A program made the translations under genes and the position numbers. The notes beneath the pieces were generated by a model that had not been told where the DNA came from, ran no database searches, and was given only the letters and a program-made list of their open reading frames with translations. 64,000 nt of DNA from Tenacibaculum sp. SG-28 (lineage in GTDB: Bacteria; Bacteroidota; Bacteroidia; Flavobacteriales; Flavobacteriaceae), in NCBI RefSeq assembly GCF_002954385.1, contig NZ_MQVY01000003.1, positions 199,757 through 263,756 of the forward strand, written 5' to 3'. Shown in pieces: positions 1-64,000 of this stretch; position 1 is the stretch's first letter; every line of letters starts with the position of its first letter.

Positions 1-33
1 AAATCCGCATCTGCTTTTACAAAAGCAGGGCTG

Positions 34-65
34 CAAAGATACTAACTTTTTAATACCCAAAACAA
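34..65 (-). promoter_or_regulatory. Leftward promoter running off the left edge
   Basis: On the minus strand TATCTTTG (34-41) fits the Bacteroidetes -7 consensus TAnnTTTG. A TTG lies 21 bases upstream (63-65). The transcript would enter an 8-base-stem hairpin (11-28) and leave the window, so its gene is not seen. Confidence 0.55.
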
Positions 66-162
66 GCTTTTTAAGTACTTATTTTTTTAAACCCCGATAA
101 CACTCTGCTGTTAATGAACTTCACTACCCTAAAAAACAAACCCGTTTCCCCGTTAGCGGGTG

Positions 163-192
163 CAAACATAGAACCTTTTTTCCGCTTAACAA
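163..192 (-). promoter_or_regulatory. Second leftward promoter
   Basis: On the minus strand TATGTTTG (163-170) is preceded by TTG (190-192) with exactly 19 bases between, a full Bacteroidetes promoter. The transcript starts with a GC-rich stretch holding CCCG repeats (about 139-162) that could fold. It lies about 130 bases upstream of the promoter at 34-65 and reads the same way. I see no open reading frame between 1 and 345; the rest of this stretch is AT-rich. Confidence 0.6.
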
Positions 193-320
193 TGCTCTTT
201 TTTAAATTATTTTTCACGAATTGTATTAAAAGCACATAAGAGTCTTTTTTTCAATATATTAATCCAAAAAAATATGTTACACTGCATATTAAAAACAATA
301 ACTACTTACAACTATAAAAT

Positions 321-361
321 AAAAAAGGGCTGCAATCCTTACAGATGTCATCCCCTTTTTT
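321..361 (-). terminator. fabD terminator
   Basis: The nine bases 321-329 (A6 then GGG) pair with 353-361 around an imperfect inner stem (CTG 330-332 with CAG 342-344). Read on the minus strand, the structure ends in a run of T, just after the fabD stop. Confidence 0.5.
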
Positions 362-381
362 TAATGTTCTAGATATAGGAG

Positions 382-1266
382 TTAAGAAAGTGAAGCTCCT
401 GAAGCAGTCACACTTCTGTCTATCTTGCGCATTAAGCCTTGTAATACTTTTCCTGGCCCTACCTCAACAAACTCTTTTCCTCCATCGGCGACCATGGCTT
501 GAATACATTGGGTCCATTTTACCGGAGCCGTTAACTGTAAGATTAAATTCTTTTTTATCTCTTGTGGATCCGTTACTGCCTTTGCAACCACGTTTTGATA
601 TACCGGGCAAATTGGCGCCTTAAATTCTGTTTCTTCAATAGCTTTGGCTAATTCTTCTCTTGCTGGTTCCATCATTGGAGAGTGAAATGCTCCTCCGACA
701 GGCAATACTAAAGCTCGCTTAGCTCCTTTCTCTTTTAGAGCTTCACACGCTTTTTCTACTGCTTGAATTTCTCCTGATATCACCAATTGCCCCGGACAAT
801 TGTAATTTGCAGCAACGACAACACCTGGAACAGCCGCACAAACCTCTTCTACAACTGCATCTTCCAAACCTAGAACAGCAGCCATGGTTGATTCTTGCAT
901 CTCACACGCTTTCTGCATTGCTTGGGCTCTTTTAGAAACTAAGGTTAGTCCGTCTTCAAATGAGAGACATTGATTGGCAACCAAAGCCGATAGCTCTCCT
1001 AAAGAGTGACCAGCTACCATTTGCGGAGTAAAATCGTCTCCTAAAACTTTTGCCAATATTACAGAGTGTAAAAATATCGCAGGCTGTGTTACTTTGGTTT
1101 GTTTTAACTCCTCTGTTGTTCCTTCAAACATCACATCCGTTATACTAAATCCTAAAATAGAATTTGCTTTTTCAAAAAGTTCTTGAGCAATAGGTGACTT
1201 CTCATAAAGGTCCAAACCCATTCCTGTAAATTGCGCTCCTTGACCTGGAAAAATATACGCTTTCAT
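382..1266 (-). CDS. fabD: Malonyl-CoA:ACP transacylase
   Basis: Transfers malonyl from CoA to acyl carrier protein, the entry step of fatty acid elongation in the cytoplasm. The N-terminus MKAYIFPGQGAQ is the family signature. The nucleophile motif GHSLGE follows at about residues 86-91, and the second motif VGGAFHSPMM holds the conserved His of the catalytic pair. About 294 residues is normal length. I start at 1266, because nine in-frame codons upstream add a lysine-rich stretch not seen in the family and overlap the promoter. The gene is transcribed divergently from the queuosine-precursor transporter, with overlapping promoters. Identity is very secure. Confidence 0.96.
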   Translation of the reverse strand: MKAYIFPGQGAQFTGMGLDLYEKSPIAQELFEKANSILGFSITDVMFEGTTEELKQTKVTQPAIFLHSVILAKVLGDDFTPQMVAGHSLGELSALVANQCLSFEDGLTLVSKRAQAMQKACEMQESTMAAVLGLEDAVVEEVCAAVPGVVVAANYNCPGQLVISGEIQAVEKACEALKEKGAKRALVLPVGGAFHSPMMEPAREELAKAIEETEFKAPICPVYQNVVAKAVTDPQEIKKNLILQLTAPVKWTQCIQAMVADGGKEFVEVGPGKVLQGLMRKIDRSVTASGASLS

Positions 1267-1290
1267 TAGTTGTTTTTTTTGTTTCGCTGA

Positions 1291-1298
1291 CAAAAATA
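1291..1298 (-). promoter_or_regulatory. fabD -7 element
   Basis: TATTTTTG on the minus strand matches TAnnTTTG and lies 25 bases from the fabD start codon. No clear TTG lies at -33. That region is occupied by the -7 element of the divergent gene. Confidence 0.5.
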
Positions 1299-1314
1299 CA
1301 ATATTTAAAATTAC

Positions 1315-1322
1315 TATCTTTG
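1315..1322 (+). promoter_or_regulatory. Transporter -7 element
   Basis: TATCTTTG matches the -7 consensus and ends nine bases before the ATG at 1332. It therefore argues against the upstream in-frame TTG at 1320 as start codon and predicts a nearly leaderless message. Confidence 0.55.
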
Positions 1323-1331
1323 GACATATTT

Positions 1332-2042
1332 ATGACAGCAAAACAAAAAATTAAAGCACAACAAATCTACCTCATATTAGCAGCACTTTTCATTGCTTCT
1401 TTGGTAACTTCAAATTTAATATTTCAAAAGTTTTTCTATTGGTACCCTATAGATCTTGCTATTTTTGATGTGAAATTATTCGAAATCTCTGTTGGTTTAC
1501 TGCCGTACCCCTTAACATTTCTTATCACGGATATCTTGTCGGAAATCTATGGTAAAAAGAAAGCTAATCAGGTGGTTATTGCTGGAATTTTCGCCTCTTT
1601 CTTTTCTCTAGGAATAATTTACATTGCAATGGAGGTACCTGCAATAAATTGGTCTCCCGTAAACGACAATACGTTTACTCAAGTTTTTGGTGCCACACCA
1701 CTAGCAGTTTTTGCTTCAATGATGGCCTATCTTTTTGCCCAATTTATAGACATTAGAGTATATCACTTCTGGAAGAAATTCACCAACGGAAAACACCTAT
1801 GGCTCAGGAATAACTTCTCTACCTTTACCTCGCAATTTATAGACACTTTAACGGTACTCCTTCTGCTATGCTCCTTTGAAATAATTGCTTGGGATAAATT
1901 TCTCGGGCTATTGATGAGTGGAGTTTTATTTAAAATAGTAATCGCAGCACTAGACACACCTCTCTTATACGGTTGTGTATACCTTTTCAGAAAAGCTTTT
2001 AACCTTGAAGTTGGAGAGGAATTAGCTACCTTTGATTCTTAA
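1332..2042 (+). CDS. Queuosine precursor transporter, YhhQ/VUT family
   Basis: An inner-membrane protein of about 236 residues with six or so hydrophobic segments. The conserved motif PYPLTFLITDILSEIYG near residues 57-75 is typical of the YhhQ (VUT, QPTR) family, which imports 7-cyano-7-deazaguanine or 7-aminomethyl-7-deazaguanine for queuosine synthesis in tRNA. The FAQFIDIRVYHFWK and later FTSQFIDT segments, with intramembrane Gln-Phe-Ile-Asp, also fit. I start at ATG 1332, since the -7 box covers the alternative TTG 1320. The stop lies 10 bases before the MscS gene, so the two may be cotranscribed. The substrate is inferred from the family. Confidence 0.88.
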   Translation: MTAKQKIKAQQIYLILAALFIASLVTSNLIFQKFFYWYPIDLAIFDVKLFEISVGLLPYPLTFLITDILSEIYGKKKANQVVIAGIFASFFSLGIIYIAMEVPAINWSPVNDNTFTQVFGATPLAVFASMMAYLFAQFIDIRVYHFWKKFTNGKHLWLRNNFSTFTSQFIDTLTVLLLLCSFEIIAWDKFLGLLMSGVLFKIVIAALDTPLLYGCVYLFRKAFNLEVGEELATFDS

Positions 2043-2052
2043 AAGACCAGGT

Positions 2053-3302
2053 ATGAATCGCAATTTTTTTTATAATATTTTTAAAGAGTATTTTTCTTTA
2101 TCGCATGAAAGTTCTGTATATCTCAGCTTGATTGTTAACTTAATTCTCATTTTAATAATTGGTTATATTTTATTTAAAACCTTGCGTTTTTTCAGTAGAA
2201 AATTTTTGCACAGATTAGCTTCTAAAACGCGAACTTCTTTCGACGATCTCTTAATTAAAAACAAAGTATTTTTAAATATCGCAAGAATTGTAATGCTCCT
2301 TATATTTAATATTTCTTTGGAGATACTTTTCGAATACTTTCCAAGAGTCTTGAAATATGCAGAAAAATTACGGCTGTTGTTATTACCGTTTTTATTATAT
2401 GGTTCATTCGATCGGTATTGCGAACCATAAAGGATTACTTGCGAGAGTTTTCTTCTTTTAAAGACAAACCTTTAGAGTCGTACATACAAATTTTTATGGT
2501 GGTATTGTGGATGGTTGGAATTATTGTTTCTTTCTCTATACTTACCGGAAAGTCACTTTTAGGATTGTTTACTGTTCTTGGAGCTTTTTCTGCGGTGCTG
2601 CTTCTAATTTTTAAGGATACCATTTTGGGTTTTGTCGCCAGTATTCAAATATCGATTAATGACACAGTGCGACTTAACGATTGGATTACTATGGAAAAAT
2701 TTGGTGCTGATGGCAATGTAATTGCTATAAATTTAGCATCCGTAATTGTAAAAAACTTTGATAACACCGTAACTAGTATCCCTACCTATTCCTTGATTTC
2801 AGATTCTTTTAAAAATTGGCGAGCAATGAGTAATTCTGGAGGAAGGAGGATTAAACGATCGATATTAATAAAAGGTAATTCTGTTCGTTTTTTAGCCGAT
2901 GAGGAGGTGCAAACTTATAAAAACATCACCGTTTTAAAAGACTATATCGAAAGCGTAACCGAGGAAATTTCCACCTTTAATGTGGCACATAACATAGACA
3001 AAACACTTTTAATTAATGGAAGAAACCTAACCAATCTTGGTCTGTTTAGAAAGTATATTGATCTTTACTTACAGCAGCACCCGGATATCAACCAAAACCT
3101 TTTGGTAATGACAAGGCAACTCGATCCAACTCCAAATGGAATCCCTCTTGAAATATATGCCTTCAGCAAAATAAAAGTTTGGGAACACTACGAACGAATC
3201 ATCTCTGATATTTTTGACCATATATTGGCAAGTACGACTTATTTCGATTTAGAAATTTTCGAAAATCCGTCTAGTAAGGACATTGCCAAGCTCCAAAAAT
3301 AA
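2053..3302 (+). pseudogene. MscS-family mechanosensitive channel, frameshifted
   Basis: Membrane channel of the small-conductance mechanosensitive family, resembling YbdG/YnaI-type members: N-terminal membrane helices, a pore-lining hydrophobic stretch followed by FKDTILGFVASIQI, then the beta domain (NDTVRLNDWITM) and a soluble C-terminus. The gene is split. The first part runs in one frame to about 2365 and the rest continues one frame back. Adding one A to the five-A run at 2363-2367 joins them into a smooth helix ending in FIIWFIRSVLRTIKDYL. Joined length is about 416 residues, normal for YbdG. No classical slippery heptamer is present, so this is a one-base loss, real or a sequencing error. 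The start ATG 2053 is chosen over an upstream TTG. Confidence 0.82.
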
Positions 3303-3328
3303 GGGATTTAAGATTAGATTAATGCATT

Positions 3329-3359
3329 AAAAAAGCTTCCCAAATCAGGAAGCTTTTTT
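3329..3359. terminator. Bidirectional terminator between mscS and prc
   Basis: A 12-base stem, AAAAAAGCTTCC (3329-3340) with its exact complement at 3348-3359 and a 7-base loop, is flanked by T on either strand. It sits between two converging genes. Confidence 0.85.
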
Positions 3360-3378
3360 TAAGTATCTGTACTAATAA

Positions 3379-5499
3379 TTAGTGTTTTACTAGTAAATTA
3401 TTATTTTTCATTTTCAACTCAGAAAGAACATTTAACGCTTCATTCACGTACATATCTTTCTTTAAATTTTTATGCCATGCCAATCTTTTCGACTCTAAGA
3501 CACTGTCTTTTTTAAACAATTCTTGTTCGTACTTAGGGGAAGTGAATTCAGAATTAGATTCAAATTTGAAAATATTAGAGAATTGTTCTCTTTTTGCATC
3601 CTCCATGTCGCTATTTGCTTTGTAAAGATTATAGTTGAGAGAATACACATTTTTATCCTGTCCGTCTTTCAACCATTTTGCGTAATCATTGACTTTCTGA
3701 AATTGGTCATTTTTCAAAACTCGTTGTTTACTATTGTAAATAACGTCCTGAAAATTACTGTAGGAATTTGTGGTTTTATATTTTGCCTGTTGTACTTTAT
3801 CCCATGGCAACGCTCCGTCTAGATCGCGTTCTCCAAAATCCATGTAGCTATATCTTGAAGGCAATGCAATATCGGAATACACCCCTTCTATCTGCGTCGA
3901 TCCTCCATTGATGCGATAAAATTTCTGAATAGTCATTTTTAAGGCACCTAAATCACTAGGATAATTGTCATAAAATCTATTTAGAGGTACTAAATTTTGA
4001 ACGGTTCCTTTGCCGTAGGTTTGTTTCCCTCCAATGATAACCCCTCGCTTGTAATCTTGCATTGCTGCAGCAAAAATTTCTGATGCAGAGGCTGAAAATT
4101 CATTTACCATAACCACCAATGGACCATTCCACTGTATTTTTTCATCGATATCATTCTTTACCAAAGGATCTTCTCCTCTGTATTTCACCTGAACTATAGG
4201 ACCCTTATCAATAAAAAGCCCTCCTATTTCAATGGCTGTTTTAAGTGAACCTCCCCCATTACTTCGTAAATCAACAATCAAGCCACTAACCCCTTCTTCT
4301 TTGAGGGTTTGGATTTCCTTTTCCATATCTTTAGCGGCGTCTCTTCTGCTTGTGTCGTTAAAATCTATATAAAATCTCGGCAAATGAATAATCCCGTATT
4401 TTTTTCCTTTTTTTTCTACTATACTAGACTTCACAAAAGTTTCTTCTAGTTCTACAACATCTCTAATAATCGATATAACTTTAGTCGAACCATCAATTTT
4501 CTTTTTTACAGTAAGCCTAACCTCAGACCCTTTTTTTCCTTTTATAAAAGTAATTGCATCATCCAAACGCATGCCTACAATATCGGTAGGTTCACCGTCA
4601 GCTTGTGCTACTTTTAAAATAATATCTCCAGCCTCAAGATCTCCTTGTTTCCAAGCTGGCCCTCCAGAAATTAATTCAACAATATGGGTATACATCCCTT
4701 TCTTTTGAAGTCTTGCTCCAATACCTTCTAACTTACCAGACATGTCTTGATCAAATCGCGACTTGACTTTTGGAGACATATACGAGGTATGTGGGTCAAA
4801 ACCACTAACTACGCTATTTAAGAAAACAGAGTACCAATCAGAATTCTCTAATTCTTCAATACGAGTATACAAATCATTCATATTTTCTAGAACTTTTGCA
4901 CGAGCATCTTGCTCTAGAACTTCAAAAGATTTCTTTTGGAAAGAAGCATCCTCTTTAGCTTTTTCTTTTTGCTCTAACTCCTCCATATGAATTCTCTCAA
5001 GAATAGAAAATTTTAGATCCTTTCTCCAGTAATCTAATAACTCTTCAGCGTCTTTCGCAAACGGTAGATTGTCATAATCTAAGCTTATACTTTCTTTTTT
5101 CTTGTAATTAAATGGCACTTTCAAAAGCGTTCTATACGCTTCTTTTGAAGATTCTAATTTTTGAAGAAACCTTCCATATACCAATTTATAAAAATCAATG
5201 TTTGTCTCTTTTAATTGGTTATCTATTGTAAACTTATATTGTGAGAATTCCTCTAAGTCTTCTTGTGTAAAATACCTCCTTCTCGGATCTAACGCATTGA
5301 TAAAATCAGTATAAACATGTTCTGAAAAATCATCATCTAACTGCTTTTTCACATAGTGATATCTGCTCAAAATATTATTTAAAACATACACTATTACTTT
5401 ATCCTTTTCTGGATCTGACCCCTCTGATCTAGAATGCGCAAATAAATTGGATACACTTAGTAAAAGGGTTACAATGTAGATACTTAATTTCGTCTTCAT
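3379..5499 (-). CDS. prc: Carboxy-terminal (tail-specific) processing protease, S41A family
   Basis: Periplasmic serine protease of the Prc/CtpA type that cleaves proteins at their C-termini. It has 706 residues: a signal peptide (MKTKLSIYIVTLLLSVSNLFA), a Tsp-type N-terminal domain, a PDZ domain at roughly 255-335 (EGIGARLQKKG, GGPAWKQGDLEAGDII), then the S41 core. The catalytic Ser lies in SASASE (about 468) and the Lys in TYGKGTVQ (about 498). A C-terminal helical region common to Bacteroidetes members follows. It stands alone; a terminator separates it from the MscS gene. No clear TAnnTTTG box is seen upstream. Confidence 0.95.
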   Translation of the reverse strand: MKTKLSIYIVTLLLSVSNLFAHSRSEGSDPEKDKVIVYVLNNILSRYHYVKKQLDDDFSEHVYTDFINALDPRRRYFTQEDLEEFSQYKFTIDNQLKETNIDFYKLVYGRFLQKLESSKEAYRTLLKVPFNYKKKESISLDYDNLPFAKDAEELLDYWRKDLKFSILERIHMEELEQKEKAKEDASFQKKSFEVLEQDARAKVLENMNDLYTRIEELENSDWYSVFLNSVVSGFDPHTSYMSPKVKSRFDQDMSGKLEGIGARLQKKGMYTHIVELISGGPAWKQGDLEAGDIILKVAQADGEPTDIVGMRLDDAITFIKGKKGSEVRLTVKKKIDGSTKVISIIRDVVELEETFVKSSIVEKKGKKYGIIHLPRFYIDFNDTSRRDAAKDMEKEIQTLKEEGVSGLIVDLRSNGGGSLKTAIEIGGLFIDKGPIVQVKYRGEDPLVKNDIDEKIQWNGPLVVMVNEFSASASEIFAAAMQDYKRGVIIGGKQTYGKGTVQNLVPLNRFYDNYPSDLGALKMTIQKFYRINGGSTQIEGVYSDIALPSRYSYMDFGERDLDGALPWDKVQQAKYKTTNSYSNFQDVIYNSKQRVLKNDQFQKVNDYAKWLKDGQDKNVYSLNYNLYKANSDMEDAKREQFSNIFKFESNSEFTSPKYEQELFKKDSVLESKRLAWHKNLKKDMYVNEALNVLSELKMKNNNLLVKH

Positions 5500-5542
5500 A
5501 TATCTTCTGTCGGTTTAACTATACTTATATTACGGTATTGAT

Positions 5543-5557
5543 TTGTTCAATGAACAA
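5543..5557. promoter_or_regulatory. Short inverted repeat upstream of prc
   Basis: TTGTTCAATGAACAA is a palindrome apart from its central base, about 45 bases before the prc start. It could be an operator, but no repressor gene is next to it. Fifteen AT-rich bases can arise by chance. Confidence 0.25.
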
Positions 5558-5608
5558 GATTGAGGTGATATAATTTATGTTTTATAAAAATACAAATTTC
5601 TTTAGGTT

Positions 5609-5696
5609 ATTGCACTAATTTTAAAGTGCAATTTTTACATTCTATTAGAATTTAAATAACATCCAATTTTCATCGGCTAAGCGCTGATTTTTTTTC
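5609..5696 (+). other. Two terminator-like hairpins in the prc-surE gap
   Basis: The 396-base gap 5500-5895 holds no convincing gene. It contains a perfect 8-base stem, ATTGCACT (5609-5616) with AGTGCAAT (5625-5632), followed by T4. A 6-base stem, ATCGGC (5672-5677) with GCTGAT (5683-5688), is followed by T8. Both have the T run on the plus strand, although no plus-strand gene precedes them. Confidence 0.35.
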
Positions 5697-5871
5697 AAAC
5701 GAAAGAATTAAAAACTTCTTTAGATTTACAAAAAAATGCATAGGGATGTCAAAACAAAAACTAGAAAACTTAATATCGCTTGAAGCATAGGTATTTGATT
5801 TACATACAATTTTACGCATAAATAGAGGGATTCTATCTTTAGAAAATGTTAAAAAACTATTCTTTTTGTAT

Positions 5872-5879
5872 TACATTTG
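5872..5879 (+). promoter_or_regulatory. surE -7 element
   Basis: TACATTTG matches TAnnTTTG and ends 17 bases before ATG 5896. It supports that start over the in-frame TTG at 5866. Confidence 0.5.
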
Positions 5880-5895
5880 TTACAAACCAATAACT

Positions 5896-6666
5896 ATGCA
5901 GAAAAAACCTTTAATTTTAGTTACCAACGATGATGGTATTACTGCACCCGGAATTCGAATGCTTATTCAGATAATGAATAAAATTGGAGATGTGGTTGTT
6001 GTAGCCCCAGATAGCCCACAAAGTGGCATGGGACATGCGATTACCGTAAACAATGTTTTACACTGTAATCCTATCACTATCGATGAAGGACCACAAATTG
6101 AATACAGCTGTTCTGGAACACCGGCAGATTGCGTAAAAATGGCAAAAACAGAAATACTCAACAGAACACCTGACCTCTGTGTTTCTGGCATTAATCACGG
6201 CTCGAACTCTTCTATAAGCGTTTTGTATTCTGGAACGATGAGTGCTGCAATAGAGGCTGGTATAGAAGGCATTCCTGCAATAGGTTTTTCCCTGTTAGAC
6301 TTCGATTGGCATGCCGATTTTAGAGCTGCTGAAAGTTTTATTAAAAAAATTGTTTTGAACGTATTGCTAAACGGCTTACCGGAAGGAGTTATTTTAAACG
6401 TAAACATCCCCAAGTTAAAGAAAAACGAAATAAAAGGAATTCGAGTTTGTAGACAAGCCAATGGATTTTGGAAAGAAAACTTTGACAAGCGCAAAAGTCC
6501 GTATGGAAAAGATTACTATTGGTTAACAGGAGAGTTTATTAATAAAGATAACGGACAAGATACCGATATTTGGGCATTAGAGAATGGTTATATATCGATG
6601 GTGCCAGTGCAATTTGACATGACAGCACACCACGCCATACAAAAATTGAATACATGGGATCTATAA
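5896..6666 (+). CDS. surE: 5'-nucleotidase SurE
   Basis: Survival protein E, a metal-dependent phosphatase acting on nucleoside 5'- and 3'-monophosphates. The N-terminal LVTNDDGITAPGI carries the Asp pair that binds the metal. APDSPQSGMGHAIT and VSGINHGSNSS, with the metal-ligand Asn, are family motifs. 256 residues is the usual length. It starts an apparent operon. Its end overlaps the next small membrane gene by 13 bases, and lpxB follows. Confidence 0.96.
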   Translation: MQKKPLILVTNDDGITAPGIRMLIQIMNKIGDVVVVAPDSPQSGMGHAITVNNVLHCNPITIDEGPQIEYSCSGTPADCVKMAKTEILNRTPDLCVSGINHGSNSSISVLYSGTMSAAIEAGIEGIPAIGFSLLDFDWHADFRAAESFIKKIVLNVLLNGLPEGVILNVNIPKLKKNEIKGIRVCRQANGFWKENFDKRKSPYGKDYYWLTGEFINKDNGQDTDIWALENGYISMVPVQFDMTAHHAIQKLNTWDL

Positions 6667-6941
6667 AAAAAGAAATTTTAATTGGAATTGCGGTTTCTCT
6701 ATTCGCAACGGCCTGTGGTTTTTTTCTTTACACGCAATATGTGGTAGAATCGGATCCATCGTTGACCTTGCAAAAGATATTCGAAGGAGGACTTTTGGGA
6801 ACCGTAATTGCGATTGCGGCCATACCCAACCTGTTTGTTTTTTTTGTTTTTTTGAAGAAAAAACAAGATTACCGAGCTAGAGGTGTATTAATTGCTACAA
6901 TTGGCATCGCAATTAGCACGTTTATTTTAAAATTCATTTAA
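6654..6941 (+). CDS. Small two-helix membrane protein of unknown function
   Basis: 95 residues with three hydrophobic stretches: an N-terminal IGIAVSLFATACGFFLYTQY, a central LLGTVIAIAAIPNLFVFFVF and a C-terminal LIATIGIAISTFILKFI. I know no named domain. The ATG at 6654 overlaps the last 13 bases of surE, and lpxB starts 20 bases after it, so the gene is translationally coupled and probably real. A role linked to the envelope or lipid A is only a guess from position. Confidence 0.75.
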   Translation: MGSIKKEILIGIAVSLFATACGFFLYTQYVVESDPSLTLQKIFEGGLLGTVIAIAAIPNLFVFFVFLKKKQDYRARGVLIATIGIAISTFILKFI

Positions 6942-6961
6942 GCGATTTCTCGTATTATACT

Positions 6962-8077
6962 ATGAAATACTATATCCTTGTTGGAGAAGCTTCAGGAGAT
7001 TTACACGGAGCAAACCTAATGAAAGAGTTATTCCGAAAAGACCCGAATGCTGAAATTCGTTTTTGGGGAGGCGACCTAATGAAAAATGTGGGCGGCGATA
7101 TCGTTGTACATTACAAAGAACGTTCTTTTATGGGGTTCATAGAAGTTTTATTTAATCTCAAAAAAATTCTGGGCTATATTTCATTTTGTAAAAAAGATAT
7201 TGAAAGTTTCAAGCCTGATGTTATAATTTTTATTGACAATTCCGGATTTAATCTACGCATCGCAAAGTGGGCAAAAGAGAAGAATTTCAAAACTAACTAT
7301 TATATTTCTCCACAAGTATGGGCCAGTAGGGCAAGCAGGGTGAAAAATATAAAGAGGGATATTGATAGTATGTACGTTATTCTGCCATTTGAAAAAGCTT
7401 TTTATGCCAAATACAACTACCCTGTAACCTTTGTGGGACATCCACTTATCGATGGCATTGCAGGACGAAATCCAATTGACGAGCTAGCTTTTAGACAAAA
7501 ATATGCCCTGGGAAATAAAGAGATTATCGCTTTACTCCCCGGAAGCAGAAAGCAGGAAATTAGCAAAATGTTATCGGTTATGACCTCTGTAGTGGAAGAC
7601 TTTAAAGCCTACCAATTTGTCGTAGCTGGTGCACCAAGTCAAAGCAAAGCTTTTTACGAGTCTTTCATGACCGATACAACTATTAAATTTGTTCCCAACC
7701 AAACCTATGACTTATTGAGTATTTCCCATGCAGCAATTGTGGCCTCCGGAACTGCAACATTAGAAACCGCTCTTTTTAAAGTTCCGCAAGTGGTTTGTTA
7801 TAAAGGAAGCGCAATTTCGTATCAAATAGCAAAACGAATTATCACGCTAGAATACATTTCTTTGGTAAATCTCATTATGAACAATGAGGTGGTTACCGAA
7901 CTCATACAAAATGATTTTACGAAACTGAATTTAAAAAGAGAGCTTCAAAAAATTCTAACTACAGAACATCGAAAGCAAGTATTTTCAGAATACCACGACT
8001 TAGAAGAAAAATTAGGTGGAAAAGGGGCCTCAGAAAAAACTGCGCAATTAATTGTTAAAGGCTTAAAAGAAAACTAA
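6962..8077 (+). CDS. lpxB: Lipid-A-disaccharide synthase
   Basis: Glycosyltransferase (GT19) that joins UDP-2,3-diacylglucosamine and lipid X into the lipid A disaccharide at the inner membrane. The N-terminal YYILVGEASGDLHGANL is diagnostic. FIDNSGFNLRIAKWAK, FVGHPLID, LLPGSRKQEI and ASGTATLETAL occur in the expected order. 371 residues is normal. It follows surE and the small membrane gene, and four bases separate it from the NlpC/P60 lipoprotein. The organism therefore makes lipid A and has an outer membrane. Confidence 0.97.
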   Translation: MKYYILVGEASGDLHGANLMKELFRKDPNAEIRFWGGDLMKNVGGDIVVHYKERSFMGFIEVLFNLKKILGYISFCKKDIESFKPDVIIFIDNSGFNLRIAKWAKEKNFKTNYYISPQVWASRASRVKNIKRDIDSMYVILPFEKAFYAKYNYPVTFVGHPLIDGIAGRNPIDELAFRQKYALGNKEIIALLPGSRKQEISKMLSVMTSVVEDFKAYQFVVAGAPSQSKAFYESFMTDTTIKFVPNQTYDLLSISHAAIVASGTATLETALFKVPQVVCYKGSAISYQIAKRIITLEYISLVNLIMNNEVVTELIQNDFTKLNLKRELQKILTTEHRKQVFSEYHDLEEKLGGKGASEKTAQLIVKGLKEN

Positions 8078-8080
8078 CCA

Positions 8081-8575
8081 ATGTTTAAACGACTTGCCAT
8101 CCTACTTTACATCGTATTTTCGCTTACTTCTTGTGGATCTAGTAAAACAACCAGTTCCTATAACCCAAGAAAAACCAACGAACCAAAAGCTACTGTAGCA
8201 GATAAAATAACCTGGACCGCGGTAAGCTATAAAGGAACTCCCTACCGATACGGAGGCACTACAAAAAAAGGCATGGATTGTTCTGGATTGATCTATACGT
8301 CGTTTAAAGAGAGAAATAGAGATATCCCGAGAACTTCCGGGGAAATGTATAAATATGGAAAACCTATTACTTTAAAAAATGTTCAACGCGGTGATTTATT
8401 ATTTTTTATTACCTCTAAAAAGCGAGGACGAATTAACCACGTTGGCTTAGTTACTTCTATAAAAAACAAAACTGTCTATTTTATACATTCTACAACTTCC
8501 AAAGGAGTTATCGTAAGTAATATGGAGCAACCGTACTGGAAACGAACGTTTGTAAAAGCAAAAAGAGTATTATAG
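8081..8575 (+). CDS. NlpC/P60 family lipoprotein (cell-wall peptidase)
   Basis: 164 residues. A type II signal with lipobox LTSC (Cys at about 18) is followed by a Ser/Thr/Lys linker and a C40 peptidase domain. The catalytic Cys is in MDCSGLIY, the His in INHVGLV, and the third polar residue is the His in VYFIHS. Such enzymes cut gamma-D-glutamyl-diaminopimelate or similar bonds in peptidoglycan, resembling Spr/MepS. It ends the surE-lpxB operon. The exact bond cut is not known from sequence. Confidence 0.9.
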   Translation: MFKRLAILLYIVFSLTSCGSSKTTSSYNPRKTNEPKATVADKITWTAVSYKGTPYRYGGTTKKGMDCSGLIYTSFKERNRDIPRTSGEMYKYGKPITLKNVQRGDLLFFITSKKRGRINHVGLVTSIKNKTVYFIHSTTSKGVIVSNMEQPYWKRTFVKAKRVL

Positions 8576-8645
8576 CCTTAATTTGCCGTTTACAAGAACT
8601 CTTATTTTAAACAAACTAATGGAAGCCTACATGGATTTTGACGAG

Positions 8646-9173
8646 CTATAGACATGGGCCATTTTCGCAACAGGGGCCCAGTTGACACTCAAAAATTGTG
8701 GCAACAAAATTTACAAAAATGAGAATAGTAGCAAATGCCACCACATACTTTTCAAATTTTTCTATGGTATGGGTTTCTTTTGCAGGAAAACGATCATTAA
8801 AAAACAAAAATATGGAGGAACCTAATATACTGGCAATAAAAATAAGCACTCCCCATGTATATAAATGCATCCCAAAAACCGGAGTTCCATAACCAGTATC
8901 TCCTGGCACAGGGCAAATATGCAATAACACCTGGCGTACAGAAAATACCATTCCCACTAATGCAGCTACGAGTACCACAGCAAAATGTTTTGCATCGAAC
9001 CCAAAAATAACATTTAACGACAATCCAAAAATTACTCCTATCATCCCCATTCTTTGCAATAGACAAAGAGGACATGGATCTTCGTGCAATCCAAATTGGA
9101 AATAAAGTGCTCCTAGCAGAATACTGCAAACGATTAGAATACAAATACTATTGAAATATTTTAAGGCAGTCAT
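8646..9173 (-). CDS. dsbB: Disulfide bond formation protein DsbB
   Basis: Inner-membrane quinone reductase family that reoxidises periplasmic DsbA-like proteins. 175 residues with four membrane helices. The first periplasmic loop carries the redox pair in DPCPLCLLQR. The second loop, ICPVPGDTGYGTPVFGMHLYTW, keeps one Cys plus the family's LYTW. The C-terminus is unusually Cys-rich (CQLGPCCENGPCL), which may supply extra thiols. It lies four bases after a 50-residue membrane gene on the same strand. No dsbA is visible nearby. Confidence 0.9.
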   Translation of the reverse strand: MTALKYFNSICILIVCSILLGALYFQFGLHEDPCPLCLLQRMGMIGVIFGLSLNVIFGFDAKHFAVVLVAALVGMVFSVRQVLLHICPVPGDTGYGTPVFGMHLYTWGVLIFIASILGSSIFLFFNDRFPAKETHTIEKFEKYVVAFATILIFVNFVATIFECQLGPCCENGPCL

Positions 9174-9177
9174 GAAA

Positions 9178-9330
9178 TTAAAAGTTTAAATTTAAGGAAG
9201 AAGTGGTGTGGTAGAAAAACATTGCGATACTTGCTATAGTTGCAAGGGCAAAAAAATAGTAGGCTTTCTTTTTATCTTTCCTAAATAAAAAAAGAAAGGC
9301 AATTCCGTAGGCTAAAAAAATTAAACTCAT
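9178..9330 (-). CDS. 50-residue membrane protein paired with dsbB
   Basis: A short frame begins ATG 9330 with MSLIFLAYGIAFLFLFRKDK and ends YHTTSSLNLNF. It has two hydrophobic segments separated by a Lys/Arg-rich turn. Its stop is four bases before the dsbB start, so the two form one operon. It resembles the small DUF5993 proteins that I recall as dsbB neighbours: about 50 residues, two helices, His-Thr near the C-terminal end. The family name is from memory and not checked. Function unknown, possibly an accessory to DsbB. Confidence 0.65.
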   Translation of the reverse strand: MSLIFLAYGIAFLFLFRKDKKKAYYFFALATIASIAMFFYHTTSSLNLNF

Positions 9331-9524
9331 ATTTTCGATTTAGTGTTTCTAAAATACTATTTTCTAATGAATAGACAATAAAGGATATCATGAAATAACT
9401 CGATAAAAAAACCAAACGAATAATTAAACATAGTAAAAATACGGTAACCTAAAATAAAACACAGCGGATAAACCGTAAAAAACCATCTTATTTGCCCGTT
9501 GGAATCTTTGATACTGGTGTAAAT

Positions 9525-9555
9525 AAAAGCTATTCTTTAGAAAAGAATAGCTTTT
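9525..9555 (-). terminator. obg terminator
   Basis: A 14-base perfect stem pairs 9525-9538 with 9542-9555 around a 3-base loop, ending in T on the minus strand just after the obg stop. The stretch 9331-9524 before it shows no gene. Confidence 0.85.
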
Positions 9556-9573
9556 TTATAGTTAGGAAATAGC

Positions 9574-10563
9574 TTAATTTAACATTCCCCAAAGTGTATC
9601 TTTTAATTCTACTAGACCAGATTGTGCCACAGAAGAAATAAATATAGTTGCTACTCCTTCTGGTAACTCTTGTTTTATTTCTTCGATCAATTCTTCGTCG
9701 AGCATGTCACTTTTAGAAATAGCTAACAATCGTTGCTTGTCTAAGAGTTCCGGGTTGTGTTTTTTTAATTCATTTAATAAAACTGCGTACTCTTTTTTAA
9801 TATCATCGCTGTCTGCTGCAACTAAAAATAACAATACAGAGTTTCGTTCGATATGCCGTAAAAAATAATGTCCTAAACCTTTACCCTCTGAGGCTCCCTC
9901 GATAATACCAGGAATATCAGCCATTACAAAACTTTGATGGTTTCGGTATTCGACAATTCCTAGATTGGGTTTTAAGGTGGTAAATGCATAATCTGCAATT
10001 TTTGGCTTTGCTGCAGTTATAACAGATAATAAGGTAGACTTTCCTGCATTAGGAAACCCGACCAATCCAACATCTGCCAATATTTTTAGTTCGATACGGA
10101 ACCACGCTTCTAGACCCTCAATACCTGGTTGAGCATACCGTGGAGTTTGATTGGTAGAAGACTTAAAATGCCAATTTCCTCTTCCGCCTTTACCTCCTTC
10201 TAATAAAACAACATCTTGGCCGTCTTCGGTAATTTCAAATAGAACTTCATCGGTGTCTGCATCTTTAAATATGGTACCTAAAGGAACCGGAATAACTACG
10301 TCGTTACCATCACTACCAGTACTTCTGCTGCTTCCACCATCACCACCATGATCTGCTTTAAAATGTCTTTTATATTTCAAATGAAATAAAGTCCACATGG
10401 ATTTATCCCCACGGGCTATTACGTGACCTCCGCGACCACCATCACCTCCATCAGGTCCTCCTTTGGCAACAAATTTCTCCCGATGCAAATGCGCTGAACC
10501 TCTTCCTCCTTTTCCAGAAGACGCATAAATTTTAATGTAATCGACAAAATTACCTTCAGTCAT
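9574..10563 (-). CDS. obg: GTPase ObgE/CgtA
   Basis: Essential ribosome-associated GTPase acting in 50S assembly and stress signalling. The glycine-rich Obg fold spans residues 1-160 ([23 protein letters not shown]). The G domain follows: P-loop [10 protein letters not shown]3 [10 protein letters not shown]4 as ISKSD in place of NKxD. 329 residues without a C-terminal OCT extension is usual for Bacteroidetes. It lies 60 bases after the hpt-adk fusion on the same strand, so the two may be cotranscribed. Confidence 0.96.
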
Positions 10564-10624
10564 GTGTTCTATAATTTACGAAGAAAGACAACCTTTACAG
10601 TTTTAGCAAAAAGAAACTCCCTTA

Positions 10625-11743
10625 TTATAACGTATCAAAAACCTCGGTTAAACGGTTGGTGATCTCTTCGATAGAACCCACGCCATTTACTCCAAAATAA
10701 TTTCCTTTATCTTGATAAAAATCTTTTAAAATCGCTGTTTTCGTATTGTATTCGTTAAAGCGATTTCTAATTTTAAGTTCATCTGTATCATCCGATCTTC
10801 CGCTAGTCTTTCCTCTTTCAAGGATGCGTTCTACTAACAAATCTTCTGGAACTTCTAATGCAACCATACCATTTATAACAGCACCTTTTTCCGCTAAGAA
10901 ACTATCCAAAGCTTCTGCCTGAGATTGTGTTCTTGGAAAACCGTCGAATATAAATCCGTTTACTCCTTCATTTTTCTCTACTTCAGCCTTTAACATGTTA
11001 ATCGTTACTTCGTCAGGTACCAAATCACCCGCATCCATGTATTGCTTTGCTAATACACCAAGTTCAGTTTGGTTTTTAATGTTGTAGCGAAAAACATCTC
11101 CTGTTGAGATATGTACTAAGTTGTATTTGTCTTTTAATAAAACAGCTTGTGTTCCTTTCCCTGCTCCAGGAGGGCCAAATAATACGATATTCTTCATTTT
11201 TGGTTGTGTTGTTAACTGATAAATAGCCTTCAGGTTTCTTCCATACCCATTGTAATCTAGGCCATACCCTACCACAAATGTATCTGTAATACTCTTTCCA
11301 ATATAATTTATTGGTAACTCTTTTCGGTATACATCTGGCTTAAATAAAAGGGTAGCTATTTTTAGTTCTTTTAAATGTTTAGTTTTAAATATTTGATAAA
11401 TTTCTTGTAAAGTGGTTCCGGTATCAATAATATCCTCGAGAATAATCACAGTACGACCGGATAAGTCTTCATTGATGCCGATAAGTTTGGTTACTTTTTC
11501 TGTTGTGGAAGTTCCTTGATAAGAAGCCAACTTTACAAAAGAGACCTCACAATCTCTATTGAATTCTCTTACGAAATCTGCTACAAACACAAAAGAACCA
11601 TTTAAAATACCAATAAACAAAGGTACCTCATCGGATGCCATATCTTTCTTCACCGCTACAACAAGCTCCTTAACAAGGCCTTGGATCTCTTTTGCAGAGA
11701 TAAATTCTTTAAAGTATAAATCGTGCAGTTTTGTAATTTTCAT
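10625..11743 (-). CDS. Hypoxanthine phosphoribosyltransferase - adenylate kinase fusion
   Basis: 372 residues in one frame joining two enzymes of purine metabolism. Residues 1-180 are Hpt: the PRPP-binding loop is VIILEDIIDTGTT, and it salvages hypoxanthine and guanine to IMP and GMP. Residues 183-372 are a complete adenylate kinase: P-loop GPPGAGKGTQ, STGDVFRYN, DGFPRTQSQAEAL and a short LID (RGKTSGRSDD). It interconverts AMP, ATP and ADP. The linker QLTTQPK is only a few residues, and adk keeps an internal Met that could restart translation. Fusions of this kind are known in flavobacteria. Because other genes here carry single-base losses, a lost hpt stop is a minor alternative. Confidence 0.92.
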   Translation of the reverse strand: MKITKLHDLYFKEFISAKEIQGLVKELVVAVKKDMASDEVPLFIGILNGSFVFVADFVREFNRDCEVSFVKLASYQGTSTTEKVTKLIGINEDLSGRTVIILEDIIDTGTTLQEIYQIFKTKHLKELKIATLLFKPDVYRKELPINYIGKSITDTFVVGYGLDYNGYGRNLKAIYQLTTQPKMKNIVLFGPPGAGKGTQAVLLKDKYNLVHISTGDVFRYNIKNQTELGVLAKQYMDAGDLVPDEVTINMLKAEVEKNEGVNGFIFDGFPRTQSQAEALDSFLAEKGAVINGMVALEVPEDLLVERILERGKTSGRSDDTDELKIRNRFNEYNTKTAILKDFYQDKGNYFGVNGVGSIEEITNRLTEVFDTL

Positions 11744-11750
11744 TAGGCTA

Positions 11751-11758
11751 CAAAGATA
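11751..11758 (-). promoter_or_regulatory. hpt-adk -7 element
   Basis: TATCTTTG on the minus strand ends eight bases before ATG 11743, so the message would be almost leaderless. No TTG at the right spacing. Confidence 0.5.
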
Positions 11759-11780
11759 GTTGGTTGGTACTAAATGAAAA

Positions 11781-11809
11781 AACCGTTTTGAATATTGTTC
11801 AAAACGGTT
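11781..11809 (-). terminator. secDF terminator
   Basis: A 12-base perfect stem, AACCGTTTTGAA (11781-11792) with its complement at 11798-11809, has a T run on the minus strand. It lies between secDF and hpt-adk. Confidence 0.8.
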
Positions 11810-11830
11810 CTATACTATTTTCTTGGTATA

Positions 11831-14800
11831 CTATTTTTTTGCTCTCTTTTTAGCTACGTCAAACATGATCGGTGTTGCAACGAATAAAGAAGAATACGTA
11901 CCAACGATTACCCCTATGATTAAGGCAAACATAAATCCTTTGATACTATCCCCTCCAAAGAAGAAAATTGCCAACATTACCAATAAGGTAGTTAATGAGG
12001 TATTTATAGTTCTTCCTAAGGTACTGCTTAAAGCTCTATCGACAAGATTTGCACTAAAGTTTTTACTATTGTTCGCGTACTCGCGAATTCTATCAAAAAT
12101 TACCACGGTATCATTCAGTGAGTATCCAACTACCGTTAGTATTGCCGCGATAAAAGATTGTCCTATTTCCATGTCGAATGGCATAACTTTGTACAGGATA
12201 GAAAAGACTCCAAGTACCACTAAGACATCGTGAAATACTGCCACTACGGCACCAATAGAAAACTCTACTTTTCTAAATCGCAATAAAATGTATAGGAAAA
12301 CCACCAATAAAGAACCAAATACAGCCCAAAATGCGGCTTGTTTGATATCATCTGCAATGGTTGGATCTACTTTGTTATAGCTCATTATTCCTCCTTGGTT
12401 TTCAATTTTTTCAAAACCTGGCTTGAAACTCTCGTAAGATAAATCTCCTAAATAAGGTTGTAATCCTTTGTAAAGAGTACTTTGCACTTCTTCATCTACC
12501 TCCATACTCTTGTCATCAATCTTGTACACCGTAGTGATTTTTAATTGATTATTTGCACCGTATGTTTTTACTTCCGGAGCAGTTCCAAAAGCATCTTTTA
12601 AGGTAGCTGCTACTTCATTTGCTTTCATTTCTTGGTCAAAACGAACTATGTACGAACGCCCACCTTTAAAATCAACTCCTTGTTTTAAACCAAGTGTCGC
12701 CATAGAAACTAAACCAATAAGGATTAAAGAACCTGATATAATATAAGCTAGCTTGCGCTTAGATAAGAAATCAAAGTTGATATTGTTAAACCAATTTTTA
12801 GAAATATTGGTGTTAAACGTTAAATTGGTTCCTTTTGTTACCGCGCCGTCGATTAATAATCGTGTAATAAATACCGCTGTAAATAATGAGGTAGCAATAC
12901 CAATCATTAGAGTTAAGGCAAATCCTTTAATAGGACCGGTACCAAAAGAATATAAAATAATACCTGTTAATAAGGTCGTAATGTTGGCATCGATAATAGC
13001 AGATAAGGCTCCCTTAATACTAAACCCTTCCTCTACAGAGGTAGCTAGTCCTTTGCCGCCAAATAAACCTTCTTTAATTCTTTCAAAAATAATCACGTTG
13101 GCATCTACAGACATACCAATGGTAAGAATAATACCAGCGATACCAGGTAATGTTAGTACCGAATTAAAGGAAGCAAGTATTCCAAAGATGAATAAAATAT
13201 TAACAATTAAAGCGATGTTGGCATAGATTCCTGCTTTACCGTAGTACAATACCATCCAAATTAACACCAATAAAATTGCTAAACCAAAAGACCAAATACT
13301 AGCATCGATAGACTCTTGCCCTAGTGATGGCCCTACTACTTCTGCTTCAATAATTCTTGCTGGGGCAGGTAATTTACCCGCTTTTAATACTGTTGCAATA
13401 TCTTTAGCTTCATTAACGGTCATGGTACCACCTGAAATTTGCGTACTACCTGAAGTAATTGGTTCGTTAACAGAAGGTGCAGTATACACATAATCGTCTA
13501 ACACTACCGCTACGAATTTTCCAGCATTTTCTGTCGTCATTTTTCCCCATAATTTGGTACCAGCACCATTCATTTGCATGTTTACAACAGGTTGGTTGGC
13601 TCTCGTTGGGTGGAAATCCTGACTTGCATCTGCAATAACATCTCCTTGTATCGGTGCCTCATCATTTCTATTAGACTTAACCGCATACAATTCTAGGATT
13701 GCTGATAAATCTTGCTCTTCTGGTGTTTCTGCAGTTCTTTGTGGTGTAATTGGTTTATAACCCCATAAAAACTTTGCATACCTCAACTCTTTCGGCAATA
13801 ATGCTCGAATCTCTTTACTTTCTAATAAACTATTTACTACAGCAGTATCTTTAACACTAGCGTATGCTATTGTAGAGCTTAACTGTTGCTGGTTAGGACT
13901 AAGATACGTAAACAACATTTTTTGTGTGTCTACCTTCGTAGAATCAGCAGTATCTCCTAGTAAATCGTCGATACTATCTTCTGTTTTTGCAGTATCTTTA
14001 ACAACAGCAACTTTATCTGTTTCTTCGTCTTTTAGCAAATCGATTGATTTCGCATTGGCTTGCACAAAAAACTGAATTAACTCCGCATTGGTGTATACTT
14101 CCCAGAATTGTAGTTCTGCTGTACTTTGCAAAAGATTCTTTACACGTTCAATGTCTTTTGCCCCTGGAAGTTCTACTTGTATTCTTCCTGAAGTACCAAT
14201 ACGTTGTATGTTAGGTTGTACTACACCAAACTTATCAATACGACTACGCAACACCTCAAAAGCAGTAGTAATCGATACATTAATTTCTTCTTGTAGTACT
14301 TCTTTTACCTCAGCATCTGTTTTATTTCGGTCGATTTTTTCACGTAAGGCTTTAGTTCCAAAAATGGAAGGATCACTTAGCTTTACGGTTCCGTTACTCA
14401 GCGTTTCGAATTGCTCGAAAAATAAATCTAGATAATCGTCTTGACTATCTTTTTGCGCCTCATCGGCTTTTGCTAATGCTTCGTTGAAAATTGGATTTGT
14501 AGACTCGTTAGACAATCCAATTAAGATATCTTTTACAGACACCTGTAAAATTGCATTGATACCTCCTTTTAAATCTAAACCAAGGTTCATTTCTTTATCC
14601 CTGATATCGTTATAGGTGTATTTTGCAACGCCTAAATCTACTACATCTTTGTTCGCTACACTATCCAAGTATCTTCTCTCCAACTCATTAAGTGCTCTAC
14701 CGCTCCTATCCTTTACATTAGCATTCGCATATTCTTTTGCGCTGTCTTCCACTTTGTTAGCGAAAAAGGTAAACGACAATTGGTATAAACTTACTAATCC

Positions 14801-14842
14801 AAAAAGAATAGCAAATAATTTAATAAGACCTTTGTTCTGCAT
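11831..14842 (-). CDS. secDF: Protein translocase subunit SecDF (fused)
   Basis: Proton-driven accessory of the Sec translocon that pulls exported proteins into the periplasm. 1003 residues. The SecD half comes first (N-terminal helix, LGLDLKGGINAILQV, large periplasmic domain, then helices with GIAGIILTIGMSVDANVIIFERIKE). SecF starts at about residue 655 (LKQGVDFKGGRSYIV, GYSLNDTVVIFDRIRE). Both D/N motifs in the fourth membrane helices are present. Such fusions are standard in Bacteroidetes. It has its own promoter and terminator. Confidence 0.97.
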   Translation of the reverse strand: MQNKGLIKLFAILFGLVSLYQLSFTFFANKVEDSAKEYANANVKDRSGRALNELERRYLDSVANKDVVDLGVAKYTYNDIRDKEMNLGLDLKGGINAILQVSVKDILIGLSNESTNPIFNEALAKADEAQKDSQDDYLDLFFEQFETLSNGTVKLSDPSIFGTKALREKIDRNKTDAEVKEVLQEEINVSITTAFEVLRSRIDKFGVVQPNIQRIGTSGRIQVELPGAKDIERVKNLLQSTAELQFWEVYTNAELIQFFVQANAKSIDLLKDEETDKVAVVKDTAKTEDSIDDLLGDTADSTKVDTQKMLFTYLSPNQQQLSSTIAYASVKDTAVVNSLLESKEIRALLPKELRYAKFLWGYKPITPQRTAETPEEQDLSAILELYAVKSNRNDEAPIQGDVIADASQDFHPTRANQPVVNMQMNGAGTKLWGKMTTENAGKFVAVVLDDYVYTAPSVNEPITSGSTQISGGTMTVNEAKDIATVLKAGKLPAPARIIEAEVVGPSLGQESIDASIWSFGLAILLVLIWMVLYYGKAGIYANIALIVNILFIFGILASFNSVLTLPGIAGIILTIGMSVDANVIIFERIKEGLFGGKGLATSVEEGFSIKGALSAIIDANITTLLTGIILYSFGTGPIKGFALTLMIGIATSLFTAVFITRLLIDGAVTKGTNLTFNTNISKNWFNNINFDFLSKRKLAYIISGSLILIGLVSMATLGLKQGVDFKGGRSYIVRFDQEMKANEVAATLKDAFGTAPEVKTYGANNQLKITTVYKIDDKSMEVDEEVQSTLYKGLQPYLGDLSYESFKPGFEKIENQGGIMSYNKVDPTIADDIKQAAFWAVFGSLLVVFLYILLRFRKVEFSIGAVVAVFHDVLVVLGVFSILYKVMPFDMEIGQSFIAAILTVVGYSLNDTVVIFDRIREYANNSKNFSANLVDRALSSTLGRTINTSLTTLLVMLAIFFFGGDSIKGFMFALIIGVIVGTYSSLFVATPIMFDVAKKRAKK

Positions 14843-14877
14843 CTTTTATAATTTAAATCGACTTTTTTTAAAACGTG

Positions 14878-14908
14878 CAAATATAGTATTTCAAAAAAGA
14901 TTTCCCAA
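14878..14908 (-). promoter_or_regulatory. secDF promoter
   Basis: TTG (14906-14908), 20 bases, TATATTTG (14878-14885) on the minus strand is a full match to the Bacteroidetes consensus, 36 bases before the start codon. Confidence 0.7.
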
Positions 14909-14980
14909 TTGTTTTACTATATTTATGAAAGTGAGGCGGCTTTCGCAATAGTATTAGTAATAATTAACTCAGATATTGGT

Positions 14981-14988
14981 TATATTTG
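14981..14988 (+). promoter_or_regulatory. fhs -7 element
   Basis: TATATTTG matches the consensus 35 bases before ATG 15023. No correctly spaced TTG is seen. Confidence 0.5.
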
Positions 14989-15022
14989 AATGTCGCTTAT
15001 ACCACAATAAGCCGTTAAAAAA

Positions 15023-16727
15023 ATGAAAATGACACAAACAACGAAAAATACCAAAGCACATCTTAGCGATATTGAAATCGCACAAGCTAAAGAATTACGG
15101 CACATCAAAGAAATTGCGAAAAAATTAGATATTGCAGAGGAACACCTAGAAATGTATGGGAAATACAAAAGTAAACTCCCACTTCATTTAATCGATGAAA
15201 AAAAGGTAAAACAAAATAATTTAGTCTTGGTTACCGCACTAACGCCAACACCTGCAGGTGAAGGAAAGACAACTGTTTCTATTGGATTAACAGAAGGATT
15301 AAATAAAATAGGAAAACAAGCAACTGTAGTGTTACGAGAACCTTCTTTAGGACCTGTTTTTGGCATCAAAGGAGGTGCTGCCGGCGGAGGCTACTCACAG
15401 GTCGTTCCAATGGAGGATATTAACTTACACTTCACCGGAGATTTTAATGCTATTGAAAAAGCTAATAATTTATTATCTGCGTTAATAGACAATAATTTAC
15501 AAAGCAAAACAAACAACCTAAACATAGACCCGAGAACCATTTTATGGAAGCGTGTTATAGATATGAATGACAGAGCACTGCGTCAAATTACAATAGGACT
15601 AGGTGGAACAGCAAATGGCATACCTCGTGAAGATGGCTTTAACATCACCCCTGCTTCTGAGGTAATGGCAATTTTATGTATGGCCACAAGTTTCGACAAT
15701 CTAAAGGAACGTCTCGGAAATATTTTTATTGGTTTTACCTTTGACAAACAACCAATTTTTGCCCGAGATTTAAAAGCGCAAGATGCCATGCTATTTTATT
15801 AAAAGATGCCATCAAACCAAATTTAGTGCAAACTCTCGAAGAAAACCCTGCCATTATACACGGAGGGCCATTTGCAAATATTGCGCAAGGAACCAATACA
15901 ATAATTGCTACAAAAATGGGATTATCCTTATCAAATTATGTGGTTACAGAAGCAGGCTTTGGTGCAGATTTAGGGGCAGAGAAGTTTTTAAATATCAAAT
16001 CTGCCTATGCAGGATTGAATCCGAAGTGCGTTGTTTTGGTGCTACCATAAGAGCTTTAAGACATCATGGTGGCGCCAAAAAAGAAGCGTACAATACCCCT
16101 AGTTTAGAATTTGTACAACGAGGATTTGAAAATTTAGAAAAACATATCGAAAACATTCGAAAACACAATATAGAACCGGTTGTCGCCATCAATTCTTTTA
16201 TCTCAGATACTGAGGAAGAAGTTTCATACGTGGTACAAACCTGTAAAGATCTAGGCGTAAATGCTATCGTTTCAGAAGGTTGGGCCAAAGGTGGTGAAGG
16301 CACCAAAAATCTTGCTAAAGCTGTTGTACATATTGTAGAAAATAAAGCTACAAAATACAAACCTCTTTACGATTGGAAAAGCCCTGTTACCACAAAAATA
16401 GAAACAATTGCAAAAGAGATTTACGGAGCCTCTGCTGTTGAATACAGTAAAAAAGCACAATTGAATCTTAGAAGAATAGAACGATTAGGGTTTAACGATT
16501 TTGCGATATGCATGGCCAAAACGCAAAAATCTTTTTCTGACAATGATGCACTTCGCGGAAGACCAAAAGATTTTACAGTTACGGTGCGCGAAATCGAAAT
16601 TGCTGCAGGAGCACAATTTATCATTCCTATACTGGGAAAAATGATGCGTATGCCTGGTTTACCGGCAATCCCGGCTTCAGAGGGAATGCAAATTGACAAT
16701 ATCGGGAAAATATCGGGACTATCTTAA
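15023..16727 (+). pseudogene. fhs: Formate-tetrahydrofolate ligase, two frameshifts
   Basis: Makes 10-formyl-tetrahydrofolate from formate, THF and ATP. The P-loop [31 protein letters not shown] and the later VVAINSF and GMPGLPAIPASEGM-type regions leave no doubt about the family. The reading frame breaks twice. Near 15790, ATGCTATT replaces the expected ATGGCTATT ([13 protein letters not shown]). Near 16041, GTGCTACC replaces GTGGCTACC ([15 protein letters not shown]). Both are loss of one G in the same TGGCT context. Restored length is about 568 residues, normal. All other conserved blocks are intact, so recent change or base-calling error is likelier than old decay. Confidence 0.9.
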
Positions 16728-16733
16728 AGTACA

Positions 16734-16763
16734 AAAAATGGGAGTTTTCAAACTCCCATTTTT
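16734..16763 (+). terminator. fhs terminator
   Basis: A perfect stem pairs 16734-16747 with 16750-16763 and ends in T5, seven bases after the fhs stop. It also faces the converging DUF2797 gene. Confidence 0.85.
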
Positions 16764-16787
16764 ATTAAATACTTTAATGTAAACTCA

Positions 16788-17590
16788 TTAAGCTTCTTTT
16801 TCTATGGTTAGTTTTACTACCAAACCTTCATTTGCTCGGACATTAAAAACAGTTTCATCTTTAAAAATTAAGTACTGCCCCTTTACACCCACCAACTTGC
16901 CGCTGTAAAAATTCTCTTTCTTTAAATTCAAACTTTTAGGTTTTTCGGGATAGCCTCCACAGGAAAGTTTAACGTCGTTTCTGTATTATTTGCAATAAAG
17001 TAAGCTTTAGCCTCCTCCGGAATAAAAGCCTGTAATTTATCTCTCCAAGCAGTTAAACTTTCATCCTCATTATCATTCTTTAACATTTTACGCCAGTTAG
17101 TTTTATCTGCGACGTGTTCTTTAAGGGCCACCTCTGTAATTCCTGCGAGGTATCTATTTGGCACCTCAACAATTTCAATAGCCTCGTGTGCCCCCTGATC
17201 GATCCAACGGGTTGGAACTTGCGTCTTTCTCGTTACCCCAACTTTTACATTACTAGAATTTGCTAAATAAACAATATGTGGCTGTAACTGTACCTTTGTT
17301 TCGTATTCTAAATCTCTATCTTCAATACCGAGATGTGCCTTGCTCAATTCAGGTCTCATAATCCAATCTCCTGCACTTGCAGTTTCGAAAAAGCAACTTT
17401 TACAAAAACCTTGTCGGTAAATTTCCTTATCCATGCCACAACTTAAACATTCGTAATGTAAAAATTCTAGGGAGATCGTTTTCCCCATTAATTGATTAAG
17501 ATGCAAGTAATCAGATGCTGTACTTAAGTAATACTGTACGGTATCTAAATTTTCTGTTACCATTTTTTTTAAGACTCCTTGATATTGCAT
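16788..17590 (-). pseudogene. DUF2797 family protein, frameshifted near the C-terminus
   Basis: A family of unknown function with an N-terminal zinc-ribbon-like Cys cluster: CLSCGMDKEIYRQGFCKSC, two CxxC pairs. An LQPHIVYLANSSNVKVGVTR segment follows, then a C-terminal beta-rich tail. The frame stops at 16928 after NLKV. Adding one base near 16951 (GCTATCC to GCTTATCC on the coding strand) continues it as YPEKPKSLNLKKENFYSG through to the stop at 16788, giving about 267 residues, the usual size. Divergent from the GH3 gene. Role unknown. Confidence 0.8.
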
Positions 17591-17718
17591 AACCTAAATT
17601 TTATTACTTTTAGCTAAAAAATATTTGTTTTCAGTTCCAAATGAAATTAAGAAAAGAAAACGTGTTTTTGCCTAAACAAAAAACACCAAAAATTAAAAAG
17701 ACAAACTTAAAAAAATAT

Positions 17719-19230
17719 ATGCCTTTTCCATTTATAAATTCACTCATTTCTTGGTTTCTTAAAAAGAGAAAGCATCAAGTTGAGCTTTTTCTGAAGTACC
17801 CTGTTGATGTGCAAAATGAATTACTTTTCAAACTACTAAAAACAGCAAAAAACACAGAAATAGGAGAACGCTATAACTTTTCAGGAATTACATCCTATTC
17901 GGATTTTGCTGCTACGTTACCGATTCAAAAATACGAAAGTATCGAACCATACATAGAAAGGTGTCGAAAAGGAGAGCAAAATATTTTTTGGCCTAGTCAA
18001 ATTCGCTGGTTTGCCAAGTCGAGCGGCACTACTAATGCAAAGAGTAAGTTCATCCCGGTGAGTGATGAGGCTATTGAAAACTGTCATATGAAGGCAGGAA
18101 AGGACATGCTTTGCCTGTACATAAACAACAACGAAAATACGCAATTATTCATCGGAAAAGGCCTTAGATTAGGTGGAAGTTCGGCGATTTATGAGGATAA
18201 CAATTCATATTTCGGAGATTTATCGGCAATTATAATAGAAAATATGCCTTTTTGGGCAGACTTCAGTTCTGCCCCTAAACAAGAGGTTGCTCTAATGACC
18301 GAGTGGGAGACTAAAATGGAGGCTATTATTGAAGAGACTATTCACGAAAATATTACTAGCTTGGTTGGAGTTCCATCATGGATGTTAGTGCTTCTTCATC
18401 GTGTTTTAGAAAAAACAGGAAAAAACAATATTTTAGAAGTTTGGCCCAATCTGGAAGTGTACTTTCATGGCGGTGTAAACTTTAATCCTTATCGAGAACA
18501 ATACGAGAAATTAATTCCGAGCAAAGATTTTAAATATTACGAAACCTATAACGCATCTGAAGGCTTTTTTGCTATTCAGGATAAAAACAACTCCGAGGAA
18601 TTGTTGTTAATGCTCGACTACGGTATTTTTTATGAATTTATACCCATGCATTCGTACCGTGGTGAAAATTCGGTTGCCATTCCTCTGGAAAAAGTAGAGA
18701 AAGATGTGAACTATGCTGTCGTCATTACTTCCAATGGTGGCTTGTGGCGTTATTTGATTGGAGACACTGTAAAATTTACCGCAACAAATCCCTATCGAAT
18801 TAAAATCACCGGGAGAACCAAACACCACATTAACGTATTTGGAGAAGAACTGATTATTGAGAATGCAGAAGAAGCTTTAAAAGTAGCTTGTAACAAAACT
18901 AATAGTTGTATTCGAGATTATACTGTAGGGCCAATTTTTATGGAAGAAAATAGCAAAGGAGGACACGAATGGGTGATAGAATTTAAGAAAGCCCCGGAAT
19001 CTATATCCTTTTTCACGGAGCTTCTAGACAACTCTCTAAAAGCATGTAATTCAGACTATGAAGCAAAACGCTATAACAACATGACCTTGGCTATGCCCAA
19101 AATTAATCTAGCAAGAGAAGGCCTTTTTTACGACTGGCTCAAAGAAAAAGGAAAGTTAGGAGGTCAGCACAAGGTTCCAAGACTTTCGAATAGCCGTGAT
19201 TTTGTTGAAGAATTATTACGGTTAGAATAA
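17719..19230 (+). CDS. GH3 auxin-responsive promoter-like acyl-adenylating enzyme
   Basis: About 503 residues of the GH3 family (ANL-type adenylate-forming fold). Visible motifs are WFAKSSGTTNAKSKFIPVS (the ATP-binding SSGTT loop), YNASEGFFAIQD and GRTKHHINVFGEELIIE. Plant members conjugate amino acids to jasmonate or auxin. The substrate of the bacterial ones is not established. I start at MPFPFINS (17719), where family members begin. An in-frame ATG at 17641 would add 26 Lys-rich residues. Divergent from DUF2797. No adjacent gene points to a pathway. Confidence 0.88.
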   Translation: MPFPFINSLISWFLKKRKHQVELFLKYPVDVQNELLFKLLKTAKNTEIGERYNFSGITSYSDFAATLPIQKYESIEPYIERCRKGEQNIFWPSQIRWFAKSSGTTNAKSKFIPVSDEAIENCHMKAGKDMLCLYINNNENTQLFIGKGLRLGGSSAIYEDNNSYFGDLSAIIIENMPFWADFSSAPKQEVALMTEWETKMEAIIEETIHENITSLVGVPSWMLVLLHRVLEKTGKNNILEVWPNLEVYFHGGVNFNPYREQYEKLIPSKDFKYYETYNASEGFFAIQDKNNSEELLLMLDYGIFYEFIPMHSYRGENSVAIPLEKVEKDVNYAVVITSNGGLWRYLIGDTVKFTATNPYRIKITGRTKHHINVFGEELIIENAEEALKVACNKTNSCIRDYTVGPIFMEENSKGGHEWVIEFKKAPESISFFTELLDNSLKACNSDYEAKRYNNMTLAMPKINLAREGLFYDWLKEKGKLGGQHKVPRLSNSRDFVEELLRLE

Positions 19231-19268
19231 TTGCTACACTGTGCCTTAGTTCGCAAGCATTTTTAACA

Positions 19269-19754
19269 TTACGTTGTCCCTTGTACAAAAACAGTAATAG
19301 GTAAAATATACTCTGAAGTTACTGGTAGATTATTTTTATAGGCTGGATGAATTCTCGGCAATTCGTGTATTGCTTTTTGCAGTACTTCTTTTAATTCTGG
19401 TATTTCCTCTTCGAGTAAATCAGTGGCTTCTATTTTTTTTAATTTTATTCTTCCTTTTGCATTGATCTGCAGATACACGAGAACCGTTTCCTCAATATCT
19501 TTGGTCACAAAAAAAGAAACACCTCCTAACGTTTCGGCAACAGAAGCATGCATGGTTGTGCGGAAACAATCTTCTTTTTCGACAGTAGTTAAGCTATCAC
19601 AAACTTCGAAATAAGGAGAAACATCTACAGTACCATAATCCATAACGGAATCTGTATTCGCATGCTTCGAATTCTTTGTTGAAAAAACACCAGAATCACA
19701 AGACAAAAACAAGGTAATGCACATGCATAAGAAAATAATCGAGCACCATCGCAT
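19269..19754 (-). CDS. Lipoprotein with TonB C-terminal-like domain
   Basis: 161 residues: a signal peptide with lipobox-like LFLSC (Cys about 19), a short linker, then a domain resembling the TonB C-terminal fold. VLVYLQINAKGRIKLKKIE and the final ITVFVQG match the pattern of energy-transducer domains found in BlaR1-type Bacteroidetes proteins. It lies 80 bases downstream of the tetratricopeptide gene, on the same strand as the BlaI/BlaR1 operon. Function unknown. It may be a periplasmic partner of that set. Confidence 0.65.
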   Translation of the reverse strand: MRWCSIIFLCMCITLFLSCDSGVFSTKNSKHANTDSVMDYGTVDVSPYFEVCDSLTTVEKEDCFRTTMHASVAETLGGVSFFVTKDIEETVLVYLQINAKGRIKLKKIEATDLLEEEIPELKEVLQKAIHELPRIHPAYKNNLPVTSEYILPITVFVQGTT

Positions 19755-19834
19755 CTAGTTGGTTTTTAGAGGAAAAGTACAAATTATTTTACTGGTATCC
19801 ATGCATTGTAAGAAATACTTGCTATTCCTTGCTT

Positions 19835-21097
19835 TTATTCTAGTGAAATTCCTTTTTTGAAATAGAATTTTTTAATTTCTTCAATTCTTTCATCAACCGC
19901 CTTGGTTAACACCGGATCAGAACTCTTAAATCGTTCTAGGTACTTTTGATAGTGTCGCAATGCGATGGTTTTATCTTCGTAAATGTTTTCAGATAAATTT
20001 GCCAGTTGGTACAATGCTCGGTAATTATTTCTATTTTCTTGCATGGCACTTGCATAGCTCTTTAGTGCCGCTTTGGGCTTTTCTAGTTTTTCTTGTGTTC
20101 TTGCCAGCTGGTAATATTCGGCATCTCTTTTATCTTTTCCAATAAAGGTAGCCATCATGTAGTGCAAACTAGCATCTTTAAACATTTGCTCCTCATAGGC
20201 GATATCTCCAAGGTAGGTGCAAATCTTATAATCGGTTCTGTCTAGTTTCTGGGCTTGTTGGAAATATTGTTTTGCCTTTTGGTATTCTTTTAGCTTCAAG
20301 CAAGTTCGCCCCAACATCTTTTTTACATATATAGCATTGGGAGTAATCGTATCCATTTTTTGCAACAGCTGTTCCGCTTTAGCATACTTTTTATCGCGAT
20401 ATAAAGCATTGATTTTTATTTTATTCATAGCGATATGCTCCGGACGTAGTTCCAAACCACGATTCACAAATAGCGCAGTAGAATCTTTGTCATATAATAG
20501 CACATAGGCATAGGCGAGACGTTCTATTGCTTTAAAATGAGCATCGTTTTTACGATAGGCTTGCAAAAAATTATCAATCGCTTTATTTTTATTTTTAAGC
20601 ATGGTATAAACAATACCTTCGTGGTAAAAATAATTAGCATTTTCGGTATCTACTTTCTGTAATTCTTGTAACAGTGGTATTGCTTTTTTTGGTTTTTTTA
20701 CTTGTAGTAATAACTTCGCCAATTGGTAGGCAGCTAGAGAGTTATCGGAGTCTTTTGCAAGCAAACCCTCGTAGATAGAAATGGCTTTATAATTCTGCCC
20801 TATCGTTTTGTAAAGACGCGCCAATCTATTTTTTAGGACAACATCCTCATTAAGTTGTAATGCTTTTTCGTACCAAAAAATTGCCTTTTGGTATTCGTCA
20901 ATTTTTTCATAAATCTCAGCCCTTTGTCGCAACACAGTAAAAGATGCTGAAGCGCCATCTAGGCACTTCAAAGCTTCTTTATACCTACCGATTTGAAGTA
21001 AATCATGGGTTTCTTCTTTGTAGGTATCTTCCTGAGCAATACTATTGTAGGATACTACCAAAGTTACCCAAAACCATACTATCTTTTTAATAAGCAT
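19835..21097 (-). CDS. Tetratricopeptide repeat protein, exported
   Basis: 420 residues with a signal peptide (MLIKKIVWFWVTLVVSYNSIAQ) followed by about ten tandem TPR motifs (for example YKEALKCLDGA, YQKAIFWYEKALQLNED, YKAISIYEGLLAKDSDN). It starts seven bases after the BlaR1-like gene stops, so it belongs to the blaI-blaR1 operon. TPR arrays serve as protein-binding scaffolds. This one is probably periplasmic and may sense or bind envelope components for the regulator. Confidence 0.85.
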   Translation of the reverse strand: MLIKKIVWFWVTLVVSYNSIAQEDTYKEETHDLLQIGRYKEALKCLDGASASFTVLRQRAEIYEKIDEYQKAIFWYEKALQLNEDVVLKNRLARLYKTIGQNYKAISIYEGLLAKDSDNSLAAYQLAKLLLQVKKPKKAIPLLQELQKVDTENANYFYHEGIVYTMLKNKNKAIDNFLQAYRKNDAHFKAIERLAYAYVLLYDKDSTALFVNRGLELRPEHIAMNKIKINALYRDKKYAKAEQLLQKMDTITPNAIYVKKMLGRTCLKLKEYQKAKQYFQQAQKLDRTDYKICTYLGDIAYEEQMFKDASLHYMMATFIGKDKRDAEYYQLARTQEKLEKPKAALKSYASAMQENRNNYRALYQLANLSENIYEDKTIALRHYQKYLERFKSSDPVLTKAVDERIEEIKKFYFKKGISLE

Positions 21098-21104
21098 GTT
21101 TTAA

Positions 21105-22610
21105 TTATTTTACCTCAAAACGAATTGGAAGCGTATACGATGTTTCTACAATTTTACCATCTTTTTCACCCGGAAGCGTCTTTGGTAGTTGTTGTAAGAT
21201 TTGCATCGTGTGTTCTTTTAATTTCTCATGGGGTGCCCTAACTTTAAGATCGGTAATCATACCATTTTTCCCAATTCGAAAAGTCGCTAAAATTCGTGTT
21301 CTACCTGCTTTGAGCCCTAAATTATCTGCCATAGTAGCGTCAAAATTATTCTTTACAAAGGTGTTAAAACTTTTCTGAAGGCAGTCTTTATCCCCTTCAG
21401 GACATCCTGGAAAAGTTGGATATTTATCTAATTTAGAAAAAGGTACCTCTTCGATCTGCATCACTGTACTTTTACTAGAAGGGGGTGTTGCAGGAAATAT
21501 ATTAATAATTTTTCTACCATTGTACTCCGAAAACTTAACTTCACCATCATGTATTATTCCTTTCTTAAATAACATTTTAATACTTTCTTTTACTTCAGCA
21601 GATAAACTTGCATAATCAATTTCCGTTCCTAATATTTGATTATCATAGGAAGAATTGACATCGAAATGGCTCGAAACTTCTTTTATAGTTATAGGTTCTC
21701 TCTTATCTCCATTGTAAAGTTTAATTTGTTCTTTTTCTGAAATAGAGGATTCGACCTCTGCTTCGTTACTACACGACGTATAAAACAGCATGGCTATTAA
21801 TGCGGGTACTAAAAATAAATACTTTAATTGTTTGGCTTTTTTGGAGTGATTCTTCTTAATCATAATAATTCGTTTTTTTAAAAGTGATTGTTTATAAAAT
21901 TGATTGGTAAAAGAGATATTTTCCACCTGAAAAACATCTGCTAATAAGGTACTGATGTAGTTGTCTTTTTCCATGGTTTTACCAACTTCAGCATCAGTTA
22001 AATATTCGTGTACTAAGGTGATTCGCTTTTGGTATAGGTATACCATCGGATTAAACCACATTACAATTCGCAGCAGTTCAAAAAATAACAAATCTATCGT
22101 GTGCTTTTGGTTTACGTGAACGATTTCATGTTGTACAATTTCTTGTTGTTTCGACTTAGCAATGAGCGAACCGATAAATATAAAATTAAAAAAAGAAAAG
22201 GCCTTGGTGGTATTCGGTAAGACTACCAAATGGTAATTTGCTTTTGTAATGGAACGATTTTTATAAACAAGCCAACCTATTTTACCTAGCTTAAGTATAA
22301 AAATTACTAAAAATACAAAGCAACCAATAGCTATAATAGTATCTAAGGTTGAAAAAGATGCATACCATTCTTTTTTTTCTATAGCAGCTTGCGGCGAAAT
22401 AATAATATCCGGAAGAAGCACATAAAACTCGGGATTAACGGATTCTCTAAGCACAGAAAACTGCATTTTTGGGAGTATAAATGAAGCCATCGCAGTGGCT
22501 AATAAATAAATTCGATTCTTCTTAAAAAAAGTCTCTCTACATAAAAACACATCATACACTAACAAAAATATGATCTGAAAAAGGATTACTTGAATACAAT
22601 AATCTACCAT
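21105..22610 (-). CDS. BlaR1/MecR1-like M56 metallopeptidase with TonB C-terminal domain
   Basis: 501 residues. The N-terminal half has four membrane helices and a cytoplasmic zinc-peptidase motif QHEIVHVNQKH (HExxH), with the downstream Glu in LVHEYLTDAEV. A further membrane helix near residue 270 follows. The periplasmic C-terminal half ends in a TonB_C-type domain (FPGCPEGDKDCLQKSF to LPIRFEV). By family, a signal-transducing protease that inactivates its cognate BlaI repressor. The repressor gene lies two bases upstream. The beta-lactam-binding domain of true BlaR1 is absent, so the inducer need not be a beta-lactam. Confidence 0.88.
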   Translation of the reverse strand: MVDYCIQVILFQIIFLLVYDVFLCRETFFKKNRIYLLATAMASFILPKMQFSVLRESVNPEFYVLLPDIIISPQAAIEKKEWYASFSTLDTIIAIGCFVFLVIFILKLGKIGWLVYKNRSITKANYHLVVLPNTTKAFSFFNFIFIGSLIAKSKQQEIVQHEIVHVNQKHTIDLLFFELLRIVMWFNPMVYLYQKRITLVHEYLTDAEVGKTMEKDNYISTLLADVFQVENISFTNQFYKQSLLKKRIIMIKKNHSKKAKQLKYLFLVPALIAMLFYTSCSNEAEVESSISEKEQIKLYNGDKREPITIKEVSSHFDVNSSYDNQILGTEIDYASLSAEVKESIKMLFKKGIIHDGEVKFSEYNGRKIINIFPATPPSSKSTVMQIEEVPFSKLDKYPTFPGCPEGDKDCLQKSFNTFVKNNFDATMADNLGLKAGRTRILATFRIGKNGMITDLKVRAPHEKLKEHTMQILQQLPKTLPGEKDGKIVETSYTLPIRFEVK

Positions 22611-22612
22611 AG

Positions 22613-22975
22613 CTATTTCTTTTTATTTACTTCTTTCAAAATTTGTTCCAACTCTTGTATATCCATATTATTCTCCTTCACAAAAAAGGAAACCAAGCTT
22701 TGAAAAGATCCGTTAAAATAGCCATTCATCAATTTGTGTATCGATTGGTTGCTGTACGAATCTTTTTCTACAATTGGGAAATACACATAACCTCTTCCCT
22801 TGGCCTTGTGACCCACAAATTCTTTAGATTCTAGTATTCTAATAATTGTAGAGACTGTGTTATACGCAGGTTTTGGCTCTGGTATTTTTGCAATCACCTC
22901 TTTTACAGAGGCTTCTTTTAAAAGCCACAAAACTTGCATTATTTGCTCTTCTGCTTTTGTTAACTGCTTATTCAT
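22613..22975 (-). CDS. BlaI/MecI/CopY family transcriptional repressor
   Basis: 120 residues. N-terminal winged helix (LTKAEEQIMQVLWLLKEASVKEVIAKIPEPKPAYNT, then TIIRILESKEFVGHKAKGRGYVYFP) and a C-terminal dimerisation helix pair. It starts an operon with the BlaR1-like protease. Its promoter carries two inverted repeats, which makes autorepression likely. Other in-operon genes (TPR protein, lipoprotein) would be under the same control. Confidence 0.92.
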   Translation of the reverse strand: MNKQLTKAEEQIMQVLWLLKEASVKEVIAKIPEPKPAYNTVSTIIRILESKEFVGHKAKGRGYVYFPIVEKDSYSNQSIHKLMNGYFNGSFQSLVSFFVKENNMDIQELEQILKEVNKKK

Positions 22976-23003
22976 TTTTTCAGTTTTAAATGTATATCCA
23001 ATA

Positions 23004-23011
23004 CAAATATA
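23004..23011 (-). promoter_or_regulatory. blaI -7 element
   Basis: TATATTTG on the minus strand, 29 bases before the blaI start codon. The dyads at 23010-23044 fill the -33 to -7 interval. Confidence 0.6.
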
Positions 23012-23044
23012 ACTAATTTTTTAGTTAAAACTAATTTCTTAGTT
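23010..23044. promoter_or_regulatory. Tandem BlaI-type operator
   Basis: Two inverted repeats occur side by side. TAACTAA (23010-23016), 4 bases, TTAGTTA (23021-23027); then AACTAA (23029-23034), 4 bases, TTAGTT (23039-23044). Their centres are 18 bases apart. Both share ACTAA-N4-TTAGT. They abut the -7 box and cover the -33 region, where a bound repressor would block RNA polymerase. Confidence 0.7.
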
Positions 23045-23106
23045 AAAAGTAACAAATTTTAACATTTAACGTCTAATTGGTAGCGTAGAAATGAACAACA
23101 AATTAT

Positions 23107-23610
23107 ATGGATATTATACTGTTACTTTTAGGATTTACATTGGCTTTTTTAGGGATTATTGGAGCATTTCTCCCTGTCTTACCGGGGCCTATTACCAGCT
23201 GGACAGGCTTGTTATTACTGCATTTGAGTAAGGCTGTTCCTATGGACACTTCTTTTTTAGTAGTAACGTTTTGCATTGCACTCTTGATTTTCATCCTCGA
23301 TTATTTTATTCCTGCTTTGGGTACTAAAAAGTTTGGAGGATCAAAATATGGGGTATACGGAACGACGATTGGTTTGGTTATCGGACTTTTTTCACCCATT
23401 CCTTTTGGGATACTGATTGGTGCATTTGTTGGCGCTCTTGTTGGAGAACTGCTCTACGATGGCACGGATACAAATAGAGCAGTAAAAGCGTCTTTTGGTG
23501 CCTTCCTGGGGTTTTTGGCTTCTGCTACGATAAAATTTTCGGTTGCAGTGGTATATTTTGTTTTATTTCTGAGCACATTTTGGGAATTCAAAGCAAATTT
23601 TTGGGGTTAA
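23107..23610 (+). CDS. DUF456 family membrane protein
   Basis: 167 residues, almost entirely hydrophobic, with Gly-rich helices. The N-terminal FTLAFLGIIGAFLPVLPGPITSWTGLLLLH is the DUF456 hallmark, and a GLxxGLFSPIPFGILIGAFVGALVGE segment follows. Function unknown for the family. It lies divergently from blaI, with no recognised -7 box, and upstream of lysS, which has its own promoter. Confidence 0.85.
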   Translation: MDIILLLLGFTLAFLGIIGAFLPVLPGPITSWTGLLLLHLSKAVPMDTSFLVVTFCIALLIFILDYFIPALGTKKFGGSKYGVYGTTIGLVIGLFSPIPFGILIGAFVGALVGELLYDGTDTNRAVKASFGAFLGFLASATIKFSVAVVYFVLFLSTFWEFKANFWG

Positions 23611-23614
23611 AAAA

Positions 23615-23821
23615 ATGGCAAAAAAAAAGCAACCCATCTCAGGGAAGCTTTCCATTGGTAACAAAACCATGGTGCATTTAAGCACCTTAACAACACAACT
23701 AAATGCTGCTTTTATAAAAAGACAGCCTGCAAATATACAAACTAAATCAAAACCTACAATAATTTTTGATTATTTTTTAAAAAAACTCCTATTTACATGC
23801 GTTGGTTTATTCTGCAATTGA
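23615..23821 (+). CDS. Possible 68-residue protein, doubtful
   Basis: An open frame of 68 codons starts four bases after the DUF456 stop (MAKKKQPISGKLSIG). The first half is plausible as protein. The last third is AT-rich and runs into the lysS promoter (its stop lies inside the spacer between the -33 and -7 elements). The nine-A run after the start codon also makes the frame uncertain. I recognise no family. Confidence 0.25.
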   Translation: MAKKKQPISGKLSIGNKTMVHLSTLTTQLNAAFIKRQPANIQTKSKPTIIFDYFLKKLLFTCVGLFCN

Positions 23822-23832
23822 TTGTATCTTTG
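23802..23832 (+). promoter_or_regulatory. lysS promoter
   Basis: TTG (23802-23804), 20 bases, TATCTTTG (23825-23832): full consensus, 24 bases before ATG 23857. Confidence 0.75.
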
Positions 23833-23856
23833 CTTCCTTATTAAAAAAAGTAAACA

Positions 23857-25554
23857 ATGCAATTATCAGAACAAGAAGTTGTACGTAGAGAAAAGCTTGC
23901 CAAATTAAGAGCATTTGGTATAAATCCATATCCCGCTGACCTTTTTCCTTTAAACACCAACTCCAAGGAACTCAAAGAAAACTTTGAAGAAGGTAAAGAA
24001 GTTATTATTGCTGGAAGACTAATGTCTCGTCGTATTCAGGGAAAAGCTTCTTTTGCTGAGTTGCAAGATAGTTTTGGCAGGGTTCAAGTATATTTCAACA
24101 GAGATGAAATTTGTACTGGAGAAGACAAGAGCCTATACAACGAGGTATACAAAAAACTTTTAGATATTGGCGACTTTATTGGAATCGAAGGCGAATTATT
24201 TACCACCCAAGTAGGAGAAAAAACAGTTTTAGTCAAAAACTTCAGCCTACTTAGTAAATCCTTAAAACCTTTACCGCAACCAAGAGTAGATGCAGATGGT
24301 AATGTATTTGACGCTTTCTCTGACCCAGAATTGAGATATCGCCAACGCTATGTAGATTTGGTAGTAAACCCACAGGTTAAAGAAGTTTTTGTAAAACGTA
24401 CAAAATTATTTACTGCCATGCGTCAATTTTTTAACGATGCTGGTTACTTCGAGGTAGAAACGCCAATATTACAACCAATACCGGGAGGTGCAGCAGCACG
24501 ACCTTTTGTGACGCACCACAACGCCCTCGACATTCCGTTGTACATGCGTATCGCTAATGAACTTTACTTGAAACGATTGATTGTTGGAGGTTTTGATGGC
24601 GTTTATGAATTTTCGAAGAACTTCAGAAATGAAGGTATGGATAGAACGCATAATCCTGAATTTACTGCCATGGAAATATACGTGGCCTACAAAGATTATA
24701 ATTGGATGATGGAGTTTACGGAAAAACTCTTAGAATATTGTGCCATGGCTGTAAACGGAACTACCAAAGCCACTTTTGGCGAGCATCATGTAGACTTTAA
24801 AGCGCCGTATGCAAGGGTAACTATGGCAGACGCTATAAAAAACTTCACTGGATTTGATATCAACGGAAAGTCGGAAGATGAAATTAGAGCGGCAGCGATA
24901 GACATGGGTATTGCTGTAGATAACACCATGGGTAAAGGAAAATTGATCGATGAAATTTTTGGGGAAAAATGTGAGGGTAACTATATCCAGCCAACCTTCA
25001 TTACTGACTACCCTAAGGAAATGTCTCCATTGTGTAAGGAACACCGCGAAAATCCGGAACTAACAGAACGTTTTGAATTAATGGTTTGTGGGAAAGAGAT
25101 TGCAAATGCGTATTCCGAATTGAATGATCCTATCGACCAACGAGAACGTTTTGAAGCACAGTTAAAATTGGCGGAAAGAGGAGACGACGAAGCAGGAGAT
25201 TTTATTGACAATGACTTTTTACGAGCCCTAGAGTATGGAATGCCCCCTACTTCTGGCCTAGGAATAGGAATGGATAGACTAATCATGTTCTTAACCAACA
25301 ACCCGTCTATTCAGGAGGTTCTATTTTTTCCACAAATGAAACCAGAACAAAAGGTACCAGAGATAGCACTTAACGATGACGAAAAAGCGGTTTTAACACT
25401 ACTTCAGAAAGCCGAAAAAATAATATTAAATGACCTCAAAGCGCAAAGTGGCTTGAGTAACAAGAAATGGGATAAAACCATCAAGGGCTTAACCAAAAAC
25501 AAACTCGCATCCGTAGAAAAAACAGAAGAAGGTCTTTTTGTTGCTTTGGTTTAA
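23857..25554 (+). CDS. lysS: Lysyl-tRNA synthetase, class II
   Basis: Charges tRNA-Lys. 565 residues: N-terminal OB fold for the anticodon (VIIAGRLMSRRIQGKASFAELQD), then the class II core with motif 2 FRNEGMDRTHNPEFT and motif 3 GLGIGMDRLIMFL. After residue 500 a C-terminal helical extension (NDDEKAVLTLLQKAEK, LTKNKLASVEKTEEG) is typical of Bacteroidetes enzymes. It has its own promoter and terminator. Confidence 0.97.
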   Translation: MQLSEQEVVRREKLAKLRAFGINPYPADLFPLNTNSKELKENFEEGKEVIIAGRLMSRRIQGKASFAELQDSFGRVQVYFNRDEICTGEDKSLYNEVYKKLLDIGDFIGIEGELFTTQVGEKTVLVKNFSLLSKSLKPLPQPRVDADGNVFDAFSDPELRYRQRYVDLVVNPQVKEVFVKRTKLFTAMRQFFNDAGYFEVETPILQPIPGGAAARPFVTHHNALDIPLYMRIANELYLKRLIVGGFDGVYEFSKNFRNEGMDRTHNPEFTAMEIYVAYKDYNWMMEFTEKLLEYCAMAVNGTTKATFGEHHVDFKAPYARVTMADAIKNFTGFDINGKSEDEIRAAAIDMGIAVDNTMGKGKLIDEIFGEKCEGNYIQPTFITDYPKEMSPLCKEHRENPELTERFELMVCGKEIANAYSELNDPIDQRERFEAQLKLAERGDDEAGDFIDNDFLRALEYGMPPTSGLGIGMDRLIMFLTNNPSIQEVLFFPQMKPEQKVPEIALNDDEKAVLTLLQKAEKIILNDLKAQSGLSNKKWDKTIKGLTKNKLASVEKTEEGLFVALV

Positions 25555-25572
25555 TAAAAAACATCTTTAAAG

Positions 25573-25608
25573 AAACGAGAATTTACTGGTGTAAATTCTC
25601 GTTTTTTA
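25573..25608 (+). terminator. lysS terminator
   Basis: A 14-base perfect stem, 25573-25586 with 25591-25604, TGGT loop, followed by T. Confidence 0.88.
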
Positions 25609-25690
25609 TGCCGTTTAATCTCCTAAGTAACCAAAATTAATAATCAAAAAGTAAGGCAACCGAGTGCCTGTTAAATTTGCCATAAAAAAG

Positions 25691-25721
25691 TTGGTGAAGC
25701 GCTAATGATTCAATAGTTTTG
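25691..25721 (+). promoter_or_regulatory. ABC permease promoter, leaderless
   Basis: TTG (25691-25693), 20 bases, TAGTTTTG (25714-25721): full consensus ending only four bases before ATG 25726. Transcription would begin at or near the start codon. Confidence 0.65.
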
Positions 25722-25725
25722 AGAC

Positions 25726-26802
25726 ATGGCTACTTCAAAATCTATCTGGAATAATTTAAAGCGTATTGGTAAAAATAACACCCTGGGGTTTATCAGCTTG
25801 GTATATATTGTTGTTTGTGGATTAATTGCTGTTTTTTGTTATGCTTTGGCCCCAGATAATAGCACCGCAGCCAATGATATGCATTTGGAAATACATTCCA
25901 AGCCACCTGGTTTTTCGGTTACAATGCTACAAATACCAGCACTAGAAGAAGAAAAAGAAAATTGGTGGAGCATTCTAAAAAATGGTAAAAAAACTACTCC
26001 GAAGGAAATTCCAATTATATCCTACACTATTAAAGAAGACCATTTAGAAATTGTAAAGTATGCTGACCAACTAACACAAAAAATCAATTTAAGTATCGTA
26101 AATAATAATCCTAAAAAGTATATTCGCACGAAAACATTCTGGTTTGGTACCGATAAATATGGAAGAGATCTTCTAAGTAGGCTATTAATAGGAACGAGAA
26201 TATCTTTTTTTATTGGATTTATCGCCGTATTTATTTCCCTAATTATAGGCATACCAATTGGTGCTATTGCAGGTTATTTTGGCGGAAAAATAGATGCGTT
26301 AATTATGTGGATTATTAACGTAACATGGTCGATACCTACCTTACTTTTAGTAATAGCAATTACCCTTGCATTGGGAAAAGGATTTTGGCAAGTATTTATC
26401 GCGGTCGGTATAACCATGTGGGTAGAGGTTTCTCGTATCGTTAGAGGACAGGTAATCAGTGCCAAACAAGAACAATATGTAGAGGCTGCCAGGGCTTTGG
26501 GCTTCTCCGATATCCGAATAATTTTTAAACATATTTTACCCAATATAATTGCACCGATAATTGTTATTTCTGCAGCGAATTTTGCGGCCGCTATCCTTAT
26601 TGAGAGCGGATTGAGTTTTCTTGGTATTGGGGCACAACCTCCTACTCCATCCTGGGGTGCCATGATAAAAAATCACTACAACTATATTATTTTGGGGAAA
26701 CCGTATCTGGCAATAATTCCTGGACTCGCTATAATGGGCTTGGTAATGGCCTTCATGTTATTAGGAAATTCTTTACGAGACATTTTAGACGTGAAATCCT
26801 AA
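25726..26802 (+). CDS. ABC transporter permease, DppC/OppC type
   Basis: 358 residues. N-terminal helix, then a long non-membrane insert (about 45-130) and a core of five or more helices of the binding-protein-dependent permease fold. The EAA loop is clear (VEAARALGFSDIRIIFKHILPNI), as is the DppC/OppC ending SGLSFLGIGAQPPTPSWGAMI. It would pair with a DppB-like permease, ATPases and a peptide-binding lipoprotein, but none is adjacent. Such orphan permeases are common in Bacteroidetes. The substrate (peptide or similar) is inferred from family. Confidence 0.88.
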   Translation: MATSKSIWNNLKRIGKNNTLGFISLVYIVVCGLIAVFCYALAPDNSTAANDMHLEIHSKPPGFSVTMLQIPALEEEKENWWSILKNGKKTTPKEIPIISYTIKEDHLEIVKYADQLTQKINLSIVNNNPKKYIRTKTFWFGTDKYGRDLLSRLLIGTRISFFIGFIAVFISLIIGIPIGAIAGYFGGKIDALIMWIINVTWSIPTLLLVIAITLALGKGFWQVFIAVGITMWVEVSRIVRGQVISAKQEQYVEAARALGFSDIRIIFKHILPNIIAPIIVISAANFAAAILIESGLSFLGIGAQPPTPSWGAMIKNHYNYIILGKPYLAIIPGLAIMGLVMAFMLLGNSLRDILDVKS

Positions 26803-26892
26803 TAGGGAAGTAAAATTATAAAGACTTTAACAATAGGTCCCCTTTACACATATCTTTAATTTTAAGTAATTTTACAGTCTAAACATTATCAA

Positions 26893-27345
26893 ATGAATTT
26901 TACTGTAAATTTTTCTACTCGTTGGGCAGATTTTGATGCCAATATACACATGCGTCATACCGCTTATAATGATTATGCTGCCGAAGCGAGATTGCGTTTT
27001 TTCGCAAAACACAATATCACTGTTCAAGACTTCACCAAAGAGTTGGTAGGGCCAATTTTATTTGAAGAAAACACCAAGTTTGTAAAGGAAATTCACATGG
27101 GTGAAGACATTTCCGTGAACTTAAAGGTTATTGGCTTGTCTGCAAAAGGGGAACGATGGAAAATACAACACGAGGTATTTAATTCGCAAGGTAAACTAGC
27201 TGCTATAATAAGCGTATATGGAGCTTGGTTAGACTTACAGAAAAGAAAGTTAACCGTTCCTCCAATTAAATTTCAAGAAATTTTCCAAGACGCAGAGAGA
27301 ACAGAAGACTTTGAAGAAATAGTGCTGCGACAGCCCATTTCTTAA
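26893..27345 (+). CDS. Acyl-CoA thioesterase, 4HBT hot-dog family
   Basis: 150 residues with the hot-dog fold of 4-hydroxybenzoyl-CoA thioesterases/YbgC. The N-terminal TRWADFDANIHMRHTAYNDY contains the catalytic Asp and the Asn/His pattern. Beta strands ISVNLKVIGLSAKGERWKIQHEV follow. It would hydrolyse short or aromatic acyl-CoA. The natural substrate is not visible. It ends at a strong terminator. Confidence 0.85.
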   Translation: MNFTVNFSTRWADFDANIHMRHTAYNDYAAEARLRFFAKHNITVQDFTKELVGPILFEENTKFVKEIHMGEDISVNLKVIGLSAKGERWKIQHEVFNSQGKLAAIISVYGAWLDLQKRKLTVPPIKFQEIFQDAERTEDFEEIVLRQPIS

Positions 27346-27364
27346 TTCCTACAGAGATACAAAT

Positions 27365-27396
27365 AAAAAACCGAGCTAGAAAGCTCGGTTTTTTTT
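27365..27396. terminator. Bidirectional terminator
   Basis: A 13-base stem, 27365-27377 with 27382-27394, AGAA loop, flanked by A and T runs, separates the converging thioesterase and lipoprotein genes. Confidence 0.9.
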
Positions 27397-27417
27397 AATA
27401 TTTTTAATTAAAAATGC

Positions 27418-29376
27418 TTATAGGCTAGCATTTTTCCATGTCCATCCAGACACATCTACTTGCGTTCCTGAATTATAGTCAACACTAGTATCAGCTGCTT
27501 CACCGTCTATAATCACATTACTTAAAGGACCATTATCACGCATATCAATTTGCTTGTCGTAACCTTCTAAGTATAAATTAGTAATCGTAGCACCAGATTG
27601 TTTTTTAAATTGTAATGCGGTACCTCCTTCGGTAGAGATAGCAGTTACATTTACAAACTTAGGATTGTTATTTACTTTATCTCCTTCAAAAGCAGTAGAA
27701 AAACCAGGAATAGTATGAGAAATATACGTGTTAGTAACCGTACCGTTCCATCCTTCCGTCCAATCTACAGCATCGTCTTCTGTATTTTCTAAATAAATAT
27801 TTGTTACTGACACTGAGCCTCCGAAAAATTCAATACCATCATCAGAACCATTGATTACAGAAACATTTTCAATAGTTGTTTCAGAACCAACAGCGTACAA
27901 AGAAATCCCGTTATATTGCGACTCCGAGTTAATTTGTGCTCCTGTACCTTTAATCACTAAATATGTGATAGAACCTGAATTATCTGCGTCGTTAGATCCA
28001 CCGTATATAAAACCTCCAACTTCTGCTTCTGCATTAGTTCCAGCAGAAGTAGTCGCATCACCACAAATAGTTAATCCTCCCCAATCTCCAGGATTAGCAT
28101 CCTTAGAAGACATTACAACAGGATTATCAGCAGTTCCTTGTATATCTATTTTTCCACCTTTTAACACAGCTAAATAAACACCAGTACCTCCATCTCTAGC
28201 TTCGATTTTTGTTCCAGCAGGGATAATTAACTCGCCATCTGCTTGTACGATATATGCCGAATTTAAAGTGTAAGCAATTGCAGGATCTAAAGTTACTGTT
28301 CCTGAAACCGTTCCTTGTAAAATCGCAGTATTTGGTGTAAGATCAGAATCTGCCCATGTAAAAGAATTAACATCAACTGTTGCAGGGTTAGTGTAATTGT
28401 TGCTTGGATTTGCAGCTACACCATCGATAAGTACATTTGCCAATGGCCCTCCATCACGCATATCGATAGATGTATCATAACCAGTTAAAGACAAACCAGT
28501 TATTGTCGCTCCAGATTCTTTTTTAAACTGTAAAGCAGTTCCTCCCACTGTTGAAACAGCGGTAACATTTACAAATTTAGGATTATTGTTCACCTTATCT
28601 CCTTCGAAAGCAGTTGAAAAACCACCTATAGTATTCGAAATATAAGTATTGGTAACAGTTCCATTCCAACCCTCTGTCCAGTCGATAGCATCATCTTCAC
28701 AGTTTTCAATATAGATATTAGATGCAGATACAGTTCCTCCAAAAAATTCAACTCCATCATCTGAACCGTTTAATACGGCTACATTATCAATACTTGTTCC
28801 TGAACCAACAGCATATAAAGAAAGACCATTATACTGCGATTCAGAATTAATCTGAGCACCAGAACCTTTTATAACTAAATAACTAATCGACCCTGAAGTA
28901 TCTCCGTCATTAGAACCTCCGTATTTAAAACCTCCTACTTCTGCTTCCGCATCAACTCCTGCAGTAGTAGTTGCATCTCCACATATTGTTACACCACCCC
29001 AATCTCCAGGAGCTGGATTTACAGATGACATAACAACTGGATTAGCTGCCGTACCTAATATATTAACTTTACCACCTTTTAAAACAGCAAGAAAAACCTC
29101 CGTTCCTCCGGCTTCAGCAGTAATTTTAGTTCCTGCAGGAATAGTTAAGGTTGCACCACTTTGCACAGTAAAAGCCTCTGATAAAGAATAAGCAGTAGAG
29201 GCATTTAGAATAAAATCTTGGTCTAAAGCACCTCTCATAATACCATTATTTAAATCCTCAATAACTTGAGGTTGATCTGGTACAATTGGATCTGGTTCAT
29301 CACTTCCACAACTTGTGAAAGTTAAAGCCGCAAACGATAATGCTACTCCTAATAATCTTAATTGTGTTTTTTTCAT
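27418..29376 (-). CDS. Surface lipoprotein with duplicated right-handed beta-helix domain
   Basis: 652 residues. The signal peptide ends in lipobox TFTSC, and the mature N-terminus CGSDEPDP has the acidic pattern of the Bacteroidetes surface-export signal. The rest is two tandem copies of about 300 residues. Each copy has the order IPAGTKI, AVLKGGK, GDWGGxTICGDA, EAEVGGF, SQYNGxSLYAVG, SDDGxEFFGG, DWTEGWNGTVTNTYIS, FSTAFEGDKVNNNPKF, IDMRD. Copy 1 is about 29240-28340 and copy 2 about 28340-27420. The repeats look like pectate-lyase-type beta-helix coils, without clear catalytic residues. It lies downstream of a TonB-dependent receptor on the same strand (140-base gap), so it may capture that receptor's ligand. 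Confidence 0.82.
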   Translation of the reverse strand: MKKTQLRLLGVALSFAALTFTSCGSDEPDPIVPDQPQVIEDLNNGIMRGALDQDFILNASTAYSLSEAFTVQSGATLTIPAGTKITAEAGGTEVFLAVLKGGKVNILGTAANPVVMSSVNPAPGDWGGVTICGDATTTAGVDAEAEVGGFKYGGSNDGDTSGSISYLVIKGSGAQINSESQYNGLSLYAVGSGTSIDNVAVLNGSDDGVEFFGGTVSASNIYIENCEDDAIDWTEGWNGTVTNTYISNTIGGFSTAFEGDKVNNNPKFVNVTAVSTVGGTALQFKKESGATITGLSLTGYDTSIDMRDGGPLANVLIDGVAANPSNNYTNPATVDVNSFTWADSDLTPNTAILQGTVSGTVTLDPAIAYTLNSAYIVQADGELIIPAGTKIEARDGGTGVYLAVLKGGKIDIQGTADNPVVMSSKDANPGDWGGLTICGDATTSAGTNAEAEVGGFIYGGSNDADNSGSITYLVIKGTGAQINSESQYNGISLYAVGSETTIENVSVINGSDDGIEFFGGSVSVTNIYLENTEDDAVDWTEGWNGTVTNTYISHTIPGFSTAFEGDKVNNNPKFVNVTAISTEGGTALQFKKQSGATITNLYLEGYDKQIDMRDNGPLSNVIIDGEAADTSVDYNSGTQVDVSGWTWKNASL

Positions 29377-29516
29377 TTTGTTTGATTTATTAAACTGAGT
29401 ATATTTAAATTTTATGCTGCAAATAAATATTATTTATTTAGTGTAAACTTTAGGTATTTATTAAATATATGTTACGAATAACCGGTAATACAACTCTAGT
29501 GTTAAGTAAATATTAA

Positions 29517-32341
29517 TTAGAAGTTATAGGTGAAATTAAGACTAAATTGAGTGCCATTATTGTATCTCCTAACAATTTGATTGGTTTCCTCCCCAGTATT
29601 TTGATCACGTATCAACTGCGACTGTTCAATGTTCGGATTTAATAAATTTCTTCCAATAAGCTTGGCAGTTAAGCCCTTGGTAATCTCTTTACTTAAAATT
29701 AAATCAAGCGTAACAAAACCATTTTCTATAATTTCCTCGTTGTAAAGAATGTCACTATTTTCAAAATCTTCCGGATTACCTAATGCGAATATTTTATCCG
29801 AAGAATAGTTACCAACTAAAGTTGCCATAAACTCTCTTTCGGTTCTTGAATTATAGGTTAACGATCCATTAACAATCAAATCTGAGGCTCCTTGTAATTC
29901 CGAAGTTGTTTTATTGTTGTATTGAAAGTTTGGCAAAAGATCTTGCTCAAACCACATTTTGGTAATATTAGAAGTGAAATTTAAAAGAGATGCATCGTCT
30001 TCATTTTTAAGAATATCGATACGACCTTCAAATTCTAATCCTAAAACATCGGCTTGGTTTCCTGTATTAAAAAATTTAAAATTCCCAGAAGATCCTCTTG
30101 CTTGCGCTATATTTATTGGATTTTGAATTTGCTTGTAAAAAGCAGTCGCAGATATCAACTCCGATCTACTCGGAAAAAACTCCCATTTTAAATCTACGTT
30201 GTAAACATCTGATTTTTCTAGATTAGGATTACCTACAGTAACACGTCCTGTTGGAGAAACATATTCAAAAGGAGATAATTCTTTAAACTCTGGTAAAGTT
30301 TGTGTTACACTAGAGGCAAAACGTAAAAAACTCTGTTCGTTTAATTCGTATTTTAAATTAACACTTGGATACAAGCTTTGGTATTTTCTTTCTAAATCTC
30401 CAATTCTAGGAGTTCCTGTCTCTGGGTTTATATAGTTGGTTATGTCCCAAATTGCGTTAATTTCATCATACTCGTATCGCAAACCAATGTTACCTGAAAG
30501 ATTAGTGTCAAAATTAAAATCGAAATTAACGAAACCTGCTAGTATATTTAAATCTGCATTAAAACGATCTACTTTTCCTTCTCTTAATCGCAAAGTACCA
30601 TTGTCAAAATTAGTTTGTGTAAACACGCTAGAAAGCTCGTCTATCGAAGGAGCCTTAACTCCCCTTGCTCGCACTCCAACGAATTGCGATCGGAAAGAAC
30701 GCTCTTTTCTTCTGTAATTAAGACCTACATTTAACTTGAATGGTTTTGCCTCATTTTCATCTAAAGGCCCTAATTTGAACTCATTAGTAATGTATCCGTT
30801 ATACTCGGTATCTTCAATTTTTTGGGTAGACTTTCGTTGCTGAAAATCTCCAACCGTTGAAAACTCAATTTGAGAAGTGTTTGCGAAATCATCAAAATTT
30901 ACCTCATTTCGTATTCTATTTGGTTCTTCTGCCAACACAAAATTATATCCGCCAGCCCATCTAAGTGTATTGAACTCAGACCATTTGTGCTCTCCCATCA
31001 ATTGGTTTACAAAAATCGTAGTTTGCTTATAATTTTGGTCTCTAACAAAAGCTTCATCTTGCTTTGGATCTTGATCAAAAACAAAACCAAATCCTTGTCT
31101 TCCTGCCTCGTATAAAACCTCTTCTCCTTTATTAACAAACAAGGTATTGTACTTTAATTTGTTGTTGTCATTAAAACGAAGTTTTACGTTGATGTATCCG
31201 GTGGTATTGTTATTATAGGTAAACCTTTCAATATCACGCGTGTCTTCTGTAGCCCCCTTTTCTAAACTAGCTTCTCTAGTTAAACTCGGGTATGATTCGT
31301 CTTCAATGTTTGCGCGATACGCTCGAAATATTTCCGTCCGATAGTTGGCAGATTCTGAATGCGATGCGGTTGCAAAAACTCGAAATTCTTTTCCTAAAAG
31401 ATTAAATTTTTGCCCTAAAGAAAAAGACCCTCCAAAATTTAATGGTGTTCCAGATACTGCTTTGGTATCCCAGCCTTGTTGTGTGATTTGATCTACAAGG
31501 GCGTATTTTTTTCATGAAAACCGAAGGTAATATCGTCAGAAATAAGTGTTTGTCTGAAATCACCACCATAGTCTAAAAGGTTAGAATTAGACCCTCCGTT
31601 AATACTTAAAGAAAACATATTTTTTGTATACTCTTTGGAAGCGACATCCACATTACCCGATGCCTCATCGGCGTATTTGGAAGAAACGTAAGTTTTACTT
31701 ATTCCAACATTTTGAATAATATTTGTGGAAAACAAGTTTAAGTTAATGTTTTTTCTATCTACGTTATCGGATGGTATTGGCAACCCATTCATGTTTGTGG
31801 AAAGATAGCGATCTCCAAGACCCCTTACATAAATATCACCCGATGCATCACTCCTGGTTACACCTGCAATTTTTGTAGTCGCAACAGAGGCGTCAGACAC
31901 TCCTTTTTTTGCTAATTCTTGTGCCCCGATACTTTCTTTAATAACAGAAGCTTTCTTTTGTTCTAAAAGCAAGGCACTTTCTTTTTCTCTACTAACTGCA
32001 ACATTAATTTTTACTTCGTCTAAAGAAACCCCTTCGTTTGCTCCTAATAATTGATCTACAACAATAGTTTCATTAGCTTTTATAACAATTTGTTTTTCGA
32101 TAGTTTGGTACCCTACGAAACTAAAAACGATAATTTGATTTCCCGCAGGAACTTCGAAGGTATATTTCCCATCAAAATCAGTAGTACCCCCAATAGTCGT
32201 ACCTTTGATGAACACATTTGCAAAAGGTAAGGGTTCTCCGTCCATCTCCTTATCGGTTAATGTACCAGTTACAGTACCTTTACTCTGTGAAAATGCTAAA
32301 TTACATAAGCTTAAAAACGCTATGAATAGTATTTTTTTCAT
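29517..32341 (-). pseudogene. TonB-dependent outer-membrane receptor, frameshifted
   Basis: Signal peptide MKKILFIAFLSLCNLAFS, a carboxypeptidase-regulatory-like domain (GTVTGTLTDKEMDGEPLPFANVFIKGT), a plug domain (KIAGVTRSDASGDIYVRGLGDRY) and a 22-strand-type barrel ending in FSLNFTYNF with the terminal aromatic. The frame stops at 31493. Adding one A to the seven-A run (coding strand, 31506-31512) continues it as HEKKYALVDQITQQGWDT without further break to 29517. Restored length is about 941 residues. An upstream in-frame start at 32380 is possible but would extend the signal peptide oddly. The substrate is unknown. Confidence 0.85.
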
Positions 32342-32442
32342 TCTTAATTGAATTCTGTTTATATCTGGCGCAAAATTCAAGGTAAGCTGTAAAGCTAATG
32401 TTAGCTTAAAATTAATGTTGCATTATTAGAGTGTGTCTTTTA

Positions 32443-32478
32443 TGTTAACAGTTCTTTTGTATGTTAACTTAAAGTTAA
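32443..32478 (-). promoter_or_regulatory. Repeated GTTAA motifs upstream of the TonB receptor
   Basis: Three copies of (T/A)GTTAA lie at 32443-32448, 32462-32467 and 32473-32478 on the plus strand, the last two 11 bases apart. Direct repeats with 11-base spacing are typical of PhoB/PhoP-type response regulator sites. The 134-base gap also holds a GCTAA..TTAGC hairpin. Tentative. Confidence 0.3.
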
Positions 32479-32972
32479 TCACTGGTTTTTGTAGTCTCTT
32501 GTAAATACCTCAGCAGCAGAGAATTTAAAGAATCCGCAGATAAAAAGGAGTTAACCTGAAGGTCGATATGTAAACTTTTATTTAACACAACTGTAGTTGG
32601 AAATGCTACGGTATTGTTTTTCTTAGCAATACGTTCTGCAAACTCATGTATGCCAGAACGATACCCGGAAAGTTTGTATTGGAGAGATTTCCCATTGACA
32701 ACAACTTCCTCTTTTGATTCGGCATCAAATTTCACAAAGTAAAAAGACGTATTTAGCAGTTGAATTACGCGAGAATCCGTAAAGGTATTTTTATCCATCA
32801 TCTTGCAATATTTACACCAGTTGGTATGCACAAATACTACTACTGGCCTTGGCTGTTTTACCTGTTGAATAAGCATTTCTTCCACAGTATACATTTGCAA
32901 AAGAGAAGACTGCTCCTGTGCCATACTAAAAAGAGCAAAACAAAAAAGCGATATGCACGATAGATGCTTCAT
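32475..32972 (-). CDS. Periplasmic thioredoxin-fold protein
   Basis: 165 residues: signal peptide (MKHLSCISLFCFALFSMA) and a thioredoxin-like domain with redox motif WCKYCKMMDKNTF near residues 52-64 and the cis-Pro loop AFPTTVVLN. It resembles the Thioredoxin_7/DUF255-like periplasmic proteins. Its start codon shares one base with the stop of the upstream TonB receptor (TAATG), so the two are translationally coupled. A role in keeping a metal-binding Cys or a metal reduced is plausible but only inferred. Confidence 0.82.
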   Translation of the reverse strand: MKHLSCISLFCFALFSMAQEQSSLLQMYTVEEMLIQQVKQPRPVVVFVHTNWCKYCKMMDKNTFTDSRVIQLLNTSFYFVKFDAESKEEVVVNGKSLQYKLSGYRSGIHEFAERIAKKNNTVAFPTTVVLNKSLHIDLQVNSFLSADSLNSLLLRYLQETTKTSD

Positions 32973-35193
32973 TAAAACAACTTGTAACGAACCCCTAAAA
33001 ACATACGAACACCTTGGTTAGAAGCATAAACATAAGCAGGATCAAAGCGTTCACTAAAAGGATCGTCTGCATTTAAAATACTATTCGCTGCCGGTGTAAA
33101 ATCAAGCAAATTTTTAACACCTCCAAAAACTTGAAGGTTATTGGTAAAACTTTTTGTCGCTTGAATATTTTGAATGCTATACCAAGGTGACTTTGGTGCT
33201 CGTGGATCTGTAAAATTATCCGATGGGTCATCATTTAACAAAGGTAAATCCATTGGTCCATACACATTTCCTGTATAATCAATTTTCATATCTAAAGAGC
33301 GAATCGCATACGATATACTCCAGGTACCACTAAAACTCTCGGTTAACAATTGTCTCTTTCTAACACCATCCTCTATCACAGAAACATCCATTACCGTAGC
33401 TCCCGCTAGCACTGACAAACCATTTTGCCATGTCATATCTGCATTTATAGAAATCCCTTTAGACACAGAATACCCATCTAGATTATCATATATAATTTTA
33501 CTAGAGTCCGTTTCGTAATCTGGAATGATTTTGTTAGTGAAGTAGGTATAAAAAGAACTAGCATCGATAGTTATAAAAGCATTGTTCTTAGTAATGATAT
33601 TTTTTACATAATTTATATTGGCATTCCAGGAGGTCTCGGGCAATAATTCCTCGGTAAAAACAACTTCTCTATTACCTGTTAATGCTGCGTGATCTTCGGT
33701 AAAAACATTCGCTACGCGAAATCCATTCCCGAAGCTTATTCGAATAACATCCTCCTTATCGTTCGAATTCCACTTGTAATTGATTCGTGGAGAGAAGATT
33801 CCTCCATGAATACTATTGTAATCATACCTTGCACCAAGCAAAAGGGTATTGTTTGCTGCTAAAGTGATTTCATCTTGCACAAATAATCCTGGTAAATGTG
33901 TTACAGCGGGTTCATTGACAGAATTTACAGCGGTAGCGGGTGTATTATCATCATAATTCGTGTATCTGTATGCAGCTCCTAATAATACATCATGTACCTT
34001 ACCAATTTTAGTATCCCAAACTAGCTGCCCAAAAGAAATATATTGTTCGGCCAAATAAAATGTATCTCCGTAATAGGAGTTTTGTTTATGACCATTTGCG
34101 CTAAACTGAAAGCTAATGTTTTCACTTGTTGGCAATTGATAGGTTCCAAAAGTTTCCCATCTACTGGTATAAATACTTTCACCATATATTTCATCCCCAC
34201 CTCTGTAACTCGAATTCCAATTCATTTCTCCGCCCCATCGATCTTCATAAACATAACGCCCTGCCACGCTAAACAACTTATCCTTCTTTCTTGGAAAGGT
34301 AAACTTATTAAATATCGAAAACCTGTTTTGAAGGGTTAAATCTGTAAAATTATCGCCATTATTGTCGATGGGATTTTGGTAATTAAAATAATTTACCCCT
34401 AACAAAGCATTTGTTTTTCCTAAAGCATACTTATATCCGATATCTGTATTAATTTCTGCCCAAGAACTGGCATAAGTCTCCACTGAAAGTTGTGGTGCCA
34501 AAGATGGATTTTTTGTTATTACATTAATTACTCCTCCAACTGCCTCAGAACCGTACAATGTAGATGCAGGACCTTTTACTATTTCAACACGTTCGATAAG
34601 TGCCTGTGGAATTCCAGTTAAACCATACACCGTTGACAAACCGCTTACAATTGGCATCCCATCAATTAAAACAAAGGTATACGGCCCTTCCAAACCATTA
34701 ATATGAATATCTCCGGTATTACAAACACTACAATTTACTTGTGGTCGTACACCATTTATATTTTGCATAGATTCAAAAATAGACGGCGCTGGATTCTTCA
34801 TAAAAAACGTTGGAGAATAGACCTCTACAGGAACAGGACTATCCAGTTTTTAACGGGCTTCATAGTTCCAGAAACCACCACTTCATTTAACAAAGCAGGA
34901 TCTTCCTTTAAATCAATCTCTAGAGAAATAACACCTTCTGAAGCTTCTAGTATTTTTCGTTGGCTTAAGTACCCCACAGAGGAAAATACAACTACCATTT
35001 CTCCGTTAGTAGTAACTTCGAAAGAGAACAAACCATTCTCATCCGTTGCGGCTCCTACCTTGGTTCCTTTCACAAAAACACTCACCATTTCTAATGGTAC
35101 TCCATCAGAGGTCACTTTACCTTTAATTGTTGTCTGTGAAAAAGAGACCTGATTCAGTAATGTAAATACTGCACAAAGGATAATATATTTCAT
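32972..35193 (-). pseudogene. TonB-dependent receptor of the metal island, frameshifted
   Basis: Signal peptide (MKYIILCAVFTLLNQVSFS), a carboxypeptidase-like beta domain (residues 20-100), a plug beginning LLNEVVVSGTMKPV and continuing NCSVCNTGDIHINGLEG, VLIDGMPIVSGLSTVYGL, VEIVKGPASTLYGSEAVGG, then a barrel ending in aromatic LGVRYKLF. The frame stops at 34825. One A added to the five-A run at 34847-34851 (coding strand) joins it as PVKKLDSPVPVEVYSPTFF. Restored length about 740 residues. The plug's CSVC may bind a metal. The gene is divergent from a DtxR/MntR regulator across an 18-base palindrome, so it probably imports a metal complex. Confidence 0.86.
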
Positions 35194-35216
35194 GAAGGAT
35201 GAGTTTTTATTTAGTG

Positions 35217-35224
35217 CAAAGGTA
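35217..35224 (-). promoter_or_regulatory. -7 element of the metal TonB receptor
   Basis: TACCTTTG on the minus strand, 24 bases before the start codon at 35193. The palindrome lies 7 bases upstream, where the -33 element would be. Confidence 0.6.
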
Positions 35225-35231
35225 AGTTATT

Positions 35232-35249
35232 TTTTAGATGCATCTAAAA
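35232..35249. promoter_or_regulatory. 18-base perfect palindrome, candidate MntR/DtxR operator
   Basis: TTTTAGATGCATCTAAAA is identical on both strands and lies between the divergent -7 boxes at 35217-35224 (minus) and 35274-35281 (plus). DtxR/MntR-family regulators bind palindromes of about this length (many contain TTAG...CTAA). Both the receptor and the regulator-importer operon could be controlled from this one site. Confidence 0.65.
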
Positions 35250-35273
35250 TATCTTTATATAAAACAAAATTTG

Positions 35274-35281
35274 TATTTTTG
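35274..35281 (+). promoter_or_regulatory. mntR -7 element
   Basis: TATTTTTG matches TAnnTTTG, 22 bases before ATG 35304. No TTG at -33. Confidence 0.5.
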
Positions 35282-35303
35282 CAAATGAAAAGCTTAAAAA
35301 GGT

Positions 35304-35960
35304 ATGTACAGCCAATCGGAAGAAAACTACATAAAAACTGTGTATTATCTGGCAACAGATAAGAACAAATGGGTTAGCACTAATGCTATCGCTAAGAAAA
35401 TTAACAGCAAGGCATCTTCAGTAACAGACATGCTTAAGAAACTGGCAGACAAAAAAGTGGTAGTCTATAAAAAATACCAAGGAGTTACCTTGACAGATTT
35501 AGGAAAAAAAACAGCGGCAAATATCGTTAGAAAACACCGGTTATGGGAGGTGTTTTTGGTAGATAAACTTAACTTTTCTTGGGACGAAGTTCACGAGGTT
35601 GCAGAACAACTTGAACATATAAAATCGCCAAAGTTAATTAAGGAACTAGACGCTTTTTTAGATTTTCCTAAAACTGATCCTCATGGAGATCCTATTCCAG
35701 ACCAAGATGGAAATTCACAAATAATTGAAAAATGCTTGCTATCTACCTTAGAGAGTAATGAGGCAGGTATTTGTGTTGGCGTGCACGATACTTCCACTGA
35801 ATTTTTAAAGTTTTTAGACAAACAAGGGATTTCTTTAGGCGAAAAAATTCAAGTCATAGAGAAAGAGGCCTTTGATGAGTCTGTTCAGATAAAAACGAGC
35901 AATCTTACACTAACGGTATCTAACAAAGTCGCCAATAATATATTTATTCAAAAATTGTAA
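35304..35960 (+). CDS. Metal-dependent regulator, DtxR/MntR family
   Basis: 218 residues. Winged helix at residues 5-70 (SEENYIKTVYYLATDK, VSTNAIAKKINSKASSVTDMLKKLADKKVVVYKKYQGVTLTDLG), then a metal-binding and dimerisation domain with HRLWEVFLVDKLNFSWDEVHEVAEQLEHI and FPKTDPHGDPIP, followed by a C-terminal SH3-like/FeoA-type domain. The metal-site Glu/His pattern fits a Mn or Fe sensor. The importer gene starts one base after its stop, so it is the first gene of the operon. Mn versus Fe cannot be decided. Confidence 0.9.
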   Translation: MYSQSEENYIKTVYYLATDKNKWVSTNAIAKKINSKASSVTDMLKKLADKKVVVYKKYQGVTLTDLGKKTAANIVRKHRLWEVFLVDKLNFSWDEVHEVAEQLEHIKSPKLIKELDAFLDFPKTDPHGDPIPDQDGNSQIIEKCLLSTLESNEAGICVGVHDTSTEFLKFLDKQGISLGEKIQVIEKEAFDESVQIKTSNLTLTVSNKVANNIFIQKL

Positions 35961-35961
35961 T

Positions 35962-36876
35962 ATGAGAACTTTAACCATACTTTTGGCAATGCTTTTTACT
36001 GTTGGTGGATGCCAATCGGATAAAAAAAAGCAAAACGACAAAATAAAAATTGTCACCACCACAACCATGTTAACGGATATGGTAAAAAATATCGGAGGGG
36101 ATAAAATTAATTTAGAAGGACTAATGGGCGCAGGAGTAGATCCGCATCTATACAAAGCAAGTGAGGGAGACGTTTCAAAATTGTTTGAAGCAGATATTAT
36201 TGTATACAACGGGCTTCATTTGGAAGGGAAACTTGAGGAAGTTTTCGAAAAGATGCAACACCTGCATAAAAACACGATTGTTGCAGCAGACGCTTTGGAA
36301 AAAAACACCTTAATTTCTTCCGAAAATTTTGCTTCTAACTACGACCCACACATTTGGTTTGACATTGACAATTGGATAAAGATAACCAACTACATCTCGA
36401 GTAAGCTGATAGAACTGGATCCTAAAAATAAAGCTGCCTACATCACCAATACGGAGGCATACCTGAAAAAGCTAGCTTCTTTAAATAAAAGAGTGGGTGC
36501 TACAATAAAAGAACTACCTACTGAAGGTAGAATTCTTGTAACTGCTCATGATGCCTTTAATTATTTTGGAAAACAACACCAGTTCCAAGTAGTTGGTTTA
36601 CAAGGTTTGTCTACTGCTACAGAGGCAGGTGTACAGGATGTTCAAAAATTAGCAACATTTATTATAGAAAATAAGGTAAAAGCTATTTTTGTAGAGAGCT
36701 CGGTTCCTAAAAGAACTATTGAAGCACTTCAGGCTGCCGTAAAGGCAACAGGAAATACCGTTACTATTGGCGGTACCTTATATTCGGATGCTCTTGGAGA
36801 TCCAAATACAGTGAAGGGCACGTATATTGGCATGTATACCTACAATGTAAAAACTATTGTTAATGCTTTAAAGTAA
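35962..36876 (+). CDS. Metal ABC transporter substrate-binding lipoprotein, TroA/ZnuA family
   Basis: 304 residues: lipobox TVGGC (Cys about 17), cluster A-I fold with two lobes joined by a long helix. Metal ligand His residues are visible in [10 protein letters not shown] and NYDPHIWFD, with [10 protein letters not shown] and, near the end, an acidic residue in [11 protein letters not shown]. No His-rich loop as in ZnuA, so Mn or Fe is favoured over Zn. Two bases separate it from the ATPase gene. Confidence 0.9.
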
Positions 36877-36878
36877 TT

Positions 36879-37615
36879 ATGAAATCTAAATACGCAGTAA
36901 CCGTTGATGATTTAACAGTAGCTTACGACTACAAACCTGTATTGTGGGATATTGATTTGGCGATCCCAGAGGGAGTTCTCATGGCAATTGTAGGTCCAAA
37001 CGGCGCAGGAAAATCTACCCTGATAAAGTCTATTTTAGGAATAATAACCCCTATTGCAGGTAGTATTTCCATATTTGGAAAACCTTATAAATCCCAAAGG
37101 AAAATGGTGGCTTATGTTCCTCAGAAAGGCAGTGTAGACTGGGACTTTCCTACTACGGCATTAGACGTGGTTTTAATGGGAACTTATGGTAGTCTTGGTT
37201 GGATTAAAAGACCAGGAAAAAAAGAAAAAAAAGCAGCATTAGAAGCACTTGAAAAAGTAGGCATGTTAGCTTTTAAATCAAGACAAATAGCGCAACTTTC
37301 GGGAGGACAGCAACAAAGAATTTTTTTAGCAAGAGCACTCGTTCAAAATGCCTCGATATATTTTATGGACGAACCTTTTCAGGCGTAGATGCCACCACTG
37401 AAATTGCAATTATCAACATCTTAAAAGAATTACGAAAAGCAGGTAAAACAGTAATCGTTGTGCACCATGATTTACAAACCGTTCCTGAATATTTTGATTG
37501 GGTAACCTTTTTAAATGTTAAAAAAATAGCTACTGGACCAGTGAAAGAAATTTTTAACGATAATAATCTTACCAAAACCTACGGTATCAACTATAAAGTG
37601 AGCGTACAACAATAA
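36879..37615 (+). pseudogene. Metal ABC transporter ATPase, frameshifted
   Basis: ATP-binding subunit of the TroB/ZnuC/MntB type. Walker [10 protein letters not shown], signature LSGGQQQR and Walker B IYFMDEPF are intact. The frame then runs into TAG (37386). One G is missing before 37380 (CCTTTTCAGG for CCTTTTGCAGG). Restored, it reads MDEPFAGVDATTE and continues through the H-loop VVHHDL to a stop at 37613, sharing its last base with the ATG of the permease. About 245 residues, normal. Confidence 0.88.
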
Positions 37616-38739
37616 TGACTTTTAAAGATTACATAACACTTCTTGCTTCAGATTACACCTTACAAACCATTACACTCGGAACTGCGATTCTTGGAGCCAT
37701 ATGTGGTATGTTGGGAAGCTTTGCCGTATTGCGAAAACAGAGCTTACTTGGTGACGCCATTTCACATGCGTCTCTTCCGGGTATAGCTATTGCTTTTCTG
37801 CTAACCGGAAGCAAAGACACTAATGTGCTTTTGTTGGGAGCTTTAATCAGTGGTTTACTTGGAGCTTTTTGGATACGTGGGATTGTTAAAAAAACCCACT
37901 TGAAAACAGATACTGCTCTTGGGCTTATTTTATCGGTCTTTTTTGGCTTCGGAATGTTACTACTTACCTATATTCAAAAACAACCTAACGCCAACCAAGC
38001 AGGTCTTGACAAATTCCTTTTCGGACAAGCAGCTACACTACTTGTAGAAGACGTTTGGCTTATGGCTGCTGTTACCGGTATTTGTTTGGTTGTACTGTTG
38101 TTATTTTGGAAAGAATTTAAACTGTTGTTATTCGATGAAGACTATACCAAAACATTGGGCTTCAACACAAAGTTCATCGATATTTTAATTACGAGTTTCA
38201 TTGTTGTAGCGATTGTTTTAGGCTTGCAAACTGTTGGAGTTGTTTTAATGAGTGCAATGCTTCTTGCCCCTGCTGCAGCGGCAAGACAATGGACCAACAG
38301 CTTAGGAGTAATGCTTCTACTAGCGGCTGCTTTTGGAATAGCATCCGGGGTTATAGGAACTGGTATAAGCGCAAGTCAGTCTAATTTATCCACAGGTCCG
38401 GTAATTGTGCTTGTTGCTGGTACATTTGTTCTATTCTCTTTTATATTTTCTCCGTCTCGAGGAATACTTTTTAGACAACTAAGACTCGGGAGTAGCAGAA
38501 GAGATTTAGCACTGCATAAAACCTTGTCTTTTATGTTTGAAATTGCAAAAACACATGAGGATAAATCACACCCTCACGCAGTTCAAATTTTAAATAATTT
38601 TCAAGGATACACCATCAAAACACTAAAGAAACTTGAAGCAAAAGATTACATCACCATAAACGGAAAAATGTGGTCCATGACGAAAAAAGGCTATGCCGCT
38701 GCAGGAAACCTATACAATCAAAACTTAAAGGATGAGTAG
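37615..38739 (+). CDS. Metal ABC transporter permease 1 with winged-helix-like tail
   Basis: 374 residues. Residues 1-280 are an ABC-3 family permease (GDAISHASLPGIAIAFLL, then eight or so helices, VGVVLMSAMLLAPAAAARQW). Residues about 295-374 form a cytoplasmic extension. ILNNFQGYTIKTLKKLEAKDYI and MWSMTKKGYAAAGNLY resemble the helix-turn-helix and wing of DtxR/MntR regulators, with four His in a short stretch before it. It overlaps permease 2 by eight bases. The tail may sense metal or regulate transport. Confidence 0.88.
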   Translation: MTFKDYITLLASDYTLQTITLGTAILGAICGMLGSFAVLRKQSLLGDAISHASLPGIAIAFLLTGSKDTNVLLLGALISGLLGAFWIRGIVKKTHLKTDTALGLILSVFFGFGMLLLTYIQKQPNANQAGLDKFLFGQAATLLVEDVWLMAAVTGICLVVLLLFWKEFKLLLFDEDYTKTLGFNTKFIDILITSFIVVAIVLGLQTVGVVLMSAMLLAPAAAARQWTNSLGVMLLLAAAFGIASGVIGTGISASQSNLSTGPVIVLVAGTFVLFSFIFSPSRGILFRQLRLGSSRRDLALHKTLSFMFEIAKTHEDKSHPHAVQILNNFQGYTIKTLKKLEAKDYITINGKMWSMTKKGYAAAGNLYNQNLKDE

Positions 38740-39891
38740 TGCACAGATAGAAATACAAGCTATTGCCAGTTTGGTAGCTATAGCCTGTGCTATTCCGGGG
38801 ACATTTTTAGTCTTGCGAAAAATGGCTTTGATTAGTGATGCTATTAGTCATTCCATATTACCAGGGTTAGTGATAGGATTTTTTATCACCCATGATTTAA
38901 ATTCTCCATTGTTACTTTTATTAGGAACCTTATCCGGAATTATAACCGTCGTTTTAGTCGAGTATATTCAGAAGACAAAATTGGTAAAAGAAGACACTGC
39001 CATAGGTCTTGTATTTCCGGCACTTTTTAGTATTGGAGTTATTTTAATTGCAAAAAATGCAAACGACGTCCATTTGGATGTCGATGCTGTATTACTGGGA
39101 GAACTTGCCTTTGCTCCGTTTGATCGATGGGTAGTAAACACCATAGACCTCGGGCCAAAAGCTTTATGGGTTGTAGGGGGTATCGTAATAGTATCGGTAA
39201 GTTTACTGATTGCTTTTTTTAAAGAATTAAAGCTGAGCACCTTCGACACTGGCCTTGCTACTGCATTAGGATTTTCTCCAGCTATTTTACACTACGGTTT
39301 AATGAGCATATCATCCATTACCACCGTTGGTGCTTTTGACGCTGTTGGAGCAATTCTTGTGGTTGCCCTCATGATTACCCCTGCTGCTACCGCATATCTA
39401 TTAACAAACGACCTAAAAAAATGTTAATTTTGGCCGTTATATTTGGAGTGTTTTCGGCAATAACAGGATATTGGATAGCACATTGGTTAGATGGATCTAT
39501 TTCTGGATCTATGACTACCGTGTTGGGAGTTCTATTTTTATCGGTATACTTCTTTGCCCCAAAAAACGGGCTTATCTCTGTATTATACAGAGACAAACAG
39601 CAACAAATAGAAGTACACTTACTCACATTCTTACTACACTTAAACAATCATAAAGAAGAGAAAGAAAGACATGTCAATCATTTAAACGAACACATTAATT
39701 GGCACAAAGTTAAAGCAAAATCTGTCGTAAGTCTGGCCAGTAGAAACAATATGATTACGATAGACAACAATATAATTTCTCTTACCAACAAAGGGAGAGT
39801 TTTTACAGAAAAGGCTATCGATTACATAATGACAAACGACAACTCCAAAATTGAATCTATGAAAAAAGATTTCTTTTTGTTTAGAGGGTAG
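38732..39891 (+). pseudogene. Metal ABC transporter permease 2 with winged-helix-like, His-rich tail, frameshifted
   Basis: Second ABC-3 permease subunit (SDAISHSILPGLVIGFFI, LVVALMITPAATAYLL). The frame ends at 39427 in LTNDLKKC. One A added to the seven-A run 39415-39421 restores KKMLILAVIFGVFSAITGYW and the rest to 39891, about 386 residues. The tail holds seven His within some 32 residues (about 39619-39720) and a wing-like IDNNIISLTNKGRVF. It pairs with permease 1 to form the membrane pore. Confidence 0.85.
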
Positions 39892-39964
39892 TTATCTATC
39901 TGGTTTCAATACTTTCTTTTACTATGTTAGGTAAAAAAACTATTTTGCAAGAAATTAGAAAATT

Positions 39965-42900
39965 TTGCAACAACTTTCAACTTTTACCGTCTACAATGCC
40001 TCTGCAGGAAGCGGAAAAACTTTTACATTAGTTAAAGAATATTTAAAAATCCTATTACAATCTGAAAACATATTTCTTTTTCAAAAAATACTAGCGGTAA
40101 CATTTACGAACAAAGCGGCAGGAGAAATGAAAGAACGGGTTTTAGATAACCTGCGAGAGTTTTCTGAAGGTAATAAAAACGATTTAGCAAAAATCCTATT
40201 AGAAGAAATCCCAACAGACTTTGCCACTGTACAAAAAAGAAGTACTAAAATACTCAATGCAATTTTACAAAATTACACCTCTTTTTCCATCACAACCATT
40301 GATAGTTTCACACACAAAATTATCAAGAGCTTTGCCTATGACTTAGGCTTATCGCTACATTTTGAAGTAGAGATGGATGCCCTCTCGTTACTGGAGGAGG
40401 CTGTGGATGTTCTTATTTCAAAAATAGGAACAGACAAAGAAATTACCAATTTGCTTATTCAGTTTTCGTTAGACAAAGCAGACGATGATAAATCTTGGGA
40501 TATTTCCAGAGAACTACATGAAATTTCAAAAATCCTACTGCAAGAAGACGATGCAGAAAATTTAAAGCAGTTATCTACAAAACACGTTAAGGATTTTTTG
40601 CTTTTGAAAGAAAAACTGAAAACCGAAAATGAAACCATAGAAAAAGAGTTTTTAAAAATAGTAAAGGAGCTAACTTCTTTACTAAAAGCAAACAACTTGG
40701 AGGTTTCAGACTTTGCTTATGCGGGAGAATATGTAAAACACTTTTTAAAGTTTAAAGAAATAAGGTATCTCAAGTCGGATTCCATAAAATTTAATGGCAG
40801 GCTGCATAAAACTATCACAGAAGACAAAAACTTGTACGCTGGGAAAACTTCTAAGGAAGCAAAAGCACGTATCGAAAATCTAACTCCGGAGCTCCATGCG
40901 TTATACTACTCTTCCGAACAAGTATATCAAAAGCATTATGGCAGGTATTTAAAAAATAGATTGATATTGAAAAATATTATTCCTCTTGCGGTACTTAACA
41001 ATATCAACGCAGAATTAGCATCTATAAAAGAAGACAACAACATTCGACTAAATGCCGAATTTAACCATCTAATTGCAAACCATATTAAAGACCAACCAGC
41101 ACCGTATATTTACGAGAGAATTGGGCAACGTTTTATGCACTATTTCATAGATGAAATGCAAGACACCTCTGCCTTGCAATGGAAAAATTTAACACCGCTA
41201 ATAGACAATGCTCTAGCACAAGAATCGAGCAGCCTTCTCTTGGTTGGCGATGGAAAACAAGCCATCTACAGATGGAGAGGAGGAAAAGCAGAACAATTTA
41301 TCCATTTAAGTGCAACCAATCCGGAGTTTAAAAATCCTTTTCAGGTTCCGAAAACAAGTAAATCACTAGACACTAACTACAGAAGTTTTGAAGAAATTAT
41401 ATCTTTCAACAACTCTTTTTTTCAACACAGTGCAAAGTTTTTACATAAAGAGAGTTACAAAAATTTATACGTAGAGGGAAATAGTCAAAAATACAATACG
41501 CGAGAGGGTGGTTACGTTTCCCTTTCATTTTTGGATAAAATAGAAGATAAAGAAGAGAATTCTTTAAAATACCCCAGGGAAGTTTTAGAAAAAATAAAAT
41601 CCGTACATCAAGAATTTGATTTCGATGAAATTTGTGTTTTGGTTAGAAAGCGTTCCGATGGAATAGCAGTGGCAAATTACTTATCTGAAAATGGTATACC
41701 AATTGTTTCCTCAGAAACTTTATTATTAAAAAATGACCCTAAGGTGTTATGTATTACCCACCTTTTTCACTTGATACAAAACCCAACGGATCGAGAAACA
41801 CTTTTTGCTTTTTTATATTTTTTACACGACCACCTGGCTGTAAATATCGATAAACATTCCTTTATTGCTAGCTTCCTAGACCACAGCCTCCCTGATATTT
41901 TTGAACTACTTCGAGAGTTCGGCATAACTTTCGATCTAAAAAAATCCAAGAATTACCCTTTTACGAAAAGGCGGAGAACATTATTCGCTCTTTTAAATTA
42001 ACAGATACTTCCAATGCCTATTTGCAGTACTTTTTAGATATTGTTATTGAACAGCAGTCAAAAGGAATCGATATGCAAGGATTTCTTGAATTTTGGGACA
42101 GAAAAAAAGACAGTCTATGTATTGTCGCTCCGGAAGGAGGAAATGCTGTTCAAATAATGACAGTTCACAAATCTAAAGGACTTGAATTCCCAGTAGTTAT
42201 ATTTCCCTGCGACCTTAATATATACCAACAAATAAACCCCGTAACCTGGATTACCGAAGCATCCAATAAATACGATAATTTCAATGCTTTATTGGTTCCT
42301 TTCACCAAGGAATTTGAACAGATAGATGCAAGTACTCAAAAACAATACCAACAGCAGCGAGAGGATCTAGAATTAGACAATTTCAACCTATTGTATGTTG
42401 CGCTTACACGACCTATAGAGCAATTGCATATCATCACGGAAAAACGTTTGCTAAAAAATACAGAAAACACGAACTACTACTCGGGAGTATTCATCCACTT
42501 TTTAAAAGAATTACAGCGTTGGAAAGAGGAAATTTCAGAATACACCTTCGGAAACGGAACTAGAAAGAGCGTTAAAAAAGAGATAAGAAAGAATACCACT
42601 ACACTAAAGGCATTTATTTCTTCCCCTTGGCAAGAGCACAATGTGAGAATGTTGGCAAGTGCTTCCAAACTTTGGAACACAGCACAAGAAAAAGCGATTG
42701 CGTATGGAAATTTACTCCATGAAATACTGTCGAAAATAGATTCCGAAGAAGATATTGATGCAGTATTAGATCGGTATACCAATATCGGGATAATGGATAA
42801 TGAAACCAGAATTACTATTGAAAAAATTTTACAATCTATTGTAAAACATCCCATGCTAGATTCTTTTTTTTCAAAAAACAAACAAATTCTCAAGGAACGA

Positions 42901-43116
42901 GAAATTGTAACGATAGAACATCAAGTAATAATACCCGATAGATTGGTTATAGATGGAAACTCCACAACCGTTATCGACTATAAAACAGGAACTCCTTCCA
43001 AATCACACGAGCAACAGATTCGCAAATACGGAGCTGTTCTAGAAACAATGGGATTTACAATTCACAAACTTTTATTGGTGTATATTAATGAAGAAATTTT
43101 GGTTGCAGAAGTATAA
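39965..43116 (+). pseudogene. UvrD/AddA-like helicase-nuclease, frameshifted
   Basis: Superfamily 1A helicase fused to a RecB-type nuclease, as in AddA/RecB double-strand-break repair enzymes. Walker A ASAGSGKTFTL, Walker B FIDEMQDTS, motif IV YRWRGGK, motif [16 protein letters not shown], then the nuclease core VIDYKTG near the C-terminus. The frame stops at 42001. One A added to the seven-A run at 41938-41944 joins it as [18 protein letters not shown]. Restored length about 1050 residues. The start appears to be TTG 39965, since a stop codon lies in frame three codons upstream. The AddB-like partner is not in this window. Confidence 0.83.
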
Positions 43117-43128
43117 CCCTTAACTTTG
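43099..43128 (+). promoter_or_regulatory. kbl promoter
   Basis: TTG (43099-43101), 19 bases, TAACTTTG (43121-43128) inside the end of the helicase gene. It supports ATG 43159 as the start. Confidence 0.65.
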
Positions 43129-43158
43129 ACAAACCTAAAAACAATAATTTTACCAATT

Positions 43159-44364
43159 ATGTACGGACAGCTAAAAGAACACCTACAAACAGAGATACAA
43201 AACATAAAGGAAGCAGGCCTATACAAAACAGAGCGCATCATTACATCTTCACAAGATGCTGTGATTAAAATTTCGACAGGAGAAGAAGTAATTAATTTCT
43301 GTGCAAACAATTATTTAGGGCTATCAAATCACCCCGAAGTTATTCAAGCAGCAAAAGATACAATGGATACCCATGGTTTTGGTATGTCATCGGTTCGATT
43401 CATATGTGGAACGCAAGACATTCATAAAAATTTAGAAGCAAAAATTGCAGAGTTTTACCAAACTGAAGACACCATTTTATACGCTGCTGCATTTGATGCA
43501 AATGGTGGCGTATTTGAACCTTTGCTTACCAAAGAAGACGCGATTATTTCCGATAGCTTAAATCACGCCTCTATTATTGACGGTGTAAGACTTTGTAAAG
43601 CCGCGAGATATCGTTACAATAACAATGATATGGCTTCCTTAGAAGAGCAACTCATTGCTGCAAACAAAGAAAACCATCGTTTTAAGATTATCGTTACCGA
43701 TGGGGTATTCTCAATGGATGGTATCGTTGCCAAACTGGATGAAATTTGTGATTTGGCAGAAAAATATAATGCCCTGGTTATGATTGACGAATGCCATGCT
43801 GCAGGATTTATTGGTGCTACCGGAAGAGGAACCTTAGAGCTAAAGAAAGTGATGGGGCGAATTGATATTATCACCGGAACCCTTGGAAAAGCTTTAGGAG
43901 GAGCTATGGGCGGATATACAACGGGAAGAAAAGAAATTATAGATATATTACGACAAAAATCAAGACCGTATTTATTTTCTAATTCTTTAGCACCTGCCAT
44001 AGTGGGAGCATCGCTCAAAGTTTTTGAACTTCTTTCTAACGATACCAGTTTACGAGATACTTTAGAATGGAATACAAATTACTTTAGAACAGAAATGGAA
44101 AAGGCAGGTTTTGATTTAGTTGGGGCAGATGCTGCTATTGTTCCGGTAATGCTATACGATGCAAAACTGTCACAAGAAATGGCGAATAAATTACTAGAAG
44201 AAGGAATATATGTTATAGGATTCTTTTATCCAGTAGTTCCTAAAGAACAAGCCAGAATACGCGTGCAATTATCGGCTGCACACACAAAAGAACACTTAGA
44301 CAAGGCTATTTCTGCATTTGTAAAAGTTGGAAAAGAGTTGCGTATTATAAAAAAAGACGCATAA
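43159..44364 (+). CDS. kbl: Glycine C-acetyltransferase (2-amino-3-ketobutyrate CoA ligase)
   Basis: PLP enzyme of threonine breakdown, making glycine and acetyl-CoA from 2-amino-3-ketobutyrate. About 401 residues from [19 protein letters not shown], the cofactor region [10 protein letters not shown] and [10 protein letters not shown], and the Schiff-base Lys in [14 protein letters not shown] are all present. An in-frame TTG 11 codons upstream is less likely, since it overlaps the -7 box. Distinction from serine palmitoyltransferase-like relatives rests on overall similarity. No tdh is adjacent. Confidence 0.92.
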
Positions 44365-44403
44365 AAAATATTACACTTCTACTAAGTTTTTGTAGATTTG
44401 ATT

Positions 44404-44433
44404 TTGTAAATAAGTTTTAACAACTTACATTTG
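44404..44433 (+). promoter_or_regulatory. ompA promoter
   Basis: TTG (44404-44406), 19 bases, TACATTTG (44426-44433): full consensus, 39 bases before ATG 44473, as expected for an abundant protein. Confidence 0.75.
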
Positions 44434-44472
44434 CCATATATATAAACGAACTTTTAATTTAAATTTTTAATA

Positions 44473-45831
44473 ATGAAACAATTAAAATTAGCTGTGATAG
44501 CTTTGTTTACGTTCGCTTCAGTAGCAACGGTAAGCGCACAGGATTCAGACAACCGTTGGGCGGTTGGTTTTGGCGTTAACGCCGTTGATTTCAGAATTCC
44601 TACGGAATTTTCTGACTACGCAAAAGATTACATCGGTACTAGTGACTGGAACATTTTACCATCAGTTTCAAGAATAACTGTTGACAGATACCTAGACAGC
44701 GGTTTCTCTTTGCAATTAGCAGGATCGTTAAACAAAATTAAAACATTCCGCGCTAAGGATGACATGGATGAGCTTTATTGGGCTATCGATGCAAACGTTA
44801 AGTACGACTTAAACCATTTATTCGGACAAACAGGTTGGTTTGATCCATACGTGTACTTAGGTGGTGGTTATGCTAACTTAGGTGATTTAGGAGAAGGAAC
44901 TTTAAATGCAGGTTTAGGATTCAACACTTGGTTTAACGATAATTTAGGATTAAACTTCCAAACAGGAGGAAAGAAAGAATTTGCAGATAAAGTACAAGAT
45001 CACTTCCAACATTCAATAGGATTAGTTCTTAAATTTGGAGGAAAAGACACTGACGGAGACGGAATATACGATAAAGATGACGCATGTCCTGAAGTTGCTG
45101 GGTTAAAAGAATTAAACGGTTGTCCAGATGCAGATAACGACGGAATTAAAGATTCAGACGATGCATGTCCTAATACTGCAGGTTTAGCTGCTTTAAACGG
45201 ATGTCCTGACGCTGACGGTGACGGTGTAGCTGATAAAGATGATGCATGTCCTACTGTTGCTGGTTTAGCTGCTTTAAACGGATGTCCTGATGCTGATAGT
45301 GATGGAGTTGCTGATAAAGATGATAAATGTCCAAACACTGCAGGTCCTGCTGCAAATTCTGGATGTCCTTGGCCAGATACTGACGGAGATGGTGTATTAG
45401 ATAAAGACGACAAGTGTCCAAGCGTTGCAGGTGTTGCTTCAAACAATGGATGTCCTGAAATCGTTCTTGAAGAAGAAGACAAGCAAAAAATTATGGAATT
45501 CGCTAGATCTATCTACTTTAACTCTGGAAGATCTTCATTCAAAGATGGTGTAACAAGCAAGTTAGACTTAATCGCTAAGATCATGAATGAGAATCCAAAA
45601 GCTAAATTTAACGTAGAAGGTCACACAGATAGCACTGGTAGAGAATCTTCTAACTTAAAATTATCTGAAAAAAGAGCTGCTGCTGTTGTTAGTTACCTAG
45701 TAAACACAGGTAATGTTTCTGCAGACAGATTAACTTCTAAAGGTTTTGGTCAAGCATATCCAATAGCTTCTAACAAAACTAGAGAAGGAAGATCACAAAA
45801 CAGACGTGTTGAGATTAAATTAGCAAAGTAA
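44473..45831 (+). CDS. OmpA family protein with thrombospondin type 3 repeats
   Basis: 452 residues. Signal peptide ([22 protein letters not shown]), an N-terminal OmpA-like eight-strand barrel to about 190, then five calcium-binding TSP3 repeats ([34 protein letters not shown] and so on, about 193-330), and a C-terminal peptidoglycan-binding OmpA domain ([37 protein letters not shown]). An abundant structural link between outer membrane and wall. The repeats are also seen at nucleotide level. Own promoter and terminator. Confidence 0.95.
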
Positions 45832-45853
45832 TTTAACAAACACTTTAAAATAG

Positions 45854-45883
45854 AAAGCCTCACTTTACGTGAGGCTTTTTTTT
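45854..45883 (+). terminator. ompA terminator
   Basis: A 10-base stem, AAAGCCTCAC (45854-45863) with GTGAGGCTTT (45869-45878), followed by T5 or more. Confidence 0.9.
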
Positions 45884-45938
45884 GTACTAATAAACTTAAA
45901 AATACGGAGAAACATTTTTTAAATTCGACTTAAAAATT

Positions 45939-45946
45939 TACCTTTG
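45939..45946 (+). promoter_or_regulatory. atpD -7 element
   Basis: TACCTTTG matches the consensus, about 62 bases before ATG 46009. No clear TTG at -33. Confidence 0.55.
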
Positions 45947-45996
45947 CACCTTGAAAAATGAGGTTAAAACTCACTTAACAAATTAAATAACTTTAA

Positions 45997-47520
<1,524 letters not shown>

Positions 47521-47588
47521 TCAATTTTAAGTTTTTATTATGGTTAGCTATACTTCGTAATAAAAACTAAAAATTAAAAATTAAAAAT

Positions 47589-47882
47589 ATGTTTTTAGAA
47601 ATTGTAACACCAGAAGCTATTTTATTTTCATCTGAAGTTGATTCGGTAACGGTACCAGGTGTAGAAGGAGAATTTCAAATGTTAAATAACCATGCACCTA
47701 TTGTATCTGTACTTGAGAAAGGTACTATTAAGGTTCATGTACATAGCCAAGATCATTTGTCTTTTGATGATTTACACGGTAAAATAGAGAAACTACCAGC
47801 AGATGATAAAGTTTTAACTTTAAAAGTAAATTCTGGAACAGTTGAAATGAAAGACAACAAAGTAATCATTCTCGCAGATTAA
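47589..47882 (+). CDS. atpC: ATP synthase F1 subunit epsilon, short form
   Basis: 97 residues with the N-terminal beta-sandwich (FLEIVTPEAILFSSEVDSVTVPGVEGEFQMLNNHAPIVS). The C-terminal two-helix inhibitory domain is missing, as in other Bacteroidetes. An internal insert (HSQDHLSFDDLHGKIEKLPADD) replaces part of the sandwich loop. Cotranscribed with atpD and closed by a terminator. Confidence 0.93.
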   Translation: MFLEIVTPEAILFSSEVDSVTVPGVEGEFQMLNNHAPIVSVLEKGTIKVHVHSQDHLSFDDLHGKIEKLPADDKVLTLKVNSGTVEMKDNKVIILAD

Positions 47883-47901
47883 TTACTTATTTACGAAACT
47901 A

Positions 47902-47937
47902 AAAAGCCAAACTATAAACGTTTGGCTTTTTATTTTT
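47902..47937 (+). terminator. atpDC terminator
   Basis: An 11-base stem, 47902-47912 with 47920-47930, followed by a T-rich tract. Confidence 0.85.
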
Positions 47938-47957
47938 AAACATACTCACAATTTATT

Positions 47958-47965
47958 TATCTTTG
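47958..47965 (+). promoter_or_regulatory. tatA -7 element, near-leaderless
   Basis: TATCTTTG ends eight bases before ATG 47974, again predicting a message with almost no leader. No well-placed TTG. Confidence 0.5.
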
Positions 47966-47973
47966 TACCAATT

Positions 47974-48255
47974 ATGATTATATCGTTTTTATTTATAGGA
48001 GGCCCAGAAATATTTGTTATTATATTACTCGTAGTAATGCTATTTGGCGCCGATAAAATACCGGAAATTGCGCGAGGTCTTGGTAAAGGTATGCGACAAA
48101 TAAAAGACGCTACAAACGATATCAAAAGAGAAATAAACGATAGTGCAAAATCACAAGGTATCGAAACAGATATTGTTAAAGATATTAACGAAGAAATAAA
48201 TCAGGTGAAAGATAATATTGATGATTTAACAGGACCTATAAAACGCAATCGTTAA
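47974..48255 (+). CDS. tatA: Sec-independent translocase subunit TatA/E
   Basis: 93 residues: one N-terminal membrane helix (PEIFVIILLVVMLFGADKIPEIARGLGKGMRQIKD), the FG-x-KLP-like hinge and an amphipathic helix, then an acidic, charged tail with possible coiled coil. It forms the pore of the twin-arginine pathway, which exports folded proteins. tatC is not in the window. The convergent methyltransferase gene starts five bases past its stop. Confidence 0.9.
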   Translation: MIISFLFIGGPEIFVIILLVVMLFGADKIPEIARGLGKGMRQIKDATNDIKREINDSAKSQGIETDIVKDINEEINQVKDNIDDLTGPIKRNR

Positions 48256-48260
48256 AACAC

Positions 48261-48902
48261 TTACTTCACTCTACTAATCGTTAACCCATCTCTGATTGGC
48301 AATAGAACAGTCTCTAAACGGCTGTCTTTTTGCAACAAATTATTGTATTCTAAGAGCACCTTTGTATCCGTATCTCTAGGATCTAAATCTGCAACAACTT
48401 TTCCACTCCACAATACATTATCTGAAATGATAACACCTCCACTATTAATTTTTGAAATGATGCTATGAAAGTAGTTCACGTAATTTCCTTTATCGGCATC
48501 AATAAACACCAAATCAAAAGAAGTTTGAAGCGTGGGGATAATATCTAAAGCATTACCAAAATGTTGTGTTATTTGATTCCTATACCCAGATTTCTCGAAG
48601 TATTTGTTTTGTAGGGTTTCTAGTTCTTCATTTTTATCTATAGTATGCAATGTTCCAGTTGCGGATAACCCTTCGGCAAGACATAATGCCGAATATCCTG
48701 TGTAGGTTCCAATTTCTAAGATGGATGTTGGCCGAATTAGTTTCGACAACATTGAAAGCACCCGACCTTGAAAAGCACCACTTAGCATTCTAGGATTTAG
48801 TACCTTTTGCCAAGTTTCTTTATTCAACTCCTGTAACAAAAGGGGTTCTTTTTGCGAGTGTTGTAGTACGTAATCGTCAATAGCTTCTGGTAAAAAATTC
48901 AT
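48261..48902 (-). CDS. O-methyltransferase, class I SAM-dependent
   Basis: 213 residues of the O-methyltransferase family 3 (catechol/caffeoyl-CoA type). SAM-binding motif EIGTYTGYSALCLAEGL, HTIDKNEE and the metal-binding pair DLVFIDADKGNY and ISDNVLWSGKV. The catalytic divalent-metal site is intact. The substrate is not deducible. It lies downstream of the sigma factor and zinc-finger genes on the same strand with a 48-base gap. Confidence 0.92.
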   Translation of the reverse strand: MNFLPEAIDDYVLQHSQKEPLLLQELNKETWQKVLNPRMLSGAFQGRVLSMLSKLIRPTSILEIGTYTGYSALCLAEGLSATGTLHTIDKNEELETLQNKYFEKSGYRNQITQHFGNALDIIPTLQTSFDLVFIDADKGNYVNYFHSIISKINSGGVIISDNVLWSGKVVADLDPRDTDTKVLLEYNNLLQKDSRLETVLLPIRDGLTISRVK

Positions 48903-48950
48903 GATAATAAAAATAGATAAGCTGTGCGTGAATATATCGGAAAATAAAAA

Positions 48951-49211
48951 CTATAGAAATTTCTTCATTCTTTCTTTAAGTGCTTGTTTTTCTTCTTGCT
49001 CTAAAGAATATTTTCTACTCTTACAATCCAATGCGTTCCCTTTGTATAGTTTACTCAAAAAACTATTTTGCTTAGAATACAGTTTACAATACTTACATTG
49101 CATAATATGCAAATTCAGCTTCAACTTTTCAAAGAGTGTTGCTTCGTTATATTGTGCTTTGTCACAAATTGTTGTGGCTTCGTCACAAGTAATTTTAAAT
49201 ATTGAAAACAT
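48951..49211 (-). CDS. Small zinc-finger protein, probable anti-sigma factor
   Basis: 86 residues with His-x3-Cys-x2-Cys (LHIMQCKYC) near residue 35, the zinc anti-sigma signature, and a charged helical C-terminus. No membrane helix, so it would act in the cytoplasm. It starts three bases after the stop of the ECF sigma gene, a typical sigma/anti-sigma arrangement. Partner assignment is inferred from position and motif. Confidence 0.78.
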   Translation of the reverse strand: MFSIFKITCDEATTICDKAQYNEATLFEKLKLNLHIMQCKYCKLYSKQNSFLSKLYKGNALDCKSRKYSLEQEEKQALKERMKKFL

Positions 49212-49214
49212 ACA

Positions 49215-49787
49215 TTAACTATTAAACCAATTCTTTTCCATACAATTTCGTAGTTGCGTTCTGGCACGGTGAACGATAACCCAAAGATTGGACGTTGTTA
49301 TATTTAGTTCCTTACAAATTTCTTCAGTAGAAAACTCTTGTATTGTTTTCATTCTGAAAACCATAGCATATTTTTCAGGTAAACTATCGATACATTTTTC
49401 AAGTTGTGATTTTAGTTCCTCATTTTCTATAGAATGATCGGTATCATTACTCCAAGAATTAGGAACACGATCTTCCAACCAATTTCCATCTTCGTCTCCA
49501 TTATCGAAGAAATTCATTCGTATTTCAGCTTGCCCCTTTTTAGAGTTAATTTTTCGATAATAATCGATAACTTTTCTCTTTAGAATAGAAACCAACCAAG
49601 TACGCTCCGTAGCAATTCCCTTAAAATTTTTAGCAGATTTTAAACCCGCAAAAAATGTCTCCTGAACCAAATCTTTCGCAATAGCTTCATTATTTACCCT
49701 TGCAACTGCATAGTTGTATAAATAATCTGCATATGCATCTACCCATGTATCAGGTTGTAATATATTGAGGTTATTGGAGGGGTTCAT
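49215..49787 (-). CDS. ECF sigma-70 family RNA polymerase sigma factor
   Basis: About 190 residues. Region 2 (YNYAVARVNNEAIAKDLVQETFFAGLKSAKNFKG, TERTWLVSILKRKVIDYYRK) and region 4 (LPEKYAMVFRMKTIQEFSTEEICKELNITTSNLWVIVHRARTQLRNCME). I start at MNPSNNLN (49787). An in-frame ATG at 49814 adds nine residues. Followed at once by the zinc-finger gene. The regulon is unknown. Confidence 0.9.
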   Translation of the reverse strand: MNPSNNLNILQPDTWVDAYADYLYNYAVARVNNEAIAKDLVQETFFAGLKSAKNFKGIATERTWLVSILKRKVIDYYRKINSKKGQAEIRMNFFDNGDEDGNWLEDRVPNSWSNDTDHSIENEELKSQLEKCIDSLPEKYAMVFRMKTIQEFSTEEICKELNITTSNLWVIVHRARTQLRNCMEKNWFNS

Positions 49788-50001
49788 CACTTTTATGTTA
49801 ATTACAGAAAACATCTTTTATTTAGAGGGTACTTCCAATAATAAAAGAAAAAACTAAAATTTAAAACCAAATAATAGAAATTATTTCCTCGGCAAAAAAA
49901 TTAGAGTGTAAAATTACTAAAATTAAACTTTACAAATAGGGAGAAAAATGAATAAAGTTTATACGAATAAATTGAGTATTTTTACAAAAAAAACGTGTAA
50001 C

Positions 50002-50820
50002 ATGTCAACTGCAAAAAAAGAATACAAAAGAGTTACTGTTAAATCATTGATAGAAATGAAGGCGACAAAAGAAAAAATTTCTATGCTTACCGCCTACGAT
50101 TATACGATGGCAAAAATAGTAGATGGTGCAGGAATAGATGTAATTCTTGTTGGAGATTCTGCATCAAATGTTATGGCAGGTCACGAAACAACCTTACCAA
50201 TTACGTTAGACCAAATGATATACCATGCTAGCTCCGTAATTCGTGCAATATACAGAGCACTGGTGGTGGTTGACCTTCCTTTTGGAACCTATCAAGGAAA
50301 TTCAAAGAATGCGTTGGAATCTGCAATACGGATTATGAAAGAATCTGGAGGACATGCTGTAAAACTAGAAGGTGGGAGTGAAATATCGGAATCTATATCG
50401 CGAATTTTAACCGCTGGAATTCCAGTGATGGGGCATTTAGGCTTAACGCCACAATCTATTTATAAATTCGGAACTTACACGGTGAGAGCTAAGGAAGAGG
50501 AAGAAGCAAAAAAATTAAAAGAAGATGCCCTACTTCTAGAGAAACTTGGATGTTTTGCACTTGTTCTTGAAAAAGTACCAGCTGGTTTAGCAGCAGAAGT
50601 TGCCGCCAGTTTAACCATACCTGTTATTGGAATTGGCGCAGGTGCAGGCGTGGATGGTCAGGTTTTAGTTACACACGATATGATAGGAATGACTCATGAA
50701 TTCAGTCCAAGATTTTTAAGACGATATCTTGATTTATACAGTGAAATGACTAACGCATTTCAGCAATACATATCCGATGTTAAAAGCAAGAATTTTCCTA
50801 GTGAGAAAGAGCAATATTAA
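50002..50820 (+). CDS. panB: 3-methyl-2-oxobutanoate hydroxymethyltransferase
   Basis: First step of pantothenate synthesis, adding a hydroxymethyl from methylene-THF to ketoisovalerate. Conserved [50 protein letters not shown] and [13 protein letters not shown]. About 272 residues from MSTAKKEYK (50002). An in-frame ATG at 49948 would add 18 residues. A dehydrogenase gene follows 15 bases later and may share the transcript. Confidence 0.95.
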
Positions 50821-50835
50821 TCACCCGCTTTACCC

Positions 50836-51774
50836 ATGAAAATACTTCATTTAGATAGTAATCATAGTCTTTTGATAGATCAGCTGTCAAACTTAGGGTT
50901 TGATAACGATATAAATTATAAAGCACCAAAATCTGAAATCGAAAAACAAATTCAGTACTATGATGGTATCATAATAAGGAGTAGATTTACCATTGATAAA
51001 GACTTCCTAGCAAAAGCTACAAATTTAAAATTTATAGGAAGAGTTGGCGCCGGTCTCGAAAATATAGACTGCAACTACGCTAAGCAAAAAGGCATTACAC
51101 TAATATCTGCTCCTGAAGGAAATAGGAATGCTGTTGGCGAACATAGTTTAGGAATGTTGCTTTCCTTATTCAACAAATTGAATAAAGCAGATAACGAAGT
51201 GCGAAATGGCAAATGGTTACGAGAGGAAAATAGAGGAATTGAATTGGATGGAAAAACCGTGGGTATAATTGGTTATGGTAACATGGGAAAAGCTTTCGCG
51301 AAAAAACTGCGTGGCTTTGATGTACAAACTATCTGTTACGATATCAAACAAAATGTAGGTGATGAAAATTGCAAGCAAGTATCTTTAGATACATTTCAAG
51401 AGTCCGCAGATATTGTTAGTCTACACACACCACAAACTCCAGAAACCATAGGCATGGTAAATACCGAATTTATCAACAAGTTTCACAAAAAAATATGGTT
51501 GTTAAATACCGCTAGAGGCACCTCTGTAATTACCAAAGATTTGGTACAAGCTCTACAAAACGGAAGAATTCTTGGCGCTGGATTAGACGTACTTGAATAC
51601 GAAAAAAAATCATTTGAAAATCTATTTGGTGAAGGTACTATTCCCAAAGCTTTTGCATACCTTATCAAGGCAGAGAATGTTTTACTATCTCCTCACATAG
51701 CAGGATGGACAGTAGAAAGCAAGCAAAGACTAGCGCAGACAATCGTAGACAAAATTAAATATCATTTTTGTTAA
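50836..51774 (+). CDS. D-2-hydroxyacid dehydrogenase (phosphoglycerate dehydrogenase-like)
   Basis: 312 residues. Rossmann motif VGIIGYGNMGKAFAKKLRGF, catalytic Arg in LLNTARGTSVI, Glu in LDVLEYE and His in LLSPHIAGW. It uses NAD(H) to interconvert 2-hydroxy and 2-oxo acids. The SerA ACT domain is absent. Directly downstream of panB, so a role near ketopantoate or keto-acid metabolism is possible (a PanE-like task), but this is a guess. Confidence 0.88.
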   Translation: MKILHLDSNHSLLIDQLSNLGFDNDINYKAPKSEIEKQIQYYDGIIIRSRFTIDKDFLAKATNLKFIGRVGAGLENIDCNYAKQKGITLISAPEGNRNAVGEHSLGMLLSLFNKLNKADNEVRNGKWLREENRGIELDGKTVGIIGYGNMGKAFAKKLRGFDVQTICYDIKQNVGDENCKQVSLDTFQESADIVSLHTPQTPETIGMVNTEFINKFHKKIWLLNTARGTSVITKDLVQALQNGRILGAGLDVLEYEKKSFENLFGEGTIPKAFAYLIKAENVLLSPHIAGWTVESKQRLAQTIVDKIKYHFC

Positions 51775-51917
51775 ACCTTCCAACTTTTCAAGTTAAGTAT
51801 TACCTTGAAAAATAAGACGAAGTACTCTAATGATTTTCACTTGGTTTATTAAAGTGATTTATATGGGCTAATTTTGATAAATAATTCATAAATTTAGAGT
51901 GAATTTAAATAAAAGGT

Positions 51918-52223
51918 ATGGAAATTATTGATCAAGATGGAAACCCTATTCAGAAAGAAAAAAGCAAAAGAATAATCGCAGGGATTTCTGGAATTTTACT
52001 GGGGTATTTAGGCGTACATAAGTTTGTTCTTAATTACAACACAGAAGGCATCATTTTATTAAGCATGACAGTAATCTCCATGGCACTAACCTGTGTCATA
52101 ATAGGGGCGTTCACGATATACATTCCGATTCTTATTGGTTTTGTAGAAGGTATAGTTTACCTGACTAAATCCGATGAAGAATTTATCGATACCTACCAAA
52201 CCAATCGCAAGAGTTGGTTTTAA
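51918..52223 (+). CDS. TM2 domain protein
   Basis: 101 residues with two membrane helices joined by the TM2 turn: KRIIAGISGILLGYLGVHKFVLNYNTEGII. The rest is a short tail. Function unknown for the domain in bacteria. 26 bases separate it from the repeat-rich helical gene, so they are likely cotranscribed. The 143-base gap before it shows no element I recognise. Confidence 0.82.
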   Translation: MEIIDQDGNPIQKEKSKRIIAGISGILLGYLGVHKFVLNYNTEGIILLSMTVISMALTCVIIGAFTIYIPILIGFVEGIVYLTKSDEEFIDTYQTNRKSWF

Positions 52224-52249
52224 ATAAGGAAAATTAAATTAAAATAAAT

Positions 52250-52864
52250 ATGGCTGAAGAAAATATGAAAAACGACAGTGCAAAAACTAACGATGAAACC
52301 GTTAAGAATTCTGCACAGGGAAATGAGGAACAATTGGAAAACAATACTTCCCAGATGGATGAGATTGTAGAGGAAGTAAAAAACACCTATGATACAACTT
52401 CTGAAAAAGCATCCGAAATAGCTGGAGAAGCTGGCGAAAAAATTGCAGATTTCGTAGAGGATACCAAAGAAAAAATCGAAGAACTATTAGATTCGGAGGA
52501 ATCTAAAAAAATACAAGATTCTGTCTCAGAATTAGCCTCAAGTGTTAAAGAAAAAGTAAATGAGGTATTAGATAGTGAGGAGGCAAAACAAGTAAAGGAG
52601 AAATTTAGTGAACTATCTGAAAGCGCGAAACAGAAAATTACAGAAGCACTCGAAAGTGAGGAAGCTCAAAAAATAAAATCGAAACTTAAAGACTACGCGG
52701 AAAGTGCAAAAGACACTATAGGGGATGTATCCGAAAAAGCATCTGAGGTAGGAAAAGATGTTTCGAATAGTGCGAGTAAGCTAACTAAAGAAATGCAAGA
52801 AGAAAGCAAAGAAACTGTCGCAAAAACCAAAAATTTCTTCCAACGATTGTTTGGAAAAAAGTAA
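52250..52864 (+). CDS. Repeat-rich helical protein, LEA/YtxH-like
   Basis: 204 residues, highly charged, no signal peptide. Three 27-residue repeats occur at about 79-160: LLDSEESKKIQDSVSELASS, VLDSEEAKQVKEKFSELSES, ALESEEAQKIKSKLKDYAES, each ending in Lys/Thr-rich helix. The N-terminus is Asn/Glu-rich and disordered, and the C-terminus NFFQRLFGKK looks like a membrane-binding amphipathic end. Low complexity makes any family call weak. Resembles stress-protective LEA-type proteins. Confidence 0.7.
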   Translation: MAEENMKNDSAKTNDETVKNSAQGNEEQLENNTSQMDEIVEEVKNTYDTTSEKASEIAGEAGEKIADFVEDTKEKIEELLDSEESKKIQDSVSELASSVKEKVNEVLDSEEAKQVKEKFSELSESAKQKITEALESEEAQKIKSKLKDYAESAKDTIGDVSEKASEVGKDVSNSASKLTKEMQEESKETVAKTKNFFQRLFGKK

Positions 52865-52867
52865 ACT

Positions 52868-52897
52868 AAAATGGAGCTAATACAGCTCCATTTTTAG
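52868..52897. terminator. Bidirectional terminator
   Basis: An 11-base stem, AAAATGGAGCT (52868-52878) with AGCTCCATTTT (52884-52894), between the converging repeat-protein and PLP enzyme genes. Confidence 0.85.
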
Positions 52898-52926
52898 TTT
52901 TTACTACTGCTCGGTAAGAGCATAAA

Positions 52927-54081
52927 TTAGGATACCTTTTCCAAGGCTTGTGTTAAATCGGCAAGTAAATCCTCTATATCTTCTACTCCAACACTCAAAC
53001 GAATTAACGAATCTGTAATTCCTATTTTTAATCGTTCTGGTTCCGGTATAGATGCATGGGTCATGGTATTAGGATGATTCACCAAACTTTCCACACCACC
53101 AAGCGATTCTGCAAGAGTAAATACCTTTGTATTTTCCAGAAAAGTAAATGCTGCTCGCTGGCTTTCGTCTTTTAAGCGGAAAGAAACCATACCTCCGAAA
53201 TGATCCATTTGTTTTTTTGCTACCTCATGATTCTCATGATTTGCCAATCCAGGGTAATACACTTCTCCTACTTTGGGGTGACCTACTAAAAAGTTTGCTA
53301 CAGCATTTCCATTTTCACTGTGACGTTGCATTCTTAAATGAAGTGTTTTCACTCCCCTTAATGCTAAAAAAGAATCCATTGGACCTGCAATAGCACCTCC
53401 TGCAAACTGAATAAAATGTAAATTTTCGCCTAATTTTTTATCTTTTACCATTAAGGCCCCCATTACCAAATCAGAGTGTCCTCCTAAATACTTGGTAGCA
53501 GAATGCATTACAATATCGGCGCCTAAATCTAGAGGACGTTGGATATATGGTGTAGAAAAAGTATTGTCTACCGCCACTAAAATATCCGTGTTATATGCTT
53601 TAACCGTTTTGGTTATAGCTGCAATATCTGCAATCTTCATTAAAGGGTTGGTTGGTGTTTCCATCCAAATAAGCCTTGTCTTTTCAGTGAGTGCTTCGGT
53701 TACCGTATCTGTATTGGTCATGTCTACAAACGTAAATTGCAATCCGTATTTTTGAAACAAACGTGTAAACATTCGATACGTTCCTCCGTACAAATCATCT
53801 CCAGCGATAATTTCATCACCAGGGTTTAGCAATCGCAAAACGCAATCAATAGCAGAGAGCCCTGAAGAAAAAGCAAAACCATGCGTTCCGTTTTCTATTG
53901 CAGCAAATGCATTTTCTAAAGCTGTTCTTGTTGGGTTTTGTGCACGTGAATATTCATATCCTTTGTGCTTTCCCGGACTAGATTGTGCATAAGTAGAGGT
54001 TTGAAATATTGGAGGCATTACAGAACCTGTTGCGGCTTCATGAGACTGACCTCCATGTATTGTTTTTGTATTAAATTTCAT
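52927..54081 (-). CDS. Cystathionine gamma-synthase/lyase family PLP enzyme
   Basis: 384 residues, trans-sulfuration family (fold type I). YSRAQNPTRTALENAFAAIENG, SSGLSAIDCVLRLL, the PLP Lys in HSATKYLGGHSD, and MQRHSENGNAVANFL. Joins cysteine to activated homoserine or cleaves cystathionine. The two activities cannot be told apart from sequence. Own -7 box, convergent with the repeat protein. Confidence 0.93.
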   Translation of the reverse strand: MKFNTKTIHGGQSHEAATGSVMPPIFQTSTYAQSSPGKHKGYEYSRAQNPTRTALENAFAAIENGTHGFAFSSGLSAIDCVLRLLNPGDEIIAGDDLYGGTYRMFTRLFQKYGLQFTFVDMTNTDTVTEALTEKTRLIWMETPTNPLMKIADIAAITKTVKAYNTDILVAVDNTFSTPYIQRPLDLGADIVMHSATKYLGGHSDLVMGALMVKDKKLGENLHFIQFAGGAIAGPMDSFLALRGVKTLHLRMQRHSENGNAVANFLVGHPKVGEVYYPGLANHENHEVAKKQMDHFGGMVSFRLKDESQRAAFTFLENTKVFTLAESLGGVESLVNHPNTMTHASIPEPERLKIGITDSLIRLSVGVEDIEDLLADLTQALEKVS

Positions 54082-54102
54082 TCTAAAAGCTTTTATCTTT
54101 TA

Positions 54103-54110
54103 CAAAATTA
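54103..54110 (-). promoter_or_regulatory. -7 element of the PLP enzyme gene
   Basis: TAATTTTG on the minus strand, 21 bases before the start codon. Confidence 0.45.
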
Positions 54111-54117
54111 CGAAAGA

Positions 54118-54573
54118 TTATACTAACTTTTTCAAAGCCATTATAACTCCTAAATGAATCCCCTCGTGGAGATTATTGAATGCTACTGCTTTTTCAAAAG
54201 AACTCAAAACATATCCTGTACTCGTTGGATATTCTGTGTAGTTTTGAAATAATCCCGCAGCATAATCTTCTTTTAAAGTACCTGGTAACCCTATTAGAAG
54301 TTCTTTAACTTCTAAAAATTCCTCCTCAGTAAAAGATTTTTCGGGTTTCGTTCCTTTGCGATAATTTTCTATTAAATCCTCTGGAATAAGGCATGGTAAC
54401 CCACTTAGTTTATAGTGAAGTAACTGTTGTGTCACCACTAAATGAGCAACATTCCAAGCTATATTATTAGTAAAGCCTTCTGGTATTGTGTGAATTTGTT
54501 CCAATGTCAAATCGTTTATAAGCTCTAGGATTAACTGTCTAGATTTTTGCAATACCTCTAGTTGTATATTCAT
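54118..54573 (-). CDS. DinB family protein
   Basis: 151 residues, four-helix bundle of the DinB/YfiT type. His residues of the metal site are visible in NVAHLVVTQQLLHYK and LHEGIHLGV. The family includes thiol transferases. A specific reaction is not known. Divergent from the ArsC-like gene. Confidence 0.83.
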   Translation of the reverse strand: MNIQLEVLQKSRQLILELINDLTLEQIHTIPEGFTNNIAWNVAHLVVTQQLLHYKLSGLPCLIPEDLIENYRKGTKPEKSFTEEEFLEVKELLIGLPGTLKEDYAAGLFQNYTEYPTSTGYVLSSFEKAVAFNNLHEGIHLGVIMALKKLV

Positions 54574-54592
54574 ATTTCTCTTTAATTTAGCT

Positions 54593-54621
54593 CAAATATA
54601 TTATTAAAGATTTAGATACAA
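54593..54621 (-). promoter_or_regulatory. dinB promoter
   Basis: TATATTTG (54593-54600, minus) with TTG at 54619-54621, 18 bases apart, just over 20 bases from the start codon. Confidence 0.5.
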
Positions 54622-54974
54622 TGAAGAAAGTATATTTTTTACAAACTTGTGATACGTGTAGAAAAATTTTAAAAGAAATCGATACCGAAAATTTCGAAAA
54701 AATAGAAATCAAAACAAATCCTATCACTGTAAACCAATTGGAGGAAATGTATTCCCTAGCTGGTAGCTATGAAGCTCTATTCAACAAGAGAGCCAAACTT
54801 TACCGCGAACTAGATCTGAAAAATAAAGAATTAACAGAATTAGACTACAAAAAGTATATTTTACAAGAATACACGTTCTTAAAACGCCCTGTATTTATGG
54901 TTGATAATGCGATTTTTATTGGAAATAGTAAAAAGACTATAGACGATATAAAAGAAAAAACCCTTAGGCAGTAG
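54621..54974 (+). CDS. ArsC/Spx-family protein
   Basis: 117 residues, thioredoxin-like fold. N-terminal YFLQTCDTCRKILKE with a CxxC pair, then LFNKRAKLYREL and FLKRPVFMVDNAIFIGN. Family includes arsenate reductases (ArsC) and Spx regulators. Without an ars operon nearby I call it arsenate reductase-like only. Its stop is inside the terminator. Confidence 0.85.
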   Translation: MKKVYFLQTCDTCRKILKEIDTENFEKIEIKTNPITVNQLEEMYSLAGSYEALFNKRAKLYRELDLKNKELTELDYKKYILQEYTFLKRPVFMVDNAIFIGNSKKTIDDIKEKTLRQ

Positions 54975-54986
54975 CCTGAGGGTTTT
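54957..54986. terminator. Bidirectional terminator at the end of the ArsC-like gene
   Basis: A stem pairs 54957-54969 with 54974-54986 (one G-T pair) around AGTA, with T at the 3' side. It overlaps the last codons of the gene and faces the minus-strand tRNA genes. Confidence 0.82.
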
Positions 54987-54989
54987 CTG

Positions 54990-55060
54990 TTGGCCCACTA
55001 GGACTCGAACCTAGAATAACGGCACCAAAAACCGGTGTGTTACCATTACACCATGGGCCA
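54990..55060 (-). tRNA. tRNA-Gln (TTG)
   Basis: 71 bases. Acceptor TGGCCCA/TGGGCCA, D arm GTGT/ACAC, anticodon loop TTTTGGT with anticodon TTG, T arm CTAGG/CCTAG with TTCGAGT loop, discriminator A, no encoded CCA. The base of the anticodon stem has a C27-U43 mismatch. Confidence 0.95.
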
Positions 55061-55151
55061 AAATGCGTAATTATGCAAATATAAAACTTTATAATTTCGC
55101 ATACAAAAACATTTAAAATAAAAAAAATCCTTACATATAGTAAGGATTTTG

Positions 55152-55222
55152 TTGGCCTACAAGGACTCGAACCTTGAATATCGGTACCAAAAACCGGTGT
55201 GTTACCATTACACCATAGGCCA
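55152..55222 (-). tRNA. tRNA-Gln (TTG), upstream copy
   Basis: 71 bases, the same anticodon and nearly the same sequence as the copy at 54990-55060, with compensatory pairs in the acceptor and T stems (T-A for C-G; CAAGG/CCTTG). C27-A43 mismatch. The two genes form one leftward transcript. Confidence 0.95.
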
Positions 55223-55239
55223 ATTGCTTTTTGCGAGTG

Positions 55240-55269
55240 CAAATATAGAGGATAAAATTATTTTGACAA
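55240..55269 (-). promoter_or_regulatory. tRNA-Gln operon promoter
   Basis: TTG (55267-55269), 19 bases, TATATTTG (55240-55247) on the minus strand: full consensus, about 18 bases before the first tRNA. Confidence 0.75.
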
Positions 55270-55391
55270 ATGTTTTTTGTGTTTTTTTTCTTTTAACATA
55301 ACTTTATTCCGTAAAACAATTCAAAAATTTATTTTTGTTAGGTTAAAAAACGCTAGTAATTAGTAAATTCGCAACAACTTATAAAAATTTC

Positions 55392-58300
55392 ATGAATAAC
55401 ATTAACTATAAAAAATGGAATACTATTTTAGGATGGTTTTCTTTTGTCGTAGCTTTAATTACGTATACGCTAACCCTAGAACCTACAGTAAGTTCTTGGG
55501 ATTGTGGTGAATATATATCTACAGCGGTAAATTTAGAAGTAGGTCATCCTCCCGGAGCACCCTTATTTCAAATGCTGGGAGCGTTTTTTGCGATGTTTAG
55601 CAATGATCCAAGTAATTTAGCTTACATGGTAAATTTCATGTCTGGCCTTGCTAGTGCTTTTACTATTTTATTTTTATTCTGGACCATTACCAACTTAGCA
55701 AAGAAAATGTTGGTTACCGATCAAAAACTCAGTGACAACCAAACCATCACAATCTTGGGAAGTGGTCTTGTTGGCGCCTTAGCATATACATTTTCAGACA
55801 GTTTTTGGTTTAGTGCTGTGGAGGGCGAAGTTTACGCCATGTCTTCATTTCTAATGGCTATCCTTTTTTGGCTAGGACTTAAATGGGAGGCAGAACTTTC
55901 TTCACCGAGAGGAAATAAATGGTTGGTCATCATTAGTTTTGTAGTTGGGCTATCGTTTGGAGTACATATTTTATCCCTCCTGGTGATTCCATCTATCGTA
56001 ATGGTATATTTCTTTAAAACGTATAAGAATATCACCCTAAAGACTACCGCTATCGCTACACTAGTTTCTATTTTAGTGTTAACTTTTGTATTTAAGTTTT
56101 TATTCCCTTTTACCTTAAAGTTTTTTAGTGTCTCTGAACTATTTTTCATCAATCAAATTGGATTACCCTACAACTCAGGAACCATTATAGCCGGTATTAT
56201 TTTAATTGGACTTTTTTATTTTGGATTGCGCTACACTCGCACAAAAAACCTAGTTACTGCCAATACACTGGTACTTTCTGTTTTGTTCATCATGATAGGA
56301 TTTTCCTCTTGGTTAATGTTGCCTATTCGAGCCAATGCCGATACTATTATAAATGAAAATAATCCATCTAGTGCCCGCGAACTATTAGCGTATTACAACC
56401 GAGAGCAGTACGGCGATGCAAATGTCTTTTACGATAAGTATTATTCGTTTATATACAACAGAGAACAAGATACCGAAACGCCCTACAAAGACGATAAGCC
56501 AAAATACGAGAAAAAGGACGGTAAATACGTCATCGTGAACCGCTACAAAAATGTTCTCCCAAACTACGCTAGTAAACACAAAGGATTTATTCCGAGAATG
56601 GTAGATCCAGGATCGCAAGAAAATTATAAAAAAATCGCAGGAATACCTGCACGAAGCCAACGAAGACCTACCTTTTTTGAGAATATTAAATTTATGCTAG
56701 ACTATCAATTTGGGTATATGTACGGTCGCTATTTCATGTGGAATTTTGTGGGTCGTCAAAACGATATTCAAGGACATTTAGACATTGAAAACGGTAATTG
56801 GTTAAGCGGTATTACTTTTATTGATGAAATGCGTTTGGGTCCACAGAAAAATTTACCAGACCACGTAAAGCACAATAAAGGCCGAAACACCTACTTCTTT
56901 TTTCCGTTACTTTTAGGGATTTTAGGGTTAGTTTTCCAATGGAATAGAGACAAGAAAAACCTCTACACGTTATTTTTATTCTTTGCCTTTACAGGTTTCG
57001 CAATTATATTTTATACCAACCCAAAACCATTTGAACCAAGAGAACGAGATTATGCCGTTGTTGGCTCTTTTTACGTTTTTGCTATTTGGATAGGTTTTGG
57101 TGTGCTTTCACTTTACGAATACTTTAAGAAATACACTAGTAAAAAAGCAGTTGCTATTGCGGTGTCAGCAGTATCACTTGTTACGGTTCCTTTACTAATG
57201 GGATTCCAAAATTGGGATGATCATGATCGAGGAGATAGATATTTAGCGCAATTAAACGCACAAACCTATCTAGAAAGTTGCGACCCAAATGCCATAATTT
57301 TTACCATTGGAGATAACGACACATTCCCCTTGTGGTATATGCAACAAGTAGAGGGTGTACGACGAGACATCAAGATTGTAAATACCAGTTTATTTCAAAC
57401 CGATTGGTATATTGATCAAATGAAAAAGAAAACCTATGAAGCAGACCCAATACCCTCTAAATTAACACATGACCAATACAAGTACGGTACGCTAGACGTA
57501 GCATATTACTACCCAATTCCACCATTAAAAGACTCCATTCTTGATATAAAGGATTTTATGCGATGGATTGCAAGTGACAACGATGCTACCTATTTAGATA
57601 CAGGTGATGGTGCTAAGGAAAAATTTTATCCATCCAATAAAATTCGAATTCCAGTAAACAAAAAGAATGCAATTGCATCAGGAATTGTAGCTCCCAAAGA
57701 TGCAGATAAAATGGTAGACTATATCGATATTACCATAGACGGACAAGGAATTGCCAAAAATCGTATTCTGATGTTAGATATCCTTAATAATTTTGACTGG
57801 AAACGCCCCATATACTTTACAGGTGGTGCCAATGCCGACGAGGAATACATATGGCTAAAAGATTACTTACAATTGGATGGCATGTCTTATAAACTCGTTC
57901 CTATTAAAACCTCTAACAAAGGAAAGTCTATTTTTGATATGGGAAGAATAGATCCTGAAAAAATGTATGCAAACATTAAAAAATTAGATTGGAAAACTAT
58001 CAATAACGGAAAAATATATCTAGATGCGCAAAGCAAACAAAATGCAATTTCATTGCGTAACAATCTTATGCGTTTATCGGAAAAGTTTTTAGAACAAAAC
58101 GATTCTGTTACCGCCAAAGATGTTCTAGATTTATCGCTATACAAAATGCCAATAGAAGATTTCGGACACTTTAGTTTATCGTTGGAATATCCAGAAATGT
58201 ACTATAAAATAGGCGACGTAAATAAAGCAAGAGAAACGACTAAAACGCTAGTTAAAATAATACAACAAAACTTGGCATATTACAGCCAATTTAATGCCGT

Positions 58301-58505
58301 TGATATAAGTTTAATAGAGGATAATATCGACACGAACTTATATATGTACGAAAATATTATTCGTCAAATTCTTCAATACGATACAGAGGTAGCCTACGGT
58401 CAAGAGGCTTATCGAGACTTCATGAAGTACATGCAAATTTCAGGATATGAAATTCCTGAAGAGGAAATTATTTCAGACGAAGAAATGGATTCCATCAAAC
58501 CGTAA
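55392..58505 (+). CDS. GT117/DUF2723 membrane protein
   Basis: 1037 residues. The N-terminal half is a multi-helix membrane domain with the DUF2723 signature LEPTVSSWDCGEYISTAVNLEVGHPPGAPL (about 29-58) carrying the conserved acidic residues of GT-C glycosyltransferases. A periplasmic insert and further helices follow, then a soluble C-terminal half with helical repeats. It belongs to glycosyltransferase family 117, probably adding sugar from a lipid donor to exported proteins or polymers. Donor and acceptor unknown. The polysaccharide deacetylase starts five bases after it. Confidence 0.87.
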   Translation: MNNINYKKWNTILGWFSFVVALITYTLTLEPTVSSWDCGEYISTAVNLEVGHPPGAPLFQMLGAFFAMFSNDPSNLAYMVNFMSGLASAFTILFLFWTITNLAKKMLVTDQKLSDNQTITILGSGLVGALAYTFSDSFWFSAVEGEVYAMSSFLMAILFWLGLKWEAELSSPRGNKWLVIISFVVGLSFGVHILSLLVIPSIVMVYFFKTYKNITLKTTAIATLVSILVLTFVFKFLFPFTLKFFSVSELFFINQIGLPYNSGTIIAGIILIGLFYFGLRYTRTKNLVTANTLVLSVLFIMIGFSSWLMLPIRANADTIINENNPSSARELLAYYNREQYGDANVFYDKYYSFIYNREQDTETPYKDDKPKYEKKDGKYVIVNRYKNVLPNYASKHKGFIPRMVDPGSQENYKKIAGIPARSQRRPTFFENIKFMLDYQFGYMYGRYFMWNFVGRQNDIQGHLDIENGNWLSGITFIDEMRLGPQKNLPDHVKHNKGRNTYFFFPLLLGILGLVFQWNRDKKNLYTLFLFFAFTGFAIIFYTNPKPFEPRERDYAVVGSFYVFAIWIGFGVLSLYEYFKKYTSKKAVAIAVSAVSLVTVPLLMGFQNWDDHDRGDRYLAQLNAQTYLESCDPNAIIFTIGDNDTFPLWYMQQVEGVRRDIKIVNTSLFQTDWYIDQMKKKTYEADPIPSKLTHDQYKYGTLDVAYYYPIPPLKDSILDIKDFMRWIASDNDATYLDTGDGAKEKFYPSNKIRIPVNKKNAIASGIVAPKDADKMVDYIDITIDGQGIAKNRILMLDILNNFDWKRPIYFTGGANADEEYIWLKDYLQLDGMSYKLVPIKTSNKGKSIFDMGRIDPEKMYANIKKLDWKTINNGKIYLDAQSKQNAISLRNNLMRLSEKFLEQNDSVTAKDVLDLSLYKMPIEDFGHFSLSLEYPEMYYKIGDVNKARETTKTLVKIIQQNLAYYSQFNAVDISLIEDNIDTNLYMYENIIRQILQYDTEVAYGQEAYRDFMKYMQISGYEIPEEEIISDEEMDSIKP

Positions 58506-58510
58506 TAAGC

Positions 58511-59183
58511 ATGCGCTTATACCCTATTAAAACTCCATATATAGTAAAGAAATTATACCCAAACTACATATGGAGTTTTACTACCAACACAAAAGAAATT
58601 TACCTAACTTTTGATGACGGCCCCATTCCGGAAGTCACTGAATTTGTTTTGACCGAATTAAAGAAGTACGATGCAAAAGCCACCTTTTTTTGTATTGGAG
58701 AAAACATTCAAAAACACCCAGATATTTTGCAAAATCGTAAGTGAAAAGCATCATATAGGGAACCATACTTTTAACCACCTGCATGCACAAAAAGTAAGTA
58801 AAGCCACCTATATTGCCAATGTCTACAAGGCAGAAAAAACAATACATGACCATTGTAAACAAGTAACAAATACGGAGAAACTATTTAGACCTCCCTATGG
58901 AATTATCAAAACATCCTACGCCAAGGAGCTACGAGAAAAAGGATATACAATTGTGATGTGGGATGTGATATCGGGCGACTTCGACCCTAGAGTTTCTCCA
59001 GAAAAATGTCTTCGAAACGTACAACAAAATACAAGAAAAGGAAGTGTGGTAGTTTTTCATGATAGCATTAAAGCTAAACAAAACTTATACCATACGCTAC
59101 CTAAAGTTCTAGAAGCATACAAACGAGAAGGATATAGTTTTGAAGGACTAGGCGCTAGAAATACTGCTGCACTAAACCAATAA
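58511..59183 (+). pseudogene. Polysaccharide deacetylase (NodB domain), frameshifted
   Basis: NodB-type metal-dependent deacetylase. TFDDGP (motif 1), GNHTFNH (motif 2), RPPYG (motif 3), MWDVISGDFDP (motif 4) and VVFHDS (motif 5) are all present. The frame stops at 58742 (LQNRK). The two halves rejoin as HPDI..KIVSEKHHIGNHT if two bases are restored (one in each of the runs at 58725-58728 and 58731-58734, or two in one run) or if one is removed. About 225 residues when joined. Its end overlaps the convergent thioredoxin gene by 29 bases. Confidence 0.83.
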
Positions 59184-59448
59184 GTGTATTGGCATCTTGT
59201 TCTCCAGTTTGGCGCCATTTCATTTCTCCATTCTTGTAAATCATGAAAGTAGGATTTCCCTTTACACGAAGGGCATCGGCTAGAATTTCATTTTTTCTAA
59301 TATCGATCTTGATTACTTTAGCCCGGTCTCCAAGAGCGGCAGCAACGTCCCTAAGAGTATCTAAACTTGGTTCAGATTCACTCCAATCGGCATAAAAATC
59401 AATTAGCACTGGTTTATCGACACCTATAATTTCACCAAATTTTGTCAT
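59155..59448 (-). CDS. Thioredoxin-fold protein without redox cysteines
   Basis: 97 residues of thioredoxin fold (VLIDFYADWSESEPSLDTL, AKVIKIDIRKN, cis-Pro loop GNPTFMIYKNGEM, TGEQDANTLIGLV). The active-site CGPC is replaced by SESE and there is no Cys anywhere, so it cannot be an oxidoreductase. Similar Cys-free versions occur in flavobacteria, as I recall. Probably a binding partner or chaperone-like protein. Own -7 box at 59474. Confidence 0.85.
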   Translation of the reverse strand: MTKFGEIIGVDKPVLIDFYADWSESEPSLDTLRDVAAALGDRAKVIKIDIRKNEILADALRVKGNPTFMIYKNGEMKWRQTGEQDANTLIGLVQQYF

Positions 59449-59473
59449 AAAAATTGATTTTAGATAAATCTCT

Positions 59474-59481
59474 CAAAAATA
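59474..59481 (-). promoter_or_regulatory. -7 element of the thioredoxin-fold gene
   Basis: TATTTTTG on the minus strand, 25 bases before the start codon at 59448. Confidence 0.5.
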
Positions 59482-59529
59482 CTAATTTTTTGTTAGCTAG
59501 GCATTATCTAATCTTTAAAATACTACTAA

Positions 59530-60750
59530 TCAGGCTTTTTTTAATTCAATAACGGTAATTTCAGGCCATATACCCACTCTTCCCGGAAAAGCGTGGTACC
59601 CGAAACCCCTATTTACATTGATGTACCTACCAAACTCTTGATATAATCCCGCCCATTGCTTGTATACATATTGTGACGGACTCCATCGAAAGAACCCAGG
59701 TATCTCAATGCCAAATTGCAATCCATGGGTATGGCCACTCAATGTTAACTGATAGTTAAAATCGTCGGTTTTTACTTTGTATTCCCAATGACTTGGATCA
59801 TGGGAAAGTAAAATTTTAAAATCATCCTTTTGAACTCCTAAAGCGGCTTTTTCTAAATCTCCAGCCTGATTGAAACCTTTTCCCCAATTTTCAACGCCTA
59901 CAAGTGCAATTTTTTGTCCGTCTTTTTCTATGTATCGGTGTTCATTTAGTAATAGATCAAAACCAATTTTAGGATGAATTCCTTTGATCGCATTAAAATT
60001 CTTTACTTTCTCTGCTTCATTTTTCCAGTTGGAATAATCGCCATAATCGTGGTTTCCTAGAATCGAAAACTTACCCATTGGGGCCTTCAATTTCTCAAAT
60101 ACAGGAATCCAATCATCCATTTCACGGGCAAAGTTATTTACAATGTCTCCAGTAAATAAGATGACATCCGATTCTTGTTGGTTTATTAAATCTACTCCGT
60201 AAGCTATCTTTTCTCTGTTGTCAAAACTCCCCGAATGAATATCTGTTATTTGTGTAATAGTGAAGCCATCAAAGGCATCCGGAAGATCTTTAAAAGCTAA
60301 TTGGTACTTAACAACTTTATAATTGTACTTTCCTTTGATCACTCCGTATAAAATACTCATAAATGGCAAGGCAGCTATTCCTAAGGCTATTTTTGAGACA
60401 AATGCTCTTCTGCTATCGAGATCCTTAATTCCGGAGGAAGAGAAAAAAGTGATTCCTTTTTTCACAAACCGAAACAGGTCTTCTCCAAACATAAATAAAA
60501 CGAGAATTAGCTTTGGTAAGAGTACTAAAAGTAAAATTCCGAAAGCCCATTGCGACCTTGGTGTTTGCCCGTTATTACGATCGTAGGTAGCAATTATGTA
60601 AAAGAAATACACATAAACAAAGAGACCACCTAAAATCCAACTGTAGCGAATTATTTTATTTTTAGTTAAAGTTTTTATACTTTGAAACGCATACACTTCA
60701 ATAAAAAGTAATAGTGCTCCTGTTATAATTAGGGTTAGCCAACGGGACAT
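59530..60750 (-). CDS. Membrane-anchored metallophosphoesterase
   Basis: About 406 residues. N-terminal membrane helices to about 130, then a calcineurin-like phosphoesterase with all motifs: ITQITDIHSG, TGDIVNN, LGNHDYG, LLSHDPSHW, SGHTHGLQFG. Resembles YaeI/UDP-2,3-diacylglucosamine-type enzymes acting on lipids or nucleotides at the membrane. I start at MSRWLTL (60750). MYM (60756) is nearly as likely, and longer starts run over the -7 box. Confidence 0.88.
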   Translation of the reverse strand: MSRWLTLIITGALLLFIEVYAFQSIKTLTKNKIIRYSWILGGLFVYVYFFYIIATYDRNNGQTPRSQWAFGILLLVLLPKLILVLFMFGEDLFRFVKKGITFFSSSGIKDLDSRRAFVSKIALGIAALPFMSILYGVIKGKYNYKVVKYQLAFKDLPDAFDGFTITQITDIHSGSFDNREKIAYGVDLINQQESDVILFTGDIVNNFAREMDDWIPVFEKLKAPMGKFSILGNHDYGDYSNWKNEAEKVKNFNAIKGIHPKIGFDLLLNEHRYIEKDGQKIALVGVENWGKGFNQAGDLEKAALGVQKDDFKILLSHDPSHWEYKVKTDDFNYQLTLSGHTHGLQFGIEIPGFFRWSPSQYVYKQWAGLYQEFGRYINVNRGFGYHAFPGRVGIWPEITVIELKKA

Positions 60751-60769
60751 ATACATCAGTTTAAGCCTA

Positions 60770-60777
60770 CAAAGATA
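60770..60777 (-). promoter_or_regulatory. -7 element of the metallophosphoesterase gene
   Basis: TATCTTTG on the minus strand, 13-19 bases before the candidate start codons, which it favours over ATG 60807. Confidence 0.55.
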
Positions 60778-60920
60778 ACGGTAATTATAAAAATCATTTT
60801 TTAACATCTTGTTAAAGTTTCGTAGTTTTACCCTTTAGGAGTATCACAACCTGTACTATTAGAAAACCTCTAAGAAGATGCTAGGATACAAGCTACTCTC
60901 GAACATCTTTACATACGATT

Positions 60921-63734
60921 ATGGCAAACAGAAAACGACTTTTTTTACTCGATGCATACGCTCTAATTTTTAGAGGATATTATGCTTTTATAAAAAATCC
61001 AAGAATTAACTCTAAGGGTGTAGATACCTCAGCGATTCTTGGTTTTACCAATTCGTTGCTCGATGTAATTAAAAGAGAAAAACCAGACTATTTAGCTGTT
61101 TGTTTTGACAAAGGTGGCAGCACAGGACGACTAGAAGCTTTTCCGGAATACAAGGCCAACAGACAGGAAACTCCTGAGGCTATTAAAGTTGCTGTCCCTT
61201 ACATAGAAAAAATACTTGAGGCCATGCATATTCCAGCTATCATAAAAGAAGGATTTGAAGCCGACGACATTATTGGAACACTCGCAAAAAAAGCAGAAAA
61301 ACAAGGTCTAGACACTTATATGGTTACTCCGGATAAGGATTTCGCCCAATTAGTATCTGAACATATATTCATGTATCGCCCACCAAGAATGGGCAATGGT
61401 TATGAAAAATGGGGTATTGAAGAAGTTAAAGCTAAATTTTCAGTGGAACGACCTGAACAAGTAATTGATTATTTGGGAATGATGGGAGATGCAGTAGATA
61501 ATATCCCCGGGTTACCAGGCGTAGGAGATAAAACCGCGAAGAAATTTATAGCTGCCTACGGAAGTATGGAAGGGCTTTTTGCAAATACCCATGAGCTAAA
61601 GGGTAAAATGAAAGAAAAAGTAGAAGCAAATCAAGAACTAGGATTGTTATCAAAGCAATTGGCTACAATTATGCTAGACGTGCCAGTAAACTTAGATAAA
61701 GATAAACTTGTATTTGAAAAACCAGACCTCGACAAAACTATTGCAATATTCCAAGATCTTGAATTTCGACGTCTTGCAGATAGCATCCAAAGATCGTATG
61801 CAAATACCCAGGAAAAAGCTAGTAATTCCGGCGCTTTGGGAACTGTCAAAGTAGCACAGCAGTTTGATTTATTTTCAGCTCCTGGTTCGGGAAATATCTC
61901 TGAGGAGCAAACGATAAATGGTTTCAAAACGATTGAAAATACAGACCATTTATACCAAATAGTGCAATCACCCGTAAGTAGAAAACTGCTTTTAGAAAAA
62001 CTTTTACAACAAACCTCTGTTTGTTTTGATACAGAAACCACAGGACTGAAATCTTTAGAAGTAGCGATCATCGGCATTTCTTTTTCTTGGGAAGCTGGAA
62101 AAGGATACTACCTAAGTTTACCAGAAGAACAAAATGAAACCAGAGAAATACTGCAAGAATTTCGGCCGTTTTTCACCGAAGAACGTATTGAAAAAATTGG
62201 TCACAATATAAAATACGATATCAAAGTCTTGTCTAACTACGACATCCCTGTTACAGGAAAACTATTTGATACCATGATTGCGCATTATCTAATAAATCCT
62301 GACATGCGCCATAATATGGATGTACTCTCTGAAACCTACTTAAATTATCAGCCAGTTCCTATAACAACGCTAATCGGTAAAAAAGGAAAAAACCAGCTTT
62401 CTATGAGAGATATATCCCTCTCCAAACAAACCGAATATGCTGTAGAGGATGCGGATATCACATTACAATTAAAAAAACATTTTACTAAAGAATTAGCAAA
62501 CGGTAACCTGTCCAATTTATTTTCTGAGGTAGAAACGCCTTTAGTTTCTGTCTTAACCGATATGGAAATTGAAGGAATCAATGTTAATACTTCCTTTTTA
62601 AAGGAACTTTCCAAAGAATTGACAAATGATATTGAAACTTTAGAACAAAAAATATATTCCCTTGCCGGAGAAGAATTCAATATTGCTTCTCCCAAACAGT
62701 TAGGCCCAATTTTATTTGAAAAGTTACGTTTGGTTGAGAAACCAAAAAAGACAAAAACTGGGCAATATTCCACAGCGGAGGATGTATTATCTTCGCTTAA
62801 AGATCATGAAATAGTTGCTAACATACTTAGCTATCGCCAATTTAAAAAACTTCAAAACACCTATGTGGATGCGCTTCCAAACGAGATAAACCCTAAAACA
62901 GGAAGGATTCACACGGTATATGCACAAGCAGTAGCAGCAACAGGTAGATTAAGCTCTACAAATCCTAATTTGCAAAATATCCCGATACGAACTAAACGAG
63001 GGCAAGAAGTTCGAAAAGCTTTTATTCCACGTAATGAAAATTATGTGTTGCTCGCTGCAGATTACAGTCAAATTGAGCTGCGAATTATTGCCGCTCTTAG
63101 TGCGGAAAAAACAATGATAAAAGCATTCCAGGAAGGAGAGGACATTCATGCCTCTACTGCTTCTAAAGTCTTTAAGGTTCCGATTGAAGAAGTGACCCGA
63201 GAACAGCGAAGTAATGCTAAAACTGTAAACTTTGGTATCATCTATGGCGTTTCTGCTTTTGGGCTTAGTAACCAAACCTCCTTGAGTAGAAAGGAGGCAA
63301 AAGTGCTTATTGATGCTTATTACGAAACGTATCCAAACCTTAAAAACTACATGGCTAAACAGGTTGATTTTGCAAGAGAAAATGGATATGTAGAAACCAT
63401 TTTAAAAAGAAGACGATATTTAAAAGACATAAATTCTAGAAATGCAATAGTACGAGGAGCAGCAGAGAGAAATGCCGTGAATGCCCCAATTCAAGGAAGT
63501 GCTGCTGATATCATTAAACTAGCAATGATCAACATACACAAAAGGTTTAAAAAAGAAAAATTTGCCTCCAAAATGTTACTACAAGTTCATGACGAACTAG
63601 TTTTTGACGCACATAAAGAAGAATTGGAAATAATACAACCAATCATTAAAGAAGAAATGGAAAATGCTTTCCAGCTTTCAGTTCCTTTAGATGTAGAAAT
63701 TGGAATCGGACAAAACTGGTTAGAGGCCCATTAA
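60921..63734 (+). CDS. polA: DNA polymerase I
   Basis: 937 residues. N-terminal 5'-3' exonuclease (LLDAYALIFRGYYAF, EGFEADDIIGTLA, TPDKDFAQLV), then a 3'-5' exonuclease whose metal-binding motif FDTETTGLKS is intact, so proofreading is likely. The polymerase domain follows (LLAADYSQIELRIIAAL, RSNAKTVNFGIIYGVSAFGL, LLQVHDELVFDAH). Complete, with no frameshift. A terminator is shared with the small gene at 63809-63910. Confidence 0.97.
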   Translation: MANRKRLFLLDAYALIFRGYYAFIKNPRINSKGVDTSAILGFTNSLLDVIKREKPDYLAVCFDKGGSTGRLEAFPEYKANRQETPEAIKVAVPYIEKILEAMHIPAIIKEGFEADDIIGTLAKKAEKQGLDTYMVTPDKDFAQLVSEHIFMYRPPRMGNGYEKWGIEEVKAKFSVERPEQVIDYLGMMGDAVDNIPGLPGVGDKTAKKFIAAYGSMEGLFANTHELKGKMKEKVEANQELGLLSKQLATIMLDVPVNLDKDKLVFEKPDLDKTIAIFQDLEFRRLADSIQRSYANTQEKASNSGALGTVKVAQQFDLFSAPGSGNISEEQTINGFKTIENTDHLYQIVQSPVSRKLLLEKLLQQTSVCFDTETTGLKSLEVAIIGISFSWEAGKGYYLSLPEEQNETREILQEFRPFFTEERIEKIGHNIKYDIKVLSNYDIPVTGKLFDTMIAHYLINPDMRHNMDVLSETYLNYQPVPITTLIGKKGKNQLSMRDISLSKQTEYAVEDADITLQLKKHFTKELANGNLSNLFSEVETPLVSVLTDMEIEGINVNTSFLKELSKELTNDIETLEQKIYSLAGEEFNIASPKQLGPILFEKLRLVEKPKKTKTGQYSTAEDVLSSLKDHEIVANILSYRQFKKLQNTYVDALPNEINPKTGRIHTVYAQAVAATGRLSSTNPNLQNIPIRTKRGQEVRKAFIPRNENYVLLAADYSQIELRIIAALSAEKTMIKAFQEGEDIHASTASKVFKVPIEEVTREQRSNAKTVNFGIIYGVSAFGLSNQTSLSRKEAKVLIDAYYETYPNLKNYMAKQVDFARENGYVETILKRRRYLKDINSRNAIVRGAAERNAVNAPIQGSAADIIKLAMINIHKRFKKEKFASKMLLQVHDELVFDAHKEELEIIQPIIKEEMENAFQLSVPLDVEIGIGQNWLEAH

Positions 63735-63761
63735 TATTTTAAATATCTCTTTTAAAAATAA

Positions 63762-63789
63762 AAGCACGCATTTTTCTAAATGCGTGCTT
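63762..63789. terminator. Terminator shared by polA and the small gene
   Basis: A 12-base perfect stem, AAGCACGCATTT (63762-63773) with its complement at 63778-63789, TTCTA loop. T-rich flanks lie on the minus-strand 3' side. Confidence 0.85.
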
Positions 63790-63808
63790 CCTTGTTCAAA
63801 AGGTTTTT

Positions 63809-63910
63809 TTAATGACTGATTGCGTGTCCGGCTGCTTTGCCAAACTCTGCTAAAATCAATGATAAATTTCTAAAAACCCTTTGAACCCCCTTAAGTAGTT
63901 TTTGCTTCAT
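63809..63910 (-). CDS. 33-residue protein of unknown function
   Basis: A short frame from ATG 63910 reads MKQKLLKGVQRVFRNLSLIL then AEFGKAAGHAISH. It has a basic N-terminal half that can form an amphipathic helix and a small Gly/Ala/His C-terminus. It carries a full-consensus promoter (63938-63967) and ends 19 bases from a strong terminator, so it is a complete transcription unit. I recognise no family. Confidence 0.6.
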   Translation of the reverse strand: MKQKLLKGVQRVFRNLSLILAEFGKAAGHAISH

Positions 63911-63937
63911 TGATAACAATTTAAAATTTCCCCAATT

Positions 63938-63967
63938 CAAATTTAAGGATAATTAACTGAAAACCAA
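63938..63967 (-). promoter_or_regulatory. Promoter of the 33-residue gene
   Basis: TTG (63965-63967), 19 bases, TAAATTTG (63938-63945) on the minus strand: full consensus, 27 bases before ATG 63910. Confidence 0.7.
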
Positions 63968-64000
63968 TGACTTTTGCTCTATTTATCGGTTAAAATACAG

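Follow-up and report, generated by a model that had tools for sequence, protein, structure and literature searches.

The DNA stretch of Tenacibaculum sp. SG-28 analysed here, 64,000 nucleotides in length and referred to as the window, contains a TonB-dependent receptor gene and a gene for a metal-dependent regulator that are transcribed away from each other. The question raised by this locus is whether the short region between them holds one operator that governs both directions. The initial annotation, made from the sequence alone, had described an 18-base perfect palindrome between the two divergent promoters, and this is borne out: the palindrome is TTTTAGATGCATCTAAAA, at 35232-35249. It had further proposed that this is a single operator by which one metal sensor shuts both the outer-membrane receptor and the inner-membrane importer, a proposal that is supported as far as sequence data can carry it. 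Our preferred reading, to which we assign a probability of roughly 0.85, is that one MntR-type repressor, loaded with Mn(II), possibly also with Fe(II), would shut receptor and importer through this one site. The features of the locus are listed in Table 1.

Table 1. Predicted features of the receptor-regulator-importer locus (window coordinates).
Feature	Position	Strand	Basis
Thioredoxin-like protein, CxxC, adjoins receptor	32475..32972	-	Pfam, tblastn
TonB receptor remainder in a different frame, with barrel and CxxC-bearing plug	32972..34801	-	Pfam
TonB receptor, N-terminal piece, CarboxypepD-like domain	34825..35193	-	Pfam
Receptor promoter, putative -7 box, CAAAGGTA (TACCTTTG on the minus strand)	35217..35224	-	position, box consensus
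Predicted operator, perfect 18-bp palindrome TTTTAGATGCATCTAAAA	35232..35249	.	position, mismatch search, conservation, palindrome statistics
Core of DtxR-family type, TTTAG-N6-CTAAA, inside the palindrome	35233-35248		
Regulator promoter, putative -7 box, TATTTTTG	35274..35281	+	position, box consensus
DtxR/MntR-type metal regulator, 218 aa, with HTH, metal-binding/dimerisation and FeoA/SH3 domains	35304..35960	+	Pfam
ZnuA/TroA-type metal-binding protein of ABC importer	35962..36876	+	Pfam
ABC ATPase of importer, open frame ends early	36879..37388	+	Pfam
ABC-3 permease 1	37615..38739	+	Pfam
ABC-3 permease 2, possibly extending into a different frame (39421-39891)	38732..39427	+	Pfam

The adjacent gene had been assigned to the DtxR/MntR family, and Pfam agrees, identifying a three-domain DtxR-family protein (Fe_dep_repress, E 5.7e-14, and Fe_dep_repr_C, E 2.4e-32, both past the gathering score, with FeoA matched as well). 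The binding-protein gene begins one base past the regulator stop codon. Several frames of the locus look split or shortened, namely those of the receptor (34801-34825), the ATPase (37388) and permease 2 (39421-39427), and a Pfam search of the open reading frame into which permease 2 may continue gave no match. These broken frames reflect either indel errors of the assembly or real decay; receptor ORFs of 740-785 aa are found in many relatives. A second TonB receptor in the window (31142-31493) likewise looks split or shortened. Elsewhere, the window carries two adjacent tRNA-Gln (TTG) genes at 54989-55222.

Within the window, TTTTAGATGCATCTAAAA is the sole match to itself with three or fewer mismatches (0.19 expected), and it is one of two even perfect palindromes of at least 16 nt. 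A first-order Markov random sequence yields approximately 0.9 perfect palindromes of at least 18 nt per 64 kb; palindromy by itself is near chance and hence without significance, so the evidence must come from comparison, that is, from conservation at the same place. Two sets of regulator loci were compared. The near set comprises 110 loci, 80 of them named (mostly Tenacibaculum and Polaribacter) and 30 further loci, among them that of the window and six that belong to other families within the order; these two subsets overlap, and the 97 loci with enough flanking DNA gave 85 unique sequences. In 109 of the 110, the 300 nt upstream of the regulator contain an exact TTTAG-N6-CTAAA core, which starts 35-79 nt before the gene, and the one miss (L071) is due to a contig end that leaves 37 nt of upstream DNA. 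The wider set comprises 100 loci (L226 being of the same genus), of which 98 could be tested, L252 and L277 being too short. The core upstream of the regulator is exact in 60 of these, matches at nine of ten positions in 6 and is absent from 32. By subset, the exact core was found in 30/39, 26/39 and 4/20 loci, the last being the phylum-level set, in which 15/20 loci gave no match to the core upstream of the regulator; all eight loci examined from one family of the order (f5; L295-L297, L299, L301-L304) are also without it. Control positions within genes of the wider set gave 0/98 matches at nine or more positions, and shuffled sequences gave 3/1960 exact matches and 63/1960 at nine or more. 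Although the Markov expectation given above is what a chance palindrome in AT-rich intergenic DNA would predict, that explanation is virtually untenable and was rejected on the conservation counts, the core recurring at the same place throughout the near set and far more often in the real wider-set sequences than in their shuffles. Relatives that keep both genes were also checked for loss of the palindrome, which the initial annotation had regarded as counting against an operator: the site is present in all 98 near loci with a divergent receptor, so no such loss was found.

What is conserved in the site is TTTTTAG-N6-CTAAAAA, position -2 being C or T and position +2 being G or A; the 85 unique sequences give the consensus TTTTTAGaYwwRnCTAAAAA. 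The T at -2 and the A at +2 of the window are minority letters (23% and 17%, respectively). The 20-mer TTTTTAG-N6-CTAAAAA was found in 35 of the 40 genomes of a genus sample; the copy in the window does not have this form because it ends in AAAAT. All three inner positions are paired in 5/85 unique operator sequences, and shuffled halves give 12.7. The inner bases thus have no special symmetry, and the perfect palindrome of the window is one variant: the palindrome that had been annotated is real and in its proper place, while its perfection is incidental. The half-site geometry equals that of the published IdeR half-site, and the TTAG-N6-CTAA arms lie at the target promoter.

Bacteroidota promoters have -33 and -7 elements; a sigma-70 promoter scan gave no match. 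With this consensus, two details of the initial annotation hold: the palindrome contains the -33 region expected for the receptor, and exactly 24 bases separate the palindrome from the regulator -7 box (TATTTTTG, 35274-35281). Among the 98 receptor loci, a CAAAnnTA box lies to the left of the operator in 92, with 88 starting exactly 24 nt from its centre, and a TAnnTTTG box lies to the right in all 98, starting at +35 or +36 in 82. Given this promoter structure, the operator is predicted to overlap the receptor -33 region and to abut that of the regulator.

From the sequence of the site, its layout and conservation, and the copies that stand at separated receptor and importer genes (described below), we infer binding and repression as follows. 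The neighbouring DtxR-family gene would encode an MntR-type repressor for which the palindrome serves as operator. In cells with enough Mn(II), possibly also Fe(II), dimers charged with metal would bind TTAG-N6-CTAA, covering the receptor -33 region and abutting that of the promoter for regulator and importer. With both regions covered or abutted, one site could shut the receptor, its thioredoxin-like neighbour, the regulator and the importer at the same time. Under metal shortage, the repressor would leave, and the outer- and inner-membrane layers would be induced together. It is improbable that the bound regulator instead activates one of the two promoters: the operator centre lies approximately 45 nt upstream of the expected start of the regulator transcript, which would be an activator-type place, but the published DtxR-family proteins at uptake genes are, in the parts of the reports available to us, metal-dependent repressors. 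The available part of one such report does state that MntR of Stenotrophomonas maltophilia may be needed for the exporter gene mntP (PMC13217887).

Repression of both genes by one site is to be weighed against a site that serves the regulator alone, through autoregulation and control of the importer, the nearby receptor promoter being otherwise controlled. A divergent TonB receptor is present in 98 of the 109 core-bearing near loci (97 by clustering plus the window; L032, one of the 97, holds just a 92-aa receptor piece). The operator is kept in the other 11, which have no adjoining TonB receptor, and receptor control is thus not its sole role. The usual left box is present in five of these 11 loci and absent from six; three (L040, L077 and L102) have another outer-membrane protein, which matches PF13557 in L040, the sole one tested with Pfam. 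Likewise, L250 and L256 have an operator, a regulator and an NRAMP gene, with no receptor seen in the locus. All of these loci speak for a regulator-only site.

The importers behind the regulator differ between loci. By clustering, the near set has 76 ZIP, 27 ABC and 7 FeoB-type importers among its 110 loci; Pfam was used to check one ZIP member, one FeoB-type member and the ABC genes of the window. In the seven FeoB-type loci, a DtxR-FeoA fusion and a split FeoB stand behind the regulator; in one (L007, 6654-9870), another DtxR-like protein that carries a FeoA domain is followed by FeoB split over two ORFs. The ABC importer of L104 stands behind another gene, and in other genera the importer is of the NRAMP type. 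The operator stays, then, while the class of importer differs. A quick tree, in which 37 of 96 inner branches are open, gave at least 14 importer changes; the well-supported branches by themselves demand just a single change for the ABC label and a single one for the FeoB label, so that the count of 14 is an indication only.

Control of the receptor was tested in a sister genus. Its 41 genomes include 27 with a receptor orthologue (E up to 1e-150) and 37 with a regulator match. The exact core starts 30-58 nt upstream of the receptor start in 26 of the 27 orthologues (the miss is L403), and these 26 include all 14 receptor loci in which the locus and its flanks of about 1.5 kb have no regulator. 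In some of those 14 (G325; L375/L397), the site lies between the receptor and an NRAMP gene. Upstream of the regulator itself, 30 sister-genus loci were examined: the core is directly upstream in 12 and absent from 18, and an NRAMP gene is part of every one of these 18 loci. Some of the absences in the wider set are explained by gene order: an NRAMP gene often stands ahead of the regulator in the sister genus, and all ten genomes fetched with this order (G055, G057, G086, G288, G291, G292, G293, G295, G302 and G325) have the core in front of the NRAMP gene. Six genomes in which other genes separate the receptor from the NRAMP-regulator pair (L361, L362, L364-L367; chosen once the pattern was known) have an operator copy at each. 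The receptor thus keeps a copy of its own in these six genomes and has one in 14 loci without a regulator, some of them shared with an NRAMP gene; together with the near-fixed spacing at which the site overlaps the receptor -33 region, this argues against a site for the regulator alone, which we regard as a slim prospect.

The size of the regulon was assessed with a sequence-only operator model built from 89 unique operators, that of the window included. In the genome of SG-28, where the best 150 first-look candidates were scored, the site of the window ranks first (14.5 bits, E 0.15), a weak score even though the site is in the training set. The model was also run on 40 genomes; in the checked part of these, consisting of 24 genomes in which the position of the regulator is known and G039, the best match is the site of the regulator. 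The initial annotation had suggested a genome scan for similar sites in front of metal-related genes. The site stands alone in its own genome, none of the others lying at a metal gene evident by eye. Sixteen other places were returned by the model, 11 in ORFs and five outside (L161, L162, L169, L173, L177), and of six other exact TTTTAG-N6-CTAAAA places, five are in ORFs and one (L113) is between two gene ends. With one mismatch or fewer, this pattern occurs 108 times in the whole genome and is little commoner than its reversed control (80). One of the exact copies, at 35656-35673 inside the regulator gene, was considered as a second operator and rejected, the core being found there in just 13 of the 110 near loci; it looks codon-driven. 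A wider regulon in relatives was likewise rejected: ten secondary model matches were fetched from a list with many more, seven of them are in ORFs, and the three between genes (L208, L214, L216) are without a metal role evident by eye.

A few other sequences were observed during these scans. Two facing ORFs converge with their 3' ends on a longer inverted repeat that contains the exact pattern at L113 (G000:C2:318119-318136) and looks like a terminator hairpin. The place L162 corresponds to a near-palindrome, TTTTTTAGTTAAAACTAA, at 23015-23034 of the window, before genes (21105-22975) that look BlaI-like and M56/TonB-like from their sequences; it is probably the operator of that BlaI-type system. 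In two loci of other genera, an operator-like core precedes a gene for a di-haem oxidoreductase (PF06537; L363 at 1647 and L369 at 1985), and such genes are a possible extra target. Searches of viral contigs found no relative of the regulator, searches of plasmids found no DNA similar to the intergenic region, and PHROGs gave no match.

The receptor itself is distinctive. A CxxC motif is present in the plug of 93 of the 97 neighbouring receptor ORFs; of the four misses, three (L031, L047 and L064) have the CxxC in a separate frame, and the fourth, L032, is truncated where the contig ends. Among 28 plug-bearing loci of the SG-28 genome, the CxxC plug pattern occurs in one, the receptor of the window (a match in L439 is antisense and contains a stop). 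The letters are CSVC in the window and CQNC in the examples viewed of receptor classes C and D. By tblastn, a thioredoxin-like gene lies nearby in 35 of 63 long loci, comprising 24/30 of class A and 11/11 of class C, and the same search found none near receptors of classes B (0/19) and D (0/3).

The metal to which the regulator responds was considered from its sequence and its partners. Its closest solved sequences are the metal-dependent regulator 5zr4, ScaR and SloR. Against the MntR equivalogs of NCBIfam it scores 144 bits for NF047407, its best match (cut-off 350), and 71 for NF003025 (cut-off 138), and these scores, being under the curated cut-offs, make it a member of the family and not a named MntR equivalog. 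Residues H78, E82, H97, E101, E104, H105, D125 and H127 are invariant among 99 unique regulators; Asn8 and Lys11 stand at the places of Asp8 and Glu11, and position 8, where MntR of Bacillus subtilis has the ligand Asp8, is Asn in 99/99. Glu101 aligns (by eye) with Glu99 of B. subtilis MntR and with Cys102 of iron-type DtxR. The binding protein scores 211 bits with a zinc model and at most 182 with manganese models, all far under cut-off; its best model is that of zinc AztC.

The corepressor is likely Mn(II), perhaps with Fe as well. Manganese is favoured because other genera have NRAMP partners and because PgMntR of Porphyromonas gingivalis is encoded beside the manganese transporter FB2 (which we take to be FeoB2). 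A regulator that chiefly senses iron or zinc, in a module that imports Fe or Zn, is the best surviving alternative, though we consider it unlikely. Its partners include FeoB-type and ZIP importers, Lys11, His97 and Asp125 recall the dual Mn/Fe repressor DR2539, and the binding protein is closest to the AztC model, albeit under cut-off. Against this stand Glu101, at the place held by Cys102 in iron-type DtxR and Glu99 in B. subtilis MntR, and the NRAMP partners; moreover, as far as the available parts of the reports go, FB2 is a manganese transporter (PMC4805248) and MntR makes a related receptor locus responsive to Mn (PMC13217887).

Through this one conserved site, a distinctive TonB receptor is linked with a metal sensor across a large group of bacteria, and the receptor becomes a testable candidate for the outer-membrane step of Mn(II) uptake. 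To our knowledge, an outer-membrane route for Mn(II) is known in few bacteria, MnoT being one example. More tentatively, and at somewhat less than even odds, Flavobacteriales and related Bacteroidota may have a dedicated TonB receptor for Mn (or Mn/Fe), with a redox-active CxxC plug that a periplasmic thioredoxin would reduce in many lineages, wired by a shared operator (or by paired copies) to four interchangeable, unrelated importers; TonB-driven Mn uptake would then be widespread in the phylum. The operator also persists across importer families, which clearly illustrates how regulation can outlive the parts under its control.

Compared with known systems, the predicted operator resembles that of DtxR/IdeR, TTAGG-N4-CCTAA, a 14-bp palindrome that one dimer can bind, in that the outer arms and spacing are equal; as described in the available part of that source, the two differ in the fifth arm base, which is variable here, in the C/T at -2 and G/A at +2 and in the longer A/T tails (PMC8464063). 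DR2539 of Deinococcus radiodurans, a dual Mn/Fe repressor, likewise has an SH3-like domain, Lys in place of Glu11, a retained His98 and an inverted repeat at a Mn importer gene; its reported target is mntH, no receptor being named in the part of the report available (PMC3327659). TroR of Treponema denticola is similar in being a DtxR-type Mn- and Fe-dependent repressor with an 18-bp dyad before an ABC importer, and differs in being encoded by the last gene of the tro operon; the part of the report available mentions no divergent outer-membrane receptor (PMC2628430). Within the Bacteroidota, PgMntR is a DtxR-family regulator in the operon of the Mn transporter FB2, comparable to our seven FeoB-type loci, although in the available part of its description it has twin FeoA domains and Cys in the metal site (PMC4805248); the words palindrome and TonB are absent from the main text of that paper. 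In the open-licence literature searched, we recognised no description of this operator in Bacteroidota.

The system with most in common is that of S. maltophilia, in which, according to the available part of the report, MntR controls mntH, mntP, a CQNC-type TonB receptor and a periplasmic thioredoxin-fold protein; the receptor-plus-thioredoxin locus is induced when Mn and Fe are limiting together, and the thioredoxin is suggested to reduce the receptor motif (PMC13217887). Both systems combine an MntR-family sensor with an inner-membrane Mn importer (NRAMP in our sister genus) and a TonB receptor with a CxxC plug, adjoined by a thioredoxin-like gene (PMC13217887), a likeness to the CQNC-type module in the CxxC and the adjacent gene. 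As far as that source describes them, the S. maltophilia genes have three separate predicted boxes (at the receptor locus, mntH and mntP) with a 25-bp motif, and the synteny extends to Lysobacterales, Sphingomonadales and Opitutales (PMC13217887); its main text contains no word beginning Bacteroid, Flavobacter or DtxR. In contrast, the loci described here have a three-domain regulator, a TTAG-N6-CTAA operator that is common to the divergent genes in the near set, importers of ZIP, ABC or FeoB type, and receptor classes B and D for which no thioredoxin-like gene was found nearby. The parts are of known kinds, and it is the combination of one operator for both genes, a regulator with three domains and importers that differ between loci that sets this variant apart. 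The S. maltophilia MntR module is the closest known system, and the module of this locus is a Bacteroidota variant of it with another type of regulator.
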